A stretch of 64,000 nucleotides of DNA. Origin: Halanaerobium hydrogeniformans (GTDB taxonomy: Bacteria > Bacillota > Halanaerobiia > Halanaerobiales > Halanaerobiaceae). Position numbers and translations under genes: made by a program. Within the stretch, counting starts at the first letter, position 1. Each line of letters begins with the position of its first letter. The notes under the pieces are model-generated. The model searched no databases, was not told the DNA's origin, and was given only the letters and a program-made list of their open reading frames with translations. Where the stretch lies: positions 1,364,001 through 1,428,000 of the forward strand of contig NC_014654.1 of assembly GCF_000166415.1 (NCBI RefSeq), read 5' to 3'. Below are positions 1-64,000 of this stretch, one piece after another.

Positions 1-1
1 A

Positions 2-895
2 GGCCATAGATTTAAAGACGTAAAAGAGATGTATAGAAAAGTTAACTTTATGTTAGGAGATATACCAAAAGTAACTCCATCTTCTAAGGTTGTTGGAGAT
101 TTAGCTATTTTTATGGTTAAAAATGATTTAACTCCTGACAATATTCTCGAGAAAGCTAAAAATATGGCTTTCCCAGATTCAGTACACGCTTATTTTAAAG
201 GTATGTTAGGCCAGCCTCCTGGAGGATTTCCAGAAGATTTACAAAAACTGGTTTTAAAAGGTGAAGAGCCAATTACAGTTAGACCTGGTACTCTTTTGGA
301 GCCTTTTGATTATGAAGAAGCTAATAAACTTTTAAAAGAAAAATATAATAAAGATGCTACTCAAAAAGAACTTATAAGCTATTCTCTATATCCAAAGGTT
401 TATCAAGATTATTTAGATTATGTTGATCAATATGGAGATTTAAGCCATATGGGTAGTGATATATATTTCCATGCCCTTGCTGAAGGAGAAACTAGTGAAA
501 TAAAACTTGAAGAAGGAAAAACTCTTGTAGTTAAGCTACTTGAAATTGGCAAGGTTAATGATAAAGGTTATAGAAGACTTGACTTTGAGGTAAATGGTTT
601 CAGAAGAGAGATAGAAATCTTAGATGAGGCTACTAATGTTGTAGTAGATGGTTCTGCTCAACAATTTGCTAATCCTGATAATGAGCTTGAAATAGGAGCC
701 AGTTTACCGGGTAATATAGTTGATATCCTGGTAGAAGAGGGAGAAGAAGTTAAGAAAAATCAGAGCCTTGTTATCATGGAAGCCATGAAAATGGAAACAA
801 ATATTACAGCACCTGTTGATGGAGTAGTAAGTTCTATTCATGTTAGCAAAGGACAGCAGCTCGATTCTGGAGAATTAATAATGGAACTTGAGTAA
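2..895 (+). CDS. pycA: Pyruvate carboxylase, C-terminal part (5' end outside window)
   Basis: This is the 3' end of a gene whose frame is open from base 2. It encodes the end of the carboxyltransferase region, the PYC/OADA conserved region and a C-terminal biotinyl domain with the biotinylation motif EAMKMET. The segment KVTPSSKVVGD and the following FPDSV and GQPPGGFPE blocks are characteristic of full-length Firmicute pyruvate carboxylase, which makes oxaloacetate from pyruvate, bicarbonate and ATP in the cytoplasm. The alternative, an oxaloacetate decarboxylase alpha subunit, is less likely because the residues follow the PycA pattern. The gene ends about 25 bases before a strong terminator, so it is the last gene of its transcript. 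Confidence 0.9.
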   Translation, partial: GHRFKDVKEMYRKVNFMLGDIPKVTPSSKVVGDLAIFMVKNDLTPDNILEKAKNMAFPDSVHAYFKGMLGQPPGGFPEDLQKLVLKGEEPITVRPGTLLEPFDYEEANKLLKEKYNKDATQKELISYSLYPKVYQDYLDYVDQYGDLSHMGSDIYFHALAEGETSEIKLEEGKTLVVKLLEIGKVNDKGYRRLDFEVNGFRREIEILDEATNVVVDGSAQQFANPDNELEIGASLPGNIVDILVEEGEEVKKNQSLVIMEAMKMETNITAPVDGVVSSIHVSKGQQLDSGELIMELE

Positions 896-921
896 AATAC
901 AACTTAGATTGATTTATAATA

Positions 922-950
922 CCCTGCTCTTGATCTGGAGCAGGGTTTTT
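922..950 (+). terminator. Rho-independent terminator of pycA
   Basis: An 8-bp GC-rich stem (CCCTGCTC with GAGCAGGG, loop of 8) is followed by five T residues. Confidence 0.9.
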
Positions 951-976
951 AATATTACTCAACATCTAATGCTTTA

Positions 977-1006
977 AATTTTAAATATTGATCAATATTT
1001 AAAATT
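977..1006. promoter_or_regulatory. Perfect 30-bp AT-rich palindrome upstream of a small membrane protein gene
   Basis: The 30 bases are identical to their reverse complement and centred on TGATCA. The site lies between the pycA terminator and the gene at 1115, roughly where a promoter would be (a TATATA-like -10 lies near 1035). It could be an operator for an unknown regulator or simply a hairpin. No protein binding can be shown from sequence. Confidence 0.4.
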
Positions 1007-1114
1007 AGAATGTAATTTTTCCATAAATATGATACTATATAAGTAGATACTAAAGATTCACCTTGTGTTTAAAATATTTATATTATAATTTGTCAAACAG
1101 AAGGGGGAATAACT

Positions 1115-1465
1115 ATGTATCATAAAAAAACTTCTTTAGGAATGGATGAGAATATTGAATCTATACTTTGTTATGCTGGAATCTGGGTTACAGGATTATT
1201 TTTTCTCTTTTTTGAAAAAGAAAATAATCATGTTAGATTTCATGCCATGCAGTCTTTATTAACTTTTTTCTCTTTATTTATTGTTTCTTCTCTTATTCTT
1301 ATACTTCCTGGTATAGGATTAATAATAGCTTCTTTGATAACTTTTTTTGGAACTATACTCTGGATATTTTTGATGTATAAAGCTTATATCGGAGAAGTTT
1401 ATAAGCTGCCTTTTATTGGTGATGTAGCAGAAGAAATGGTTTTTGGAGATAGTTTTGATGATTAA
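1115..1465 (+). CDS. DUF4870/Tic20-like small membrane protein
   Basis: This 116-residue protein has a short cytoplasmic start, then three hydrophobic segments (about residues 20-35, 48-68 and 70-92). The phrase EKENNHVRFHAMQSLL between the first two is the hallmark of the DUF4870 (Tic20-like) family of small integral membrane proteins, whose function is unknown. The ATG is preceded by AGAAGGGGG at good spacing. The gene stands alone between two terminators. Confidence 0.75.
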   Translation: MYHKKTSLGMDENIESILCYAGIWVTGLFFLFFEKENNHVRFHAMQSLLTFFSLFIVSSLILILPGIGLIIASLITFFGTILWIFLMYKAYIGEVYKLPFIGDVAEEMVFGDSFDD

Positions 1466-1489
1466 AAAAATAATATTTAAAATTATTTG

Positions 1490-1514
1490 CCTGTAGAAGT
1501 AAATGTCTACAGGC
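1490..1514 (+). terminator. Terminator-like hairpin
   Basis: A 9-bp stem (GCCTGTAGA with TCTACAGGC) follows the small membrane gene. The T tract after it is broken (TTAATTTG), so termination may be partial. Confidence 0.65.
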
Positions 1515-1600
1515 TTAATTTGTTAATGAATTGATTAGAAAAGGGTTTAGAAGATTTATCTAGAAATTTATAGTTAGAATAACTTTTGGGGGAGAAAGAT

Positions 1601-2059
1601 ATGGGAAAAAAATTTTACTACTTTTTGGCACGATTTACTATTGTCCATTTAATTACATATGTTTTTATCGGTGTATTGTTTATGAATATACAAAATTATC
1701 CCAATATTTTTATTGGTGTTGAGCAATTTGAAAGCCTTCGAGTAAGCAATTCCTTAATTATTAGAACTGCACCCTTATGGCAGGTCTTAAGAGGATTGTT
1801 TTTGGCAACAATTTTATATCCTTTTTATGAAATCATTATTAAAAGCAAATATGCTATATTAAAATTATTTTTTTTGATTTTAGGTTTATCTCTTATTGGA
1901 GGTCTTTTCCCGGCACCTGGTACTATAGAAGGCTTTATTTATAGAAGTTTAACTCTAACAGAGCATTTAAATTCACTTGCAAAAGCAGCAGTTCAAATAT
2001 ATGTTTTCAGCTGGTTTTTTATTAAATGGGAAAATAGAACCAATAGGGATTATAGTTAA
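1601..2059 (+). CDS. Hypothetical membrane protein
   Basis: I do not recognise this 152-residue protein. It shows four hydrophobic stretches, suggesting a four-pass membrane protein, with a PAPGTIEG turn near residue 110. The start is the ATG at 1601, with GGGGGAG seven bases upstream. An in-frame TTG at 1586 would overlap that ribosome site and is unlikely to be used. The gene is 28 bases ahead of the yhaO-like gene, so the two may be cotranscribed. Confidence 0.6.
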   Translation: MGKKFYYFLARFTIVHLITYVFIGVLFMNIQNYPNIFIGVEQFESLRVSNSLIIRTAPLWQVLRGLFLATILYPFYEIIIKSKYAILKLFFLILGLSLIGGLFPAPGTIEGFIYRSLTLTEHLNSLAKAAVQIYVFSWFFIKWENRTNRDYS

Positions 2060-2087
2060 ATAAACAAAGTTTGTTTGGGGGTAAATA

Positions 2088-3404
2088 ATGACTAAAAAAT
2101 TTAAATTTATTCATACTGCAGACATTCATTTAGGAAGACCTTTAAGTTATGGTGGAAATCCAGATGAAGAATTATTAGATATCTTTAGTCAGGCAGAACA
2201 AAAATCACTGCAGAGACTGGTGGATAAAGCAATTACTGAAAAAGTAGATTTTATAGTTATTTCAGGAGATTTATATGATAGAGAAGCTAGATCGGTCAGT
2301 TCAAGCCGCTTTTTTCTTAAACTCTGTCAAAAGCTAAATAACGAAGGTATTTATATTTACATTATTTCTGGAAATCATGATCCTGCAGGAAGAAAAAAAG
2401 AACCATTTGAACTACCAGAAAATGTACATTTCTTTTCAAGTGAAGAGGTTGAAATTAAAGAATTTAAAAAAAATAATCAAGTTATAGCTAGAATTTTAGG
2501 TCAATCATACAGACAGAAATTCGAGTCTAGAAGCATGTATAATTTTTACACTCCTCAAGACAAATCTGTATTTAATTTAGCGCTTCTTCATACCGCATTA
2601 AAGGCAGATAGCAGAAGATATGTACCTGTTACAAAAAGTGATTTATTGTCAAAAGAAGAAATACATTATTGGGCCTTGGGACATATTCATCAATATCAAG
2701 AAATAAATAAAAACAACCCTGTTTTAGCTTATTCAGGGACTATACAGGGGAGAGATATTAATGAGAAAGGTAACAAAGGTTGTTTGCTGATTGAAGTTGA
2801 TCAGGATATGAGAATTACTAAAAACTTTATAAAACTTTCACCGATTGTATTTAAAAATATTAAAATTGAGCTAAGCAACAAAGAGGAATTGCAAAATATT
2901 TCTCATTTAAAAAAACATATTTTCAATAGAGCTGAAAAATTGTTGAATGAATTGATCAACAGCAACGAAAATGAGATCGTAGAAGGTTATATAGTACGCT
3001 GGCTCATTAAAGGTAGGACAGAAGTTAATCAATATATTAAAAACAACAGAAGTGAAGTAGAAACCAGTCTTTTAAGTGAACTCAGATCAATTTTTGCAAA
3101 ACAAAGACCCTTTTTGTGGTCACATTCAATTGTGTTAAGAACCGCTGATAAACTTCCTGAGCTCGATAATCTCAAAGGAAGAAATCAGCTTTTTAAAGAA
3201 CTTGAAAATTTAATGGCAGATCTTTTAAAAAAACCAGAACTAGAAGAAAGCTTATTAGATGAGTGGGGAGCAATTTGGCAGGGTGATTCTGAAGCTGAAG
3301 ATCGAGAAAATGATAGATTTTTTGCCAGTAAAGAGTTAAAAAAAGAGATTTTAGCAGAAGCTGAAAAAATTATAATATCTGAATTGATTGAAGGTGGAGA
3401 TTAA
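2088..3404 (+). CDS. yhaO: YhaO-like DNA repair exonuclease (Mre11/SbcD family)
   Basis: The N-terminus has the calcineurin-type phosphoesterase motifs of Mre11/SbcD nucleases: HTADIHLG, SGDLYDR, SGNHDP, then LLHTAL and LGHIHQ. These residues bind the two metal ions. At 438 residues, with a long divergent C-terminal half, it fits the Firmicute YhaO branch better than SbcD. It is followed two bases later by a Rad50-like partner, so the two should form an end-processing nuclease/ATPase complex. The start ATG has GGGGGT upstream. Confidence 0.85.
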   Translation: MTKKFKFIHTADIHLGRPLSYGGNPDEELLDIFSQAEQKSLQRLVDKAITEKVDFIVISGDLYDREARSVSSSRFFLKLCQKLNNEGIYIYIISGNHDPAGRKKEPFELPENVHFFSSEEVEIKEFKKNNQVIARILGQSYRQKFESRSMYNFYTPQDKSVFNLALLHTALKADSRRYVPVTKSDLLSKEEIHYWALGHIHQYQEINKNNPVLAYSGTIQGRDINEKGNKGCLLIEVDQDMRITKNFIKLSPIVFKNIKIELSNKEELQNISHLKKHIFNRAEKLLNELINSNENEIVEGYIVRWLIKGRTEVNQYIKNNRSEVETSLLSELRSIFAKQRPFLWSHSIVLRTADKLPELDNLKGRNQLFKELENLMADLLKKPELEESLLDEWGAIWQGDSEAEDRENDRFFASKELKKEILAEAEKIIISELIEGGD

Positions 3405-3406
3405 TA

Positions 3407-6304
3407 TTGAAACTTAAAAGTATTTATATACGGGATTTTGGTATTTTTAATAATCAGTATTTAGAAGGTCTTGGTGATGGTCTGGTTGTAATAGGTGGTC
3501 ATAATCGTTCCGGGAAAAGCAGTTTTTTAAATATAATTAAAAATCTTCCCTATGGCTTACCTCAAGATGGTTCTATACCTCCTGCTCGTGAACAGTATTA
3601 TATAGAAACAGTGTTAAAAACCGATGATCAAAACTATAATTTAATTTTAGATGGTTTTGCTAAAGCAAAAGCACAGCCAATAAATAACAGTAATCCTGAT
3701 GAAGATTTAGATGCTGTGCAATTATTTAATGATCTTGATAGGTTAACATACCAGCAATTATTTACTATAAGTTTAGATGAATTACAGCATGTTTCTAAAA
3801 TCAGCAAAAATAATAAAAAGCAAAAAAAGGTTTTTTCTCTACTGCTTGGAGCTGGTCTTTCTGAATTAATAAAAGTACCGGAAATAGCAGATAATTATTT
3901 TAATGATGCTGTAAAAATTGGTGGAAAACTGGGGAGTACAAATGTAAGTCAATTTAAAAGTTATTATAATCAGATTAAAGAAGCAGAAAAAGATAAAGAT
4001 AAAGCTCTAAAACAGTTAGACGATTTTATAGCAAAAAGAAAAGAACTGGCTGAAAAAGAAGAAAATCTAGAGTTGCTTGAAAAAAATAACAAAAAATTAA
4101 CAAGAAAAGAATTTTTATTTGATCTTTTAAAAAATAATTATCAAAACTATCAAGAGATTGAAGAACTTGAATTTAAGTTGAATCAGTTTTCTGTTAAAGA
4201 TTTAGATTCAGAAAAATTCAGTCGGGAAAATTATGAAAAAGCAATCTCTTTTAAAAAAAGCTATCAAGTTTTAAAAGAAGATTATCAAAGTAAAAAAGAC
4301 AATTTAATATCTTTGTCTCTTGAAGAACACAGAGAAAAAATCCTGGCAATTATTATAGAAAATTCTGGACAAATAAATACATATAAGTCTAAAAAAGAGG
4401 TGTACATAGAAAAAATACGTAGTTATTTAGAAGCTAAAAATGAATTGCATGAAAAAAGAAATATACTAGAAAACGAGCTTAAAGAGATTAATTCTGAGTG
4501 GGATGAACCACTTCAGGAGATAAAAAATATAAAAATTGATGAACTTAAACAAAGGGATTTAAGTAGAACAATAGAAACTTTTAGAAATATAAAACAACAA
4601 TTAGAAAGCTTAAAAAAAGAAAAAGAGGATCTAAAAGAAAAACATAACGCTCATCTGGAAGAATTAAAGCAATATGATGATCTCAATCCAGAATCTACTC
4701 TTAAAAGAACTTATCTTTTTGGCTTAATAGCCTTTATTCTTGCAATTTTTACAGCTTTTTATAATCTGAGTGCAGCCTTAATCACTTTGCTTTCTGCTTT
4801 GTTTTTAAATCATATTTACTTTTCTACTCAATATAAACCCCTTTTAGAGAAAGAAAAAGCAAAAGAAGAGTTGGAAATTGTAATCAAAAAAAATGAGAAA
4901 AAACTTAATAGCTTGAATTTGAAACTTAAAGAACTTGAGCAGGATTTAAAAAATCACGAAGAAAAATTAACTAACTATCGACTTGAACTGGGAATAGAAG
5001 ATAGTCAAGCAGTTAGTATAATAAGTGATTATTATAGAATGATTAAGGATAAGAAAAGCAGGTTGAATTTATTAAATAAAGACCAAGAGAAGTTGGAAGT
5101 AAAGAGAAAGGAATTAGAAGCTGTATTAAAAGAAATAATAAAAATAATAAATAATATTTATCAATATACTGAAAGTGAACTACTTAAAGTAAATGAAGCT
5201 AATTTAGTTACTAAATATCAAGAAATTTTTGTTGAGTTTAAAAATATTGTGAAGAATTTAGAAGTTGTTAATAGCTTTAAAGAAGTTGAAGAAAAATATC
5301 TCGGTCTTGAATCTGATATAAAGAGTTTTTTTAAAGCAAATCAAATAAATTTTGAAGCTGATCTATTATCTGCTTTAAATAAATATCTTAACAAAGCAGA
5401 AGAATTTTCGGAATTCAAAAATTTAGAAGAAAAATATTTAAATAAAAAAGACCAGCTGAGTTCTAGTTTTAACTCTTCAGATAGAATTCGCAGTTATCTT
5501 GTCAATTATTTTGCTGAACCTGAAGGTATTGATAATGAAATAGGAGCTTTAACATCATTTAAAAAACTTTATCGGGGTTTTTCCTCACTTCAGGCTGTGG
5601 AAAAAGCATATAAAGAAACTTCAACTGAACTTAGTGAAAACAAAAAGCAGCACAAAATATTACTGGAAGAAATTAATACATTAAAAAATGAAATTGATAG
5701 ATTAGCATCTTCACAGGATGTTCAAAAAGCACATCAAAAAATTAATGATGCCAGAAGTGATTTGAGAAATCTTGCAGAAAGATATGCAGTTAATAAGAGT
5801 GTTTATTTTATTTTAAACAAGTTGAGGGAGAGATTTATCAATAGAGCAGAAGATGAGCTCTTAAAGCCTGCAGCTGATATTTTGGCAGAAATAACCTCAG
5901 ATGAATATAATTCTATTGAGACTTCTGGAGATCTTGAAGATACAGAATTCAAAACTATTTTAGCAGATGGTAGAACTTTTAATAGAGTTGATTATTTAAG
6001 TAGAGGAACAATGGAACAGCTCTTTTTAGCAGTTCGTTTGAGCAGAATAAACGAAATCAAACCTCATTTACCGGTTGTTTTAGATGATTCTTTGGTTAAT
6101 TTTGATCACAGTCATTTACTTAATACTGTTAAGGTTATTTCTAGACTTGCTCAGACTCATCAAGTTTTTGTTTTAAGCTGTCATCCACATTTAATAAAGT
6201 GCCTGAAAAACATTTCTCAATCTGCTCAGTACTGGAGATTAGAAAAGGGGAGTTTTGAACTGACTGATGCTGAATCTCTCCAGGAACATCTTTTAATTGA
6301 GTGA
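3407..6304 (+). CDS. yhaN: YhaN-like SMC/Rad50-type ATPase
   Basis: A 965-residue coiled-coil ATPase. The Walker A motif GGHNRSGKSS is near residue 30. Long heptad-rich coils fill the middle. The ABC signature-like LSRGTMEQL and Walker B PVVLDDSLVNFD are near the C-terminus, with the switch histidine in LSCHPH. A strongly hydrophobic segment of about 35 residues, near residues 435-475, interrupts the coil, as in other YhaN proteins, and suggests membrane attachment. It starts with TTG behind AAGGTGGAG, two bases after yhaO, so expression is probably coupled. Confidence 0.85.
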   Translation: MKLKSIYIRDFGIFNNQYLEGLGDGLVVIGGHNRSGKSSFLNIIKNLPYGLPQDGSIPPAREQYYIETVLKTDDQNYNLILDGFAKAKAQPINNSNPDEDLDAVQLFNDLDRLTYQQLFTISLDELQHVSKISKNNKKQKKVFSLLLGAGLSELIKVPEIADNYFNDAVKIGGKLGSTNVSQFKSYYNQIKEAEKDKDKALKQLDDFIAKRKELAEKEENLELLEKNNKKLTRKEFLFDLLKNNYQNYQEIEELEFKLNQFSVKDLDSEKFSRENYEKAISFKKSYQVLKEDYQSKKDNLISLSLEEHREKILAIIIENSGQINTYKSKKEVYIEKIRSYLEAKNELHEKRNILENELKEINSEWDEPLQEIKNIKIDELKQRDLSRTIETFRNIKQQLESLKKEKEDLKEKHNAHLEELKQYDDLNPESTLKRTYLFGLIAFILAIFTAFYNLSAALITLLSALFLNHIYFSTQYKPLLEKEKAKEELEIVIKKNEKKLNSLNLKLKELEQDLKNHEEKLTNYRLELGIEDSQAVSIISDYYRMIKDKKSRLNLLNKDQEKLEVKRKELEAVLKEIIKIINNIYQYTESELLKVNEANLVTKYQEIFVEFKNIVKNLEVVNSFKEVEEKYLGLESDIKSFFKANQINFEADLLSALNKYLNKAEEFSEFKNLEEKYLNKKDQLSSSFNSSDRIRSYLVNYFAEPEGIDNEIGALTSFKKLYRGFSSLQAVEKAYKETSTELSENKKQHKILLEEINTLKNEIDRLASSQDVQKAHQKINDARSDLRNLAERYAVNKSVYFILNKLRERFINRAEDELLKPAADILAEITSDEYNSIETSGDLEDTEFKTILADGRTFNRVDYLSRGTMEQLFLAVRLSRINEIKPHLPVVLDDSLVNFDHSHLLNTVKVISRLAQTHQVFVLSCHPHLIKCLKNISQSAQYWRLEKGSFELTDAESLQEHLLIE

Positions 6305-6316
6305 TAAAGACAACTA

Positions 6317-6341
6317 AGGCGGCTACTTTTTATGGCCGCCT
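6317..6341. terminator. Hairpin between convergent yhaN and uvrX-like genes
   Basis: A 7-bp GC stem (AGGCGGC with GCCGCCT) sits at the 3' ends of both convergent genes. T tracts are poor on either strand, so this is a weak bidirectional terminator candidate. Confidence 0.5.
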
Positions 6342-7579
6342 ATTGTATTATCTATTTTAGCTTTTATACTTCCTTTTTGAATATTCCTGGCATAAAATAA
6401 AGCATCATGTCCAAATTGTTTTTCCAGCTTATCTCTAATTTCATTAATTTTTATTTGCCTATCATCATTTCCGAAAAGATTTAACTGCCTATAATTATTA
6501 TTCGAAAAATTACCCAGGGTTAAAGTTATTTTTCTTACTTTTTCTCCCTGATAATTTTTTTGCAAAAGAACTAGAGCAGCTCTAAAAATATCTTGACTGA
6601 AATTAGTAGCTCGTTTATGTGTCAGCTGTCTGCTAAAGCCTTTCTTAACTTCTTGATAGGAAAAAGAAAGGCTTAATTTAATAGTTTTAGCTCTTAAGTT
6701 GTTATGTCTGGCTCTTTTGGCTACTTCTTCAGCTAAATTAAAAATAACAGTTTTAATTTCTTCAAGGTCATTATAATCTCTAAGTAGAGTAATTCCTCTG
6801 CCAATATTATGTCTGTGATCTTGATAGTGACCTTCTAACTTAGAATAATCAATCCCCCAGGCATGATAATATAATTGATTACCTATTATTCCAAATTTTT
6901 TTTCTAAATAACTGAGAGGTAATTTGGCTAGCTCTCCAAGTTTAAAAACTCCAATTGCGTTTAGCTTTTTTTCAGTTTTTGAACCAATTCCCCAGCATTG
7001 AGATAATTTAATAGGCCAGAGTTTATCTTTTACATCAGAATAGTCCCATTTACACAAACCAGTTTTTTTACCTTCAATATCCATAGCAACCTTGGCTAAA
7101 AACATATTTGGAGCAACTGCCATACTGCAGAGAAGAGAATAATCATCCCAGATTTTTTGTTTGATTTTTTTAGCTGTAGTCAAACTATCTCCAAACTTTT
7201 TTTCAGTACCATTTAAATTAAGCCAGGCTTCATCAATAGAATAGATATGGATAGCTTCTAAGGGAAGAAATGAATTATAAATTTCAGTTATCTTCATTGA
7301 GATATCTAAATATAACTGCATATTAGCTTCTGCAATTATTATTTCATCTTTTTTAGGAATTTCAAAAAGCCTACTGCCTGTATGAATGCCATATTTTTTT
7401 TTAAGAGCTGTAGAAGCAGCTAATATTACAGAGCCTTTTCTTTTTTTGTCTCCAACAACAGCCAAATGATTTTCTAAAGGATTTAAACCTCTTTTTACTA
7501 ATTCTATACTTGCATAAAAAGCCTTCATGTCAACACACAAAATATTGTTTTTTGGAGCATCACTGTAATCAATCTTCAT
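6323..7579 (-). CDS. uvrX: UvrX/YqjW-like Y-family DNA polymerase
   Basis: A 418-residue error-prone polymerase of the DinB/UmuC superfamily. Visible motifs are CVDMKAFYASIE (first metal-binding Asp), the steric-gate region, YSIDEAWL (second acidic pair) and a helix-hairpin-helix region with GIGSKTEKKLNAIGV. The KAFYAS form and ASTALKKKYGI are typical of the UvrX/YqjW branch rather than DinB. The start is taken as the ATG at 7579, because GGGAGGG lies just upstream. An in-frame start at 7627 would lie inside the promoter. Two LexA-like boxes at the promoter mark it as SOS-induced. Confidence 0.87.
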   Translation of the reverse strand: MKIDYSDAPKNNILCVDMKAFYASIELVKRGLNPLENHLAVVGDKKRKGSVILAASTALKKKYGIHTGSRLFEIPKKDEIIIAEANMQLYLDISMKITEIYNSFLPLEAIHIYSIDEAWLNLNGTEKKFGDSLTTAKKIKQKIWDDYSLLCSMAVAPNMFLAKVAMDIEGKKTGLCKWDYSDVKDKLWPIKLSQCWGIGSKTEKKLNAIGVFKLGELAKLPLSYLEKKFGIIGNQLYYHAWGIDYSKLEGHYQDHRHNIGRGITLLRDYNDLEEIKTVIFNLAEEVAKRARHNNLRAKTIKLSLSFSYQEVKKGFSRQLTHKRATNFSQDIFRAALVLLQKNYQGEKVRKITLTLGNFSNNNYRQLNLFGNDDRQIKINEIRDKLEKQFGHDALFYARNIQKGSIKAKIDNTIGGHKK

Positions 7580-7598
7580 CTTAACCCTCCCACTAATG

Positions 7599-7657
7599 CG
7601 AACATCTGTTTTATATAATTTTAACAAAAAACTGATATTTATGCAAACATTAGTTTG
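7599..7657 (-). promoter_or_regulatory. SOS promoter with two LexA-like boxes upstream of uvrX-like gene
   Basis: On the minus strand TTGCAT (7641-7646) and TAAAAT (7618-7623) are separated by 17 bases. One box with the GAAC-N4-GTTT pattern lies at 7599-7612, just downstream of the -10. A second, with the perfect arms CAAAC and GTTTG, lies at 7644-7657 over the -35. Both match the Gram-positive LexA box layout (GAAC-N4-GTTC) and resemble boxes at this window's own lexA. Confidence 0.8.
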
Positions 7658-7734
7658 TTAAAATCAGCTTTTAAATTTGGCCAATAGTTGTTATAATTAA
7701 GTTAAGAACAAATATACAAAGGAGGTAATTTTTA

Positions 7735-7887
7735 TTGAATAGATTAATTCTTTATGCTTTTATCGGTGCAGTTTCAGCAACTGTTATAAATTATTTTAAT
7801 TTGAATCTTGTCACAGGAGCTATTGCAGCAATATTAATAGGTAGTACAGCAGGTATTTTAATGCATTTTTTCTTAAATAAGCATTAA
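7735..7887 (+). CDS. Small hydrophobic protein, 50 residues, TTG start
   Basis: A TTG codon follows an excellent AAAGGAGGT site and opens a 50-codon frame. The product is almost entirely hydrophobic, with two predicted membrane spans (about residues 3-20 and 25-46) joined by NYFNLNLVTG. The glycine/alanine-rich second span (GAIAAILIGSTAGI) resembles small membrane proteins of unknown function. The gene stands alone between the uvrX-like promoter and the PRPP synthetase-like gene. I do not recognise the family. Confidence 0.65.
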   Translation: MNRLILYAFIGAVSATVINYFNLNLVTGAIAAILIGSTAGILMHFFLNKH

Positions 7888-8019
7888 AAGTTAATTAGTA
7901 AAAATTATACTTGCAATCCTTAATAATAATGATATACAATATTAATGATATATACAGCAATTAGTTATAGTCTAATTTTAAAAATATAATAATTTATTTA
8001 AATGAGGTGGATTAAGAAA

Positions 8020-9171
8020 GTGGAAGAAGACAATTTTAAAAAAATACCATTTGGACAGTTGGGAATTATTGTGCATGAAAGCTGCAAAGAACTTGGAAAA
8101 AAAATTGATAAATATCTTGTTCAAAAAAGGAAAGACATGTTAGCTGAATGTTCTGAAGAATATCAGGTAGAAAAGTTGCAGGAATCTTATATTATTGAGA
8201 GTGAAATTATAAGATTTTCTAATGGTGAAGGAAAGGGACATTTAAAAGAAACCATTCGCGGCAAAGATATTTTTGTAATAGCTGATGTTGGCAATTATAG
8301 TGTAACCTATAATATGTTTGGCCAGGAGAATAGGATGAGTCCTGATGATCATTTTCAGGATATAAAAAGACTTATCTCAGCTATAGCAGGTAAAGCAAGA
8401 AGAATTCATGTTATTATGCCTCTTTTATATGAAAGTCGTCAGGATAAAAGAAATAGCAGGGAATCACTTGATTGTGCAATGGCTCTGCAAGAATTAGAAA
8501 ATCTTGGTGTAGAAAACATTTTTACCTTTGATGCTCATGAACCAAGAGTGCAAAATGCAATTCCTCAAACTGGTTTTGAAAGTCTACATTCGACTTATCA
8601 AATTATTAAAGCTCTCAAAAGAGTGGAAGAGGACCTTAATCTTGATCTTGATAAAGACAAATTAATGGTCATTTCTCCAGATACTGGAGCCATGAATCGG
8701 GCAATTTATTATGCAGGAGTTTTAGGTTCAGATGTAGGTCTATTTTATAAGCGTAGAGATTACAAAAAAATTGTTAATGGCCAAAACCCGATCGTTCAAC
8801 ATGAATATATGGGAGCCGAAGTTGCTGGGAAAGATGTTTTAATAGTTGATGATATGATTGCATCTGGAGGATCTGTTTTTGATATTTCAAAAGAATTGAA
8901 AAAGAAAAATGCAAGAAATATTTTTGTAGCAGTTTCTTTTACTTTCTTTACAAATGGAATAGAAAAAATGGATGAGTACTATAAAAAGGGCTATATTCAA
9001 AAATTGTTTTCAACTAATTTAACCTATATACCGCAGAAATTTAAAGATTCAGACTGGTTTGAAGAAGTAGATATGTCAAAATTAATTGCCCATTTGATTG
9101 ATACTGTTAACTATGATGAATCTGTGAGTCCACTGCTTGACGCTACAGACAAAATTAAAGGGATTTTATAA
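8020..9171 (+). CDS. Long-form ribose-phosphate pyrophosphokinase homologue
   Basis: The protein has the PRPP-binding loop VLIVDDMIASGGS near residue 280, a KRRDYKK catalytic flexible-loop motif, and the N-terminal FSNGEGKG and RGKDIFVIAD blocks of PRPP synthetases, which make PRPP from ribose 5-phosphate and ATP. At 383 residues it is about 65 longer than the standard Prs. The extra length lies at the N-terminus and around an insertion near residues 105-120. The GTG at 8020 is chosen because AGGTGG sits nine bases upstream. An ATG at 8002 would overlap that site. It may be a paralogue beside a normal prs elsewhere. Confidence 0.82.
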   Translation: MEEDNFKKIPFGQLGIIVHESCKELGKKIDKYLVQKRKDMLAECSEEYQVEKLQESYIIESEIIRFSNGEGKGHLKETIRGKDIFVIADVGNYSVTYNMFGQENRMSPDDHFQDIKRLISAIAGKARRIHVIMPLLYESRQDKRNSRESLDCAMALQELENLGVENIFTFDAHEPRVQNAIPQTGFESLHSTYQIIKALKRVEEDLNLDLDKDKLMVISPDTGAMNRAIYYAGVLGSDVGLFYKRRDYKKIVNGQNPIVQHEYMGAEVAGKDVLIVDDMIASGGSVFDISKELKKKNARNIFVAVSFTFFTNGIEKMDEYYKKGYIQKLFSTNLTYIPQKFKDSDWFEEVDMSKLIAHLIDTVNYDESVSPLLDATDKIKGIL

Positions 9172-9202
9172 TATTCTATTTAAAATAAAATTAAAGTACT
9201 AA

Positions 9203-9240
9203 AAAACCAGCAAAGGAGAAAAAATGACCTTGCTGGTTTT
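9203..9240. terminator. Bidirectional terminator
   Basis: The stem AAAACCAGCA with TGCTGGTTTT closes a long loop and has A and T runs on both flanks. It lies between convergent genes. Confidence 0.7.
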
Positions 9241-9314
9241 AATCGTTTAATTTTTTTCTCTAGCCATTACAAATCAAAAAGCATTTCACTAAATTAAATA
9301 ATAACAAGCAAGTA

Positions 9315-10583
9315 TTAGCTTTTTAATTTTAAGAGTTGATCAATAAATTGACGAGCACTTCTGCCTGACCTACCATTATGCCATTTACTCCACTTTAGGG
9401 CTTTATTTTCAAGTACAGAATTATCAATATCTATATTTTCCTGAGCTGCAATTTCTCTAACTATCTTTAAGTATTTCTCTTGATCAGGATTATTATACAT
9501 TAAAGTTAAGCCGAATCTTTCAGCAAGTGACAATTTTTCATTTAATATATCATTTTTATGAACTTCAGATTTTCGATCCTGCCATTTTTCTCTTACCAGA
9601 TGGCGACGGTTACTTGTTGCATAAAATAACACATTATCTGGTTTAGATTCAATACCACCTTCCATAATTGCTTTTAAACTTTTATACTCAGTTTCAAATT
9701 CTTCAAAAGAAAGATCATCCATAAAAATAATAAAATAGAGACCTCTTTGACTTAAATATTCCATTATTTCCGATAATTCTTTAATTTGTGAAGTGGTAAT
9801 TTCAATTAATCTTAAGCCCTGATCCTGAAATTCATTTAATAGTGCTTTAACAGAAGAAGATTTACCTGTACCACTGTCACCATATAATAAAACATTATGG
9901 GCTTTACTGCCATTAATAAAACTTTTTGTATTATTTATTAACTCATCTTTTTGTTTTTGATAGGCAATTATTTGTTCAAAGGTTATTTTATCAGGGTTTT
10001 TAACAACTTTTAAGGCAGAATTTTGCCAGTAAAAAGCGGAACTTTGATTCAAAACAGAAGTCCCAAATTTTTGATAAAAATTATTAATATTTTTTAAGGA
10101 ATCTTTAATATTATATTGACCATCTAAGATAGAATTATATATTTTAAGATTTCTTTTGTTAATTTGATGAGCATGATAAGGAGATAAAAAAGAATAGCTT
10201 TCTAAATTAAATACTCTAATTAAATCAGAAAATTTAATTTTAACAACTTGATTAATTATGGCTAAATCGTTTATTGCGAGCTGATATAGACTTGAATTTT
10301 CAGCTATTGTATTTTTTTCGGCGGCTAAAGAAAAACTGTTTTGATCGTTAATGAAAATACCTTTAACATAATTTCTAAAAATATCACCTTTAAGGCCTAA
10401 TCTTTCATTAAAGTCAACCAGCTCATTGATAACCTGACTAAAATTAAAGTTTTGTTTGGAATCTTCTTTAATTAATTTCCTTTTAATTTTATTTAAGAGA
10501 TCATTTTTAGCTAGCTTTCTATAAAGTATAAGCTGATCTAGAGCAGATAAGCTCTCAACTATTTCTTTTTTAGTATAACTCAT
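9315..10583 (-). CDS. DUF815 family AAA+ ATPase
   Basis: A 422-residue protein. The C-terminal two thirds carry Walker A YGDSGTGKSS, Walker B IIFMDDLSF and the sensor stretch FYATSNRRHL, which together define the DUF815 predicted ATPase family. The N-terminal part (about 1-200) is helical and without recognisable motifs. Function in the cell is unknown. The ATG at 10583 is preferred over the GTG four codons upstream because AAGGAAG would otherwise abut the start. Confidence 0.82.
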   Translation of the reverse strand: MSYTKKEIVESLSALDQLILYRKLAKNDLLNKIKRKLIKEDSKQNFNFSQVINELVDFNERLGLKGDIFRNYVKGIFINDQNSFSLAAEKNTIAENSSLYQLAINDLAIINQVVKIKFSDLIRVFNLESYSFLSPYHAHQINKRNLKIYNSILDGQYNIKDSLKNINNFYQKFGTSVLNQSSAFYWQNSALKVVKNPDKITFEQIIAYQKQKDELINNTKSFINGSKAHNVLLYGDSGTGKSSSVKALLNEFQDQGLRLIEITTSQIKELSEIMEYLSQRGLYFIIFMDDLSFEEFETEYKSLKAIMEGGIESKPDNVLFYATSNRRHLVREKWQDRKSEVHKNDILNEKLSLAERFGLTLMYNNPDQEKYLKIVREIAAQENIDIDNSVLENKALKWSKWHNGRSGRSARQFIDQLLKLKS

Positions 10584-10685
10584 TATTATATTCACTTCCT
10601 TAATTAAAGTAATTTAAAATAATTATAGCAAAAAAATTAATGGATTTATAGCTAAATTAAATTTTCTTAAAAAAATACAAAAAAA

Positions 10686-10711
10686 GAGCTAAGAAATTTA
10701 ATTCTCAGCCC
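10686..10711 (-). terminator. Terminator of the DEAD-box helicase gene
   Basis: A 10-bp stem (GGGCTGAGAA with TTCTTAGCTC, with two G-T pairs) is followed on the minus strand by a seven-base T run. Confidence 0.8.
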
Positions 10712-10729
10712 TTTTGCAGTATTCATTTC

Positions 10730-12319
10730 TTATTTAGCTTTAGCTGTTTCAATATTTATTTTATTACCTTTGATATAGTTATTTTTCATTACTCCTAAAA
10801 CATCATGGCCTTTTTCTCTTGGGACTTCAACAAAGGTAAAATTATCGTAAATGTCTATTGCTCCAATAAGTCCACCGGGAAGACCGGTTTCTCCAGCAAT
10901 TGCTCCAACAATATGTCGGGGTGATATTCTATCTTTTTTACCTATGTTGATAAATAATCTAACCATTCCTGGTTCTGCACCTGTATCACCAAAATTCGGT
11001 GATTCAACTTTTTCTGTATCATCATTATCAGCTTTATTAAATGATTTTTTCATCAGTGCTGCTGCAATTTCAATAGCAGAAAACTCTTCATCAATAATAT
11101 TTTCTATCAACTCAATATATTTATCCAGTTTTTCTGATTCAATATATGCACTAAGTTCTTCATTAAATTGTTCAAACTTAGCTTCTTCTATATCATCAGC
11201 ACTAGGTATTTTGTCTCTTTTGATTTTAGTTTTTGTGTATTTTTGAATATCTCTTAATTTATATATATCTTTACCTACCACAAAACTAAATGCTTTACCA
11301 CTTTTACCTGCTCTACCAGTACGTCCAATTCTATGCACATAATAGTCGGTATCCTGTGGTAAATCGTAATTGAATACTGCTTCAATATCATCAACATCAA
11401 TTCCCCTAGCAGCTACATCAGTTGCTACAAGTATTTCTATTATACCATTTCTAAATTTACCCATTACTCGATCACGCTGATTTTGGTTTAAACCACCATG
11501 GATTGCATCAGATAAATAGCCACGAGCCTGTAATTTAATATTTAATTCATCAACCATTTTCCTGGTATTACAAAACACAATTGCCAGCTCTGGATTATTT
11601 AAATCAAGTAACCTGGTTAGTGCTTTTAATTTATCATGCCTTCTTAGTTCATAATAATACTGCTCTATAGAAGGAACAGTTAATTTTTCATGAGCAACTT
11701 TTAAAAACTGAGAATTTTTTTGATATTTTCTGCTTAATCTACGAATAGATTTAGGAATTGTAGCAGAAAAGAAGAGAGTTTGTCTATCTTCGGGAATATC
11801 TCTTAAAACAGTTTCTATATCATCTATAAAACCCATATCTAACATAACATCTGCTTCGTCAAGTACAAAGTAATTAATCTGGTTTAATTTTAATGTACCT
11901 CTTCTTATATGGTCCATAACTCTTCCCGGGGTACCAATAACAATCTGAACTCCTTTATTTAAAGCTCTAATTTGTCTCTGGATTGATTGGCCACCATAAA
12001 CAGGTAAAGTATAAATTCGTTTTTTATATTTGGCCAGTCTTTTTAATTCTTCAGATACCTGGATTGCAAGTTCTCTAGTGGGACAGAGGATAATTGCCTG
12101 AGGATCTTTTTTATTAGCATCCATTTCTTCTAACAATGGAATACCAAAAGCTGCTGTTTTTCCTGTTCCAGTTTGTGCCTGTCCTACAATGTCCTTGCCT
12201 GCCAGTACTGCCGGTATAGCATTTGATTGAATAGGGGTAGTTTCTTCAAAACCCATATCATCAACTGCTTTTAAAATCTCGTTTGAAATATCTAGTTCAT
12301 TAAATCTAATTTTTTGCAA
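10730..12319 (-). CDS. DEAD-box RNA helicase with DbpA-type RNA-binding domain
   Basis: The motifs in order are the Q motif (FEETTPIQSNAIP), Walker A AQTGTGKT, PTRELA, VLDEADVML, FSATIP, and the C-terminal helicase motifs ATDVAARGID and HRIGRTGRAG. The last 75 residues resemble the DbpA/CsdA RNA-binding domain that gives such helicases ribosomal or cold-shock roles. The TTG at 12319 is favoured because AGGAAGTGG is eight bases upstream. A GTG at 12331 lies inside that site. The leader contains a promoter and a strong terminator hairpin, described separately, which suggests transcriptional attenuation. Confidence 0.9.
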   Translation of the reverse strand: MQKIRFNELDISNEILKAVDDMGFEETTPIQSNAIPAVLAGKDIVGQAQTGTGKTAAFGIPLLEEMDANKKDPQAIILCPTRELAIQVSEELKRLAKYKKRIYTLPVYGGQSIQRQIRALNKGVQIVIGTPGRVMDHIRRGTLKLNQINYFVLDEADVMLDMGFIDDIETVLRDIPEDRQTLFFSATIPKSIRRLSRKYQKNSQFLKVAHEKLTVPSIEQYYYELRRHDKLKALTRLLDLNNPELAIVFCNTRKMVDELNIKLQARGYLSDAIHGGLNQNQRDRVMGKFRNGIIEILVATDVAARGIDVDDIEAVFNYDLPQDTDYYVHRIGRTGRAGKSGKAFSFVVGKDIYKLRDIQKYTKTKIKRDKIPSADDIEEAKFEQFNEELSAYIESEKLDKYIELIENIIDEEFSAIEIAAALMKKSFNKADNDDTEKVESPNFGDTGAEPGMVRLFINIGKKDRISPRHIVGAIAGETGLPGGLIGAIDIYDNFTFVEVPREKGHDVLGVMKNNYIKGNKINIETAKAK

Positions 12320-12414
12320 ATCTAATTCCACTTCCTTTATAATTTTATTTCTTTTTTACTTCAAGATATTAAATCTATTAGTTAATTTAATAAAAGCAAT
12401 TTTGATCTAAACAC

Positions 12415-12447
12415 AAAAAATCCTTGACTGAATTTATATAGTCAAGG
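12415..12447 (-). terminator. Leader terminator (putative attenuator) upstream of the helicase gene
   Basis: On the minus strand CCTTGACT and AGTCAAGG form an 8-bp stem followed by six T residues. It lies roughly 50-75 bases after the predicted start of transcription and about 95 bases before the helicase start codon, so readthrough is needed for expression. Confidence 0.65.
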
Positions 12448-12499
12448 CTTAAGTGCTATATTTTTATTAATTATAAATTAACTTTTATTCAACTTGTTT

Positions 12500-12528
12500 A
12501 GTATAACCTAAGCTATCAGCAAAGTCAA
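12500..12528 (-). promoter_or_regulatory. Sigma-A-type promoter of the helicase leader
   Basis: On the minus strand TTGACT and TATACT are separated by exactly 17 bases. Transcription would begin near 12493 and run into the hairpin at 12422-12447. Confidence 0.7.
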
Positions 12529-12631
12529 ATTTAATTATTTGTTTTTTCTAATGTTTGACAAAAAAAGCACTTTGTTATTATTTGAACAAGTTAAAAATAC
12601 TTTTATATTTTATTAGTAAAGCAAATTGCTA

Positions 12632-13221
12632 CTGGTGAACCTCTCCACCTAAATCAAAACCAAGATTTGCATCAAAAGAGATACTAGCTTCGCGTCGGAT
12701 GGAGCTTCTAACTGCTTCATATAGATTAAAGTTCAACCTATATTACTAGGTCAGTTTACAAGATGTTTGGCTTTTAAGTTTTGCTCCTAATAGTTTAGGA
12801 TACCCTTAATCTTGAAGGATTGTCCACAAATCCATTATCTCTCGCCTCTTTGATAGGTCTGAGAATTGACTGTATTATATAATTTAGAGCAATGCCAGGC
12901 TAATTCATTAATTATTACTAATTGCTTATGGCTTAATTTAGGCTTGAATTTAAATGATAATCGTATTGATTTTTCACCTCCATCCTACTATAATTATATC
13001 ATACATATGTTTGCTTGTAAAAGAAAAAATGGAGGTTTGATCTTTATGGATAGAGACTTAAATAACAATTATCATTCTGTTTATAGTCTACAATATCATT
13101 ATTGTATCTTCTGGTGGTGCTACTATTGAGACAATTAAAAAGTATATTGAAAATCAGAATAAATAGCCAATTCATCTCCACCCAATGCATAGCTTGGAGG
13201 GAGTTTTCTTGGCAGTTTTAG
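12632..13221 (-). mobile_element. Internally deleted IS200/IS605-type element (copy 1, about 590 bp)
   Basis: Both ends match the intact element at 31646-33289 in reverse orientation. The end near 12632 has the same CACYAG terminus and the end near 13221 has the same CTAAA start next to TTTAT. Nearly all of tnpB is deleted: the coding sequence jumps from about codon 33 to the last few dozen codons, and its ATG is mutated to ATA. The tnpA remnant (13046-13166, plus strand) has 18 N-terminal codons joined out of frame to 19 C-terminal codons. It makes no transposase and could move only in trans. It fills most of the gap between the helicase and gdhA. Confidence 0.85.
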
Positions 13222-13261
13222 ATAAAACAATTCTAGTCCTTTTTCTCTGTAAAAAATATAC

Positions 13262-13298
13262 AAAAAGATCCCAGCTCATTAAACAAAAGAACTGGGAT
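13262..13298 (-). terminator. Terminator of gdhA
   Basis: A 10-bp stem (ATCCCAGTTC with GAGCTGGGAT, one G-T pair) is followed on the minus strand by TTTTTG. Confidence 0.85.
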
Positions 13299-13325
13299 TT
13301 TATCTTTTATACAGTTTAATTTTAT

Positions 13326-14678
<1,353 letters not shown>

Positions 14679-14768
14679 TCAAAATTTAATATTAATTTAA
14701 CTATCACATAAATTTATATTATTATATATTCAGATTAAAATCAATTAAAATACTTTAGATATCAATAA

Positions 14769-14782
14769 GTATACATGTATAC
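14769..14782. promoter_or_regulatory. Perfect 14-bp palindrome upstream of gdhA
   Basis: GTATACATGTATAC equals its reverse complement. It lies between the start of gdhA (minus strand) and the riboswitch promoter (plus strand), so it could be an operator for either. No regulator is identified. Confidence 0.35.
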
Positions 14783-14823
14783 AAAGAATATTTCTAAACT
14801 GTAAATAAATCTCTGAGATTTTC

Positions 14824-14852
14824 TTGACAATAAAACTACAATTATATATACT
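14824..14852 (+). promoter_or_regulatory. Sigma-A promoter of the lysine/DAP operon
   Basis: TTGACA and TATACT are spaced by exactly 17 bases. Transcription would start near 14860, about 60 bases before the riboswitch aptamer. Confidence 0.85.
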
Positions 14853-14921
14853 AAATCTAAGTAATATTATAAATATTAAAATTGAATAAATTAAATAGGA
14901 AAATGCCTCATCTTCTTGGAT

Positions 14922-15169
14922 GGGGTAGAGGCGCGAATTATAAATTAGTAACTTAAAGTTTAATTTAAGCTTAAGATTTTAAGTGAAAGGTTTATTCGCC
15001 GAAGTGGTTAATTGAGCTTAAGCATTTAACTGCTGGGTCTGTATAAAATATGTACAGAACTGTCATTAAAAGTTTAATCCAGACTTTTAGTGTTGAGCTA
15101 TCTCAAAAGATTTGGAAGAGGTGATTTCTCTGGTTAAGCTATTTAACTCAGCGAATTCGCTGAGTTTTT
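14922..15169 (+). promoter_or_regulatory. Lysine riboswitch (L box) with terminator
   Basis: The conserved L-box blocks appear in the right order: AGAGGCGCG, AGTAAC, GAAAGG, CGCCGAAG, GCTGGGTCTG, ACTGTCAT and GAGCTATC. P1 can form between 14922-14928 and 15098-15104. A terminator follows, with 9-bp stem AACTCAGCG/CGCTGAGTT (15145-15166) and a run of T. In this family lysine binding stabilises P1 and allows the terminator to form, shutting off the downstream lysine/DAP genes. Confidence 0.95.
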
Positions 15170-15224
15170 GTTATGCTATAATTATAATAGAACGAAAATA
15201 ATTAAATGGAGTAGATATATTGTT

Positions 15225-16457
15225 ATGAAAAATATTACCATACCTAAAAACAAAATTAAAAAAATAATTAAAGAACATGGAACTCCCTTTCATATTTATG
15301 ACGAAAGAATAATTATTGAACGCTTAAATAATTTGATTGATTCATTTAACTGGACTGATTTTAAAGAATATTTTGCTATCAAAGCAAATCCAAATCCACA
15401 TATTTTAAAAATAATGAAAGAAATGAATTGTGGTGTTGATGCTGCAACAGTATCTGAAATAAAACTGGCAGAAAAGGTTGGTTTTAGTGGTACTGATATA
15501 ATGTTTACCTCTAATTTAACAACCCTTGATGCTTATCAATATGCAGTAGATAGGGGAGCTATTATAAACATAGATTGGGCTGCTGATATTTATGAGCTTT
15601 TTGAGAATGATATTATTCCTGAAAATATTTCTTTTAGATTAAATCCCGGTTCTATTGAAAATGAGATCATGGGTGATTCAAAAGATTCCAAATTTGGTTC
15701 TACTGCAGAACAAATTAAAGAAGCTGTTTCTTTTTTATCTAAAAATGGTATAAAAAAACTTGGGCTGCATACTATGGTGGTTTCGAATGAAAATGATCCA
15801 GCAATATTTAAAGATTATACAGAAATGATTTTTGACTTTGCTTTAGAATTAATTAATGAATTTGGAGTAGAAATAGAATTTATTAATATTGGTGGTGGAA
15901 TTGGTATTCCATATTTGCCTGAGCAAAATGTTGATCTAAAAGCAATTGCTGATTCTGTATATCAATCATATAAGAACATCATATTAGCTGAAGATTTAAA
16001 ACCCAAGATTTTTCTGGAATCTGGCAGATATGTGACTGGAGAATCAGGATATTTAGTTACAAAAATAATTAAAGAAAAAGAAACCTTTAAAAAATATTTA
16101 GGACTTGATGCTTCTATGTCAGACTTAATGAGGCCTGGTATGTATGGAAGTTATCATCATATAACTAATATTGATGCTGAGGAAAGAGGAGAAAAAGAAA
16201 CAGAAATTTATGATGTTGTCGGTTCTCTATGTGAAAATAACGATAAATTTGCCGTAAATAGAAAGCTTCCTTTAAGTAAAAAGAATGATATAATAGTTAT
16301 ACATGATACCGGTGCTCATGGTCATGCAATGGGTTTTAATTATAATGGTATGTTGAAAAATAGTGAATTTCTTTACACTCGTGATGGAAAAGTTAGACAA
16401 ATTAGGCGGAACGAAACTTTTGAAGACTACACAAATACTATTATAGGAGGCTATTAA
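15225..16457 (+). CDS. lysA: Diaminopimelate decarboxylase
   Basis: A 410-residue fold-III PLP decarboxylase that makes lysine from meso-diaminopimelate. The PLP lysine is in YFAIKANPNP near residue 50, the glycine-rich phosphate-binding loop is NIGGGIGIP, and the late active-site cysteine is in GSLCENND, a variant of the usual CESGD. The ATG at 15225 follows a GGAG site. It is the first gene after the lysine riboswitch, which supports the assignment over ornithine or arginine decarboxylase. It ends one base before dapA. Confidence 0.88.
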   Translation: MKNITIPKNKIKKIIKEHGTPFHIYDERIIIERLNNLIDSFNWTDFKEYFAIKANPNPHILKIMKEMNCGVDAATVSEIKLAEKVGFSGTDIMFTSNLTTLDAYQYAVDRGAIINIDWAADIYELFENDIIPENISFRLNPGSIENEIMGDSKDSKFGSTAEQIKEAVSFLSKNGIKKLGLHTMVVSNENDPAIFKDYTEMIFDFALELINEFGVEIEFINIGGGIGIPYLPEQNVDLKAIADSVYQSYKNIILAEDLKPKIFLESGRYVTGESGYLVTKIIKEKETFKKYLGLDASMSDLMRPGMYGSYHHITNIDAEERGEKETEIYDVVGSLCENNDKFAVNRKLPLSKKNDIIVIHDTGAHGHAMGFNYNGMLKNSEFLYTRDGKVRQIRRNETFEDYTNTIIGGY

Positions 16458-16458
16458 T

Positions 16459-17337
16459 ATGTTTAAAGGTTTAGGCACAGCTCTTATCACACCATTCAAA
16501 GAAAATGGAGATGTTGATTATCAACTTTTTGACAAAATTTTAGACCATCAATTAGAAAACAATGTTGATGCATTAATTGTAATGGGTACAACTGGTGAAT
16601 CACCAACCATTCATTTTGAAGAAAGAAAAGAACTAACCAAAATGGCCGTTGCTAAAGCAGATGGCAATGTACCTGTAATTATTGGAACCGGAACAAATGA
16701 TACTGTTAAAGTTGTAGAAATGAACGAAATGGCCGAAGAGCAGGGTGCAGATGGTCTTTTAATTGTAACTCCTTATTATAACAAAACCAGTCAGGCTGGA
16801 TTGGTAGATCATTATACTTATATTGCAGAAAGAACAGAACTGCCCATTATAGTGTATAATGTACCATCTAGAACAGGAGTTAATATTGAAGCTAAAACTT
16901 TTAAAGAAATGGCCGATAAAGCTGATAACATTGTTGCTATTAAAGAAGCAAGTGGTGACATGAGTCAAATTCTAGAAGTAATTTCTTTAAGTGGAGATAA
17001 TAATACAATCTTATCTGGTAATGATGATCAGGCAATGCCTCTTATGATGTCTGGTGGAAGTGGAGTTATTTCTGTACTTTCTAATTTACTTCCAGGAGTA
17101 ATGAAAGAAATATGTGATAAAATTTTAGCAGAGGAATATCAAGCAGCTCGAAAAACATATTATAAATATCATCGTTTAATGCAATTAATTTTTATTGATG
17201 TTAATCCAATTCCAATTAAATTTGCGATGGCTCAAATTGGTCTGGCTAATAATAATTTACGCCGTCCCCTTATAAATTTAAGTCCTGAAAATCAGGAACT
17301 TCTCTTAGAGGAGATGAGGAGGTTAGAGATTATATGA
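16459..17337 (+). CDS. dapA: 4-hydroxy-tetrahydrodipicolinate synthase
   Basis: A 292-residue TIM-barrel aldolase of the DHDPS family, condensing pyruvate with aspartate semialdehyde. Motifs include GTTGESPT, the catalytic tyrosine in YNVPSRTGVN and the Schiff-base lysine in IKEASGD. The start ATG has TAGGAGG upstream. The gene overlaps dapB by four bases. The essential upstream enzymes (aspartokinase, Asd) are not in this operon. Confidence 0.95.
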   Translation: MFKGLGTALITPFKENGDVDYQLFDKILDHQLENNVDALIVMGTTGESPTIHFEERKELTKMAVAKADGNVPVIIGTGTNDTVKVVEMNEMAEEQGADGLLIVTPYYNKTSQAGLVDHYTYIAERTELPIIVYNVPSRTGVNIEAKTFKEMADKADNIVAIKEASGDMSQILEVISLSGDNNTILSGNDDQAMPLMMSGGSGVISVLSNLLPGVMKEICDKILAEEYQAARKTYYKYHRLMQLIFIDVNPIPIKFAMAQIGLANNNLRRPLINLSPENQELLLEEMRRLEII

Positions 17338-17981
17338 AATATGGAATAATCGGTTATTCTGGAAGAATGGGACAGTCTATAGAAAAAATATTTTCTCAAG
17401 CTGGCCATGAATTAGTATATCAAAAAGATGAGAATGGCGAAAAGGAATTAGAAAAACCTGAATTGATAATTGATTTTTCTTTAAAAGAAGCTTTCCCAGA
17501 AACTGTGAGGGTAATTAAAGAAAAAGAGATTCCTCTCATTATTGGAACAACTGGCTTAGATGAAGGTGATTTTAAGCAGCTAAATCAATTAGCAGAAAAG
17601 GTAGCAGTTATTCAGAGTTTTAATTTTTCTATTGGAATCAATATTTTAAGTGAACTTGTCACTAAGATAGATAAATATATTGATCAGGATTGGGATATTG
17701 AAATTTCTGAAACTCACCATAGATTTAAAAAAGACAAACCTTCGGGGACAGCAATTATGCTCTCAGAATTGATAGATAGAGATATTGAAATGCATTCAAA
17801 AAGACTTGGTTCAGAGTTTGGTGAACACGAAGTTTATTTTGCCAGTACCGGGGAAGTTTTAACTTTAAAACATAGAGCATATTCAAGAGAAGCCTTCACA
17901 AAAGGTGTTCTTTTAAGTGCAGAAAAAATATTAGATTTAAAGCCCGGTTTTTATTCTTTTAAAGATATATTAACAAATTAA
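17334..17981 (+). CDS. dapB: 4-hydroxy-tetrahydrodipicolinate reductase
   Basis: At 215 residues this is a short DapB. The N-terminus has a nucleotide-binding loop GYSGRMGQ, the middle has IGTTGLDE, and the catalytic histidine stretch is ETHHRFKKDKPSGTA. The last part, HRAYSREAFTKG, matches the substrate domain. It starts ATG, overlapping the end of dapA, with GAGGAGG upstream. It is about 30-50 residues shorter than E. coli DapB, as in several Thermotoga/clostridial forms. Confidence 0.92.
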   Translation: MKYGIIGYSGRMGQSIEKIFSQAGHELVYQKDENGEKELEKPELIIDFSLKEAFPETVRVIKEKEIPLIIGTTGLDEGDFKQLNQLAEKVAVIQSFNFSIGINILSELVTKIDKYIDQDWDIEISETHHRFKKDKPSGTAIMLSELIDRDIEMHSKRLGSEFGEHEVYFASTGEVLTLKHRAYSREAFTKGVLLSAEKILDLKPGFYSFKDILTN

Positions 17982-18004
17982 ATATATAAAATGGAGTGAT
18001 ATAA

Positions 18005-18703
18005 ATGAATTCTTATGATTTAATTGATTATATTTCTAATTCAACAAAGAAAACACCTGTAAAATTCTATGTGCAGGGTGAAGATTTAAGTGAAGCTTTA
18101 AGTGATTATGATTACTTTGGTGATGATAATTCTGGTGTTGTGTTTTGCGACTATAATGATCTGAGTGAAATTAGAGACAAACTTGCTGACAAACTAGATA
18201 AAGAAAAGATAGAAATGGATCGCAAAAATTCAGCTATACCTTTAGCTGATTACAATAAATATAATGCTAGAATTGAACCAGGTGCTCATATAAGAGACCA
18301 GGTTGAAATTGGCGATGGTTGTGTTATTATGATGGGTGCAGTTATAAATATCGGTGCTAAAATTGGCGAAAATACCATGATTGATATGAATACAGTTTTA
18401 GGTGGGAGAGCCACTGTAGGTAATAACTGCCATATTGGCGCTGGGACAGTCTTAGCAGGTGTAATTGAACCACCAAGTGCTGATCCGGTAATAGTTGAAG
18501 ATAATGTTTTAATCGGAGCTAATGTTGTTGTCTTAGAAGGAGTTAAAATTGGAGAAGGTGCTGTGATTGCTGCTGGATCTATAGTTATTGATGATGTGCC
18601 TCCAGCATCTGTTTTTGCTGGTGCTCCAGCTAAGAAAATTAAAGATGTTGATGATAAAACAAAACAAAAAACCGAATTAGTTTCAAGTCTGCGTAAATTA
18701 TAA
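18005..18703 (+). CDS. dapH: Tetrahydrodipicolinate N-acetyltransferase
   Basis: A 232-residue protein with an N-terminal DapH_N domain and a left-handed beta-helix of hexapeptide repeats (about residues 85-210; for example [16 protein letters not shown]). This marks the acetylase branch of the DAP pathway. The DapH signature [14 protein letters not shown] is present. It lies 23 bases after dapB, with TGGAGTGAT upstream of its ATG. Confidence 0.92.
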
Positions 18704-18715
18704 AGGGTGGTTATA

Positions 18716-19834
18716 ATGAATTATTTAGATATATATAATCATTATGATTTTGAAATTGATTTTGCAGATGGAGTTTATATCTATGATAAAGAAGGAAATA
18801 AGTATATAGATACTTTTTCTGGAATAGGAGTTTTGGCATTAGGGCACAGCCATTCAGAAGTAATAAACTCTATAAAATCTAAACTGGAACGTTATGCTCA
18901 TACTTCAAATTATTTTTTAGATGAAGATACTGAAGCAGTTTCTAAGCTTTTATGCCAGGAAGATGAAAAAGTTTTTTATGTTAACTCAGGTACTGAAGCA
19001 ACAGAACTTGCTTTAAAGATCATAAAAAAGAAAATTAAAAATGGAAAGATATTATATTTCTCTAATTCTTTTCATGGTAGAACTTTAGGAGCACTTGCAG
19101 TTAATGGTTTTCCTGAAATTAAAGATCAGTTTAAACCACTAATTCCCAATACTGTTGAAGCTGAGTTCAATAATATTGAGTCATTAAGAAAAACAGCTGC
19201 AGAAAACCCTGATATTAAAGCAGTATTTTTTGAACCTCTCCAGGGTTCAGGAGGGGTTAGACCTGCAGAAAAGGAATTCGTAGAAGAATTAAAAAAAATG
19301 ACTGCAGCCAATAACTGGATAATGGCTGTTGATGAAGTTCAAGCAGGCTTATATAGAACTGCTAAAAAATATTCTTTTCAACACTATGATATTGAAGCTG
19401 ATCTAATAACCGTTGCTAAAGCATTAGGAGGAGGATTGCCTTTAGGTGCTGTTATAATGGCAGGAGAAATGAGAGAAGTTCTAGAGCCTGGAGACCATGG
19501 TTCAACCTTTGCGCCAAATCCTTTAGCCTTAAGAGGTGCTAAGGTGGTTTTAGAAAAACTGAGCAATATGCAAGAACAAATCAAAGAAAATGGCGATTAT
19601 TTTTATAATCAGCTTAAAACCCTTGATTCTGATATAATTAAAGAACATCGAGGAATTGGCTTAATGCTTGGTCTGGAATTAGCAGAAGAGATAGAAGGCC
19701 TACGTGATAAAGCTGAAAAAAATGGCCTGCTGCTCAATATTTTAAAGGGTAAGACAATCCGTTTTTTACCTGCATTAAATATCACTAAAAAAGAAATCGA
19801 TGAGATTATAGAAAAATTAAATAGTATATTATAA
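18716..19834 (+). CDS. Class III aminotransferase (likely N-acetyl-diaminopimelate aminotransferase)
   Basis: A 372-residue PLP enzyme of the acetylornithine/OAT class: NSGTEATELALK, FHGRTLGAL, DEVQAGLYRT, the PLP lysine in TVAKALGGGLP and GSTFAPNP. In the acetylase pathway this step is usually done by a class I enzyme (PatA). Here the place in the operon, right after dapH, suggests a class III enzyme of the ArgD/DapC type does it. ArgD activity is the alternative. The ATG at 18716 is used because AAAGGGTGG is just upstream. Confidence 0.78.
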   Translation: MNYLDIYNHYDFEIDFADGVYIYDKEGNKYIDTFSGIGVLALGHSHSEVINSIKSKLERYAHTSNYFLDEDTEAVSKLLCQEDEKVFYVNSGTEATELALKIIKKKIKNGKILYFSNSFHGRTLGALAVNGFPEIKDQFKPLIPNTVEAEFNNIESLRKTAAENPDIKAVFFEPLQGSGGVRPAEKEFVEELKKMTAANNWIMAVDEVQAGLYRTAKKYSFQHYDIEADLITVAKALGGGLPLGAVIMAGEMREVLEPGDHGSTFAPNPLALRGAKVVLEKLSNMQEQIKENGDYFYNQLKTLDSDIIKEHRGIGLMLGLELAEEIEGLRDKAEKNGLLLNILKGKTIRFLPALNITKKEIDEIIEKLNSIL

Positions 19835-19838
19835 ATTC

Positions 19839-19877
19839 AAAAGAGCTTATCAGATTTTATCTGCTAAGCTCTTTTTT
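19839..19877. terminator. Bidirectional terminator of the DAP operon and the recombinase gene
   Basis: AAAAGAGCTTA pairs with TAAGCTCTTTT, with T or A runs on both sides. It sits between convergent genes. Confidence 0.85.
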
Positions 19878-20811
19878 AAAAATCAGGCATTTCATCAATG
19901 GCACTTTTCTTTTCTTCAGTATCCACATGAGTATAGATTTGAGTTGTTGAAATATTAGCATGACCTAAAAGGTCCTGTAATACTTTAATATCTTTAGTCT
20001 GTCTGTATAGCATACTTGCAAAGGTATGCCTTAATTTATGAGGAGTAATCTTATCTGCTCTACTTAAACCGGCTTTTTTTGCATATTTCTTGACAAATAA
20101 CTGAATAGTTCGGGGACTTATTCTTCTGCCGTGTCTGGATAAAAATATTGCCTGTCTGGCATCTTGATCCTTAATTTTAATGGTGTTTCTTTCCTTTAAA
20201 TATCTTTTCAAAGCTTCTGTAACATCATTATGTAATGGCACATATCTTTCTTTACTTCCCTTACCATAAAATTTAATAGAGCCATCTTCAAAATCTACAT
20301 TATCAAAATCCAAATTAACAAGTTCAGAAATTCTTAATCCTGCATATAAAAATAATTTTGTTATGGCAATATCCCGTAGACGATTTATATTATCTTTATC
20401 ATCAATTGCTGCAATAAATTTTTGTGCTTCTTTTAATTTAAGATAAATGGGCTCAAGTTTAGTATCGGTTTTACTGCTGTCAATCGCTTCAGCAGGGTTT
20501 TTTTCTATTACCCCATAACGAAGTAAATATTTATAAAAAGAGCGAATAGCAAAGAGCTTCCTGTTTCTTGTAATAGCCTTATTATCATTGACAATTACTG
20601 CATCTGCTAAAAATTCTGCTATATCCAGTCTATCAACATCTTCAGGCTTAAACTCTTCAGGAAAATCTAATTCTTCTTTTAAATATCTATAAAGCTGTTG
20701 AAGATCATTTTCATATTCCTTGATGGTTAATTTAGAATAGCCTTTTTCTACATCTAAATATTTTTTGAATTTATTTACTGCTTCTAAAAATTTTAATTGA
20801 GAAATTATCAT
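19876..20811 (-). CDS. Xer-type tyrosine recombinase
   Basis: A 311-residue site-specific recombinase with an N-terminal SAM-like DNA-binding domain and a C-terminal catalytic domain. The catalytic residues are the arginine in YAGLRISEL, HKLRH, the histidine in LLGHANIS and the nucleophile tyrosine in TTQIYTHVD. Length and sequence fit XerC/XerD-like enzymes that resolve chromosome dimers, but I cannot tell XerC from XerD. It lies alone, divergent from clpB. The ATG at 20811 is very close to GAGGAG, so the exact start is uncertain. Confidence 0.85.
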   Translation of the reverse strand: MIISQLKFLEAVNKFKKYLDVEKGYSKLTIKEYENDLQQLYRYLKEELDFPEEFKPEDVDRLDIAEFLADAVIVNDNKAITRNRKLFAIRSFYKYLLRYGVIEKNPAEAIDSSKTDTKLEPIYLKLKEAQKFIAAIDDKDNINRLRDIAITKLFLYAGLRISELVNLDFDNVDFEDGSIKFYGKGSKERYVPLHNDVTEALKRYLKERNTIKIKDQDARQAIFLSRHGRRISPRTIQLFVKKYAKKAGLSRADKITPHKLRHTFASMLYRQTKDIKVLQDLLGHANISTTQIYTHVDTEEKKSAIDEMPDF

Positions 20812-20879
20812 CACTCCTCTTTAAAGAACTACCTAATAATATAATTCTATTAATTAAGTGAAAATCCTGCTTTAAAATA

Positions 20880-20909
20880 CTTGACCATCTCTGACCTTTA
20901 TATTATAAT
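20880..20909 (+). promoter_or_regulatory. clpB promoter overlapped by a CtsR-like operator
   Basis: TTGACC (20881-20886) and TATAAT (20904-20909) are 17 bases apart. Read on the other strand, bases 20880-20896 are GGTCAGAGATGGTCAAG, two GGTCA heptads separated by NAN. This is the CtsR operator layout (RGTCAAA-NAN-RGTCAAA) with three mismatches, and it covers the -35 box. Confidence 0.75.
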
Positions 20910-20964
20910 ATATTATAGAAGTTAATACTATAAATAATATATTGAATTGAGGAGGTTAAGGCTT

Positions 20965-23547
20965 ATGGATATGGAAAAGTTTACTCGTAAAGCTCAACAG
21001 AGCCTTGTGGAGGCTCAGCATATTGCTAAAGATTATAGTCATCAGGAGATTTTCCCCTCTCATCTTTTAAAAGCAATGTTAAATCAAGATGATGGAATAG
21101 TAATACCACTATTAGAAAAGGCTGAGGCTAATATAAAAATTATTAAAGAAAAAAATGAGGAATTATTAGATAAGTTGCCTCAAGTATATAGCAAAAAAGA
21201 TGCTCAAGCCTATATGTCATATAAATTAAACGAAATCTTAAGAGAAGCTGATAAACAGGCTGATGCTCTGGGGGATAAGTTTGTTTCTACAGAACATTTT
21301 CTATTAGCATTCTTAGCAAAAAGAAATACCGACATTGCTAAAATACTTTCTGAAAATGGAGTTAGTCTTAATCAAATGAAAAAGATCATTAAAGAAATCA
21401 GAGGCGGAAGTAATATAGATTCTCAACAGGGTGAAGATGGCTTTAATGTTCTAGAAAAATATACTATTGATATTACAGAACAGGCAGCTGAAGGTAAGTT
21501 AGACCCTGTTATTGGACGTGATAACCTGATCAGAAGGGTTATGCAGGTCCTTTCTCGCAGAAGAAAAAATAATCCGGTTTTAATCGGTGAACCCGGTGTT
21601 GGTAAAACTGCAATCGTAGAGGGGCTTGCCCAAAGAATTGTTAATGGAGATATTCCAGAAAGTTTAAAAAACAAAAGAGTCATATCACTTGATATGGGGT
21701 CATTAGTTGCTGGAACAAAATTTAGAGGAGAGTTTGAAGAAAGACTAAAATCTGTTTTAAAAGAAATTAAAAAAGCAGAAGGACAGATAATTTTATTTAT
21801 TGATGAGATGCACACTTTAGTTGGAGCAGGAGCAACTGAGGGTTCAATGGATGCAGCTAACCTTTTAAAACCAGCTCTTGCTAGAGGTGAACTGCACTGT
21901 GTAGGAGCTACTACCTTAGCAGAATATAAAAAGCATATAGAAAAAGATGCTGCTTTTGAAAGAAGATTTCAACCTGTTAAAGTATCAGAGCCAGATATAG
22001 AGGATACAATCTCTATCTTAAGAGGTTTAAAAGAAAAATATGAAATTCATCATGGAATTAAAATAACTGATAATGCGATTGTAGCTGCAGCCAAATTATC
22101 AGACCGCTATTTAACTGAAAGGTTTTTACCTGATAAAGCAATAGACTTAATTGATGAAGCTGCTTCTAAAATCAGAATAGAAATAGATTCTATGCCACTT
22201 GAGATAGATGAACTGGATAGAAAAGTCAGGCGTTTAGAAGTTGAAAAAGAGGCTCTTAAAAAAGAAGATAATCCGGAAGCAAAAGAAAAGCTGGAAGAAA
22301 TTGAAGAAAAATTGCAGGAGTTAAAAGATAAAAGAGATCCCTTACAGTTAAAATGGCAAAACGAAAAAGACCAACTTGCTAAAATACAGAAATTAAAAGA
22401 AGAAATTGATAGAGTAGAGGTTAAAGCCCAGGCTGCAGAAAGAGAAGCAAATTATGAAGAAGCTGCTAAATTAAAGTATGGAAAACTTCATGATCTGCGT
22501 AAAGAACTAGCAGAACTTACTCAAAAAGTAGAAAGCTCAAAAGAAAATACAGAACAGTTGGTTAAAGAAGAGGTAACTGAAGAAGATATTGCAGAAATAG
22601 TTTCACTCTGGACCGATATTCCACTCCAGAAATTAATGGAAGAAGAGAAAGAGAAATTAATCCATTTAGAAGAAGAACTAGAAAAAAGAGTTGTTGGACA
22701 AAGAGATGCAGTTGTTGCCGTCAGTAATGCAATTAGACGCTCTAGAACAGGTCTTCAGGATGCAGATAGACCACTTGCCTCATTCCTCTTTATGGGACCA
22801 ACCGGAGTCGGAAAAACAGAACTTGCTAAAACACTGGCAGCTTATTTATTTGATGACGAAAAAGCACTTATCAGGCTTGATATGTCAGAGTATATGGAAA
22901 GACATGCAGTCTCAAAACTAATCGGCTCACCTCCTGGTTATGTTGGTTTTGAAGAAGGTGGACAGCTAACTGAAAAGGTAAGAAGAAAGCCTTATTCTGT
23001 AATATTATTTGATGAAATTGAAAAAGCTCATCAAGATGTATTTAATATCTTACTACAAATACTAGATGATGGTGTATTAACAGACAGCCAGGGTAAAGAA
23101 GTTGATTTTAAAAATACTGTGATCATTATGACTTCTAATATCGGCTCTCAATTTATCATGGATCTTCAGGAAAAATCAGAAATAAGAGAAAAAATAGAAC
23201 AGTCACTTAAGTCTCACTTTAGGCCGGAATTCTTAAACAGAATTGATGAAAAAATTATCTTTAACTCATTAAGCAAGGAAAATCTCTTTGATATTATTGA
23301 TATTCAAATATCTTATCTCCAGCAAAATTTAGCAGATAAAGATATAGAAATAGAATTAACAAAAAACGCTAAAGAGGAACTACTTGAGATAGGTTATGAT
23401 CCAGCCTATGGAGCACGACCTTTAAGAAGAGTAATCCAGAGTCAAATTAAAGATGAACTTGCAATGGCTCTACTGGAAGGTAAAATTGAAGAGGGAGATA
23501 TCATTACTGTAGATTTTGAAGATGGCGAATTTAAATTTAACATTTAA
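20965..23547 (+). CDS. clpB: ClpB disaggregase
   Basis: An 860-residue Hsp100 ATPase. It has N-terminal Clp repeats, a first AAA+ domain ([17 protein letters not shown]), the long coiled-coil middle domain that distinguishes ClpB from ClpC, and a second AAA+ domain ([19 protein letters not shown]). It dissolves protein aggregates with DnaK. The ATG at 20965 has GAGGAGG nine bases upstream. The CtsR-like operator on its promoter fits heat-shock control. Confidence 0.96.
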
Positions 23548-23560
23548 GTATGAAACTATT

Positions 23561-23594
23561 AGCAGATCAGTGTAAAAACTGCTCTGCTTTTTTT
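23561..23594 (+). terminator. Terminator of clpB
   Basis: An 11-bp stem with one mismatch (AGCAGATCAGT with ACTGCTCTGCT) is followed by seven T residues. Confidence 0.9.
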
Positions 23595-23744
23595 ATCTTG
23601 AAATAAGTTTTGTTCAATAACAAAGGATTAATAATCCAAACAAAGAAAGATAATAATATGGAAACAATAAGAGAAAGGAACTTAAATATTTAATTAACTT
23701 ATAGTCAAATAAAAGTACAATCCAGTCAGGAGGATCAGATTATA

Positions 23745-24449
23745 ATGAAGAACAAAGAAAATATATGGCATCAAAAAGCACGTTCATTACATTATTTTTT
23801 TCATAGACAAATATGGCACCTTGTTGCTTTATTAATATTACTACCTATTGTTTGGGCATTTGCGTCACCAGTAATGGGTGAAGGTTCCTGGTTGGGTATT
23901 AGAGATATAACTTGGTTTTGGCTTACAATTGGAACAGCTGTCTTGCATCAAATATTAGTCTGGATTGTTTTTCGTCTTCAATTAGGTTGGGCTACTTTAT
24001 CTAAAATATTTGGTAGTTTTGATCTATTTATCTGGAGTTTAATTTTTTTACCCTTTCTTTTAGCTCGTGTTATTACACTTATTGGCTTAGCTAAATCTGA
24101 TTCTAGTTCTCTTTTTCTTCCAGAATTAATAGCACTAGCTCTTACATTCTTTTTGTTAATTCCAGCTATTTATACTATTTGGTCAGTTCTAAGATATTTT
24201 GGAATAATTAGAGCATTAGGAGCAGATCATTTTCGAGTTTCTTATAGAAAAATGCCTTTAGTAAAAAAAGGAATCTTTAAATGGAATAATAATTCTATGT
24301 ATTCCTTTGCTTTTTTTCTATTGTGGGTTGTTGCATTATTCTTAGGTTCTCAGGCAGCATTAAGTGCAGCATTATTCCAACATGTTTATATCTGGGTACA
24401 TTATTTCTGCACTGAAAAGCCAGATATGGAAATTATCTATAGTAAATGA
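23745..24449 (+). CDS. Membrane protein resembling PEMT/ICMT-type methyltransferases
   Basis: A 234-residue protein with six or so hydrophobic segments. The C-terminal third, GIFKWNNNSMYSFAFFLL followed by HVYIWVHYFCTEKPDM, matches the SAM-binding core of integral-membrane methyltransferases of the isoprenylcysteine/phospholipid methyltransferase fold (usual form: RNPMY then ...CTEKPD). The asparagine-rich NNNSMY replaces the common RHPMY. The substrate is unknown. It has its own CAGGAGG ribosome site and stands alone. Confidence 0.65.
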   Translation: MKNKENIWHQKARSLHYFFHRQIWHLVALLILLPIVWAFASPVMGEGSWLGIRDITWFWLTIGTAVLHQILVWIVFRLQLGWATLSKIFGSFDLFIWSLIFLPFLLARVITLIGLAKSDSSSLFLPELIALALTFFLLIPAIYTIWSVLRYFGIIRALGADHFRVSYRKMPLVKKGIFKWNNNSMYSFAFFLLWVVALFLGSQAALSAALFQHVYIWVHYFCTEKPDMEIIYSK

Positions 24450-24528
24450 AAAGGCATTTGGAAGTGTTAAAGATGCTTATAATAAAATGATTATATAATA
24501 ATATTATCTAATTTAAAGGAGGATAATT

Positions 24529-24936
24529 ATGGATATTCCAAATAATATTAAATTTTTACTAAAAAATAAAAGTTTTTGTACAATGGCTACATGTGGGGAG
24601 AATAAACCCTATTTATCATTAATGAATTTCACATATGTTGAGACAAAAAATAAAATTATTTTAAGCAGCAGAATAAATAGTAAAAAATATTCTAATATTC
24701 AAAAGAACAAAAACATATCACTGCTGATATCATCAATTTCTGATGGTTTAAGTGCTACTTTTTTGGGAACTGCTGTAACAATGGAGGATAAAGAGGGAGA
24801 TAATTATAGAGAAATGCATTTAAAAAAGAATAATATGCCTCAATTTATCATAGGAGATAATATCGGCTTAATTATTTTTAGTATTGAAGAAATAATTCTT
24901 TCTGACAAAGAAGATCAAGTTAAGTATATTGATTAA
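24529..24936 (+). CDS. Pyridoxamine 5'-phosphate oxidase-like split-barrel protein
   Basis: A 135-residue protein with the N-terminal pattern of the PNPOx-like FMN-binding split barrel (CTMATCGENKPYLSLMNFTY, then KIILSSRINSKKYSNI). Such proteins bind flavin or related cofactors, often without a known substrate. It has AAAGGAGGAT before its ATG. It is the last ordinary gene before the accessory island. Function is unassigned. Confidence 0.7.
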   Translation: MDIPNNIKFLLKNKSFCTMATCGENKPYLSLMNFTYVETKNKIILSSRINSKKYSNIQKNKNISLLISSISDGLSATFLGTAVTMEDKEGDNYREMHLKKNNMPQFIIGDNIGLIIFSIEEIILSDKEDQVKYID

Positions 24937-24954
24937 ATTTTAAATATTTAATAC

Positions 24955-25008
24955 ATTTTCTCCAATTGAGAAGCTCAGGAGAATTTTGTTGATAGTTTGA
25001 GATAAATA
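24955..25008 (+). repeat. Diverged left end of an IS605-type element
   Basis: The pattern TCTCCA...AAGCT...GGAG...TTTT...AGTTTGAGATAAA parallels the end of the copies at 13221 and 25808 with many changes. It may be the trace of an older insertion at a TTTAT site. Confidence 0.3.
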
Positions 25009-25067
25009 TTATTTAAGCCTTTAAAAAGGGTTTAGACAGGCTGATTCCTTTAATCTCACCTAATTTT

Positions 25068-25808
25068 TAAGTTTTGCTCCTAATAGTTTAGGTACCCTTA
25101 ATCTTGAAGGATTGGCCACAAACCCATTATCTCTCGCCTCTTTGATAGATCTGAGAATACATTAATTAATAGGCCCTCCTTAGTTTTAAAGAGACCTCTG
25201 GAAATTCTTCTGGATTTATCAAAGTTACTTTTATTTATTTTTTCCAGATCTACTGAAGAGCGGCCAAATCGAATACAGTCATACTAAAGCTTACCTTGCG
25301 TATTATAAATTAAAAGCTTTAGTGACCTTCACATTATATTTAGACTGTATCTTTTTAGATAAGGATAAGAGTAATTTGTTATCTCTAATTCTAACAGCTA
25401 AATTGGTAAAAATTATTTCACAGGGATTACTGTTCATATTCAGTATAGACAGCTTTTACATCTTTATTATTTTTAATCTGATAATTGACTGTATTATATA
25501 GTTTACTAATATGCCAGGCTAATTCATTAATTATTACTAATTGCTTATGGCTTAATTTAGGCTTGAATTTAAATGATAATCGCATTGATTTTTCACCTCC
25601 ATCCTACTATAATTATATCATACATATGTTTGCTTGTAAAAGAAAAAATATTATTGGAAACCTGCTTTTTGGTCTAGAAGCTACTGCATTTTGTCTACTG
25701 GTGGTGCTACTATTGAGACAATTAAAAAGTATATTGAAAATCAGAATAAATAGCCAATTTATCTCCACACAATGCATAGCTTGGATGGAGTTTTCTTGGC
25801 ATATTTAG
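25068..25808 (-). mobile_element. Degenerate IS200/IS605-type element (copy 2)
   Basis: This copy runs opposite to the intact element at 31646-33289. It keeps the start of tnpB (ATG at 25585), three or so separate internal pieces and the last part of tnpB, with large deletions between. The end of the element beyond tnpB (the structured right end) is lost near 25068. The other end is complete at 25808 and abuts ATAAA (TTTAT on the element's strand). It differs from copy 1 in where the deletions fall, so the copies decayed independently. No functional protein is encoded. Confidence 0.8.
25649..25753 (+). pseudogene. tnpA (IS200-type Y1 transposase) C-terminal fragment
   Basis: Thirty-four codons read WSRSYCILSTGGATIETIKK and end in NQNK, the C-terminus typical of IS200/IS605 TnpA. 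The catalytic HUH and tyrosine regions are gone. It shows what the tnpA of this family looked like before deletion. Confidence 0.75.
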
Positions 25809-25813
25809 ATAAA

Positions 25814-25894
25814 AGTTCAACTACAACTGAGATTTACACTCATGTAAGTAATAAGAATTTGATCAAGATTATTAATCCTTTTGATAAATTATAG
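25814..25894 (+). pseudogene. Tyrosine integrase C-terminal remnant
   Basis: Twenty-six codons right after the IS605-type end read SSTTTEIYTHVSNKN and then stop. TTEIYTHVS is the active-site tyrosine motif of XerC/phage-type integrases. The rest of the gene is missing. It is not derived from the Xer gene at 19876, which has TTQIYTHVD followed by a different tail. Confidence 0.75.
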
Positions 25895-26010
25895 AATATA
25901 GATCTTAACGAAATAACAGTCTTGAAGATCAAACATATTTAGAAATGATGAACTTTTATTCGCAAAGAAAAGAGTTATCTGACATTTGCCGACTAGTAAA
26001 TTACGAAACA

Positions 26011-26042
26011 AAAAACCCCCTGATATATTAAATCAGAAGGTT
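26011..26042 (-). terminator. Terminator-like hairpin after the Doc toxin gene
   Basis: On the minus strand AACC..CTGAT pairs with ATCAG..GGTT, followed by a T-rich run. The stem has an internal mismatch. Confidence 0.55.
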
Positions 26043-26044
26043 TA

Positions 26045-26440
26045 TCATTTTATTGAATTTGTATTATTTTCAAGCCATAACGTTAGTTCTTTTTTTGATA
26101 ACTGACCAGAAGATACCTGGATCATCATTTTATAGGCTTCTTTTTCAGAAGCTGTAATTTCTAGACCATTTTTTTGTAAAAAAGTATCCATAGCTACAAA
26201 AGCAATTCTTTTGTTCCCATCAATAAAGGGATGATTATTACAAAGATGGTAGCCATAAGCTGCTGCCATTTTTAGCAGTGAATCATGCAAATATTCACCC
26301 TGATAAGTTGTTTTAGGTTGTTCAAGAGCTGAATTTAATAAATTTTCATCTCTAATACCCATACTTCCACCATAAATTTTAACAAGTTGTTCGTGGAAAA
26401 AAAGAATTATGTCTTTAGGAATAAATATAATGTCATTCAT
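26045..26440 (-). CDS. doc: Doc-type (Fic fold) death-on-curing toxin
   Basis: A 131-residue protein with the Fic-fold motif NHPFIDGNKRIAF (catalytic His near residue 70), in the short single-domain form of Doc toxins. Doc phosphorylates EF-Tu in the known system. The lysine in GNKR, in place of the GNGR of AMP-transferring Fic enzymes, fits kinase-type Doc. The gene overlaps its antitoxin gene by four bases, which is typical of a toxin-antitoxin operon. Confidence 0.88.
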   Translation of the reverse strand: MNDIIFIPKDIILFFHEQLVKIYGGSMGIRDENLLNSALEQPKTTYQGEYLHDSLLKMAAAYGYHLCNNHPFIDGNKRIAFVAMDTFLQKNGLEITASEKEAYKMMIQVSSGQLSKKELTLWLENNTNSIK

Positions 26441-26661
26441 TTAGCTAATTCCTTAAGAGTGTTTTTGTATTTTTGGTTAGTCTTATCAAAAGCTTTAGCC
26501 CACTCTTCAAATTCAGGATTAAAAGGAGTTACTGTAAAACCATCTTCATTTTCAATAATATGAAGTTCTTCACCTTCTTTAAGATTATATTTTTCTTTAA
26601 GCTCTTTAGGAATAGTAAACCCATAGCTGTTACCAACTTTTCTTAGTTTTATGGTTTTCAT
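26437..26661 (-). CDS. AbrB/MazE-type antitoxin
   Basis: A 74-residue protein. Residues 1-45 form a SpoVT/AbrB swapped-hairpin DNA-binding domain (LRKVGNSYGFTIPKELKEKY). The C-terminal 30 residues are charged and probably bind the toxin. It should repress the operon and neutralise Doc. The ATG at 26661 has GAGGTGAT upstream. Pairing a Doc toxin with an AbrB-type partner instead of Phd is a known variation. Confidence 0.82.
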   Translation of the reverse strand: MKTIKLRKVGNSYGFTIPKELKEKYNLKEGEELHIIENEDGFTVTPFNPEFEEWAKAFDKTNQKYKNTLKELAK

Positions 26662-26770
26662 AGTCAATCACCTCAACTATATTATAACATTTGTATTACT
26701 TAAAAAGCAAGCAGGTAAAAGAAAAAGAATAAGTGATTATATAAAGAGAAGGTCAAAAGAAGCAAACGAT

Positions 26771-26905
26771 CAGATAACATGGGATTGACGTCATGCCTTC
26801 TGTCATAAAGCTTGCAATTTAACTAATTACGAATACGGAAAAGCAAGCTTTACGCCAGTTCCTGACGGAATCAGGCATGAGCGCAAATCCCAGGAACGTT
26901 ATTTG
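26771..26905. repeat. 135-base imperfect palindrome, attC-like
   Basis: Paired blocks: CAGATAAC/GTTATTTG at the outside, then TGGGATT/AATCCCA, CATGCCT/AGGCATG, TTCTGTCA/TGACGGAA and AAAGCTTGC/GCAAGCTTT near the centre, with unequal bulges. The outer AAC...GTT ends, the length and the extra bases on one arm resemble integron attC sites, but the GTTATTT end departs from GTTRRRY. The left arm recurs at 28134-28179. The remaining bases of the 26662-27031 gap show nothing else clear. Confidence 0.6.
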
Positions 26906-27031
26906 AAATATAATAAACCAAATAATCTCTTTTTTATTTTCAAATAATATAAATTTGAAAACAATTGCAATTTATAGCCATTATATTATAATATAATGTA
27001 TAAAATGAAAATAAAAGAGAGGATGATTTAA

Positions 27032-28120
27032 ATGAAATCTTTTAAACCATTTGAATTACCAATAGAAAAACAAATTGATCCTATGGAATTTTATACTGAA
27101 CTAATTAATGCAAGTACAAATGTAGGGAAATATCAGGTGATGTTAAAAAAATCTAAAATTAATGAGTATTTTCTTATTACTCCATTTAGTTTACAGGAGG
27201 CTGTACAGTCCAGCAAAATTGAAGGAACACAAGTAACTTTTGACGAAGTTTTAGAATTTGATATTGATAAAAATAAAAAAAATAATGATGCTCAAGAGGT
27301 TCTAAATTATTATGATGCATTAAACTATGGTGAGAGTGCTTTAGAAAAATATCCTATATCAACACGTCTCTTCAAAAAATTACATGAAATTTTGATGAGT
27401 AATGGAGTTCGAGGACAAAATGGAGCTCCTGGAGAATATCGTTCTATTCAAAATTTTATAGGACCAGAAGGTTGCACTTTAGAAACTGCTACTTTTGTGC
27501 CACCTCAGCCACAATTAGTTGATTCCTATATGTCTAATCTAGAAAAGTATATTAATAACCCAAATGATAATTTGCATTCTTTAGTTAGAATAGCAATTAT
27601 ACACGCTCAATTCGAAACTATTCATCCATTTTTAGATGGTAACGGTAGAATTGGCCGTATATTAATTCCACTGTATTTATATGATGTAAATCTCATAAAT
27701 TCTCCCAATTTATTTATCAGTGAAGTATTAGAAAAAGATAAGCATAAATACTATAGATTACTGAATGGAACAAGAAAAGAGGGTAATGGTTGGAATCAAT
27801 GGATTAAATTCTTCCTGCAAAGTGTAAACAAACAAGTAATCAAAAATATTAATCTAATTGAGGAAATTGATAACCTGTATGAAAGAGATTTAGAAAATGC
27901 AATGAATATAATAAATAGTACTAATGTATTAGACCTAATTAAAGCGATGTTTCAAAAGCCGATATTTAATGTAAAAACAATTAGTTCTTTAACAGGGATA
28001 CCTGATACAACTTGTAGAAGATATCTTTTTACTCTTGAAGAAGAGAAGGTGATATTTTCAGATAATAAAATGAGAAATAGAAAATATTATTATTATAATT
28101 TACTTGATTTATTAAGATAA
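27032..28120 (+). CDS. Fic family protein with N-terminal inhibitory motif and C-terminal winged helix
   Basis: A 362-residue protein. The Fic motif HPFLDGNGRIGR is at residues 198-209, the canonical AMP-transfer signature. The self-inhibiting helix motif SSKIEG is at 60-65, placing it in class II (inhibitor helix within the same protein, N-terminal). The C-terminus (about 295-362) looks like a winged helix (LTGIPDTTCRRYLFTLEEE). It lies between the full palindrome at 26771 and the half copy at 28134, which may define a mobile unit. The ATG follows AGAGAGGATG. Confidence 0.87.
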   Translation: MKSFKPFELPIEKQIDPMEFYTELINASTNVGKYQVMLKKSKINEYFLITPFSLQEAVQSSKIEGTQVTFDEVLEFDIDKNKKNNDAQEVLNYYDALNYGESALEKYPISTRLFKKLHEILMSNGVRGQNGAPGEYRSIQNFIGPEGCTLETATFVPPQPQLVDSYMSNLEKYINNPNDNLHSLVRIAIIHAQFETIHPFLDGNGRIGRILIPLYLYDVNLINSPNLFISEVLEKDKHKYYRLLNGTRKEGNGWNQWIKFFLQSVNKQVIKNINLIEEIDNLYERDLENAMNIINSTNVLDLIKAMFQKPIFNVKTISSLTGIPDTTCRRYLFTLEEEKVIFSDNKMRNRKYYYYNLLDLLR

Positions 28121-28133
28121 AGCCATGATACAT

Positions 28134-28179
28134 CACATAACATGGGATTGGCGTCATGCCTTCTTTCATAAAGCTTGCA
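28134..28179 (+). repeat. Half copy of the attC-like palindrome
   Basis: It matches the left arm of 26771-26905 (ATAACATGGGATTG, CGTCATGCCTTCT, CATAAAGCTTGCA) with a few changes, starting 13 bases after the Fic gene. The right arm is absent, so the unit looks truncated. Confidence 0.65.
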
Positions 28180-28298
28180 GGTTGCCATATTTTAAAGTAT
28201 TTTCATAGTAATTTAATGTTAAGCTGTACTGTTGAAAAAAGGCTTTATCAATATGAAATAATTTGCATTGAATATAAATTACCAGGAGGAGAATGTAA

Positions 28299-29057
28299 AT
28301 GAAGGAAGTAGAATTATTAATTGATTTTCATAAAAATGCTAAAAGACAAGGGCCTGGAAGTCCTTCTGATACATTAAAGGCATTTAATTTTATGGATATT
28401 AGCAAGAAAAAGTCTTTGAAAGTTGCAGATATTGGTTGTGGTACAGGTGCTCAGACAATTACCCTGGCTCAAAATATTGAAGGGGAAATAACTGCAGTTG
28501 ACTTATTTCCTGAATTTTTAGCAAAATTAAATTTAAAAACAAAAGAACAGGGTTTAGAAGATAAAATTACAACAGTTAAAAAGCCAATGGAAAATTTATC
28601 TTTTGACAAAGAAGAATTTGATATAATTTGGTCGGAAGGTGCAGTTTACATTATGGGGTTTGAAGCAGGAATAAAGAATTGGAAATACTTTTTAAAAACT
28701 GGCGGCTATATAGCTTTAAGTGAAATTACATGGACTACAAATTCAAGACCAAGTGAAATAGATCAATACTGGAATAATGAATACCCAGAAATTGATACTG
28801 CCTCAAAAAAGATTAAAATATTAGAAGAAAATGATTTTTCTCCGATTGGTTATTTTATATTATCAGAAGATAGCTGGATTGAGAATTATTATAAGCCTAT
28901 GGAAGAACGTTTTGATGATTTCCTTAGTAAGCATAATAATTCTGAAATTGCGAAAAATATGATAGATAATCAAAAGGAAGAAATAAGGAAATACAAAGAG
29001 TATAAAGATTATCTAAGTTACGGTTTTTATATAGCTAAAAAAGTATCCAATGAATAG
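28299..29057 (+). CDS. Class I SAM-dependent methyltransferase
   Basis: A 252-residue protein with SAM-binding motif I VADIGCGTGAQT near residue 45, acidic residues in AVDLFPEF (motif II) and the YIMGFEAGIKNW / GGYIALSEITW region of UbiE/Methyltransf_25-type enzymes. The substrate is unknown. An excellent CCAGGAGGAG precedes its ATG. It is 12 bases from a second methyltransferase gene, so the two are likely cotranscribed. Confidence 0.8.
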   Translation: MKEVELLIDFHKNAKRQGPGSPSDTLKAFNFMDISKKKSLKVADIGCGTGAQTITLAQNIEGEITAVDLFPEFLAKLNLKTKEQGLEDKITTVKKPMENLSFDKEEFDIIWSEGAVYIMGFEAGIKNWKYFLKTGGYIALSEITWTTNSRPSEIDQYWNNEYPEIDTASKKIKILEENDFSPIGYFILSEDSWIENYYKPMEERFDDFLSKHNNSEIAKNMIDNQKEEIRKYKEYKDYLSYGFYIAKKVSNE

Positions 29058-29069
29058 GAATGATAGATA

Positions 29070-29840
29070 ATGAAAACAATTGAAGAAAGCATTTTAACTT
29101 CAATGGATTGTACAGACAGTGAGATTTTAACGTATCTACCGTACATTCTTCAAGATTTTTGGGAAATTGGGTCTGACCCTAAAGTAATGATAAAGCTTAT
29201 TAAAAAGCATTTTGCAAATATTAATAACCTTACAGTGTTGGATTTAGGCTGCGGAAAAGGTGCAGTTTCTATTAATATAGCTAAACAAATCAATTGTGAG
29301 TGCTACGGGATTGATGCAATACCAGAATTTATTTCTTTTTCAGAATCAAAAGCTGAAGAACATGGAGTTAGCAATTTGTGTAAATTTGAAGTTGGTGATA
29401 TTCGAGAAAAGATAAAAGAGCTTGGAAAATATGATGTAATAATATTAGGTGCTATTGGACAAGTATTTGGTGATTATTTTGAAACTCTTACAATATTAAA
29501 CAACAATTTGAAAGACGGTGGCATTATAATTATTGATGATGGATATATTGATGATGATAGTAACTTCAAACATAATAATTTTCACAATAAAAGCGAACTA
29601 AAAAAACAAATTTCAGAAGCTGGTATGCATTTAATAGATGAAGTAGTTATAAGTGAAGATGATAACCTTGCAGCAAATTACGATAAAGAATACAGAAATC
29701 TATTCAAACGTTGTCAGGAATTGAGTGTTAAATACCCAGACAAAGCTGAAATATTTATCAATTATAGCAATCAACAAAAAAAAGAATACGAAAATTTAAA
29801 AAATGTAATTACATGTTCAACTATGGTTCTAGAAAGATGA
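29070..29840 (+). CDS. Class I SAM-dependent methyltransferase
   Basis: A 256-residue protein with motif I VLDLGCGKGAVSINIA near residue 55, IDAIPEFI (motif II) and a DVIILGAIG / GGIIIIDDGY region. Although it lies next to another methyltransferase, the two differ in most positions and are not a recent tandem copy. The ribosome site is weak (GGAATGATAGATA), suggesting coupling to the upstream gene. The substrate is unknown. Confidence 0.8.
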   Translation: MKTIEESILTSMDCTDSEILTYLPYILQDFWEIGSDPKVMIKLIKKHFANINNLTVLDLGCGKGAVSINIAKQINCECYGIDAIPEFISFSESKAEEHGVSNLCKFEVGDIREKIKELGKYDVIILGAIGQVFGDYFETLTILNNNLKDGGIIIIDDGYIDDDSNFKHNNFHNKSELKKQISEAGMHLIDEVVISEDDNLAANYDKEYRNLFKRCQELSVKYPDKAEIFINYSNQQKKEYENLKNVITCSTMVLER

Positions 29841-29969
29841 TCAAATGAAAAAAATAAATTAACATTTCAAAATCTAGAATTAACTGCAATAATGATAGCA
29901 GCAACATTTGTAGCTCAAATACTTACATTTAGCTTTTCATTAAGTATATATCAAAAAAAGCAAAATTAA
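29841..29969 (+). other. Open frame remnant without a start, possible membrane fragment
   Basis: After the methyltransferase stop the same frame stays open for about 42 codons and ends QKKQN. It contains a hydrophobic run (IMIAATFVAQILTFSFSLSI). No start with a ribosome site is visible. It may be the tail of a deleted membrane protein gene. Confidence 0.3.
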
Positions 29970-30021
29970 GGATAAACACTATGGAAATTTAAACATCTAA
30001 TGATATGGAGGAATATATATA

Positions 30022-30867
30022 ATGACAAAAGTGCTGTTAGCTGGAGCAACTGGATATCTCGGAGGATATATTTTAAACGAACTTATCAACCGTAATTATG
30101 ATCTCAGAGTTGTTGTACGTAGTCCTTCTAAATTAAGTCCAGAAGAAGTAAAAAAAATAGAAATATTAGAAGCTCAGGTTACCGAAGCTGAGTCGATCAT
30201 AAATTGCTGTCAAGACGTCGATATTGTAATTTCTACATTGGGAATTACAAGACAGAAAGATGGTTTTAAATATATTGATGTGGATTACCAGGCCAATAAA
30301 AATTTATTGGATGAAGCTCTAAAACATGGGGTTAAAAAATTCATTTACATTTCGGTTTTTAAAGGAAGAGAGCTTAGAGATTTAAAAATATGTGAAGCAA
30401 AAGAATTATTTGTAGATGAACTAAAGCAAGCTCAGCTTGAGCACTGTATTATTCGTCCCAATGGATTTTTTTCGGATATGGCTGAGTTTTTTCACATGGC
30501 ACAAAAAGGACGTATTTTTCTATTTGGCGATGGAGAATTTAAAGTTAATCCTATTCATGGTAAAGATCTAGCTGTAGTATGTGTAGATGCAGTGAAAAAT
30601 AATGAAAAAGAAATAGAAGTTGGTGGTCCTGAAATATTATCACAAAATGAAATTGCATCTATTGCTTTTGATGTTGCAGGGAATGAAAAAAAGATAACTT
30701 ATATACCAGAGTGGTTGATAAAAATATCTTTATTTTTGCTAAGAACCTTTACATTTCAAAAATTTTATGGACCAATAGAGCTATTTTTGACAGTCCTGTC
30801 ACAGGATATGGTTGCTCCAGCAATGGGTGATTTTACTCTGAGGGAGTTTTATATGAATTTGAAATAA
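30022..30867 (+). CDS. NAD(P)-binding NmrA/SDR-like protein
   Basis: A 281-residue atypical short-chain dehydrogenase. The Rossmann loop GATGYLGGY is at the N-terminus, followed by VVRSPSKL (cofactor phosphate recognition) and VDIVISTLG. The segment HCIIRPNGFFSDM is characteristic of NmrA-like/SDR_a5 proteins related to ubiquinone-assembly and isoflavone reductase-like families. It has ATGGAGGAAT before the ATG. The substrate is unknown. Confidence 0.78.
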   Translation: MTKVLLAGATGYLGGYILNELINRNYDLRVVVRSPSKLSPEEVKKIEILEAQVTEAESIINCCQDVDIVISTLGITRQKDGFKYIDVDYQANKNLLDEALKHGVKKFIYISVFKGRELRDLKICEAKELFVDELKQAQLEHCIIRPNGFFSDMAEFFHMAQKGRIFLFGDGEFKVNPIHGKDLAVVCVDAVKNNEKEIEVGGPEILSQNEIASIAFDVAGNEKKITYIPEWLIKISLFLLRTFTFQKFYGPIELFLTVLSQDMVAPAMGDFTLREFYMNLK

Positions 30868-30950
30868 TTTAAAACTATATATTAAAAGATAGCAACGATT
30901 TATTTTTCATTCAATTACTTGAGATGAAATAATAGAAGGAGAAACTAAAA

Positions 30951-31649
30951 ATGTTAGAAAAAAATAAAGCTAATCCATGGTTTTTTCTTGTCGGTACAAT
31001 TATTTGGACCTGGACTTTTTTAGGTTTAACTATTTTAAGCAATCAAAATTATCTGCAATTTCCTACTGTTATTTTATCTTTAACAGGAGCGCTTGGTCCT
31101 TTAATTATATCATTAATCTTAATTAAACTGGGTTATTGGGATAAAGATCTTGATAAAACGCCTTTTAAATTTATTTGCAGAGTTTTTAATCCCTTTACAT
31201 TAAAATTTAATTGGTATTCATATGTAATTATTCTTGTATTAATACTAAAGATTACACCAATACTGCTAAATAATTTCCTGTATGAAGAAATAGCTATTTT
31301 TGATATTGGTCCTCTGATATTTATGTTAATTGGAGTGATTATTGGTGGAATGGAAGAGATAGGCTGGAGGGCTTATGCACTAGAAGGTTTGCAGAGAAAA
31401 GTGCCAATAATACTGGCCAGTTTAATTATAGGACTTTTCTGGGCTTTATGGCATTTACCTCTATTTTTTCTGGAGGGTACATATCAATCTCAATTGGGTG
31501 TAGGAACCACAGCTTTTTGGACTTTTCATCTTAGTATATTGCTGGGTTCACCAATCTATGCATGGTTATATAATAAAAGTGGACGGGTTGCTTATGCTGT
31601 TGTATTATATCATGCATTAGGTAATTTAAGCGGTGAATTATTTATCTAA
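30951..31649 (+). pseudogene. CPBP family membrane protease gene, 3' end cut off by TnpB element
   Basis: The 232-residue product has several membrane spans and the CPBP (Rce1-like) motifs EEIGWRAYALEG (EExxxR), FWALWHLPLF and a final HALGN. These form the metal-free glutamic protease or immunity-type site. The stop codon TAA belongs to the inserted element, which begins at 31646 after TTTAT. The original C-terminus is found beyond the element at 33290-33389. All catalytic motifs are still present, so the shortened protein may or may not work. Confidence 0.8.
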
Positions 31650-31700
31650 AATTGCCAAGAAAACTCCATCCAAGCTATGCATTGGCTGGAGATGAATTGG

Positions 31701-31821
31701 CTATTTATTCTGATTTTCAATATACTTTTTAATTGTCTCAATAGTAGCACCACCAGAAGATACAATAATGATATTGTAGACTATAAACAGAATGATAATT
31801 GTTATTTAAGTCTCTATTCAT
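31701..31821 (-). pseudogene. tnpA remnant, internally deleted and frameshifted
   Basis: The 121 bases start with ATG behind ATGGAGG and encode 18 N-terminal codons typical of IS200 TnpA (NNNYHSVYSLQYH), then jump out of frame to the last 19 codons (SGGATIETIKK...NQNK). The catalytic part is deleted. The same junction occurs in copy 1, so this deleted form moved after the deletion arose. Confidence 0.8.
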
Positions 31822-31900
31822 AAAAATCAAACCTCCATGTTTTCTTTTACAAGCAAACATATGTATGATATAATTATAGTAGGATGGAGGTGAAAAATCA

Positions 31901-33154
31901 ATGCGATTATCATTTAAATTCAAGCCTAAATTAAGCCATAAGCAATTAGTAATAATTAATGAATTAGCCTGGCATTGCTCTAAATTATATAATACAGTCA
32001 ATTATCAGATTAAAAATAATAAAGATGTAAAAGCTGTCTATACTGAATTAGAAACTAGATATAAAAATAACTGGCATAATGACTACCTTCACTCCCATAA
32101 CAGACAGCAGGCATTAAAGCAGTTAGTTCAGGACTGGAAAAGTTTTTTTAATTCTCTCAAAGATTATAAAAAGAATCCTCAAAAATATAAGGGTCAGCCA
32201 GGGTCACCTAATTTTAAACATATGAACAGTAATCCCTGTGAAATAATTTTTACCAATTTAGCTGTTAGAATTAGAGATAACAAATTACTCTTATCCTTAT
32301 CTAAAAAGATACAGTCTAAATATAATGTGAAGGCTCTTAATTTTGAGCTGCCTGAAGCAGTTCAAAGCATTATAGATTTAGATGCTGTCCAGCAGATAAA
32401 GATTAAGCAGGACCGTATTTCTAAAAGATGGTATCTCTTAATTATCTACAAAGTTAAAGAGGCAAAAGAAAGTAAGAAATCTAACATAATGGCAGTAGAT
32501 CTAGGTCTTGATAATTTGGCTACTTTAATATTTAAAAACAATTCTGATTGTTATATTATCAATGGTAAAACTATTAAATCCAAAAATTCTTATTTTAATA
32601 AAGAAATTGCCAGACTACAAAGCATTAGAATGAGGCAGTTAGCTACCAGTAAAATTAGAGATACTAAACGAATAAAATATCTGAGATTAAAGAGAAAAAA
32701 TTATATTAGAGATTATCTCCATAAAGCTAGTTGCAAAATAGTTGATTTAGCAATTGAAAATCAAGTAGAAACTATTGTAATTGGAGATATAAAAAATATT
32801 AAACAATGCAGCAAACTTAAATCTTTTGTCCAAATACCGATCCAGAGATTAAAAAAATTAATTGAATACAAAGCTAAACTAAAAGGTATCAAAGTTGTTG
32901 GAATTGATGAAAGCTATACTTCTGGATGTAGTTCAGTAGATCTGGAAAAAATAAATAAAAGTAACTATGATAAATCCAGAAGAATTACTAGAGGTCTCTT
33001 TAAAACTAACGAGGGCCTATTAATTAATGCTGATCAGAATGGTAGTTTTAATATACTTCGTAAATACCATAACGATAAATGTATTCTCAGACCTATCAAA
33101 GAGGCGAGAGATAATGGATTTGTGGACAATCCTTCAAGATTAAGGGTATCCTAA
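31901..33154 (+). CDS. tnpB: TnpB-like RNA-guided nuclease (IS605 family)
   Basis: A 417-residue TnpB. RuvC-I is MAVDLGLDNLAT (D200) and RuvC-III is NADQNGSFNI (D378). The usual RuvC-II glutamate is not at its normal place: the motif reads VIGDIKN (294-299), while a glutamate appears in GIDESYTSG (E337), as in variant TnpBs with a moved catalytic Glu. The zinc-finger cysteine pairs are absent. The ATG follows GGAGGTG. TnpB is an RNA-guided nuclease using the element's right-end RNA, which here should pair with sequence beyond 33289. Confidence 0.88.
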   Translation: MRLSFKFKPKLSHKQLVIINELAWHCSKLYNTVNYQIKNNKDVKAVYTELETRYKNNWHNDYLHSHNRQQALKQLVQDWKSFFNSLKDYKKNPQKYKGQPGSPNFKHMNSNPCEIIFTNLAVRIRDNKLLLSLSKKIQSKYNVKALNFELPEAVQSIIDLDAVQQIKIKQDRISKRWYLLIIYKVKEAKESKKSNIMAVDLGLDNLATLIFKNNSDCYIINGKTIKSKNSYFNKEIARLQSIRMRQLATSKIRDTKRIKYLRLKRKNYIRDYLHKASCKIVDLAIENQVETIVIGDIKNIKQCSKLKSFVQIPIQRLKKLIEYKAKLKGIKVVGIDESYTSGCSSVDLEKINKSNYDKSRRITRGLFKTNEGLLINADQNGSFNILRKYHNDKCILRPIKEARDNGFVDNPSRLRVS

Positions 33155-33306
33155 ACTATTAGGAGCAAAACTTAAAAGCCAAACATCTTGTAAACTGACC
33201 TAGTAATATAGGTTGAACTTTAATCTATATGAAGCAGTTAGAAGCTCCCTCTAAATCTTGGTTTTGATTTAGGTGGAGAGGTTCACTAGTTTTTCTGTAC
33301 TGAATT
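33100..33306 (+). ncRNA. Predicted right-end guide RNA (omega/reRNA) of the TnpB element
   Basis: In this family the RNA overlaps the end of tnpB, folds through the right end and carries a guide from the adjacent host DNA. The right end here has candidate stems (AAATC...GATTT and CCTCT...AGAGG near 33250-33280) and ends at 33289. The next 16-17 bases would be the guide, matching the unbroken CPBP site next to TTTAT. The 5' boundary is a guess. Confidence 0.5.
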
Positions 33307-33389
33307 TGCTAGTAGAGATTTTGATAGCTTTATTTCTAACAACTTATTCCTGGAAATGGATGAAAAAGAAAGTTGAGATTAGTGAATAG
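33290..33389 (+). pseudogene. Displaced 3' end of the CPBP protease gene
   Basis: Joining TTTAT (31645) to base 33290 gives an open frame continuing LFIFSVLNLLVEILIALF and ending KKKVEISE, a final membrane span plus a basic tail as in many CPBP proteins. This is the piece removed by the TnpB element. Confidence 0.75.
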
Positions 33390-33428
33390 ATTTAAAATAA
33401 AGAAAAATAAAGAAAAAAGGAGGAATGT

Positions 33429-33926
33429 ATGAGTTTATCAATTATCGCAGCAATGGATCAGAATCAATTGATCGGTCAAAACGGGAAACTTCCCTGGAAA
33501 CTACCCGCAGATTTAAGGTATTTTAAGCAGACTACTATGGGATCAGCTATTATAATGGGGAGAAAGACTTTTGAATCTATTGGATCTCCTTTAGCAGGTA
33601 GAAAAAACATCATTTTATCTAAAAATAAAAATTATTCTGCAGAGGGCTGTGAGATAATTCATTCCAAAAAAGAAATTCTAAATAGATTTTTAGTGCAGAA
33701 AAAAGAAGCTTTTATAATTGGAGGTCTAAAAATTTTTCAACTTTTTTTGCCTTATTGTGATAAATTATATTTAACCATTATAGAACACGAATTTTCCGGA
33801 GATACTTATTTTCCAGAGATAGATTTTGATAATTGGATTAAAATACAAGTAAAGAAAGGTGTTACTGATTGTGAAAACCCATATGAATATTATCATAATA
33901 TTTATCTAAGGAAAAAAGGTAAATAG
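33429..33926 (+). CDS. folA: Dihydrofolate reductase
   Basis: A 165-residue DHFR. Motifs are the start SIIAAMDQNQLIGQNGKLPW, the substrate aspartate in LPADLRYF, IIMGRKTFESIG and the NADPH-binding FIIGGLKIF. It reduces dihydrofolate to tetrahydrofolate for thymidylate and purine synthesis. It lies alone, without thyA beside it. The start ATG has AAAGGAGG upstream. Confidence 0.95.
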   Translation: MSLSIIAAMDQNQLIGQNGKLPWKLPADLRYFKQTTMGSAIIMGRKTFESIGSPLAGRKNIILSKNKNYSAEGCEIIHSKKEILNRFLVQKKEAFIIGGLKIFQLFLPYCDKLYLTIIEHEFSGDTYFPEIDFDNWIKIQVKKGVTDCENPYEYYHNIYLRKKGK

Positions 33927-34068
33927 GGGTGAAATTTAGGCTTATGTTAAAAATTATACAGTAATTAATTATAATAATTGATATTATTAAAATAACAAGA
34001 AGAATTAAATGCCTATATAGCTATTATTTGAAAAAACAAATCAACAAAATGATCAGGAGGGTAAAATA

Positions 34069-34695
34069 ATGACAAAAGTATTAATCACATATTATAGTTC
34101 TTATGGTCACATATTTAAAATGGCTCAAAGTGCAGCTGCAGCTTTAGAAGATAATGAAGATTATGAGGTAAAACTTCGTAAAATCCCTGAATTAGAAGCA
34201 GCTAGAAAAGGAATGTCTTCTCAAGATGCTTATGTAGAAGCTCAAAAAGCTCAGGCAGATGTTAAAAAAGCTAATCATTCTGATTTAGAATGGGCAGATG
34301 GTATAGTCTGGGGTATTCCAACTCGTTTTGGTAATATGCCAGCTCAGGTTAAACAATTTATTGATACAGCTGGAGGTCTATGGGCTAAAGGAGCTCTAGA
34401 AGGAAAGGTCACTGGAATTATGAGCAGTACTAATACTGTTCACGGTGGACAGGAAAGTACAATTCTTTCTTCATTAATTCCGCTGCTTCATCTGGGAATG
34501 ATTTTTGTTGGTTCTCCTTATGGGGAAAATAAAGAACTAAATGAATTTAAACTCCAGGGAGGTACACCTTATGGTCCCTCAACAATTGCCGGTGGTGATG
34601 GATCACAGATGCCTACAGATGGCGACTTAAATATGGCTGGAAGACTGGCTAAAAGAGTTGCAAAAGTTGCCAGTGGTGTTAAAGAAGTTTATTAA
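34069..34695 (+). CDS. wrbA: WrbA-type NAD(P)H:quinone oxidoreductase
   Basis: A 208-residue flavodoxin-fold protein of the type IV quinone oxidoreductase family. The FMN phosphate loop is TYYSSYGHIFKMA, followed by GIPTRFGNMPAQVKQFID and a long STNTVHGGQEST loop that binds the flavin. Two-electron reduction of quinones avoids semiquinone stress. It has CAGGAGGGT before the ATG and its own terminator. Confidence 0.9.
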   Translation: MTKVLITYYSSYGHIFKMAQSAAAALEDNEDYEVKLRKIPELEAARKGMSSQDAYVEAQKAQADVKKANHSDLEWADGIVWGIPTRFGNMPAQVKQFIDTAGGLWAKGALEGKVTGIMSSTNTVHGGQESTILSSLIPLLHLGMIFVGSPYGENKELNEFKLQGGTPYGPSTIAGGDGSQMPTDGDLNMAGRLAKRVAKVASGVKEVY

Positions 34696-34721
34696 AAATA
34701 ATTAAAATTTATAAATCATTC

Positions 34722-34749
34722 AACCCTGCTATTAAAAGCGGGGTTTTTT
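34722..34749 (+). terminator. Terminator of the wrbA-like gene
   Basis: The stem AACCCTGC with GCGGGGTT (one G-T pair) is followed by six T residues. Confidence 0.85.
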
Positions 34750-34795
34750 CAATGAAATATTTACAATAAAAAGATTTTAATGTTATTCACAATGG

Positions 34796-34824
34796 TTGAC
34801 AGTTAAGAATATTTCTGCTAAACT
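34796..34824 (+). promoter_or_regulatory. Sigma-A promoter of trpB
   Basis: TTGACA and TAAACT are 17 bases apart. The start of transcription would be near 34831, about 55 bases before the trpB ATG. No riboswitch, T box or attenuator is visible in the short leader. Confidence 0.75.
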
Positions 34825-34886
34825 TTTATTAAATTCAAAATTTTAAGTAACTAAGATATTAAAAAAATGAGATGGAGGATGAGAGA

Positions 34887-36056
34887 ATGAAAGAGAAGAG
34901 TAGAGAAGAGCAAAGAAGTGGTTTTTTTGGTGATTTTGGAGGCAGAATAGTTCCAGAAGATTTAGCTTCTGCTTTAGAGGAATTAAAAGAGGGGTTTGAA
35001 GAAATCAAAGACAATAAAGAATTTCGGGATGAACTTGCTATTCTTTTTAAAGATTATGTAGGTAAACCCAGCCCTTTATATTTTGCTAAAAATCTCACTA
35101 AAGAAGTCGGAGGAGCAAAGATATACTTAAAAAGAGAGGATTTAAACCACACAGGTGCTCATAAAATTAATAACTGTATTGGTCAGGCGTTACTGGCCAG
35201 AAAAATGGGCAAAAAAAGAATTATTGCTGAAACTGGTGCTGGTCAACATGGTGTAGCAACAGCAACTGCCTGTGCACTTTTTGATATGGATTGTGAGATT
35301 TTTATGGGAGAAGTTGATACAAAACGCCAGGAATTAAATGTTTTTAGAATGGAATTGCTTGGTGCTAATGTTAATGCTGTTTCTGCAGGAGATGGAACTT
35401 TAAAAGATGCAGTTGATGAAGCATTAAAAGATTTTGTTACAAATGTTGATACTACTTTTTATATGCTAGGTTCTGCTGTTGGACCTGATCCTTATCCAAC
35501 TATGGTTAAAGAATTCCAGTCCATAATTGGTAAAGAAGCCAGAATGCAGATTTTAGAAAAAGAAAATAAATTACCTGATTACATAGTTGCCTGTGTTGGT
35601 GGAGGAAGTAATGCAATTGGATTATTTGCTCCTTTTGTAGATGATAAAGAAGTTAATATATTAGGTATTGAGCCAGGTGGTAAGGGTGATAAACCCGGAC
35701 AAAACGCAGCTCCATTAACTTTTGGAAAACCTGGAGAATTACATGGATTTAAAAGTTATGTTCTTTATGATGAAAATGATGAGATTTCTCATACTCATTC
35801 TATTGCAGCAGGACTTGATTATCCCGGTGTAGGACCAGAGCACGGTTATTTAAAAGATAGTGGTAGAGCTAAATATACAACCGCTTCTGACCAGGAAGCA
35901 TTAGACGCTTTCCATCTTTTATCCGAAAAAGAGGGTATTATACCCGCTTTAGAAAGCGCTCATGCTGTTGCAGGAGGAATGAAAATAGCTAAAGATCTAA
36001 ATGAAGATCAAATTGTAATAATCAATCTCTCAGGTAGGGGAGATAAAGAGATGTAG
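34887..36056 (+). CDS. trpB: Tryptophan synthase beta chain (stand-alone)
   Basis: A 389-residue PLP enzyme with the TrpB signatures [13 protein letters not shown] lysine in [29 protein letters not shown] and GPEHGYL. It converts indole plus serine to tryptophan. No trpA or other trp gene is nearby, so it may be an orphan copy that salvages indole. The ATG at 34887 is chosen because GGAGGATGA lies just before it. The ATG at 34872 overlaps that site. Confidence 0.92.
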
Positions 36057-36108
36057 GACAGATTAAAAAATTACATGAAAATGGTAATTTAAAATAATTT
36101 AGTAAATT

Positions 36109-36143
36109 AACACCTCTAATTTCTAGAAATTGGAGGTGTTTTT
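36109..36143 (+). terminator. Terminator of trpB
   Basis: A 15-bp stem with one mismatched pair (AACACCTC...GAGGTGTT) and a short loop is followed by T residues. Confidence 0.9.
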
Positions 36144-36224
36144 GATCTTTAATACAAAAAATTATTTTAGTATAATTTGCATTTTAAAGATCCAAAAAAT
36201 TTTTTAAATTTTTTTCAATATAGC

Positions 36225-36283
36225 TTGACATTGCTTTTAAATAATACTAAACTGTTAAACAAGCTACTTGTGTACACAAGTAG
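36225..36283 (+). promoter_or_regulatory. Promoter with perfect 20-bp GntR-type operator
   Basis: TTGACA (36225-36230) and TAAACT (36248-36253) are spaced by 17. The perfect palindrome CTACTTGTGTACACAAGTAG at 36264-36283 starts about four bases after the expected transcription start. Its TTGTGTACACAA core resembles HutC/TreR-subfamily operators. The regulator encoded next likely binds here and represses itself and chrA. Confidence 0.75.
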
Positions 36284-36328
36284 TATTTTTTAAATTAACA
36301 AAAATTTAATTTCACAGGAGGAGATATT

Positions 36329-37036
36329 ATAGCTAAAAATCATTTATCAGCAATCTATAAAAATATTGCTGCAGAAATCACTCAAAGAATATATAAGGGG
36401 GTTTATCCATCTGGAGCATATCTTCCTTCAGAAAACAAATTATCTCAAGAATTTGAAGTTACTCGTTCAACGATTCGTAAAGCCCTAAATGTTTTAAAAG
36501 AAAAAGGTACAATTGAAAGCAAACAGGGAAAGGGATATTTAGTTAAAGAACTGCACTGGGAACAGAGCTTGCTGCAATTTTATAGTTTTGGGCAAAATAT
36601 AGCTCAAAATATTGAAAATCCTGAAAGCAAATTACTTGAACACAAAAAAATAAAAGGTCTAAAAAGTATTGATGAGTTTGTTTCTACTGAACTCTGGCAG
36701 ATAAATAGGCTTAGATTAATGAATGAAGTGCCTTTAATTCTTGAAACATCATATATACCTATTGATTATTTAAAAAACTTTGAAATCCCTGAATTAAAAC
36801 AGGATTCATTGTATAACCTTTTAAAGAAAAATGATAATCATGTTGTAAGAGCAAAAGAATATTTAGAACCTGTTTTACCTTCATTAAATGATCAAGAGTT
36901 GTTAGAAGTTAAAGAAGATAGTTGTTTATTCCAGACTATAAGATACAGTTATGATTCAGAAAATAAACTAATAGAACTAAGAGAAAGTTTGATAAGAGGA
37001 GATCATTTTAGTTTTTCAGTGGAAATGACTCTATAA
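36329..37036 (+). CDS. GntR/HutC-family transcriptional regulator, ATA or other rare start
   Basis: The frame 36329-37036 encodes a GntR winged helix (YPSGAYLPSENKLSQEFEV, RSTIRKALNVL) and a UTRA-like ligand domain (LRLMNEVPLILETSYIP). There is no ATG, GTG or TTG before the helix. AGGAGGAG at 36316-36323 is followed by ATT then ATA then GCT AAA AAT. The ATA is at fair spacing and would give MAKNHLSAIYK. Either a rare ATA/ATT start is used, or the start codon has mutated and the gene is silent. It overlaps nothing and ends two bases before chrA. Confidence 0.75.
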   Translation: MAKNHLSAIYKNIAAEITQRIYKGVYPSGAYLPSENKLSQEFEVTRSTIRKALNVLKEKGTIESKQGKGYLVKELHWEQSLLQFYSFGQNIAQNIENPESKLLEHKKIKGLKSIDEFVSTELWQINRLRLMNEVPLILETSYIPIDYLKNFEIPELKQDSLYNLLKKNDNHVVRAKEYLEPVLPSLNDQELLEVKEDSCLFQTIRYSYDSENKLIELRESLIRGDHFSFSVEMTL

Positions 37037-37037
37037 T

Positions 37038-37661
37038 ATGAGGAGTGTTATAAATCTATCAATGAATAAAAACATTAAACGGTTATTTAAAATGTTTATA
37101 ACCTTTTTTAAAATAGGACTTTTTACCTTTGGTGGCGGACTCGCAATGATTCCAATTATGGAAAAAGAATTTGTTGATAAACAGGGTTGGGTTGATAAAG
37201 AAAAGTTTGTAAATGCTATCTCTATCACTCAAACTGTACCAGGTGCAGTAGCAATTAATATGTCCATATTTTTTGGTTATAATATTGCCGGTTTTGCCGG
37301 AGCATTAGTAGCAGCTATTGGGATTGCTTTACCATCATTTTTTGTGATTTTAACAATAGCTATAGTTTTTAGAAACTTTAATGATTATGTAATTGTTCAG
37401 AACATTTTAAGAGGAATTCGTCCAGCAGTTGTGGGCTTAATTATTTATGCAGGTCTTGATTTAGCAAAATATATAGAATGGGATCCACCTTTAGCCGCAA
37501 CCATTAGTCTAGTTCTTTTAATTGGTTTAACTTTCGCTGTAAATCCAGCATTTTTAATTCTTATGGCAATATTTTTCGGCTCAATTTCTTACAAAAAAGA
37601 TTATTTCATAAAGCTAAAAAATAAAGTGCAGAGAAATTATAAAAAAGTGGATCGGGTATAA
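37038..37661 (+). CDS. chrA: ChrA-family transporter, first half-size protein
   Basis: A 207-residue protein of the chromate transporter (CHR) short-chain type. It has the conserved FKIGLFTFGGGLAMIP near the N-terminus, the PGAVAINMSIFFGYNIAG block, and about five membrane spans. Short CHR proteins work as pairs of homologous halves, and the second half is at 38943. The two are now separated by an IS3 element. The ATG at 37038 is one base after the regulator's stop, so expression may be coupled. The chromate substrate is assigned by family only. Confidence 0.87.
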   Translation: MRSVINLSMNKNIKRLFKMFITFFKIGLFTFGGGLAMIPIMEKEFVDKQGWVDKEKFVNAISITQTVPGAVAINMSIFFGYNIAGFAGALVAAIGIALPSFFVILTIAIVFRNFNDYVIVQNILRGIRPAVVGLIIYAGLDLAKYIEWDPPLAATISLVLLIGLTFAVNPAFLILMAIFFGSISYKKDYFIKLKNKVQRNYKKVDRV

Positions 37662-37730
37662 TTAATTAAACAGTTTTTTCTCGGACATGATATAATAAGA
37701 TAATAACAAACTAAAATGGAGGAAAATATC

Positions 37731-38003
37731 ATGCCTACAAAATATCCTGAAGAAATCAAAAGAAAGGTTGTTGCTCTGGCCAATAATGGTAAAAATCAAA
37801 CTGAAATACTCAATGAATATGGAATGGCAAGGTCCACACTTCATAAATGGATAAAAGACTATAATAACTCAGGGTCATTCAGCGCTAAAGATAATAGATC
37901 TGATAAAGAAAAAGAATTAATTAAATTACAAAAAGAAAACAAGCAGCTTAAAATGGAGAATGATATTTTAAAGCAAGCGGCGCTGATAATGGGACGAAAG
38001 TAG
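37731..38003 (+). CDS. IS3-family OrfA
   Basis: A 90-residue protein with an HTH_Tnp_1 helix-turn-helix (YPEEIKRKVVALANNG, ARSTLHKWIKDY) and a leucine-zipper-like C-terminus (ELIKLQKENKQLKMENDILK). The ATG at 37731 follows GGAGG. The heptamer TTTAAAG at 37967-37973, in the X XXY YYZ phase, would allow a -1 frameshift into orfB to make the OrfAB transposase. Confidence 0.9.
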   Translation: MPTKYPEEIKRKVVALANNGKNQTEILNEYGMARSTLHKWIKDYNNSGSFSAKDNRSDKEKELIKLQKENKQLKMENDILKQAALIMGRK

Positions 38004-38044
38004 CAGTCATTAAGGCAAACAGGGATAAATACAGTATCAGCGCC

Positions 38045-38842
38045 ATGTGCAGAGCACTCAATATATCAAGGGGGATGGTTTATTATACCCCTAAGAAAAA
38101 ACAGGTTAACATTGAACTGGAAAGTGAAATAATTAGAATCTTTAAAGAAAATAAAACTCATTATGGAACCAGAAAAATCAAAAGAAAACTAGCTAAAAAA
38201 GGCTATCAGGTATCCAGACGCAGAATAGGTAAAATAATGAAAAAATATGATCTGGTTTCCACTTACACTAAAAAGCAATACAAAGTCCATTCTCCAAGCT
38301 GTAATGAAGATAAAATAGCTAATGTTGTAAACAGAGAATTTGATAAAAAAGAAGCTCTAGATGTTGTTGTCAGTGACCTAACCTATGTTAATGTAAAGGG
38401 CAAATGGAACTATATCTGCCTGATAATTGACCTCTTTAACCGCGAATTTGTTGGTTATGCAGCAGGCAAAAAGAAAAATGCTGAATTAGTAACTGAGGCT
38501 TTTAAAAGTATTAAAAGACCACTGGATCAAATTAATATTTTACATACTGACAGAGGTAATGAATTTAAAAATAAAGCAATCGATGATATTTTAGACAACT
38601 TCGATATTGAGCGTTCTTTAAGCAATAAAGGCTGTCCTTATGATAATGCAGTTGCAGAAGCAGCCTTCAAAGTAGTTAAGACTGAATTTGCTTATGATAG
38701 AATCTTTAATAGTTTTCAAGAGCTGGAATATGAGCTATTTGACTATGTTAACTGGTATAATAACCACAGAATCCACGGGTCATTAGATTACCTAACACCT
38801 GTTGAATATAGATATTTAATGTTCGATAAAAAATTGTTGTAA
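38045..38842 (+). CDS. IS3-family OrfB transposase (DDE)
   Basis: The integrase core shows the DDE residues: D in VVVSDLTYVNV, D in LHTDRGNEF and E in YDNAVAEAAFKVVKTE. The HTH_21 N-terminal region (THYGTRKIKRKL) is intact. The frame is open back to 37964, so the protein is probably made as an OrfAB fusion through the TTTAAAG slip site rather than from the ATG at 38045. All parts look intact. Confidence 0.9.
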   Translation: MCRALNISRGMVYYTPKKKQVNIELESEIIRIFKENKTHYGTRKIKRKLAKKGYQVSRRRIGKIMKKYDLVSTYTKKQYKVHSPSCNEDKIANVVNREFDKKEALDVVVSDLTYVNVKGKWNYICLIIDLFNREFVGYAAGKKKNAELVTEAFKSIKRPLDQINILHTDRGNEFKNKAIDDILDNFDIERSLSNKGCPYDNAVAEAAFKVVKTEFAYDRIFNSFQELEYELFDYVNWYNNHRIHGSLDYLTPVEYRYLMFDKKLL

Positions 38843-38942
38843 AAAGGGTTGACAATCCAAAGTTTATAAAGAGGTTTATATTGATTAGATTAGAAGTGAA
38901 ATTATAAAATTTTAATTGATTAATTTAAAAAGTGGTTGTAAA

Positions 38943-39467
38943 ATGCTGGAAATAATAATTGCTTTAATGAGATCGTTTTTTAAAGTTGGTTTGTTTGGCT
39001 TCGGTGGCGGTTATGCTATGATATCACTTTTACAGAGGGAATTAGAAAGATATGGCTGGCTAACCATGCAAGAATTTGTTGATATAATCGCTATTGCCCA
39101 GATGACACCAGGAGCTATTGCTGTAAATAGTGGTACTTTTGTTGGTTTTAAATCAACTTCAAGTGTTTTAGGAGCATTTTTTGCAACTTTAGCTGTTATA
39201 ACACCCTCATTTATTCTAGTTTTACTCTTAGCTCATTACTATAAGAAAATAAAGGATTCTGATTATATAAATGCTGTAATTAGATATATAAGACCAACCG
39301 TAATCGGTTTGATTATTTTAGCAGCACTTTCACTGGTTAAAACAAGTATTATCGATATTCAGACATTTATAATTTCAGTATCAGTACTGGGAATAATGAT
39401 AAAAACAAATATTAATCCAATTACCTTAATTGTTTTAGCAGGAGTTTCAGGAGCACTAATATATTAA
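38943..39467 (+). CDS. chrA: ChrA-family transporter, second half-size protein
   Basis: A 174-residue short-chain CHR protein with FKVGLFGFGGGYAMIS, QMTPGAIAVNSGTFVGF and five or so membrane spans. It is homologous to, but clearly different from, the half at 37038. Its start is taken as the ATG at 38943 with AGTGG upstream. An in-frame TTG at 38916 lacks a site. The IS3 element upstream separates it from the regulator's promoter, so it may depend on readthrough or on a promoter near the IS3 end. Confidence 0.86.
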   Translation: MLEIIIALMRSFFKVGLFGFGGGYAMISLLQRELERYGWLTMQEFVDIIAIAQMTPGAIAVNSGTFVGFKSTSSVLGAFFATLAVITPSFILVLLLAHYYKKIKDSDYINAVIRYIRPTVIGLIILAALSLVKTSIIDIQTFIISVSVLGIMIKTNINPITLIVLAGVSGALIY

Positions 39468-39512
39468 GAAAAATTATATAAAATTAATATAAAGCAAAAA
39501 GAGGTGTAATAA

Positions 39513-40013
39513 ATGAAAAAAATAGAATTTAATCAGGTTTTAAATAATTATAGAGAAGTTCTGCCCCAGGGAGTATTTTTAACCACTAAAGCAGATGGAG
39601 AAGTTAATACAATGACCATGGGCTGGGGCACTGTTGGATATATATGGAATCAAAATATTATAATGGCACCAGTGAGAAAGTCCAGACATACCCATCAATT
39701 AATAGAAAACAGTGATTATTTTACAGCTAGTGTACCCTTAAATGGACAGCTAAAAAAAGAACTGCAATTTTGTGGAACTAAGTCGGGTAGAGATTATGAT
39801 AAAATTGACGAATTAAATTTAGAATTACTTGAAGTAGAAGAATGTGAAGTTCCAGTGATAAAAGGAAATGATCTTCATTTTATTGCCAGGATAAAATATA
39901 AACAGGATATGAACATAGATAAACTGGCAAAAGATATAGTTGAAAAAAAATATCCCAAGCAAGATATGCATACATTTTATTATGGAGAGGTAGTTGCAGT
40001 ATATCAGGAGTAA
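39513..40013 (+). CDS. Flavin reductase-like (flavoredoxin) protein
   Basis: A 166-residue FMN-binding split-barrel protein of the flavin reductase/flavoredoxin family. It shows LTTKADGEVNTMTMGWGTVG, APVRKSRHTHQLIEN (flavin contact), FTASVP and FCGTKSGRDYDK. Such proteins carry electrons or reduce flavins in anaerobes. It has AAAGAGGTG before its ATG, and a terminator follows. Confidence 0.85.
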   Translation: MKKIEFNQVLNNYREVLPQGVFLTTKADGEVNTMTMGWGTVGYIWNQNIIMAPVRKSRHTHQLIENSDYFTASVPLNGQLKKELQFCGTKSGRDYDKIDELNLELLEVEECEVPVIKGNDLHFIARIKYKQDMNIDKLAKDIVEKKYPKQDMHTFYYGEVVAVYQE

Positions 40014-40044
40014 TAAAAACAGAGGCTCTAGAAGCAAAAAGTTT

Positions 40045-40968
<924 letters not shown>

Positions 40969-40986
40969 TTATAGAAATAGTTATTA

Positions 40987-41334
40987 CTATTTGTTTATTG
41001 GAATTATCAATTTTTTACCGGGAGTAATTATTGCAGAATCAATATCATTGGCCTGTTTGATATTATAAATTGCTTTTCTAATATCTATATTATGATCATA
41101 ATATGAAGCTGCAATTGTCCATAATGTATCACCACTTTTAACCTCATGGACAGGTGCTTCACTATTATCTTCTCCAAAACCAATTAAAGAAAAAGCACTA
41201 ATAAGTATTAGCGTAATAAATAATATAAGTGAAATTATAAGTAAAAAGTTAAATATAAGTTTCACTCCTTTTTTTTCAGCCTCTTTTTTAAGAAAATCCT
41301 TATTATTTATTGAATACCCTTTGCTATAGGTCAT
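40987..41334 (-). CDS. yneA: YneA-like SOS cell-division inhibitor (LysM protein)
   Basis: A 115-residue protein with one N-terminal membrane span (FNFLLIISLILFITLILI) and a LysM domain (HEVKSGDTLWTIAASYYDH). This is the architecture of YneA, which blocks division during DNA damage from the cell-wall side of the membrane. The gene is divergent from lexA, and its promoter (41406-41434) contains LexA-like boxes. The ATG has GAGGGGGAG upstream. Confidence 0.85.
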   Translation of the reverse strand: MTYSKGYSINNKDFLKKEAEKKGVKLIFNFLLIISLILFITLILISAFSLIGFGEDNSEAPVHEVKSGDTLWTIAASYYDHNIDIRKAIYNIKQANDIDSAIITPGKKLIIPINK

Positions 41335-41370
41335 AAATAACTCCCCCTCATTAAAAATTCTTATTTTTTA

Positions 41371-41482
41371 CGAACATATATACTAAACTGATGTTCACTA
41401 TCTATATTATAGCAGTACGTATGTTCATTGTCAAGCATTATTTGAACGATTGTTTGTTTATAAGCAATTTTTATGTTATAAT
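41371..41482. promoter_or_regulatory. Divergent SOS promoters of yneA and lexA with four LexA-like boxes
   Basis: yneA (minus strand): TTGACA at 41429-41434, TATAAT at 41406-41411, 17-base spacer. lexA (plus strand): TTGTTT at 41454-41459, TATAAT at 41477-41482, 17-base spacer. Boxes of the form GAAC-N4-GTTC with small changes lie at 41372-41383, 41385-41396, 41415-41426 and 41444-41455. The third lies in the yneA spacer and the fourth overlaps the lexA -35. Confidence 0.85.
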
Positions 41483-41511
41483 AAAAGAAAATTAGAATGG
41501 AGGAATTAAAT

Positions 41512-42138
41512 ATGGAAGAACTATCTAAAAGACAGAAAAGTATTTTAAATTTTATTATGGATGAAATTAAAACAAAAGGATATCCCCCTTCTGTTCGTGA
41601 AATAGGTAAGGCTGTCGGGCTTAAATCTCCTGCTTCTGTTCACAGTCATCTAAAAACTTTAGAAAAACTTAAATATTTACGCAGAGATCCCTCTAAACCG
41701 AGAGCTATTGAGGTTATATATAATAAAAATGATGAAAATAAAAGTAATAAAGAGATGATAGAAATACCTTTGGTAGGTAAAGTAACAGCTGGAGCTCCTA
41801 TATTGGCAGAAGAAAACATAGAGGACTACTTTCCTCTACCCTTAGGATATATTAAGGTTGGTAATAATGATGTTTTTATGCTGAGAGTTAGCGGAGATAG
41901 TATGATAAATGCTGGAATACATGATGGAGATTATGTTATTGCAGAAAAGCAAAGTTATGCAGAAAATGCCCAGATTGTGATTGCATTAATTGAAGATGAA
42001 GCAACCGTTAAAAGATTTTATAAAGACAATAATAATATAAGGCTCCAGCCTGAAAATCCGGCTTATGAGCCAATAATATCAAAAGATGTTAAGGTTTTAG
42101 GAAAAGTAATAGGTTTATATAGAAGGTTTGATCAATAA
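41512..42138 (+). CDS. lexA: LexA repressor
   Basis: A 208-residue SOS repressor. The N-terminal winged helix-turn-helix runs to about residue 65 (PSVREIGKAVGLKSPASVHSHL). The self-cleavage site Ala-Gly is at 93-94 (VTAGAP), with catalytic Ser130 (SGDSM) and Lys167 (ATVKRF). The ATG at 41512 has ATGGAGGAA upstream. The ATG inside that site at 41497 is unlikely to be used. Confidence 0.96.
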   Translation: MEELSKRQKSILNFIMDEIKTKGYPPSVREIGKAVGLKSPASVHSHLKTLEKLKYLRRDPSKPRAIEVIYNKNDENKSNKEMIEIPLVGKVTAGAPILAEENIEDYFPLPLGYIKVGNNDVFMLRVSGDSMINAGIHDGDYVIAEKQSYAENAQIVIALIEDEATVKRFYKDNNNIRLQPENPAYEPIISKDVKVLGKVIGLYRRFDQ

Positions 42139-42160
42139 TTGTTTAATCACAAAAAAATAC

Positions 42161-42793
42161 TTATAAATCTCCGCTGCTGGATAATTCTATAATCCTATCA
42201 GCGGCTTTTTTTATTAATTTAAAATCATGCCAGCTATATTTCTTCATATTTTCATTGCGTAATAAATAGGCAGGATGAAAGGTAGCTAAAAAGTATATAT
42301 CTCCTCTTTTTAACCATTTTCCTCTCATTTTTGTAATTGAATCTTCTGGATTCAAAAGAAAATTCGTTGCTGTACTACCTAGAGTTACAACAACTTTAGG
42401 TTCAATTAGCTCTATTTCTGCTTTTAAAATTGCAGAACAGGCTTTAACTTCTTTTTTATAAGGAACTCTATTATCAGGAGGTCTACATTTAACAACATTG
42501 GTGATATAAATTTCATCTCTTTTTAAATTAACACTTTGCAGTATTTTATCCATCAGCTTTCCTGCTCTACCTACAAAGGGCCTGGCCATTCTATCTTCGG
42601 TTGCACCAGGTCCTTCGCCAATCAGCATGATTTTATTATCTAGATTCCCTTCCCCCATAACAACATTAGAACAGCCTTCTCTAAGCTGACAGCGAGTACA
42701 TTTTAAAGCTTTTTCTTTTAATTTTTGATAATTATCATTTGGATATGAAAATAGTTGTTGAATTGAAAAATTACCGTTTTGATCAAATAACAT
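42161..42793 (-). CDS. Uracil-DNA glycosylase, family 4 type
   Basis: A 210-residue glycosylase of the Fe-S (family 4) type. It has cysteines in KCTRCQLREGC and CRPPDN with KACSAI, motif GEGPGATEDRMARPF (uracil pocket) and the catalytic-loop FHPAYLLRN. It removes uracil from DNA. It converges on lexA, and its final codons overlap lexA's terminator. It is followed upstream by a TPR gene in the same orientation. Confidence 0.9.
   Translation of the reverse strand: MLFDQNGNFSIQQLFSYPNDNYQKLKEKALKCTRCQLREGCSNVVMGEGNLDNKIMLIGEGPGATEDRMARPFVGRAGKLMDKILQSVNLKRDEIYITNVVKCRPPDNRVPYKKEVKACSAILKAEIELIEPKVVVTLGSTATNFLLNPEDSITKMRGKWLKRGDIYFLATFHPAYLLRNENMKKYSWHDFKLIKKAADRIIELSSSGDL
42171..42212 (+). terminator. 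Terminator of lexA
   Basis: CCGCTG..GGAT pairs with ATCC..CAGCGG and is followed by a run of seven T residues. It lies within the 3' end of the convergent glycosylase gene. Confidence 0.8.
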
Positions 42794-42819
42794 AAAGACC
42801 TCCTGACAGAAGTAAACTA

Positions 42820-43458
42820 TTAATTCATAAAATCTTGATACTCATCTTCAGCTAATGCCCTAAAAAGAGAGCGCGATCTTGTAGCCTGATATAGTGCCCT
42901 CATATAATTTCCACGTTTATAATAAACTACACCTTTAATTAAATGAGAATATTCATTGCTTTCCATACTTAAGGCCTTGTCAGCATAATTAAGTGCTTTA
43001 TCATACTCTTCAATTTCTATTGCAGCAGCTGCAGCATTATTATAAGCCCAGAGGTTATTTGAATCTAATTTAATAATATACTCAAATAAATCAACAGCAT
43101 CATGATAATTTCTATTTATAACATTTGCAAATGCAGCGTAATTTAATAATAAGAGGTTATCTCTATTTTTGTAATTCTCTAAATTTTTTAAATGAGGTCC
43201 TAGAGCATTATTAAATTCTTCTCGACTTACATTATTTCCAAATACATCAATAATTTCATATGCTTTAACAACTTCACCGGTGTTTGCATAAGCAACTGCA
43301 AGAGTATAATTTAAAACAATATCTGAACGATTTAATTCCAATTGACTTTGAGTAGTTTCAATTAATTCCTGCCAATTATAATTAGATTCTGCTTGGATTT
43401 CTATACTAAAAATGCTTAAAAATATTATTAACAGAACTAAAAAAACTTTTTTAGACAA
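42820..43458 (-). CDS. Secreted or membrane-anchored TPR protein
   Basis: A signal-like N-terminus (KKVFLVLLIIFLSIFSIEIQA) is followed by four or more TPR-like helical pairs (for example VLNYTLAVAYANTGEVVKAY and YADKALSMESNEY). The target is unknown. The TTG at 43458 is preferred because AAGGAAG lies nine bases upstream. An earlier in-frame TTG at 43467 abuts that site. It lies 29 bases after hfq. Confidence 0.7.
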   Translation of the reverse strand: MSKKVFLVLLIIFLSIFSIEIQAESNYNWQELIETTQSQLELNRSDIVLNYTLAVAYANTGEVVKAYEIIDVFGNNVSREEFNNALGPHLKNLENYKNRDNLLLLNYAAFANVINRNYHDAVDLFEYIIKLDSNNLWAYNNAAAAAIEIEEYDKALNYADKALSMESNEYSHLIKGVVYYKRGNYMRALYQATRSRSLFRALAEDEYQDFMN

Positions 43459-43495
43459 ATAAATCAACTTCCTTTTTTATGGTTTTCTTTTAAAA

Positions 43496-43738
43496 CTACT
43501 CCTTTTCTTGATCAAGGTCAAGGAGACCACTAATCTTTTCTACAGGAGCAATAGTAGAAATGGCATGCTTGTATATCATCTGATCCCTCTGATCACTTCT
43601 TAAAATAATTGTAAAATTGTCATAGGCTGAAATCTTACCTTTTAACTGATAACCATTAACAAAATACACAACAACTTCAATTTGATTTTCATAAACATGG
43701 TTTAAAATGTGATCCTGATAATTAATTTTGCTATTCAT
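43496..43738 (-). CDS. hfq: RNA chaperone Hfq
   Basis: An 80-residue Sm-like protein. The Sm1 segment VVYFVNGYQLKGKISAYDNFTI and the Sm2 motif IYKHAIST (usual form YKHAIS) are complete. Hfq helps small RNAs pair with mRNAs. It lies near miaA, as in many bacteria, here with a thioredoxin-like gene in between. AAAGGAGGC precedes the ATG. Confidence 0.95.
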   Translation of the reverse strand: MNSKINYQDHILNHVYENQIEVVVYFVNGYQLKGKISAYDNFTIILRSDQRDQMIYKHAISTIAPVEKISGLLDLDQEKE

Positions 43739-43825
43739 CTTTGCAGCCTCCTTTATATATTTTAAAGCTTTTGACTCTTATATTATAAATTCAATATTAT
43801 TCTGAAAATTCCTGCAAAGATAAAA

Positions 43826-44203
43826 TTAATTATTTTTAGAAAGTTCTTTAAAATAAGAATCAGAGCTTTTAAAAAATGATTTCAACTGATAGTAAATATC
43901 ACTGGGTGGTCTGATTCCAAAGGCTGTATAGGCTGCTTTTTGCTTTATAAAAACTTTGGTAACTGGAACCGACTTAATATTATATTCTTCGAATATTTCA
44001 GGTGCATCACTTAATTTTAATTTGTAAAGTGTTAGTCCCTGAAAAGAATCTAATATTTTTTTAATATTGTTTTCTGCCATTTGACAGTAACCACAGCTAT
44101 CATTAGAAAATAAAACTAATAGTTTTTCTTCTTTTTTAAGCAGTTTTTTAAAATCTTTTCCGTTAGAAATTGATTTCACTTCTTTTTTTAAGTTCTCTTT
44201 CAT
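43826..44203 (-). CDS. Thioredoxin-like protein
   Basis: A 126-residue thioredoxin-fold protein with the redox motif SCGYCQ, the VPVT cis-proline region (SVPVTKVF) and a lysine-rich N-terminus. The partner is unknown. The start ATG at 44203 has AAAGGAG nine bases upstream and lies inside the end of miaA (41-base overlap), so translation may be coupled to miaA. Confidence 0.78.
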   Translation of the reverse strand: MKENLKKEVKSISNGKDFKKLLKKEEKLLVLFSNDSCGYCQMAENNIKKILDSFQGLTLYKLKLSDAPEIFEEYNIKSVPVTKVFIKQKAAYTAFGIRPPSDIYYQLKSFFKSSDSYFKELSKNN

Positions 44204-45131
44204 AATCTCTTTCTCCTTTAACAATCTCTATAATAGTATTTACTACTGATTCTTTTCTTTCATTATCTAGGTTAAAAACAATCAAATCGTCTTCTTTTCT
44301 TAACCATGTTAGCTGTCTTTTGGCAAAATTACGGCTTCTTTTTTTTATTTCATCTACTGCTTTATCTAAAGTAATTTCTTGATTTAAATAAGCAATCAGT
44401 TCTTTATAGCCAAGTGCCTGTTTGGCTGTTTCACTTAAATCATAGTTAGAAATTAATTTTTCTACTTCTTTTAACAGACCTTCTTCCATCATAATGTCTA
44501 CTCGCTTATTTATTCTTTGATATAAGTTTTCACGGTTTCTTATTAGAGCAAATTTATAAACACTATAACGAGGTGGTCTTAATTTTTGTTCCTTTTTATA
44601 AACACTTTTTTTCTTGCCTGTTTGATTAAATATCTCTATAGCTCTAATAACTCTTCTGAGATCATTAGGATGAAGTTTTTGGGCAGTTTTAGGATCCTTT
44701 TCAGCCAGAATTTGATGTACTTTTTTGTTGCCTTCTTTTTCTGCCAACTCTTCCAGTCGATTTCTCAAATCTTGATCAGCTTCAATTTTAGGCAGCATAA
44801 AACCTTCCAGTACTGCTTTAATATAAAGATGTGTGCCCCCAACTAAGATCGGGATTTTCCCTCTGGATTTAATATTCTTGATAGCCTGATCGGCATCTTT
44901 TTGAAACTCTGAGACTGAATAATCCTGATCAGGTTCGATAAAATCGAGCAAATGATGTTTTATTTTTTCCTGTACTTTTTGAGCTGCTTTAGCAGTACCA
45001 ATATCCATTTCTTTATAAATCTGCATTGAGTCAGTAGATATTATTTCCGCTTCAAGTCTGTCTGCAACTTCAAGTGATAATTCAGTTTTACCAACTGCAG
45101 TAGCTCCAGTTAAAACAATTAAATCTCTCAT
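44163..45131 (-). CDS. miaA: tRNA dimethylallyltransferase
   Basis: A 322-residue MiaA. The P loop GATAVGKTELS, the DSMQIYKEMDIGTAK segment, and the C-terminal TWLRKED are typical. It adds a dimethylallyl group to A37 of tRNAs reading UNN codons, the step before MiaB. Its stop overlaps the next gene, and its start touches the end of mutL (they share base 45131). Confidence 0.95.
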   Translation of the reverse strand: MRDLIVLTGATAVGKTELSLEVADRLEAEIISTDSMQIYKEMDIGTAKAAQKVQEKIKHHLLDFIEPDQDYSVSEFQKDADQAIKNIKSRGKIPILVGGTHLYIKAVLEGFMLPKIEADQDLRNRLEELAEKEGNKKVHQILAEKDPKTAQKLHPNDLRRVIRAIEIFNQTGKKKSVYKKEQKLRPPRYSVYKFALIRNRENLYQRINKRVDIMMEEGLLKEVEKLISNYDLSETAKQALGYKELIAYLNQEITLDKAVDEIKKRSRNFAKRQLTWLRKEDDLIVFNLDNERKESVVNTIIEIVKGERDYERELKKRSEINF

Positions 45132-46969
45132 TATCTACCAATTCCTTTTTCAATTTCTTCTCGACTTATATTGATCATTACTGGCCTACTATGAGGACAG
45201 CGATAGGGATTTTCAGATTCAAATAATTCTTTAATTATTCTTAAGCTTTCTTGATTATTTAGAGGTTGACCTGCTTTAACAGCAGTTCTACAGGCTAAAT
45301 ATTCTATCATAGTTTTTTGCATTTCAGCAGCAGACTTAGTTTTGCCTTCTTCAGCCAGTTCTGCAATTAACTCTTCTATGATATTTCTTGTTGATTTGTT
45401 TTTCAGTAAAACAGGAACTTCCTGAATTAAAATAGTATTTTTACCAAATTCACTGAAATCTATACCTAATTCTTGAAATGATTGCTTGTATTCATCTACA
45501 AGCTGTTTTTCTTCTGCGGTAAGTTCAATTTTTACCGGTATTAATAAAGATTGGGTTGCTGTATTTTTTTCATCATATTCTTTATAAAGCTTCTCATACA
45601 AGATTCTCTCATGAGCATTATGCTGGTCAATAATTTTTAAACCCTCAGGGGTTTCTATTAATAGATAGCTGTTAAAAATTTGGGCTAAAAACTTAAATTT
45701 GTCTTCTTTAGCAGATTTATTATTAATCAAATATTCTCTGTTAACATCTTCTGCAAATTGTTCTTTAAGCCCTTCTTTTTTTTCTGAGTAATTAATATTT
45801 TTCTGGAGTTCTTCGGCACTATGTTTTCTTGATTTATTAAATGGCATATTCTTTTTTTGATCAGAAATATTTTTTAGTCTTCCCTGTTCTTTAAATACCT
45901 GTTTTTCATAGACAGGTGCAGTGTTAACTTCATTATCTTTACTGTCATTAGATGAATTCAACTTAATCCTGGTGGTAGGATCAGCGGCTTTTAAAGTTTT
46001 ACGAACCCCTTTTGAAATCACATCATAAATTATTTGACTACGACTAAATTTAACCTCTTTTTTGGTAGGGTGTACATTTACATCAACTAAAATAGGATTT
46101 ATTTTTATAAACAAAAACACAATAGGTTTTCTGCCGGGATCGATCAATTTACTGTACGCATTTTCTACTGCTTTAGCAGCAAGATTATTGTGTATAGGTC
46201 GACCATTTGCAAAAAACAATTCATGACTTCTACCGGCTCTTGTTTTCTCAGGTCTAGCAATATACCCACTTAATTTAATATAGCGGTCTTCAATATCTAT
46301 TGCTAATAAATTATCTGCTATTTCTTCTCCATAAAGGGCATAAATACAGTCCTTCAACTTACCATTACCGGGGGTTGAAAGTAGCTGTTTATTGTTATGA
46401 TATAATTTAAAACTAATTTCATTATTCGCAACCGCCTCAGCATTAACAATTCGAATGATATGAGAAAATTCAGTTGAAGTTGTTTTTAAATACTTATATC
46501 TAGCAGGAGTATTATAAAATAAATCTCTTACCTTTACTTCAGTTCCGATAGTTGAAGCAGCAGGCTTATTTTCAATAACTTCTCCACCTTTGAGTCTAAT
46601 TTTAACTCCATTTTCTTTACTTTTATGACGACTGAGCATTTCAACCTCTGCAACAGAAGCAATACTGGCAAGAGCTTCACCTCTAAAACCCAGACTGTAT
46701 AAAGAATAAAGATCATCAATATCTTTAATTTTACTAGTGGCATAACGATTAAAAGCTGCTTTAATATCTTCAGGCAAAATACCATGTCCATCATCTTTTA
46801 CTTTTATAAATTTTTTGCCACCTTCTTTTACTCTAACCTCAATATTTTTAGCTCCAGCATCGATAGAATTTTCAATCAGTTCTTTAACTATAGAAGCAGG
46901 TCTTTCGACAACCTCTCCTGCAGAAATTTGATTGGCAACATTTTGCGGCAGCTGTTTAATTTCACCCAT
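45131..46969 (-). CDS. mutL: DNA mismatch repair protein MutL
   Basis: A 612-residue GHKL ATPase. N-terminal motifs are VVKELIENSIDAGA, DDGHGI and FRGEALASI. The C-terminal domain has DQHNAHERILYE, ACRTAVKAG and CPHSRP, the residues of the nicking endonuclease form of MutL found in bacteria without MutH. It acts after MutS. The ATG lies one base past the end of mutS. Confidence 0.95.
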   Translation of the reverse strand: MGEIKQLPQNVANQISAGEVVERPASIVKELIENSIDAGAKNIEVRVKEGGKKFIKVKDDGHGILPEDIKAAFNRYATSKIKDIDDLYSLYSLGFRGEALASIASVAEVEMLSRHKSKENGVKIRLKGGEVIENKPAASTIGTEVKVRDLFYNTPARYKYLKTTSTEFSHIIRIVNAEAVANNEISFKLYHNNKQLLSTPGNGKLKDCIYALYGEEIADNLLAIDIEDRYIKLSGYIARPEKTRAGRSHELFFANGRPIHNNLAAKAVENAYSKLIDPGRKPIVFLFIKINPILVDVNVHPTKKEVKFSRSQIIYDVISKGVRKTLKAADPTTRIKLNSSNDSKDNEVNTAPVYEKQVFKEQGRLKNISDQKKNMPFNKSRKHSAEELQKNINYSEKKEGLKEQFAEDVNREYLINNKSAKEDKFKFLAQIFNSYLLIETPEGLKIIDQHNAHERILYEKLYKEYDEKNTATQSLLIPVKIELTAEEKQLVDEYKQSFQELGIDFSEFGKNTILIQEVPVLLKNKSTRNIIEELIAELAEEGKTKSAAEMQKTMIEYLACRTAVKAGQPLNNQESLRIIKELFESENPYRCPHSRPVMINISREEIEKGIGR

Positions 46970-46970
46970 A

Positions 46971-49577
46971 CTAATTCTCCTCTTTTTTTAAGTCCTGTTT
47001 GAGTTTATATAAAAAGTTCATAGCATCCAGAGGGGTCATATCCATAATATCTTTTTCGTCTAATTTCTTTAAAATAGGATTTTCTTTATCTTCAAATAAG
47101 GGTAACTGCTGATGTTTGCTGTCCTGAAGAGATTTTTCTCTCTTTCTCAGTGGCATTTTATTATTCTCTTCTAGTCTACTAAGTATTTTTTGGGCACTAA
47201 TGATTATTTCCTCTGGAAGCCCTGCCAGACGGGCAACTTCAATCCCATAACTATCATCAGCTCTCCCTTCACCAATACGGTGTAAAAAGTGTACCCCATC
47301 ACTATCTTCTTTGACCAATACATTATAATTCTTGATTCCATCATACTCATCTTCAAGTCTTGTCAGTTCATGATAGTGAGTTGCAAAAAGTGTCCTTGCT
47401 CCAATCCTTTCAGGGTTATTTAAATACTCACTGACAGCCCAGGCAATACTAACTCCATCATAAGTGCTGGTTCCTCTACCAACCTCATCTAAAATAATCA
47501 AACTTCTGTCTGTACTGTTATTAACAATATTTGCAACTTCATTCATCTCAACCATAAATGTACTCTGACCAGTTGTAAGATCATCACTTGCTCCCACCCT
47601 GGTAAATATTCGATCAGTTAAACCAATTGTTGCTTCATCAGCAGGAACAAATGAACCTACCTGGGCAAGTAATACTATTAAAGCTATCTGCCTCATATAA
47701 GTAGATTTACCGGACATATTAGGACCTGTAATAATAATAAAGCGCTGCTTAGTCTGATCTAGATAACAATCATTGGCAACAAACTGTTCACTAAACATCT
47801 TTTCTACAACAGGATGGCGCCCATTTTTAATAATTATCTCTTCGCCAGAATTAATTTCAGGTCTATTATAATTATTTTCTATTGCTAAAAAGGCAAATGA
47901 CATCAATACATCTATCTCTGCAATTAAAGAAGCGGTTTTATTAATTCTGTCTACCTCCTGAGCAATTTCATCTCTTATTTCAACAAAAAGCTTATATTCT
48001 AAATCATTTATTTTTTCTTCCGCTCCTAGAACTTCTGCTTCTTTTTCTTTCAATTTTGGAATTATATATCTTTCACTATTACTTAAAGTTTGTTTGCGTT
48101 CATAGCGCTCCGGTACTTTATCTAAATGTGAGTTTGTTACTTCTAAATAATAACCAAAAACCTTATTAAAACCTACTTTTAAGGTGTTGATTCCTGTTTT
48201 TTCTCTTTCTTCTTTTTGTAAAGCACTAATCCAATCTTTGCCTTGATTAGCCAGGCTGCGAAGTTCATCAAGTTTTTTATTATAATTATCTTTAATAATT
48301 CCACCTTCAGTAATTGTAGTTGGTGGTTCATCAATTATAGAATCATCTATTAACTTAAAAATATCTTCTAGAGAATCAAAACCATCCTGTATCTCAGAAA
48401 ATAGCTCTGTTTTAAAGTCAGCAATAAGTTTTTCTAAACCGGGTAGTTTAGCCAGTGAATTTCTTAAGGCGATTAAATCACGTCCGTTGGCTGATTGATA
48501 AGTTATTTTACTCATTATCCTCTCTAAATCATAGATATCTGCCATTAAATCTCTGCATTTATTTAAAATTCTAAAGTTATCCAGCAATTCTTCAATTGAA
48601 TCATGTCTTTTTACTATTTCTTTTTGATTTATTAAAGGCTGATTTATCCATTTTTTAATGGTCCTACCTCCCATAGAGGTAATAGTCTGATCTACTATAG
48701 AAAGCAGTGAACCAGAAGTTTTATTATCTCGAATTGTTTTAGTTAATTCTAAATTACGTCTGGTGGCTGCATCTAAAACCATATAATCCTCTAAATAATA
48801 GGGATGTAAGGTGGTTATTTGTTTAACAGTTCTTTTCTGGGTCTGTTTTAAGTATGCTAAAATCTGACCTGCTGCATAAACAGCTGTTTCCATATCTTCA
48901 CAGCCAAAACCTTCTAAGGAATTAATGTTAAAATGGCTTAGCATTTCCTCTTTTAAATAATTGAAATCTTTTTTTTCAGTTTCATTGATAGTGAAACCAT
49001 ATTGTGCCTGAAGTTGATTTATTTTATCCATTTTGGCAGTGTTCTCATCAGTTAAAAGCTCCTGAGGTGCAATTCTATTTATTTCATCAGAAAGCTTATC
49101 AGCAGCTTCTGCAGAAAATTCAGTTAAATAAAATTCTCCGGTTGAAATATCAGTATAGGCAAAACCATAATTACTTTGATATTTAAAAGCTGCAGCAAGG
49201 TAGTTGTTTTCATTATCAGCAAGAATTTCATTTTCAATTACAGTACCAGGGGTTATCACTCTAATAACATCTCTTTCTACAATACCGCTTGCTTCAGAAG
49301 GATCTTCAAGCTGTTCACATATAGCAACTTTAATCCCTTTTTTTATCAGCTTTTCGATATAGGATGCTGCAGAATGGGCTGGAACACCTGCCATATCTAT
49401 TTTTTCGCCCCCACCCTTGTTCCTTGAAGTAAGCGCAATATCTAATAACCTGGCAGCTTTTTTGGCATCTTCACCGAACATTTCATAAAAATCACCCAGT
49501 CTAAAAAACAATATTGCATCCTGATGTTTTCTTTTTAAATTATAATATTGCTGCATCATTGGTGTTAATTCTGCCAA
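46971..49577 (-). CDS. mutS: DNA mismatch recognition protein MutS
   Basis: An 868-residue MutS. The mismatch-contacting FYEMF is near residue 28. The ATPase has Walker A TGPNMSGKSTYM, Walker B LIILDEVGRGTSTYDG and the FATHYHEL switch. The C-terminal tail ends in a Lys-rich helix. It binds mismatches and recruits MutL. It is the first gene of mutS-mutL-miaA-(trx)-hfq. Confidence 0.96.
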   Translation of the reverse strand: MAELTPMMQQYYNLKRKHQDAILFFRLGDFYEMFGEDAKKAARLLDIALTSRNKGGGEKIDMAGVPAHSAASYIEKLIKKGIKVAICEQLEDPSEASGIVERDVIRVITPGTVIENEILADNENNYLAAAFKYQSNYGFAYTDISTGEFYLTEFSAEAADKLSDEINRIAPQELLTDENTAKMDKINQLQAQYGFTINETEKKDFNYLKEEMLSHFNINSLEGFGCEDMETAVYAAGQILAYLKQTQKRTVKQITTLHPYYLEDYMVLDAATRRNLELTKTIRDNKTSGSLLSIVDQTITSMGGRTIKKWINQPLINQKEIVKRHDSIEELLDNFRILNKCRDLMADIYDLERIMSKITYQSANGRDLIALRNSLAKLPGLEKLIADFKTELFSEIQDGFDSLEDIFKLIDDSIIDEPPTTITEGGIIKDNYNKKLDELRSLANQGKDWISALQKEEREKTGINTLKVGFNKVFGYYLEVTNSHLDKVPERYERKQTLSNSERYIIPKLKEKEAEVLGAEEKINDLEYKLFVEIRDEIAQEVDRINKTASLIAEIDVLMSFAFLAIENNYNRPEINSGEEIIIKNGRHPVVEKMFSEQFVANDCYLDQTKQRFIIITGPNMSGKSTYMRQIALIVLLAQVGSFVPADEATIGLTDRIFTRVGASDDLTTGQSTFMVEMNEVANIVNNSTDRSLIILDEVGRGTSTYDGVSIAWAVSEYLNNPERIGARTLFATHYHELTRLEDEYDGIKNYNVLVKEDSDGVHFLHRIGEGRADDSYGIEVARLAGLPEEIIISAQKILSRLEENNKMPLRKREKSLQDSKHQQLPLFEDKENPILKKLDEKDIMDMTPLDAMNFLYKLKQDLKKEEN

Positions 49578-49605
49578 ACTAATCCCTCCAAAAATATATA
49601 ATATT

Positions 49606-49643
49606 CAAAAACCTGAAAGATAAAAATAGTAATCTCTCAGGTT
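49606..49643 (-). terminator. Terminator of miaB
   Basis: On the minus strand AACCTGAGAGAT and ATCTTTCAGGTT form a long stem, followed by TTTTG. It separates miaB from mutS. Confidence 0.7.
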
Positions 49644-49659
49644 AAAAGTCTGCTAATAT

Positions 49660-50988
49660 TTATTCAACTACAGTACCCTGTAGAGTCCAGCTTTTTGCTG
49701 AATCTATTTTTACCTTTACAATTTTACCGATCAAATCAGGCCTTTTGTTTATAAAACAAATTTTATTTGTTCCAGTTCGACCTTCATAAACATTCTCATC
49801 TCTATTGCTGGGTCCTGTGACCAGTATTTTTTGAATTTTACCGATTAATTTTTGATTTTTTTGATAGCTAATCCTATTTTGAATGTCCATTAATTTATTT
49901 AGACGTTCTTTTTTAACTTCTTCTGCGATTTGATCTTCTCTTTTAGCAGCTGGAGTTCCACTGCGAGGAGAATAGATAAAAGTATAGGCCATATCAAATC
50001 TTAGTTCTTTAACAAGTTTTAATGTCTGCTCAAAGTCTTCATCACTTTCTCCAGGGAAACCAACAATAAAATCTGTTGAAATAGCCGCTTCCGGCATCTT
50101 ATTTTGAATTTCTTTTACGGTATCAATATAATATTCTCTGCTATAACCTCTATTCATCTCTTTTAAGATCTTATTGCTTCCAGATTGAATAGGAAGATGA
50201 ATGTGTTTAGCTACTTTTTCTAAATTTTTAATTGCCAAAAGTAATTTTTCAGAAAAATCTCTGGGATGAGAGGTCATAAACCTAATTCTTGCTAAAGAAT
50301 CGACTTTGTTTAGTTCTTCTAAAAGTAAAGGGAAATCTATTTCTTCTGCCAGATCATTACCATATGAATTTACATTTTGACCTAAAAGAGTAACTTCTTT
50401 AACTCCCTCGGCAGCTAATTTTTCTGCTTCCTTTATTATAGCTTCCAGTGGTCGACTGCGCTCTCTACCTCTAACATAAGGCACAATACAATAGGTGCAG
50501 AAATTATCACAGCCCTGAATAATAGATATCCAGGCAGAATGTTCAGACTCTCTCTGAGAAGGTAGGTCAGGAATTAAACCTTCCTCCTGATCCCAAACTT
50601 CAACAACCCTTTCTCTATTTTTTTCTATTTTCTTTATTAATTCAGGTACCTGGTGAATGTTATGGGTTCCGAATATTAGATCTACATGACGGTATTTTTT
50701 ATAAATTTCTTCTACCGGTTCTTCTAACTGCATCATACAGCCACCAATACCTATTATTAAATCTGGATTTTTCCTTTTATATTCTTTAAGCTGACCCAAT
50801 TTACCAAAGACTTTAAGTTCAGCATTTTCTCTAATTGTACATGTGTTAAGCAATACAATATCAGCATTTTCTAATTTATTTGTATTATTATAACCTATAT
50901 TTTCTAACATACCTGCCAGTTTTTCTGAATCATGTTCATTCATCTGGCAGCCATATGTTATAATATGATAATATTTATTTTTAGTCAT
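49660..50988 (-). CDS. miaB: tRNA-2-methylthio-N6-dimethylallyladenosine synthase
   Basis: A 442-residue radical-SAM methylthiotransferase. N-terminal UPF0004 cysteines are in TYGCQMNEHDSE, LNTCTIRENAE and GGCMMQ. The radical-SAM cluster motif is CDNFCTYCIVPY. A TRAM domain ends the protein. It modifies A37 of tRNA after MiaA, whose gene lies downstream. Confidence 0.94.
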   Translation of the reverse strand: MTKNKYYHIITYGCQMNEHDSEKLAGMLENIGYNNTNKLENADIVLLNTCTIRENAELKVFGKLGQLKEYKRKNPDLIIGIGGCMMQLEEPVEEIYKKYRHVDLIFGTHNIHQVPELIKKIEKNRERVVEVWDQEEGLIPDLPSQRESEHSAWISIIQGCDNFCTYCIVPYVRGRERSRPLEAIIKEAEKLAAEGVKEVTLLGQNVNSYGNDLAEEIDFPLLLEELNKVDSLARIRFMTSHPRDFSEKLLLAIKNLEKVAKHIHLPIQSGSNKILKEMNRGYSREYYIDTVKEIQNKMPEAAISTDFIVGFPGESDEDFEQTLKLVKELRFDMAYTFIYSPRSGTPAAKREDQIAEEVKKERLNKLMDIQNRISYQKNQKLIGKIQKILVTGPSNRDENVYEGRTGTNKICFINKRPDLIGKIVKVKIDSAKSWTLQGTVVE

Positions 50989-51016
50989 TTTTTCACTCCT
51001 GCTGTATTACAACTAT

Positions 51017-51670
51017 TTAACTGCCATAATTTTTAATCTGATCAAGACTTTCGTTTTTACCCATAACAACAAGTCTATCTCCTTCAAGAACCTTATCATC
51101 AGCTCCTGGAGAAATATGTAAGTCTTCTCCTCTTTTTATGGCCATAACATTTACATTAAATTTAGATCTTAACTCTAATTCTTTTAAGGTTTTACCGATC
51201 ATTTTATCTGCTGCTATTATTTCGATAACTCCATAATCAGGAGCAAATTCAATATAATCTAACACATTAGAAGAAATAAGGTTATGAGCAATTCTAGCTC
51301 CCATATCTCTTTCTGGATAAACAACCCTGTCTGCCCCTATTTTTGTTAAAACTTTGCCGTGTAACCTATCAGGTGCCTTAACAATTACATAAGGAACCTC
51401 TAATTCTTTTAAAATTAAGGTACATAAAATATTAGCTGAAACATCATCACCTATACTCACCACAGCTACATCAAAATTTCTAGCTCCCAGAGTTTTTAAT
51501 GCATCTTCATCAGTTGCATCTGCTTCTACTGAATGAGTTACCTGATTTGCCAGAGCCTGAACTCTTTCTGCATCTTTATCTATTGCCAGGACATCATAAC
51601 CGTTTTCAGAAAGTGTTGTTGCCACACTTGAGCCAAAACGTCCTAAGCCAATTACTACAAACTGTTTCAT
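51017..51670 (-). CDS. ktrA: Potassium uptake regulatory subunit KtrA/TrkA-like
   Basis: A 217-residue RCK protein. The Rossmann start VIGLGRFGSSVATTL binds nucleotide, with the acidic LAIDKDAERV that prefers NAD/ATP. A C-terminal RCK_C (TrkA_C) domain follows at about 135-217. It gates the membrane subunit encoded 21 bases upstream. Confidence 0.92.
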   Translation of the reverse strand: MKQFVVIGLGRFGSSVATTLSENGYDVLAIDKDAERVQALANQVTHSVEADATDEDALKTLGARNFDVAVVSIGDDVSANILCTLILKELEVPYVIVKAPDRLHGKVLTKIGADRVVYPERDMGARIAHNLISSNVLDYIEFAPDYGVIEIIAADKMIGKTLKELELRSKFNVNVMAIKRGEDLHISPGADDKVLEGDRLVVMGKNESLDQIKNYGS

Positions 51671-51691
51671 TGCCTAAACCTCCTGTAAAAG

Positions 51692-53014
51692 TTAACCAAC
51701 CATAACTTTTTCTGTTGGATAATGATAAATTCCTTTTCTAACTTTATCTCCAAATGCTACTGCCAGAGTTAAGGGTCCAACCCTACCAGCAAACATGGTA
51801 ATGGTAATTAAAACTCGGCTTATATTTGACAGGCTACCTGTTATACCCGTAGAAAGGCCTACAGTACCAAAAGCAGATACAGTTTCAAATAAAACATCTA
51901 TAAATTGAAAATCTTCAATTATTAATATTAAAGTTGTCATTAATATAACTAGAGCAGCTGCCAGCATTGTGATAGTAAAGGCCTTATAAATTATCTGAGT
52001 TTCAAACCTTCTATTATATACTTCCATATCACTTTTGCCAGAAACCATATTTTTTAAAGTCACTAACATTACACCAAAAGTGGTAGTTTTTATCCCCCCA
52101 CCTGTTGAACCAGGTGAAGCTCCAATGAACATTAGAACAATAATTAAAAACAAAGAAGATTGTCGTAAAGCTCCTGTTGGCAGGGTGTTAAATCCAGCAG
52201 TTCTAGGTGTAACAGATAAAAACATTGCCGAAAGAACTTTATCTAAAAATGGTAAACCTTCCATAGTATTATTGTATTCTAAAGCAAAGAAAACTACAAA
52301 GCCAAAAATAAGTAAAGCTGCAGTCACAACTAGAACAATTTTAGTCTGCAAAGTTGCTTTTTTAAATTTAACCCTATTATAAACTTCTAACATTACTCCA
52401 AAACCTATTCCACCTAGGATAATTAATGCCATTATTACAAAGTTAATAGTGATATCTCCGGTAAAACTTTCTAAACTATTCCCAAATAAATCAAAACCGG
52501 CATTATTAAAGGCAGAAACAGCATGAAATATTGATAAATAAACAGCTCTCAAAAAGTCATGATCCTGGCTTAAACGAAGAAATAAGATAGATGCTCCAAT
52601 ACCTTCGATTGCAAAAGTAAAACCTAATAAATATTGTACCAATCGGACCATTCCTGAAATCTTATACTGGTTAAGGTCTTCCTGAATAATTAGCCTTTCT
52701 TTCAAACTGATCTTTTTGCCGATTATAAAGGCAAACAAGGTGGACATTGACATAATTCCAAGACCACCAATTTGAATCATCATCATTATTACAGTTGAGC
52801 CAAATAAAGTAAAAGTTTCTTTAGTATTAACTACAATTAAACCTGTAACACAGGTTGCAGAGGTAGCAGTAAAAACTGCATCAATAATATTTAAACCCTG
52901 GCCATCAATTGTAGCAATAGGTAACATCAGCATTATTGATCCCAGTAAAATTACAACAAAATAGCCGATAACTAAATATTGAGCTGGACTAAACTTTTTC
53001 TTAGTTAATTTCAT
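51692..53014 (-). CDS. ktrB: Potassium uptake membrane subunit KtrB/TrkH-like
   Basis: A 440-residue transporter with four M1-P-M2 repeats. The selectivity-filter regions are SATCVTGLI, NNAGFDLFGNS, PGSTGGGIKT and GTVGLSTG. With KtrA it forms a K+ (Na+-linked) uptake system, important in saline habitats. The ATG at 53014 has GGGAGAGGA upstream. Confidence 0.92.
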   Translation of the reverse strand: MKLTKKKFSPAQYLVIGYFVVILLGSIMLMLPIATIDGQGLNIIDAVFTATSATCVTGLIVVNTKETFTLFGSTVIMMMIQIGGLGIMSMSTLFAFIIGKKISLKERLIIQEDLNQYKISGMVRLVQYLLGFTFAIEGIGASILFLRLSQDHDFLRAVYLSIFHAVSAFNNAGFDLFGNSLESFTGDITINFVIMALIILGGIGFGVMLEVYNRVKFKKATLQTKIVLVVTAALLIFGFVVFFALEYNNTMEGLPFLDKVLSAMFLSVTPRTAGFNTLPTGALRQSSLFLIIVLMFIGASPGSTGGGIKTTTFGVMLVTLKNMVSGKSDMEVYNRRFETQIIYKAFTITMLAAALVILMTTLILIIEDFQFIDVLFETVSAFGTVGLSTGITGSLSNISRVLITITMFAGRVGPLTLAVAFGDKVRKGIYHYPTEKVMVG

Positions 53015-53075
53015 TGCTTCCTCTCCCATGTTATTATCGAAGTTATTATACTATATATATTAATAAAAGTAAAAT

Positions 53076-53098
53076 AAAAACTGGGGATAACACCCCAG
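53076..53098 (-). terminator. Terminator upstream of ktrB (after rubredoxin)
   Basis: CTGGGG pairs with CCCCAG and is followed on the minus strand by five T residues, ending the rubredoxin transcript. Confidence 0.8.
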
Positions 53099-53128
53099 CT
53101 TAAAAGAGATTATTCTAATATAATTACT

Positions 53129-53293
53129 TTAGCCATCATATGGTTCAAACATATCTTTTCCTACACCACATTCAGGACAAACCCAATCATCAGGTAAATC
53201 TTCAAAAGAGGTTCCTGCTTCAATTCCTCCTACAGGATCTCCTTCTTCAGGATCATAGATATACATACATACTGTACATTGATATTTCTGCAT
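53129..53293 (-). CDS. Rubredoxin
   Basis: A 54-residue protein with the two CxxC iron-binding pairs of rubredoxin ([12 protein letters not shown] and [14 protein letters not shown]), including the conserved aspartate-rich loop GDPVGGI. It carries electrons in the cytoplasm of anaerobes, often in oxygen or peroxide defence. Its ATG has AAAGGAGA upstream. It is a single-gene transcript ending at 53098-53076. Confidence 0.95.
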
Positions 53294-53410
53294 GATTTAC
53301 ATTCTCCTTTCTCCTTTTATGAGATTATTTCTTTAATTATAAAACAGAAATACTAAACATGTCAAGTACACCAATATAAAAGTGATGAACATATTTTTTA
53401 AAAGCAAAGA

Positions 53411-55696
53411 TTATTCATCTTCATCAAAGTAAGCATCTAAACTTAAAATGAAAGTCGTACCGCTTTGACTACTTTCTTCGACCCATAAATCTCCATTGTG
53501 AGCAGAAATAATTTCTTTACTGCTTGATAAAGGTAAATCATCACCATTAATATTGTCTTTTGTTATCATCGAAGAGTATTTATTAAAAACCTCTAGTTGT
53601 ATATGTTCTGGAATTCCTCCACCTTGATCTTTAATACTAATAAGAACTTTTTCACCTTCGTTATAGGCATGAATTTTTATAACTCCACCATTTACAGTAT
53701 ATTGAATAGAGTTACTGAGCAGAGAATTTAAAACCCAGAGAATTTTATTGCTATTAACTATTATTTCAGGAAGATTATCATCAAGTTTTTTCTCAATAAT
53801 GATATTTTTATCTTCAGCTGTTTTTGAAACGCTATCAACAGCGAAATTAATTAAATTCTTAACCTCTAAAGTTTCTTTATCAGAAAGAGTAAATAAATTC
53901 TCTTTATCACCTCTGGTAATTTTTTTGTGATAGGCATCCAAGATATCACTTCTGCTAACAACTCCAACTAATTTTTCATCATCATTTGAAAAGACCGGGA
54001 GGGTTTTACTCTTTGTATTACTTATAATTTCTAATGCTTTAATTATACTATCTTCTGTATGAATTTTGTTTGAAGTAGGAAAAACAAGATTCTCAATTTT
54101 TTTACTACCTAGGTCATCAATATTTTCATTTTTTTCAATAAAATTCATTAAATTACGATAACTCATCATACCGATGTAATCACCTGATTTTTGTTTTAAA
54201 ACAGGCACATATGATACAAAAGCACCTTTGAATAACTTTTTAGCATCTGCAACTGTATTAGTATCATAAAGGGTTAAAGGATTAGAGCTCATTATTTCTT
54301 TTACTTTAATATTCTTAATTAAATTAGCTTGATCAATTACACTTAAATCTATTCCTCTATTTAAAAGTTTTGTTGTATAAATATTTTTCTTTTGTACTTT
54401 TCCAGTTGCAACAGAGCTTACTATGCAGGCTAACATCATCGGTAAAAAGATTTTAAAATCTCTTGTCATTTCAAAAAGAATTACAATCGAAGTTAAAGGG
54501 GCATGGGCTGCACCAGCAAATACTGCACCCATTCCAATAATTGCATAAGAACCAGGTCCACCAGTTATATTTGGGAAAAAGGTATTAATAATTCCACCAT
54601 ATGAACTTCCTGCCATGGCTCCTATAAAAAGAGAAGGAGCAAAAATACCACCAGATGCTCCACTACCAAGAGTAAAATCTGTTGCTAATATTTTAGCTAT
54701 CATAAATATTAGGGTCAAATAAAGAGGTAAAGTGCCATTTAATGCCTGCTCCATAATTGGATAACCTGTAGAATGAATTTCAGGAATTCTAAGAGCCAAC
54801 AAAGCAATTAATAAACCACCAAGAGCTGGTTTTAAGTAGGGCGGAAATTTAATTCCTTCAAATAAATGTTCCATTCCATAAAGAGAATTTTGATATATTA
54901 ATGCAACTACAGCTGCAAAAAGGCCTAAACCAATGTAAAAAAAGAATTCCCAATTGCTGACAAAATTGTGGGTAGGTATGTTGAAAATAGCCTGTCTTGG
55001 ACCGAAAAAGAGGTTAGCAACCGCATTACCGGTCAGAGAAGCTATAACAACTGGTGAAAAGTTTTTTAATTTTATATTTTTCATTATTACTTCTAAACTA
55101 AAAATTACTCCTGCTAATGGAGCATTAAATGTTCCGGAAATACCTGCTGCTGCCCCAGATGCAAGTAGTATTTCAATACTATCACCGTCCAGTTTAAAAA
55201 ACTGTCCTAAAGCTGAACCAAAACCAGCGCCAATTTGGACAATCGGTCCTTCACGACCAGCGGAACCTCCTGACCCTATGGTAATCGCTGAAATTAATGC
55301 CTTAAAAGGAGCAACTCTAGCTCTAATTTTACCAGAGTTTAATGCTGCTGCTTCCATAACTTCTGGTACACCATGTCCTTTAGCCTCAGGTACAAAGAAA
55401 TAAATTAATGGTCCAACTATTAAACCACCAATCACTGGAGATAATATTCGATGATACCATGGTAAGCTTCTTATTACAGGAACAAAATTGATTCCAGCAT
55501 CTACCCCAAAAAATATATTTTTAATTATAGAAATCAAATGATGAAAAACAGCTGCTGCCACTCCACCTACAATTCCTACAAGTAATGCTAAAATAATTAA
55601 AGATGATACATCTGAATCTTGAATATATTTACAGATTCTTAGATGAATATTATTATATATGTTTTTAAATCTACTGGAGAAATTATTTGCAGACAT
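53411..55696 (-). CDS. ClC chloride channel-like protein fused to CBS pair and HATPase-type domain
   Basis: A 761-residue protein. Residues 30-435 are a ClC core: GHGVPE (107-112), GREGP with the gating glutamate at 149, and SGGIFAPS. The position of the E. coli proton glutamate (203) is a valine here, which suggests a channel rather than an exchanger. Two CBS domains follow (about 465-522 and 535-592). Residues 610-757 are like a histidine-kinase ATP-binding domain: an N-box (NSNKILWVLNSLLSNSIQYT), G1 DQGGGIP and a C-terminal TTFILSL. The lid motif GxGLGLS has become GDDLPLS, and no phosphoacceptor histidine precedes it. The gene has its own ribosome site (AAAGGAG) and stands alone. Confidence 0.87.
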   Translation of the reverse strand: MSANNFSSRFKNIYNNIHLRICKYIQDSDVSSLIILALLVGIVGGVAAAVFHHLISIIKNIFFGVDAGINFVPVIRSLPWYHRILSPVIGGLIVGPLIYFFVPEAKGHGVPEVMEAAALNSGKIRARVAPFKALISAITIGSGGSAGREGPIVQIGAGFGSALGQFFKLDGDSIEILLASGAAAGISGTFNAPLAGVIFSLEVIMKNIKLKNFSPVVIASLTGNAVANLFFGPRQAIFNIPTHNFVSNWEFFFYIGLGLFAAVVALIYQNSLYGMEHLFEGIKFPPYLKPALGGLLIALLALRIPEIHSTGYPIMEQALNGTLPLYLTLIFMIAKILATDFTLGSGASGGIFAPSLFIGAMAGSSYGGIINTFFPNITGGPGSYAIIGMGAVFAGAAHAPLTSIVILFEMTRDFKIFLPMMLACIVSSVATGKVQKKNIYTTKLLNRGIDLSVIDQANLIKNIKVKEIMSSNPLTLYDTNTVADAKKLFKGAFVSYVPVLKQKSGDYIGMMSYRNLMNFIEKNENIDDLGSKKIENLVFPTSNKIHTEDSIIKALEIISNTKSKTLPVFSNDDEKLVGVVSRSDILDAYHKKITRGDKENLFTLSDKETLEVKNLINFAVDSVSKTAEDKNIIIEKKLDDNLPEIIVNSNKILWVLNSLLSNSIQYTVNGGVIKIHAYNEGEKVLISIKDQGGGIPEHIQLEVFNKYSSMITKDNINGDDLPLSSSKEIISAHNGDLWVEESSQSGTTFILSLDAYFDEDE

Positions 55697-55920
55697 ATAA
55701 TTATACTCCTTTCAGCTGGAAAATAGAATTTTAATAATACAGTTAAATAATAAATAAATTTAGCAGAAATATTTTCTTGACTTCAAGATTAACTGCTAGA
55801 TTATTTTTAATTGATAGATTTTTAAATTATAATTAAATTCTAAAGCAGATATTAGTATATATTATAAATATAAATAATGCAATAAATATCTGATTATTTC
55901 ACAAAAATTTTAAATTTGTT
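55697..55920. other. Gap between ClC gene and IS30 element
   Basis: This is AT-rich sequence without a visible gene. A few bases (CTTGACTTCAAG) form a small palindrome. The ClC promoter must lie here, but I cannot point to it confidently. Confidence 0.5.
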
Positions 55921-57137
55921 TCATTGTAAAATTAAATGCAACAGACAAAAAAATTAGAACCATAGCTAAAAACCTAGTATGATATAAGTGACCAAACAAA
56001 ATCATATGGAGGTTTAAGCTATGGCTCATACTAAAGATAATACCACAACTCAAAGAACTTTTAAACATCTTTCTTCTTATGAAAGAGGTAAAATTGCTGC
56101 TCTTCTGCAAGAAGGATACTCTCAAAGAAAGATTGCTGAAAAGCTAGGCAGAAATCACAGCACTATTAATCGTGAAATTAAAAGAGGTACTACAACTCAA
56201 CTTAACTATGATCTGTCTACTTATGAACAGTATTTCCCTGAAACTGGTCAAGCTGTCTTTGAGAAAAATCGTTCTCACTGCGGTAATAAATCTAAATTGC
56301 TTAAAGTGGAATCTTTTCTACAACATGCTGAAAAAATGATCTTGAAAAATGATTGGTCTCCAGATGTTGTTGTTGGACACGCTCTAAAAAATAATGAATT
56401 TACTAAAGATGAAATGGTATCCACTAAAACTCTCTATAATTATATAGATCAAAATTTATTAGATGTTAAAAATATTGATCTTCAACTTAAAGTTCGCAGA
56501 AAACAAAGAGATCCTAATAAAAGAAAGCATAAAAGACTTCAGGGTAAAAGTATTGAAGAAAGACCAGAAACAGTTGATGATCGAAAAGAATTCGGCCACT
56601 GGGAAATTGATACCGTCAGAGGTACTAGAACTAAAGATAATGTCCTTTTAACTATTACTGAAAGATCCACTCGTCAGCATTTAATTAGACTCTTAGAAGA
56701 TAAGAGCTCTGCTGCTGTAGATCAAGCAATTAAGAAACTTAAAGTTCAATTTTCTAATGTTTTTAAAAAGGTATTTAAAACCATTACAGCTGATAATGGA
56801 ACTGAATTTGCTAATTTATATAATCATGATGTTGATGTTTACTATGCTCATCCTTATTCAGCCTGGGAAAGAGGCACTAATGAAAGACATAATGGTCTCA
56901 TTAGAAGATTCATTCCTAAAGGAGAACAAATAAGCAACTATACAGAAAAACAGATTCGGAGAATACAAAATTGGTGTAATAATTATCCAAGAAAATTATT
57001 GGATTATTCTACTCCAAATGAATTATTCCAAAAAGAACTTCAAGCTATTATTAACCCTGTTTAAACAATTTAAAATTCAAAATACTATATTATACTAGTC
57101 TTTTCTATAGGTGTTGCATTTAATATTGCAATTTAAG
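55921..57137 (+). mobile_element. IS30-family insertion sequence
   Basis: Related inverted ends share ATTAAATGCAACA (left at 55931-55943; right, reversed, at 57112-57124), with weaker similarity outside. An AATTTTAAATTT stretch occurs on both flanks and may be a duplication, though it is itself near-palindromic. The element lies just 16 bases after the end of the topoisomerase B gene. Confidence 0.8.
56021..57064 (+). CDS. IS30-family transposase
   Basis: A 347-residue transposase with an N-terminal IS30 HTH (LSSYERGKIAALLQEGYSQ, NHSTINREIKRG). The catalytic core has D in HWEIDTVRG, D in TADNGTEF and E in WERGTNERHNGLIRRFIPK. It is full length and in one frame, so it is likely active. ATGGAGGTTT precedes its ATG. 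Confidence 0.93.
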   Translation: MAHTKDNTTTQRTFKHLSSYERGKIAALLQEGYSQRKIAEKLGRNHSTINREIKRGTTTQLNYDLSTYEQYFPETGQAVFEKNRSHCGNKSKLLKVESFLQHAEKMILKNDWSPDVVVGHALKNNEFTKDEMVSTKTLYNYIDQNLLDVKNIDLQLKVRRKQRDPNKRKHKRLQGKSIEERPETVDDRKEFGHWEIDTVRGTRTKDNVLLTITERSTRQHLIRLLEDKSSAAVDQAIKKLKVQFSNVFKKVFKTITADNGTEFANLYNHDVDVYYAHPYSAWERGTNERHNGLIRRFIPKGEQISNYTEKQIRRIQNWCNNYPRKLLDYSTPNELFQKELQAIINPV

Positions 57138-57153
57138 AAAATTTTAAATTTTA

Positions 57154-59064
57154 TTAAAAATCTATAGTTTGGACTAATTCTGCATTATTAAAAATAAATT
57201 CTTTGCGTAAAGAAGCATTAGAACCCATTAAACGGGTAAATATATCATCAGCTTCAAAATCATCGTCAATTTCTACTCGTAATAAAACCCTGTTTTCTGG
57301 ATCCATAGTTGTATCCCACAGCTGACGAGGATTCATTTCTCCCAATCCTTTGTAGCGCTGCAGTGAAAAATTTTCATGTTTTTTCTTATATTCTGCTAAT
57401 TCTTGATCACTGTATAAATACTTTGTAGATTTTCCTCTACTAACTTTGTAAAGGGGTGGTTTAGCAAGATAAATATAGCCTTCCTCTATTAACTCCGGCA
57501 TATATCTATAAAAAAGAGTTAAAATTAAAGTAGCAATATGAGCACCATCTACATCAGCATCGGTCATAATAATAATTTTATGATAGCGTAAATTTTTAAT
57601 ATTAAAATCTTCTCCAATACCTGCTCCTAAAGCAGTGATTATTGAAGCAATTTCAGTATTATTTAATATCTTATCAAGCCTTGCCCTTTCAACATTTAAA
57701 ATTTTACCTTTAAGTGGCAGAATGGCCTGAAAATTACGGTCTCTACCCTGTTTTGCAGAACCACCAGCAGAATCTCCCTCAACTATAAAGAGTTCGCTCT
57801 TTTCTGCTTTTTTGCTGCTGCAATCCGCTAATTTACCCGGCAGAGCATTTGAATTCAAAGCACTCTTTCTTTTAGTAAGTTCTCTAGCTTTTTTTGATGC
57901 TTTACGAGCTCTAACAGCCTGTACAGCTTTATCAATAACTTTATTTGCTAGATCAGGATTGGTGTCAAAATAAAGGCTTAGATATTCATATACTTCACTT
58001 TCTACTATACTTCTAAGTTCACTATTACCAAGTTTGGTTTTGGTTTGACCCTCAAATTGAGGTTCTGGTAATTTTACATTGATAATAGCAGTAATACCCT
58101 CTCTAACATCTTTACCTCTTAAAGAAGAAATTTTTGCCGGTAAGCGATTATTATTTTTTGCAAAGTTATTAATTGCTCTTGTGAGAGCTGTTTTAAAACC
58201 TGTTAAATGATAGCCACCATCTATTGTGTTAATATTATTTGCATAAGAATAAATTCTCTCATTATAACCATCGTTGTATTGTATGGCCATTTCTACTTCA
58301 TAATCTTCTGGCTTAGATTCAAAATAAATTATATCTTCATTAATAACGTTTCTATCTTTATTTAAGAATTCAACAAAGGCTTTAATGCCACCATCATATT
58401 GGAAGACTTTTTTCTTTTCGCCTTCTCCTCTTTCATCAATTAAAATTAAAGTTAAATCTTTATTTAAATAAGCAGATTCCTGTAATCTATGGGCAAGATT
58501 CTCAAACTTATAATCTCTTGCCGCAAAAATATCACTATCGGCTTTAAATCTTATCACTGTACCACTACGCTTAGTTTTGCCCAGTTTTTCAAGCTTGGAA
58601 GTTGGAACTCCTTTTTTAAAAACCTGTCTATATTTATTGCCTTCCCAGTGAGTGGTTAAAACAAGTTTTTCTGAAAGTGCATTTACAACTGAAACACCTA
58701 CTCCATGTAAACCACCAGAAACTTTATAACTGTTATTATTAAATTTACCTCCTGCATGTAAGGTGGTTAAAACAACCTGAACTGCAGGTAGACCACTGTC
58801 TTTATGGATATCTGCTGGAATACCTCTCCCATAATCCTCAACAGTTATCTCATTATTCTCATGAATTGTTACTTTGATTTCATCTCCATAACCTGCTAAA
58901 AACTCATCTATACTATTATCAACTACCTCCCACACAAGGTGGTGTAGACCTTTGATTCCTGTACTCCCTATATACATACCAGGCCTTTTTCTAACTGCTT
59001 CTAGACCCTTTAATACCTGTATTTGATCAGCATTATAATCTGTTTTATCAAAAAGTGTTTCCAT
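57154..59064 (-). CDS. parE: Type IIA topoisomerase subunit B (ParE/GyrB-like)
   Basis: A 636-residue GHKL-type ATPase subunit: VDNSIDEFLAGYGD, DYGRGIP, GGLHGVGVSVVNA, the TOPRIM EGDSAGGSAKQGRDR and DADVDGAHI. The length is that of short GyrB/ParE proteins without the E. coli GyrB insert. It is divergent from the A subunit. The head-to-head layout, instead of gyrB-gyrA in tandem near dnaA, favours a second enzyme (topoisomerase IV) but does not prove it. Confidence 0.85.
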   Translation of the reverse strand: METLFDKTDYNADQIQVLKGLEAVRKRPGMYIGSTGIKGLHHLVWEVVDNSIDEFLAGYGDEIKVTIHENNEITVEDYGRGIPADIHKDSGLPAVQVVLTTLHAGGKFNNNSYKVSGGLHGVGVSVVNALSEKLVLTTHWEGNKYRQVFKKGVPTSKLEKLGKTKRSGTVIRFKADSDIFAARDYKFENLAHRLQESAYLNKDLTLILIDERGEGEKKKVFQYDGGIKAFVEFLNKDRNVINEDIIYFESKPEDYEVEMAIQYNDGYNERIYSYANNINTIDGGYHLTGFKTALTRAINNFAKNNNRLPAKISSLRGKDVREGITAIINVKLPEPQFEGQTKTKLGNSELRSIVESEVYEYLSLYFDTNPDLANKVIDKAVQAVRARKASKKARELTKRKSALNSNALPGKLADCSSKKAEKSELFIVEGDSAGGSAKQGRDRNFQAILPLKGKILNVERARLDKILNNTEIASIITALGAGIGEDFNIKNLRYHKIIIMTDADVDGAHIATLILTLFYRYMPELIEEGYIYLAKPPLYKVSRGKSTKYLYSDQELAEYKKKHENFSLQRYKGLGEMNPRQLWDTTMDPENRVLLRVEIDDDFEADDIFTRLMGSNASLRKEFIFNNAELVQTIDF

Positions 59065-59227
59065 GATTCGTCACCATCCTTCATTTCCTTATTATAACAA
59101 AGAGTTAAATATAATGCCAGTTAAAAAATAAATTGATTTGCATAAGCTATTCATTAAATGATATTATATATTAGCAGAACTTAGCTAATTATCAAATATT
59201 ATTTTATTTGTTGAGAGGAGATAAAAG

Positions 59228-61609
59228 ATGAGTGAAGAAATTTATCCAATTGCGATTGAAGATAAAATGAAAGATGCTTATTTAAACTACTCGTTAAGTG
59301 TTATTGTTGGAAGAGCTCTTCCGGATGTTAGAGATGGTTTAAAACCTGTCCACAGAAGAATTTTATATGCAGCAAGAGAACTGGGGTTATTACATAATAA
59401 AGCCCATAAAAAATCTGCCCGGCTTGTTGGAGAGGTTCTTGGTAAGTTCCATCCGCATGGAGATTCTGCTGTTTATGATGCTCTTGTTCGGATGGCCCAG
59501 GATTTTAATCAGCGCTATCAGTTAATAGATGGTCATGGTAATTTTGGTTCTATTGATGGCGATAGTGCTGCAGCAATGCGTTATACTGAAACAAAATTAA
59601 CGGAAGTTGCTGAATCACTTTTAGAAAATATTGACGAAGAAACTGTTAAATTTAGAGATAACTTTGATGGTACCCTTCAGGAACCGGAAGTTTTACCGTC
59701 TAAAATACCCAATCTTTTGATTAATGGCTCAAGTGGTATTGCGGTTGGAATGAGCACCTCTATTCCACCTCATAACTTAGCTGAGGTTATAGATGCTGTG
59801 CTGCATTTACTTGAATATCCAAATGCTCGTCTGGATACAATTATTAAAAATCATCTTCCCGGTCCAGATTTCCCAACTGGGGCCAGTATTGTTGGTAATG
59901 AAGGTATAAAAAGCGCCTATGAAAATGGTAAAGGAAAAATCATTTTAAGAGCCAAAAGTAAAATTGAAAAAGAGGGCAGACATAAAAATATTATTATCAC
60001 AGAAATTCCCTATCAATTAAATAAATCAAAACTAATTGAGGAAATAGCTGAGCTCGTTAATAAATCTAAATTAACTTCTGTTTCTGATTTGCGGGATGAA
60101 TCAGACAAAGATGGGATCAGAATATTAATAGCTTTAAAAAGCGGTGCTGATCCAGAATTAACTTTAAACAGACTCTATAAATATACTTCAATGCAGAGTA
60201 GTTTTAGAATTAATCTTTTAGCACTTGATAATAAAAAGCCTAAAGTGATGGGACTACTTGAAATTTTAAATCATTTTATAGAATTTCGTAAAGAAGTTAT
60301 CAAAAACCACACTAAATATAACTTAAATAAATCAGAAAATCGCTTTCATATTCTAGAAGGTTTAAAAATCGCAATAAATAAACTTGATTTAGTAATCCAA
60401 ATTATTAGAAATTCTAATGAAAAAAGTGAAGCCAAAGCTAAGCTTGTTGAACAGTTAAATATTTCTGAAGTTCAAGCGCAATCAATACTACAAATGCAGT
60501 TACAGAGATTAGTTGGAATGGAAATAGAGAAGTTAGAAGCTGAAAAAACTGAACTGGCAGCAAAAATCAAGGAATACAAAAAGATTTTAACTGAAGAAAA
60601 AACTTTAAAAGAATATTTAAAAAATGAGTTAAAGGAAATGAAAGATAAATTCGCAGATAAACGTAGAACTACTATTATCGAAGATGATGAAAAAGCAGAA
60701 ATTAATAAACAGGATTTAATCAAGGAGAAAGAAGCTGTTGTCTCCCTCTCTTATAGGGGAATAATTAAAAGAAATGAAGAGTATTCTAATTTAAGAGCAG
60801 CTAAAAATGACTATTTAATTTCAACTGTCAAGGGATCTTCACTTGATCAATTGTTATTCTTTAGTGATCACGGGGAGGTCTATAATCTTCAGGTCCATGA
60901 ACTGGAAGAACATCACGGTTTAGCTACAGGTGATAATTTATCTAAATATATGCAGCTTCCTCTTGAAGAAAATATTATTTCTTTAAACATACTTTCAAAA
61001 AAGAATAAGCAAAATAACTTTTATGTTTTTGTTACAGAATCGGGGCAGATTAAAAGAACTGCAGCTAAAGAATATGAGACAAATTACAGTCATATTAGAG
61101 CAATTAAGCTTGATAATGATAAGCTGATAAATGTTGAAAAAGCTGAGGAAAAAGACCAAATAATGATAATTTCTCAAAATGGTTATGCAATTAGATTTAA
61201 AGGAAAAAGTTTTTCCAGTACAGGTCGTAATACAATGGGCAGTAAGGCAATAAAACTTGCCAAAAATGATAAAGTAACTGCTTTTTCAATCTTTAATAAA
61301 AATAAATATCTTGTTTCTGTAACTGAAACAGGAAGAGCTAATAAAATAAAATTAAGCCAATTTAGATTGCAAAAAAGAAATGGTAGAGGCCAAAGAATCT
61401 TCTCCAATCAAAATTATAAATTAGCAGGAGCAGCTTTTTGTGAGGAAAATGAAAAAATATTAATCGCTGCAAAAAATGGCGAAATGTATACAGTAGAGGT
61501 AGATAAAATACCAGAAACATCTCCCGGTGGTAATATGTATCAGATAACTAAGAATATCGATTTTGAAAAAATAACAAGAGTAAAAAAGATTCTCATCCCA
61601 GATGATTAA
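59228..61609 (+). CDS. parC: Type IIA topoisomerase subunit A (ParC/GyrA-like)
   Basis: A 793-residue DNA cleavage subunit. The catalytic tyrosine is in AAMRYTE near residue 120. The quinolone region is [14 protein letters not shown] with the sensitive serine. The C-terminal beta-pinwheel keeps a GyrA-box-like motif, [10 protein letters not shown] (GyrA box: QRRGGKG), so wrapping activity could be partly preserved. That makes GyrA-type function possible too. ATG with GAGAGGAG upstream. Confidence 0.85.
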
Positions 61610-61619
61610 TCTTGATAAT

Positions 61620-61669
61620 AAAAGCTCCCTTTAAACCCGGATTCGATCTGAGTTTAAATGGGAGCTTTA
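61620..61669 (+). terminator. Terminator of the topoisomerase A gene
   Basis: A long stem (AAAGCTCCC..TTTAAAC with GTTTAAA..GGGAGCTTT) follows the gene. A and T runs on both sides suggest it also ends the convergent hydrolase transcript. Confidence 0.8.
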
Positions 61670-61684
61670 TCAATTACTATCATT

Positions 61685-62290
61685 CTATTTTAAAAACACA
61701 TGGTTTCCTATTCTTACTACTTTTTCTCGGCGAGCAAAAAAGCCGGGATTAACTGATTTATCAGGATTATAAAAATAGATACTTCCCTGACTGGGATCAT
61801 TACCATCTATTGCCTCATAAGCTGCCTGAATCGATTCATTGTTTGGAGTTATATTTATCATACCATTCTCAACCGGTGTGAACTGACCTGATTGATAAAC
61901 AACATCTTTGATTGTATTAGGAAAAGAAGGATGATAAACTCTATTTAAAACCACTCCACCAACTGCAACTTTGCCTTTATAGCTTTCACCTCTAGCTTCA
62001 GCATGGATGATACTTGCTAGTATCTGCACATCTTCTGCACTAAAACTTCCTCTTTTTTCAATATCATCTCTATTAATATTGATTTCTGGACTGGAACTAT
62101 TTCTGCTTCTGCTGCTACCAAAGGCAACTAATAAAAAAACTAAACCAAGGCCAGTATAAAGGTCTTCTTTATCAATTGAGCTTGATGCTCTCGCCCTATT
62201 TACCGGATAAAGAATAGGAATAAATATACTATTAATAATCAAGATGAAACTCAAGCCTATAATAATTTTTTTAAAGGATATTTTTTGCAT
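61685..62290 (-). CDS. SleB/CwlJ-type cell wall hydrolase
   Basis: A 201-residue protein with an N-terminal membrane segment (IIIGLSFILIINSIFIPIL) and a C-terminal Hydrolase_2 domain: LASIIHAEARGESYKGKVAV, GVVLNRVYHPSFPNT, FTPVENG. This domain cuts peptidoglycan (lytic transglycosylase-like) in spore germination enzymes, but also occurs in non-sporing anaerobes. It is anchored or secreted at the cell surface. It neighbours an SLH-domain protein. Confidence 0.87.
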   Translation of the reverse strand: MQKISFKKIIIGLSFILIINSIFIPILYPVNRARASSSIDKEDLYTGLGLVFLLVAFGSSRSRNSSSPEININRDDIEKRGSFSAEDVQILASIIHAEARGESYKGKVAVGGVVLNRVYHPSFPNTIKDVVYQSGQFTPVENGMINITPNNESIQAAYEAIDGNDPSQGSIYFYNPDKSVNPGFFARREKVVRIGNHVFLK

Positions 62291-62332
62291 TATGTCTTCT
62301 CCTTTTTAAAAGCCTGTTTTAGACTAGTATAT

Positions 62333-63022
62333 TTATAAAATTAGAGCCAATAATGCAAGGCCACCAATTATATAGCCAGTATTAATTGAATCTAATCCAG
62401 CTCTTCCTCTTAAATCAGCATCTTCAGGATCAACACCAGATTCGAGTTGAGCAACTCTAGTTTCTAAATCTTCAATTCTTGATAAACTCATTTGCTGTCT
62501 TTCTTGAATATCAACAAAAGTTTCATCACCTTCAAGCTGTTCTTCTAAACTGGCTAAAGTTTCAATCTGATTAGACATTACTGTTAACTCTTCCTTGAGA
62601 TCAGATACTCTTATGTTAACATCTGAAATATCTTCATCTTGAATTTTATTTTGATCTTCAATTTCATTAATTCTGTCTTCAAATTCTCTTTGGTTTTGAG
62701 CTACAGCTACCAATTCATCTCTAAATTCAAGTGAAAGTTCTCTAATTATATCAACATCTTCTTCAGTAAGTTCTCCTCCACCAGCTACCATATTATCAAG
62801 CATGTTAGCTATAATTTCAGCTAACTCATATCTTGTAACACTTTCGTCACCATCGAAATCTTCACCTGCATATAAGCTCAAATAACCTCTTTCAGCTAGA
62901 GTTTGAACACTATCATAAGCCCAGTGATCTCTTGGAACATCTTCAAATTCCTGGGCTGCTGCTCCAAAACTAAAGATAAAAGTGAAGATTAAAGCTAAGA
63001 TAATTATATTTTTTATTTTCAT
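62333..63022 (-). CDS. Single-SLH-domain coiled-coil protein with C-terminal membrane segment
   Basis: A 229-residue protein. A signal peptide (IIILALIFTFIFSFGAAAQ) is followed by one SLH domain (residues about 25-75: FEDVPRDHWAYDSVQTLAERG, SVTRYELAEIIANML) and a long coiled coil (80-195). A C-terminal hydrophobic segment (YIIGGLALLALIL) ends the chain. SLH plus coil matches the periplasmic part of OmpM-like tethers of diderm Firmicutes, but a helix replaces the beta barrel. It starts two bases after the next gene's end. Confidence 0.8.
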   Translation of the reverse strand: MKIKNIIILALIFTFIFSFGAAAQEFEDVPRDHWAYDSVQTLAERGYLSLYAGEDFDGDESVTRYELAEIIANMLDNMVAGGGELTEEDVDIIRELSLEFRDELVAVAQNQREFEDRINEIEDQNKIQDEDISDVNIRVSDLKEELTVMSNQIETLASLEEQLEGDETFVDIQERQQMSLSRIEDLETRVAQLESGVDPEDADLRGRAGLDSINTGYIIGGLALLALIL

Positions 63023-63024
63023 AT

Positions 63025-64000
63025 TTATTCTTCCTCCTCAATAATATTTCTCAGCATAATTTCTATTTCATTATTGTCAGCATTTACTAAAGATAAATTT
63101 TCTATCTCAATATTTCCAATACTGTCAGATCTTTTTCTAAAGTGGACTGTTGCTATAACACCATTGAAGTGATCATAAGGTAATTCCTGTTCAAACCTTA
63201 ATTTACCAGCTTCAACTCTTTCTGGCCTATTAAAAGGCAGTAGATTATTTTGTCCAATAAAGAAGTCTCCACGAGAAACATGGCTTAAAATTAGGCTTTC
63301 ACTATCAAAAGCAAAATCAAAGTCCATTGTTTCAGCTTCACCAATATTGGCCGCAACTATATCTACAGAAAAATAGTTTTGGTCACGCTGACCTGGATTT
63401 TCTCTTAAATATATAAGGGGACTTAATTCAGGTAATTCTATTTCTTCAACAATTGTTTTTTCATATTCATTAATCCCACTTACTTTAACTGCAAATGGTA
63501 ATGTGCCATCTACCCTTAATGCTTGAATTAACCAGTTAACATTTAGACTTTCATCAGAATCTAAGATACCTAAATGTTTAGTTAATTTTTCACTAGCAGC
63601 AGCATCGAGACCAGGTGCTAAAATCAATTCAGCTTCTACTCCGTATAAAGCAGTCTCACCAACATTGCTGATATTTGCCTGAACTTTAAATGGATTTGGA
63701 TCTAATTTGCCATCTACAGCTTCAACCTCTTCCATTAAGCTTATATCTGCCTCTAATATAGGTGGTCCTAAAAACTCAACAAGTCTTTCGACCTCGTTAG
63801 AATCAGTGTTATCTGCTTCTACAATAACTCTATATGTCATATCTTCAGGTATTTCTCCATAATCTTTAGGTCTTACATTCCAGTTTATCTGACTAATACT
63901 TCCAGCTTCCATATCTCCAAGCTCTCTGCTAGTATTATTAGCTTCAAAACCATCAGGCAATTCAATATTTGCCCTTACATTTTCAGCCTCAATTTCAGAT
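63025..64000 (-). CDS. Extracellular protein with cohesin-like C-terminal domain (5' end outside window)
   Basis: The frame is open to the window edge. The visible 325 residues have beta-rich repeats: VQANISNVGETALYGVEAEL and NWLIQALRVDGTLPF resemble CARDB/DUF11-type domains. The last 120 residues (VDIVAANIGEAETMDFDF, GVIATVHFRKRSD, IENLSLVNADNNEIE) resemble a cohesin-type beta sandwich. There is no catalytic motif in this part. It is probably secreted and cotranscribed with the SLH protein. Confidence 0.65.
   Translation of the reverse strand, partial: SEIEAENVRANIELPDGFEANNTSRELGDMEAGSISQINWNVRPKDYGEIPEDMTYRVIVEADNTDSNEVERLVEFLGPPILEADISLMEEVEAVDGKLDPNPFKVQANISNVGETALYGVEAELILAPGLDAAASEKLTKHLGILDSDESLNVNWLIQALRVDGTLPFAVKVSGINEYEKTIVEEIELPELSPLIYLRENPGQRDQNYFSVDIVAANIGEAETMDFDFAFDSESLILSHVSRGDFFIGQNNLLPFNRPERVEAGKLRFEQELPYDHFNGVIATVHFRKRSDSIGNIEIENLSLVNADNNEIEIMLRNIIEEEE

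Follow-up and report, generated by a model that had tools for sequence, protein, structure and literature searches.

Initiation at non-canonical start codons placed behind extended Shine-Dalgarno (SD) sites has been described in S. aureus, where it reached about 10% of that from AUG in poor medium (PMC13009471). The AUA start of ccpN, which encodes a repressor, reached up to 30% of AUG in rich medium in the same organism (PMC13009471). An AUA start was also assigned there to infC and, limited to one lineage, to citZ, and the IF3-mediated autoregulation of infC is known from E. coli (cited in PMC13009471). Among repressors of the GntR family, the HutC-type proteins YvoA and DasR (structures 2wv0, 4u0v, 4zs8) combine a winged helix-turn-helix (HTH) with a UTRA domain. 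A literature search for GntR regulators paired with chromate transporters found no paper on such a pairing, and none was found on repressors with an ATG-to-ATA change.

The gene studied here (gntR) lies in a window of 64,000 nucleotides from the salt-loving bacterium Halanaerobium hydrogeniformans, whose genome is one finished contig of 2,613,117 bp. Upstream of gntR, the order is a gene at 34872–36056, presumably tryptophan-synthase-beta-like, a terminator-like hairpin, a promoter, a palindrome and an AGGAGG motif. The features of the locus are as follows.

36225–36253, plus strand: sigma-70-type promoter (TTGACA 36225–36230, 17 bp, TAAACT 36248–36253), read from the sequence and conserved in the aligned sister genome G003
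36264–36283, no strand assigned: perfect 20-bp palindrome over the transcription start, predicted GntR operator, from core recurrence and rarity in the genome
36316–36321, plus strand: Shine-Dalgarno AGGAGG, from 16S-tail pairing
36329–36331, plus strand: ATA, putative gntR start codon at 7-nt spacing, aligned with the ATG of orthologues
36329–37036, plus strand: gntR, GntR-family regulator with UTRA domain, HutC-type, 235 aa, open throughout and with domain matches
37062–37661, plus strand: chrA1, with a chromate transporter domain and with its final codons (VDRV, stop) coming from the insertion sequence (IS); start placed by GGAG spacing and sister alignment
37648–38859, plus strand: IS3-family insertion sequence, 1212 bp, with 3-bp target duplication AAG, from family match and copy comparison
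38943–39467, plus strand: chrA2, second chromate transporter half, from domain match

The stop-to-stop frame of gntR spans 36299–37036 and is closed upstream by an in-frame stop at 36296, which rules out a leaderless or upstream start. The first ATG, GTG or TTG in this frame is the TTG at 36569 (codon 81), 3' of the HTH-coding part; a truncated UTRA-only product from this codon was rejected, as it would lack the HTH and no SD was seen by eye. As originally predicted, only ATT at 36326 and ATA at 36329 stand at start spacing, 4 and 7 nt after AGGAGG. The window has 50 frames that reach 150 aa (counted from stop to stop, with antisense frames kept in), and gntR alone among them had no canonical start within its first 60 codons.

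The coding frame itself proved intact. Read from the ATA, it holds 235 codons without a stop and two complete domains, the GntR winged HTH (PF00392) at the N-terminus, with 69.3 bits against a cut-off of 27, and the UTRA domain (PF07702) at the C-terminus, with 86.4 bits against 23.8. A search of gntR for stops, frameshifts and deletions that would mark further pseudogene decay found none. None of the 25 NCBIfam matches listed for the protein reached its own cut-off. By sequence the protein is a member of the GntR family, of the HutC/UTRA type, with the same two domains as YvoA and DasR.

The promoter, the ribosome site and the flawless palindrome described by the original prediction were all found in place. 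Pairing of the gntR leader with the genome's own 16S tail was strong, at -12.4 kcal/mol compared to a median of -10.4 for the leaders of the window, of which 7 of 49 were as strong as that of gntR or stronger. Perfect zero-spacer palindromes of at least 20 bp numbered four in the window, whereas 50 mononucleotide shuffles averaged 0.22. The window also contains longer perfect palindromes of 30 bp (977–1006) and 22 bp (15145–15166).

The core of the palindrome, CTTGTN4ACAAG, occurs at two places genome-wide, here and at 609265, while a control pattern occurred at none. It is present in seven of the eight loci of the closest orthologues, being absent in L056. In the first 47 loci, the core was found, besides the window's own three copies, in 4 of 44 (L033–L036); in L035 both core sites are some 1.2 kb beyond the gntR orthologue, near another gene and not at its own promoter. 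That the core recurs close to orthologues and is rare in this genome, rather than the length of the palindrome, leads us to regard the 20-bp sequence as very likely the operator of GntR.

The genome holds 154 counted instances of AGGAGG followed by ATA at a spacing of 5–9 nt, and the analysis covered 95 distinct ones. Thirty of these 95 led into a frame open for 60 codons or more, with a canonical start nearby in 20 and none in 10. These 10 comprised gntR, seven frames with an in-frame canonical start upstream, and the loci L137 and L128. The frame of L137 ran past the end of the sequence covered and resembles the inside of a longer enzyme, and that of L128 (71 codons) shows no signs of a gene. 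The only credible gene without a canonical start among the examined sites was gntR.

Another case of a near-cognate start behind AGGAGG is infC (IF3) of the same genome (L172 and L158, near genome position 1641900), which has no ATG, GTG or TTG at SD spacing. The sequence TGCATAAATATCGTT at the start region of infC is kept in 12 of 12 genomes of the genus, unlike the ATA of gntR, and AGGAGG precedes infC in the genus rows that extend far enough upstream. The missing canonical start and the conservation of this region indicate that the ribosome of H. hydrogeniformans uses a near-cognate start here, probably ATC at 9 nt. In this organism infC is a precedent for near-cognate starts, though not for ATA.

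Orthologues of gntR were sparse. A search of the order (38 genomes) found three close ones (71, 70 and 58% identity), and scanning genome contigs by alignment gave 13 relatives, five of which (39–57%) were next closest; a scan of the contigs with a single GntR protein gave no match. Within the family (14 genomes) an orthologue was present in G000 only, the next best match being 33%, and under a strict cut-off 398 genomes of the phylum gave matches in G000 and G022 only. A plasmid collection returned only short matches, in the chrA region.

All eight closest orthologues (L033–L035 and L056–L060, 39–71% identity) have an ATG at the aligned first position or close to it, indicating that the ATA is derived. 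The other eight relatives (30–35%) also begin with ATG, except L063, in which TTG is the likely start by eye. A near-cognate start conserved among orthologues, as in ccpN, was thus not found, and the evidence points to recent loss of an ATG more than to a rare start that is old and conserved. The original prediction had offered natural initiation at a rare codon, keeping the repressor low, or a recent ATG-to-ATA mutation that releases chrA from control; derived loss of the ATG is favoured by the eight orthologues and by a sister genome that lacks gntR (below), and the one-base change is unproven. The 16-mer AGGAGGAGATATTATA at gntR also precedes ATGG elsewhere in the genome, as ...TATAATGG, in front of a gene that we take to be P-type ATPase-like. 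Deletion of three bases following an ATA would therefore yield the sequence at gntR just as a G to A substitution would, and either change fits. The two options of the original prediction would also be compatible with each other, as AUA behind a strong SD works at a reduced rate in another Bacillota species (PMC13009471).

The gntR protein branch measured 0.243 against 0.152 and 0.150 for its relatives, and that of chrA1 0.335 against 0.232 and 0.294. A separate tree of nine protein rows did not resolve how the close rows branch. The excess of gntR is somewhat above that of chrA1 and fits either mild relaxation or a lineage rate. Accelerated decay of the GntR protein was rejected, since the window branch shows a mild excess only; nothing points to prolonged decay, and a null allele of very recent origin would give the same picture.

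Both chrA halves lie downstream of gntR in four of the eight closest orthologues: Anaerovirgula multivorans (L058), G018 (L033), G031 (L034) and a Thermotogota MAG (L056). These operons resemble that of the window in their orthologous regulator, their two chrA halves and, in three of four, the operator core, but differ in having an ATG start and no IS between the chrA halves. The halves likewise adjoin without an IS in G003. The insertion sequence had been placed downstream; it begins instead inside the last codons of chrA1, at 37648. The claim that it alters the operon stood, since it swaps these codons and moves chrA2 1.2 kb farther from the promoter. The tail of chrA1, VYKEVYID when read from the empty site and near the VYKEVYND of G003, has become VDRV, and the transporter domain is intact (residues 17–181 of 207, numbered from 37038).

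The element has the termini TGGATCG.../...CAATCCA and is one of 11 near-full copies in the genome, one of which (259281–260479) is 100% identical, indicating a recent insertion. A hybrid promoter for chrA2 at its right end was considered and rejected, as TTGACA is present there with no -10-like hexamer at 15–19 bp by eye. Elsewhere in the genome, the right-end TTGACA of the copy at 714635–715842 (L050) lies 18 bp before a flanking TATAAT, and the two may form a hybrid promoter that serves the gene behind them. The copy at 2552542–2553739 (L053) is by eye not flanked by a matching 3-bp duplication, whereas five other copies in the comparison are.

In the sister genome G003, of the same genus, the upstream gene, promoter, chrA1 (86–88% identity), chrA2 (88%) and following genes are kept in the same order. 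No gntR lies between promoter and chrA1 (L171, G003:C11, minus strand, about 3450–3620), and the operator position is eroded to the point that the palindrome is not readable any more. As the gene is present in more distant relatives and G003 still shows a remnant of the operator, loss of gntR in G003 is the simpler reading, although a gain in the lineage of the window could in principle leave the same pattern. A second chrA pair is orthologous across the genus (72–77% identity). In seven genomes (G002 and G004–G009; loci L161 and L164–L169) another GntR gene, with 23–28% identity to gntR, comes after this pair. That gene is absent after the pair in G000 and G003, and, within 1.3 kb, in G001 and G011 (L162, L163, L173 and L174 being the loci without it); G010 had no chrA match. 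With G001 and G011 also lacking it there, this absence does not set G000 and G003 apart.

The preferred reading, held at somewhat better than even confidence, is that gntR is a hypomorph, i.e. that the repressor gene of an autoregulated gntR-chrA1-chrA2 operon lost its ATG in the H. hydrogeniformans lineage and that gntR is now weakly translated from AUA. With a strong SD 7 nt upstream, the initiator tRNA would still start at the AUA, though at low efficiency, yielding a little intact GntR. By prediction, GntR acts on the 20-bp operator as a repressor of its own promoter. Weak translation of gntR would then shift the set point, with operon mRNA and ChrA1 rising before repression balances, and chrA1 would be partly derepressed.

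The start-codon change may instead have abolished GntR, leaving a very young pseudogene and a constitutive chrA1, as expected in G003. This is rather unlikely, but draws on the derived loss of the ATG, on the sister without gntR and with an eroded operator, and on the second chrA pair, which in G000 and G003 also lacks the GntR gene found in seven genomes of the genus. It also agrees with the 72 transposase genes annotated and 96 pseudogenes given for the genome in PMC4237134. Set against it are the open frame, the perfect operator and the strong SD of gntR, and the measurable initiation at AUA with a strong SD in another Bacillota species (PMC13009471).

An adaptive AUA start that holds GntR at a low level, as has been proposed for ccpN, is improbable. 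The strong SD and the repressor-type protein would suit such a role, and ccpN of S. aureus and B. subtilis, a repressor gene with AUA, a strong SD and an expected reduced translation, offers a precedent. However, the AUA of ccpN is conserved between species and its initiation was measured (PMC13009471), whereas the codon of gntR is not conserved, its use as a start is predicted, and the sister lacks the gene altogether. In its limitation to one lineage, the AUA of gntR resembles that of citZ in the S. aureus NCTC 8325 lineage, which differs in encoding a metabolic enzyme and in its reporter-tested initiation (PMC13009471).

A one-base sequencing or assembly error in the deposited genome is very improbable: the comparison covers one genome of the species and the orthologues have ATG, but the genome is finished in a single contig, and a lone substitution falling exactly on the start codon would be improbable a priori. 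Initiation elsewhere in gntR is extremely improbable, for although ATT 36326 is in frame and also near-cognate, its spacing is only 4 nt, the stop at 36296 closes the frame upstream, and the next canonical start, TTG 36569, loses the HTH.

A further reading, regarded as doubtful, is that the AUA is a tuned set-point device, by which chrA output would be raised and inducibility kept, with a repressor sensitive to IF3 and growth. If so, chrA would be coupled to growth, and the lineage would be an intermediate between full control (the orthologues with ATG) and lost control (G003).

Weak initiation at AUA is already known as a mechanism, and the gntR locus adds a new, well-placed example. It also provides a regulator that gene finders limited to ATG, GTG and TTG would truncate or miss. 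As judged from sequence comparison, the window probably represents an early, start-codon stage in the loss of GntR control. Together with its relatives it forms a comparative series for how a local repressor may be shed, in three stages: a gene with ATG in more distant relatives, a weakened start with a perfect operator in H. hydrogeniformans, and a gene that is gone, with an eroded operator, in the sister.

Follow-up and report, generated by a model that had tools for sequence, protein, structure and literature searches.

Prokaryotic members of the ClC family serve as structural models for the human chloride channels. To our knowledge, their gating by cytosolic domains is little understood. 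The nearest described systems in layout are ClCs with a C-terminal CBS pair, including the ClcB-like proteins of NCBIfam PRK01862. EriC of Streptococcus agalactiae has a cytosolic ligand-type domain, RCK_C/TrkA_C, appended to its ClC (PMC5919688). Other transporters are fused to histidine kinases. These include CbrA/CrbS, with an SLC5 transporter, and Ks-Amt5, with an ammonium transporter (Amt) (PMC7096432, PMC5764959). Their kinase parts can pass a signal on to a response regulator. In the pseudokinase DivL the CA fold is retained and kinase function is lost (PMC4211667).

We analysed a window of 64,000 nucleotides from the haloalkaliphile Halanaerobium hydrogeniformans, of Soap Lake (PMC4237134). 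The window holds a gene that joins a ClC pore and a CBS pair to a histidine-kinase CA (GHKL) domain (Table 1). The protein shares its pore, external gating glutamate (Glu_ex), valine or isoleucine at the internal proton-glutamate position (Glu_in) and CBS pair with PRK01862 proteins and with ClCs of two genomes of the same class, G023 and G024. Unlike the fusion, these end after the second CBS domain (CBS2; ~580–600 amino acids) and have no CA domain. Like EriC, the fusion has a cytosolic domain appended to a ClC, but this is GHKL rather than RCK_C/TrkA_C. Like CbrA/CrbS and Ks-Amt5, it combines a membrane transporter with histidine-kinase parts. However, it has the CA domain only, on a ClC and after CBS domains. 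Transceptors pair a transporter with a complete DHp-CA kinase; here, DHp is absent. As in DivL, a CA fold is kept and kinase function lost. Unlike the fusion, DivL has a DHp domain (tyrosine for histidine), PAS domains and no transporter. The closest CA domains, at 33–39% identity, are those of L003-type kinases of the same class. In contrast to the fusion these are complete kinases, and L003 has response regulator genes downstream. Compared with sensor histidine kinases, the fusion is without a DHp/HisKA phosphoacceptor and no response regulator was seen nearby (only the unfused G023 gene has one). Because HisKA/DHp is absent, we class the fusion as a CBS-regulated ClC variant, and not as a histidine kinase or transceptor kinase. 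No ClC-GHKL fusion (ClC-CBS-CBS-CA without DHp) was found in the open-licence literature.

An earlier note on this DNA had placed one continuous 761-codon frame at 53411–55696. This was correct, and the strand is minus. The start codon is at 55696, the stop codon at 53411–53413 and there are no internal stops. The genome is one contig of 2,613,117 bases. Pfam bore out the proposed ClC pore and two CBS domains (Voltage_CLC, CBS x2). Both ClC family features, the Voltage_CLC domain and Glu_ex, are present, and the tandem CBS pair follows the pore. The membrane part (residues ~33–450) is wider than the Pfam span. At the position of EcClC S107 the alignment has histidine. The note had also proposed a HATPase_c-like C-terminal domain with no phosphoacceptor histidine. 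Profile search of the tail confirmed the former with a significant match (residues 651–754, E 1.6e-16; score 61 bits, cut-off 26). Consistent with the latter, there was no Pfam match to HisKA at E <= 1. The H. polyolivorans ortholog is collinear over residues 8–761 with 85% identity.

Table 1. Features of the fused ClC gene, its neighbours and the short ClCs of other Halanaerobium genomes. Coordinates are window positions except where a locus is named.
Feature	Position	Strand	Basis or remark
ClC-CBS-CBS-CA fusion gene, 761 aa (protein P0001)	53411..55696	-	ORF; collinear H. polyolivorans ortholog
Voltage_CLC pore domain, residues 90-430 (Pfam span)	54407..55429	-	E 9.3e-104; ClcA structures E 1e-47 to 1e-41
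Glu_ex E149, GREGP	55250..55252	-	alignment with EcClC and relatives
Glu_in position, V203	55088..55090	-	alignment with EcClC; unfused relatives compared also non-Glu
CBS pair, residues ~451-595	53912..54346	-	two Pfam CBS matches, E 6.5e-19
Linker and CA (GHKL) domain, residues 597-761	53414..53908	-	HATPase_c match, PDB relatives, structure model
N-box region W654-Y666 (WVLNSLLSNSIQY)	53699..53737	-	first Asn is Ser658, second is N662
G1 box DQGGGI, residues 690-695	53612..53629	-	motif alignment
Degenerate lid motif GDDLPL, residues 718-723	53528..53545	-	kinases have GxGLGL, which other fused proteins largely retain
Rubredoxin-like gene, 54 aa, between ClC gene and trkH	53129..53293	-	alignment reading; strongly conserved
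trkH, K+ uptake membrane subunit	51692..53029	-	conserved gene order
trkA, K+ uptake regulatory subunit	51017..51670	-	conserved gene order
GRIGP short ClC at gyrB slot	L130 4341-5609, L131 7237-8505, L133 4523-5791		other Halanaerobium genomes

The tail also resembles kinase CA domains in structure. A phmmer search of the PDB with the last 171 residues identified the WalK/YycG CA domain (3sl2, E 2.8e-16). The structure model of the linker and CA domain, built from six sequences, has a Bergerat fold (mean pLDDT 79), as expected for GHKL. Foldseek matched this model to 350 PDB chains at E <= 0.001 (best E 7e-14). The best 50 of the 350 were all histidine-kinase or kinase-like chains. VIA-align against kinase CA domains gave Z of ~17–19; the top value, 19.4, was for DivL, tied with active kinases. 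Confidence was lowest (pLDDT < 50) at residues 706–716, the lid loop adjoining GDDLPL. The full-length AlphaFold model of the fusion protein, built from two sequences only, had a pLDDT of 33, too low to be of use.

Homologues with the same C-terminal domain were found in seven further genomes of the class. The two observations that the earlier note had named as refuting, a model lacking the GHKL fold and a lack of homologues with this domain, are thus both contradicted. Hence, 8 of 59 class genomes, spanning four families, have the fusion. Within Halanaerobium the count is 2 of 12. Relatives in the order are G012 (H. polyolivorans, 85% identity), G009 (65%), G030 (58%) and G026 (52%), with G029 and G027 cut by contig ends. 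G344 (45%) is outside the order but within the class. Pfam detected ClC, CBS and HATPase_c in these relatives (the G027 fragment is without the pore part) and no HisKA in the six scanned. The same fusion was not found among ~590 sampled Bacillota and Bacteroidota genomes. ClC matches stopped at or shortly past CBS2 in 299 genomes drawn from the same phylum (Bacillota), in 296 from the Bacteroidota, to which the MAG L010 belongs, and in 72,556 plasmids. Four of the longer frames from these samples (L084–L087) were inspected and none looked GHKL-like in the tail. All of these are samples, and the fusion may occur more widely. Viral contigs scanned with the pore and CBS part contained no relative. 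In two Bacillota ClCs (L084 640–2979, L085 483–2576) the extension after the CBS domains reads like TrkA_C/RCK_C.

In a CA-domain tree, the fused copies stand apart from every kinase sampled (UFBoot 100, FastTree 0.975). The nearest kinases are of the L003 type (4HB-HAMP-PAS-HisKA-HATPase_c). In a tree of pore and CBS parts the fused proteins are a clade (UFBoot 78, FastTree 0.94), and form a joint clade with the unfused G023 and G024 proteins (UFBoot 100, FastTree 1.000). The branching order ((G026,G344),(G030,(G009,(G000,G012)))) is identical in the pore and CA trees. This indicates one fusion event. On the plain reading, pore and CA domain fused a single time and have been inherited together ever since, and the patchy distribution stems from loss or horizontal transfer. 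The fusion point is the DHp-CA border of a kinase, so that the phosphoacceptor helices are left out. We conclude that the fusion is neither chance nor assembly error, and that it is inherited and conserved.

Upstream of the fused ClC in G030, at a distance of 47 bp, is an ORF (L055 1–552) for a membrane sensor that resembles a four-helix bundle and lacks an output domain. The contig edge cuts off the start of this ORF. The profile score was 30 bits, versus <= 7 for shuffles. The idea that a ClC gene had inserted into an L003-type kinase was dropped, as other four-helix-bundle proteins of related genomes are matched to a similar degree, leaving no specific link.

We compared ATP-site motifs between fused copies. 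From the full set (NxxxN, G1, F, GxGLGL), the H. hydrogeniformans domain keeps G1, as read in the earlier note, and F (EVFNKY). N is half kept and G2 is lost. The N-box claimed in the note stands for its second asparagine (VLNSLLSN, N662), but serine replaces the first. The two N-box positions are also S/N in G012; they are T/N in G009, H/N in G344 and N/N in G030, G026 and G029. G1 (DxGxGI) is retained in all fused copies. The G2 motif GDDLPL is GEDLPL in G012, GKGLAL in G009, VGGLGL in G030, DSGLGL in G026, G029 and G027, and KSGLGL in G344. The damaged lid is thus correctly described for this copy but is not a family trait, and that generalisation was rejected. Judged by these motifs, lid damage is confined to H. 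hydrogeniformans and H. polyolivorans, and other fused copies keep most of the ATP site.

The eroded CA domain of these two species is still under purifying selection. Between them, dN/dS (NG86) is ~0.17 for the linker and CA domain (0.115/0.661), ~0.11 for the CBS part (0.108/0.949) and ~0.09 for the pore (0.068/0.770). These values are for the two Halanaerobium species only, because synonymous sites are saturated in more distant pairs. The CA part changes more quickly than the pore does, and the two copies sit on a long branch (0.66 substitutions per site). The C-terminal strands and SKEI(I/V) helix of the domain are conserved.

The gene order gyrA<>gyrB-clc-(rubredoxin)-trkH-trkA-miaB-mutS is common to H. 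hydrogeniformans, H. polyolivorans and other Halanaerobium genomes. Halanaerobium is a salt-in genus with trkAH throughout (PMC13340142), and H. polyolivorans obligately requires chloride (PMC10536098). The salt-related setting suggested in the earlier note therefore holds: the ClC slot adjoins trkHA in salt-in halophiles. We rejected a riboswitch leader before trkH, as the conserved stretch is the rubredoxin gene. A ClC-trkHA operon was also dropped. The intervening rubredoxin gene has its own 12/12 sigma-70-type promoter match and terminator-like hairpin. Hence, separate transcription units are suggested and the link to K+ uptake is one of neighbourhood only.

No conserved neighbouring partner gene was found across the fused loci. 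Similarly, no kinase, DHp, HPt, receiver or response regulator gene was seen beside the fused genes. A TrkA_N protein is encoded next to the fused gene of G026. In G023, the unfused ClC-CBS-CBS gene follows a response regulator and a complete histidine kinase after 27 bp, all three pointing the same way (L059 4678–9006). This is a separate hint of a tie between ClCs of this group and two-component systems. In H. hydrogeniformans, an IS30-type element (55897–57158; transposase 56021–57064, +) lies between gyrB and the ClC gene, ~200 bp upstream of the start codon. The element has 47-nt imperfect inverted repeats (77% complementary) and is absent in H. polyolivorans, where the gap is 267 bp. A second copy is present at 65.8 kb in the H. 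hydrogeniformans genome (91% identity). The insertion may have changed ClC expression.

Elsewhere in the genus the clc slot has other contents. In G015, G011 and G017 it is filled by a short ClC of 422 aa with no CBS or CA domain. The short ClC is also present in G013 and G010, but trkHA is absent there, which further limits the link to K+ uptake. Aligned sequences from G015, G011 and G013 read GRIGP, with isoleucine at the Glu_ex position. In EcClC, removal of this glutamate (E148A) abolishes H+ coupling and acid activation (PMC3519907). The GRIGP motif suggests that the short ClC is permanently ungated or uncoupled. H. hydrogeniformans and H. polyolivorans are both of soda-lake origin (PMC4237134, PMC10536098). 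In these sister species, an apparently ungated minimal ClC has been replaced by a GREGP ClC with a CBS pair and CA domain.

The earlier note took the valine at Glu_in as pointing to channel activity. A titratable Glu_in is a feature of the Cl-/H+ exchanger subtype and is absent from the fusion protein. However, the unfused relatives in the comparison also have valine or isoleucine there, and some antiporters are known to lack a titratable Glu_in (PMC3519907). Hence, the valine does not decide between channel and exchanger. It is typical of the subfamily and is weak evidence for a channel.

Our preferred interpretation, to which we assign a probability of about 0.5, is a regulated chloride pathway whose CA domain is a nucleotide sensor (ancestrally) or a partner-binding module (in H. 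hydrogeniformans). The protein would be a dimeric ClC with an enlarged cytosolic regulatory part, made of the CBS pair and one CA domain. The latter would have been taken once from a kinase of the same class with the layout HAMP-PAS-HisKA-HATPase, leaving the DHp/phosphoacceptor helices behind. In the salt-in cell, Cl- would accompany K+ uptake via the fused ClC. The CA domains would hang from the CBS pairs, and ligand binding or release would alter the gate. For most relatives the ligand is most likely Mg-ATP/ADP, because the second N-box asparagine, G1, F and most of G2 are kept. Energy state would then be read with no phosphotransfer involved. The two Halanaerobium species have lost both the lid and the first N-box asparagine. 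Hence, the domain there probably has little or no affinity for nucleotide and serves as a fixed structural or partner-binding regulator. The nucleotide sensor envisaged in the earlier note fits the relatives with ATP-site motifs better than the H. hydrogeniformans copy, where lid damage argues against ATP sensing. Two further points weigh against the preferred reading: the CBS domains alone could account for nucleotide sensing, as in other ClCs, and the CA part changes more quickly than the pore. A more specific proposal is tentative. It is that the CA domain gates a class of ClCs as an ATP/ADP sensor without phosphotransfer. In the two soda-lake Halanaerobium species, such a ClC would have replaced an ungated one (no Glu_ex) at a conserved locus, and its CA domain would later have become a nucleotide-independent or partner-sensing pseudokinase gate.

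Alternatively, the CA domain could have no role in nucleotide sensing and instead dock onto another protein (TrkA, a regulator or a sensor kinase's DHp), coupling the ClC gate to that partner. DivL is a precedent for a kinase part turned input sensor (PMC4211667) and heads the VIA Z rows, though tied with active kinases. Purifying selection on two Halanaerobium copies with a degenerate site is also consistent with docking. We nevertheless consider this rather unlikely, given that relatives retain most ATP-site motifs and no partner gene is conserved beside the fused loci. The eroded lid and N-box, the long branch and the CA-less sister ClCs of G023 and G024 would suit a tail acquired by chance, tolerated and now decaying, with only the pore and CBS domains of consequence. 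Retention of the domain in four families with an intact frame, its conserved strands and helix, and dN/dS of only ~0.17 in the most eroded pair (0.09 for pore, 0.11 for CBS) make this distinctly unlikely.

Transporter-kinase fusions are known (PMC7096432, PMC5764959), and ATP motifs are kept in relatives. The CA domain might phosphorylate a free-standing DHp or HPt, which would make the ClC a transceptor of the CbrA or Ks-Amt5 kind. This is very improbable: DHp, HPt and receiver genes were not seen beside any fused gene, HisKA is absent from all fused proteins scanned and the lid is broken in two species. We give almost no credence to frameshift read-through or an assembly chimera, and rejected chance similarity. 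Eight genomes encode collinear proteins at 45–85% identity, with significant HMM and fold matches.

Compared with these alternatives, a regulated chloride pathway remains our preferred reading. The class contains a natural comparison set: near-intact CA domains (G026, G344), broken CA domains (H. hydrogeniformans, H. polyolivorans) and ClCs with no CA domain (G023, G024). Sister species extend the comparison with short ClCs that fill the clc slot and have no CBS, CA or Glu_ex. Hence, coupling between the CA domain and ClC is directly testable. The architecture suggests a new way of gating chloride flow. If true, a ClC would be regulated via the catalytic domain of a two-component kinase, without any phosphorelay and in organisms that rely on ion uptake to balance molar salt.
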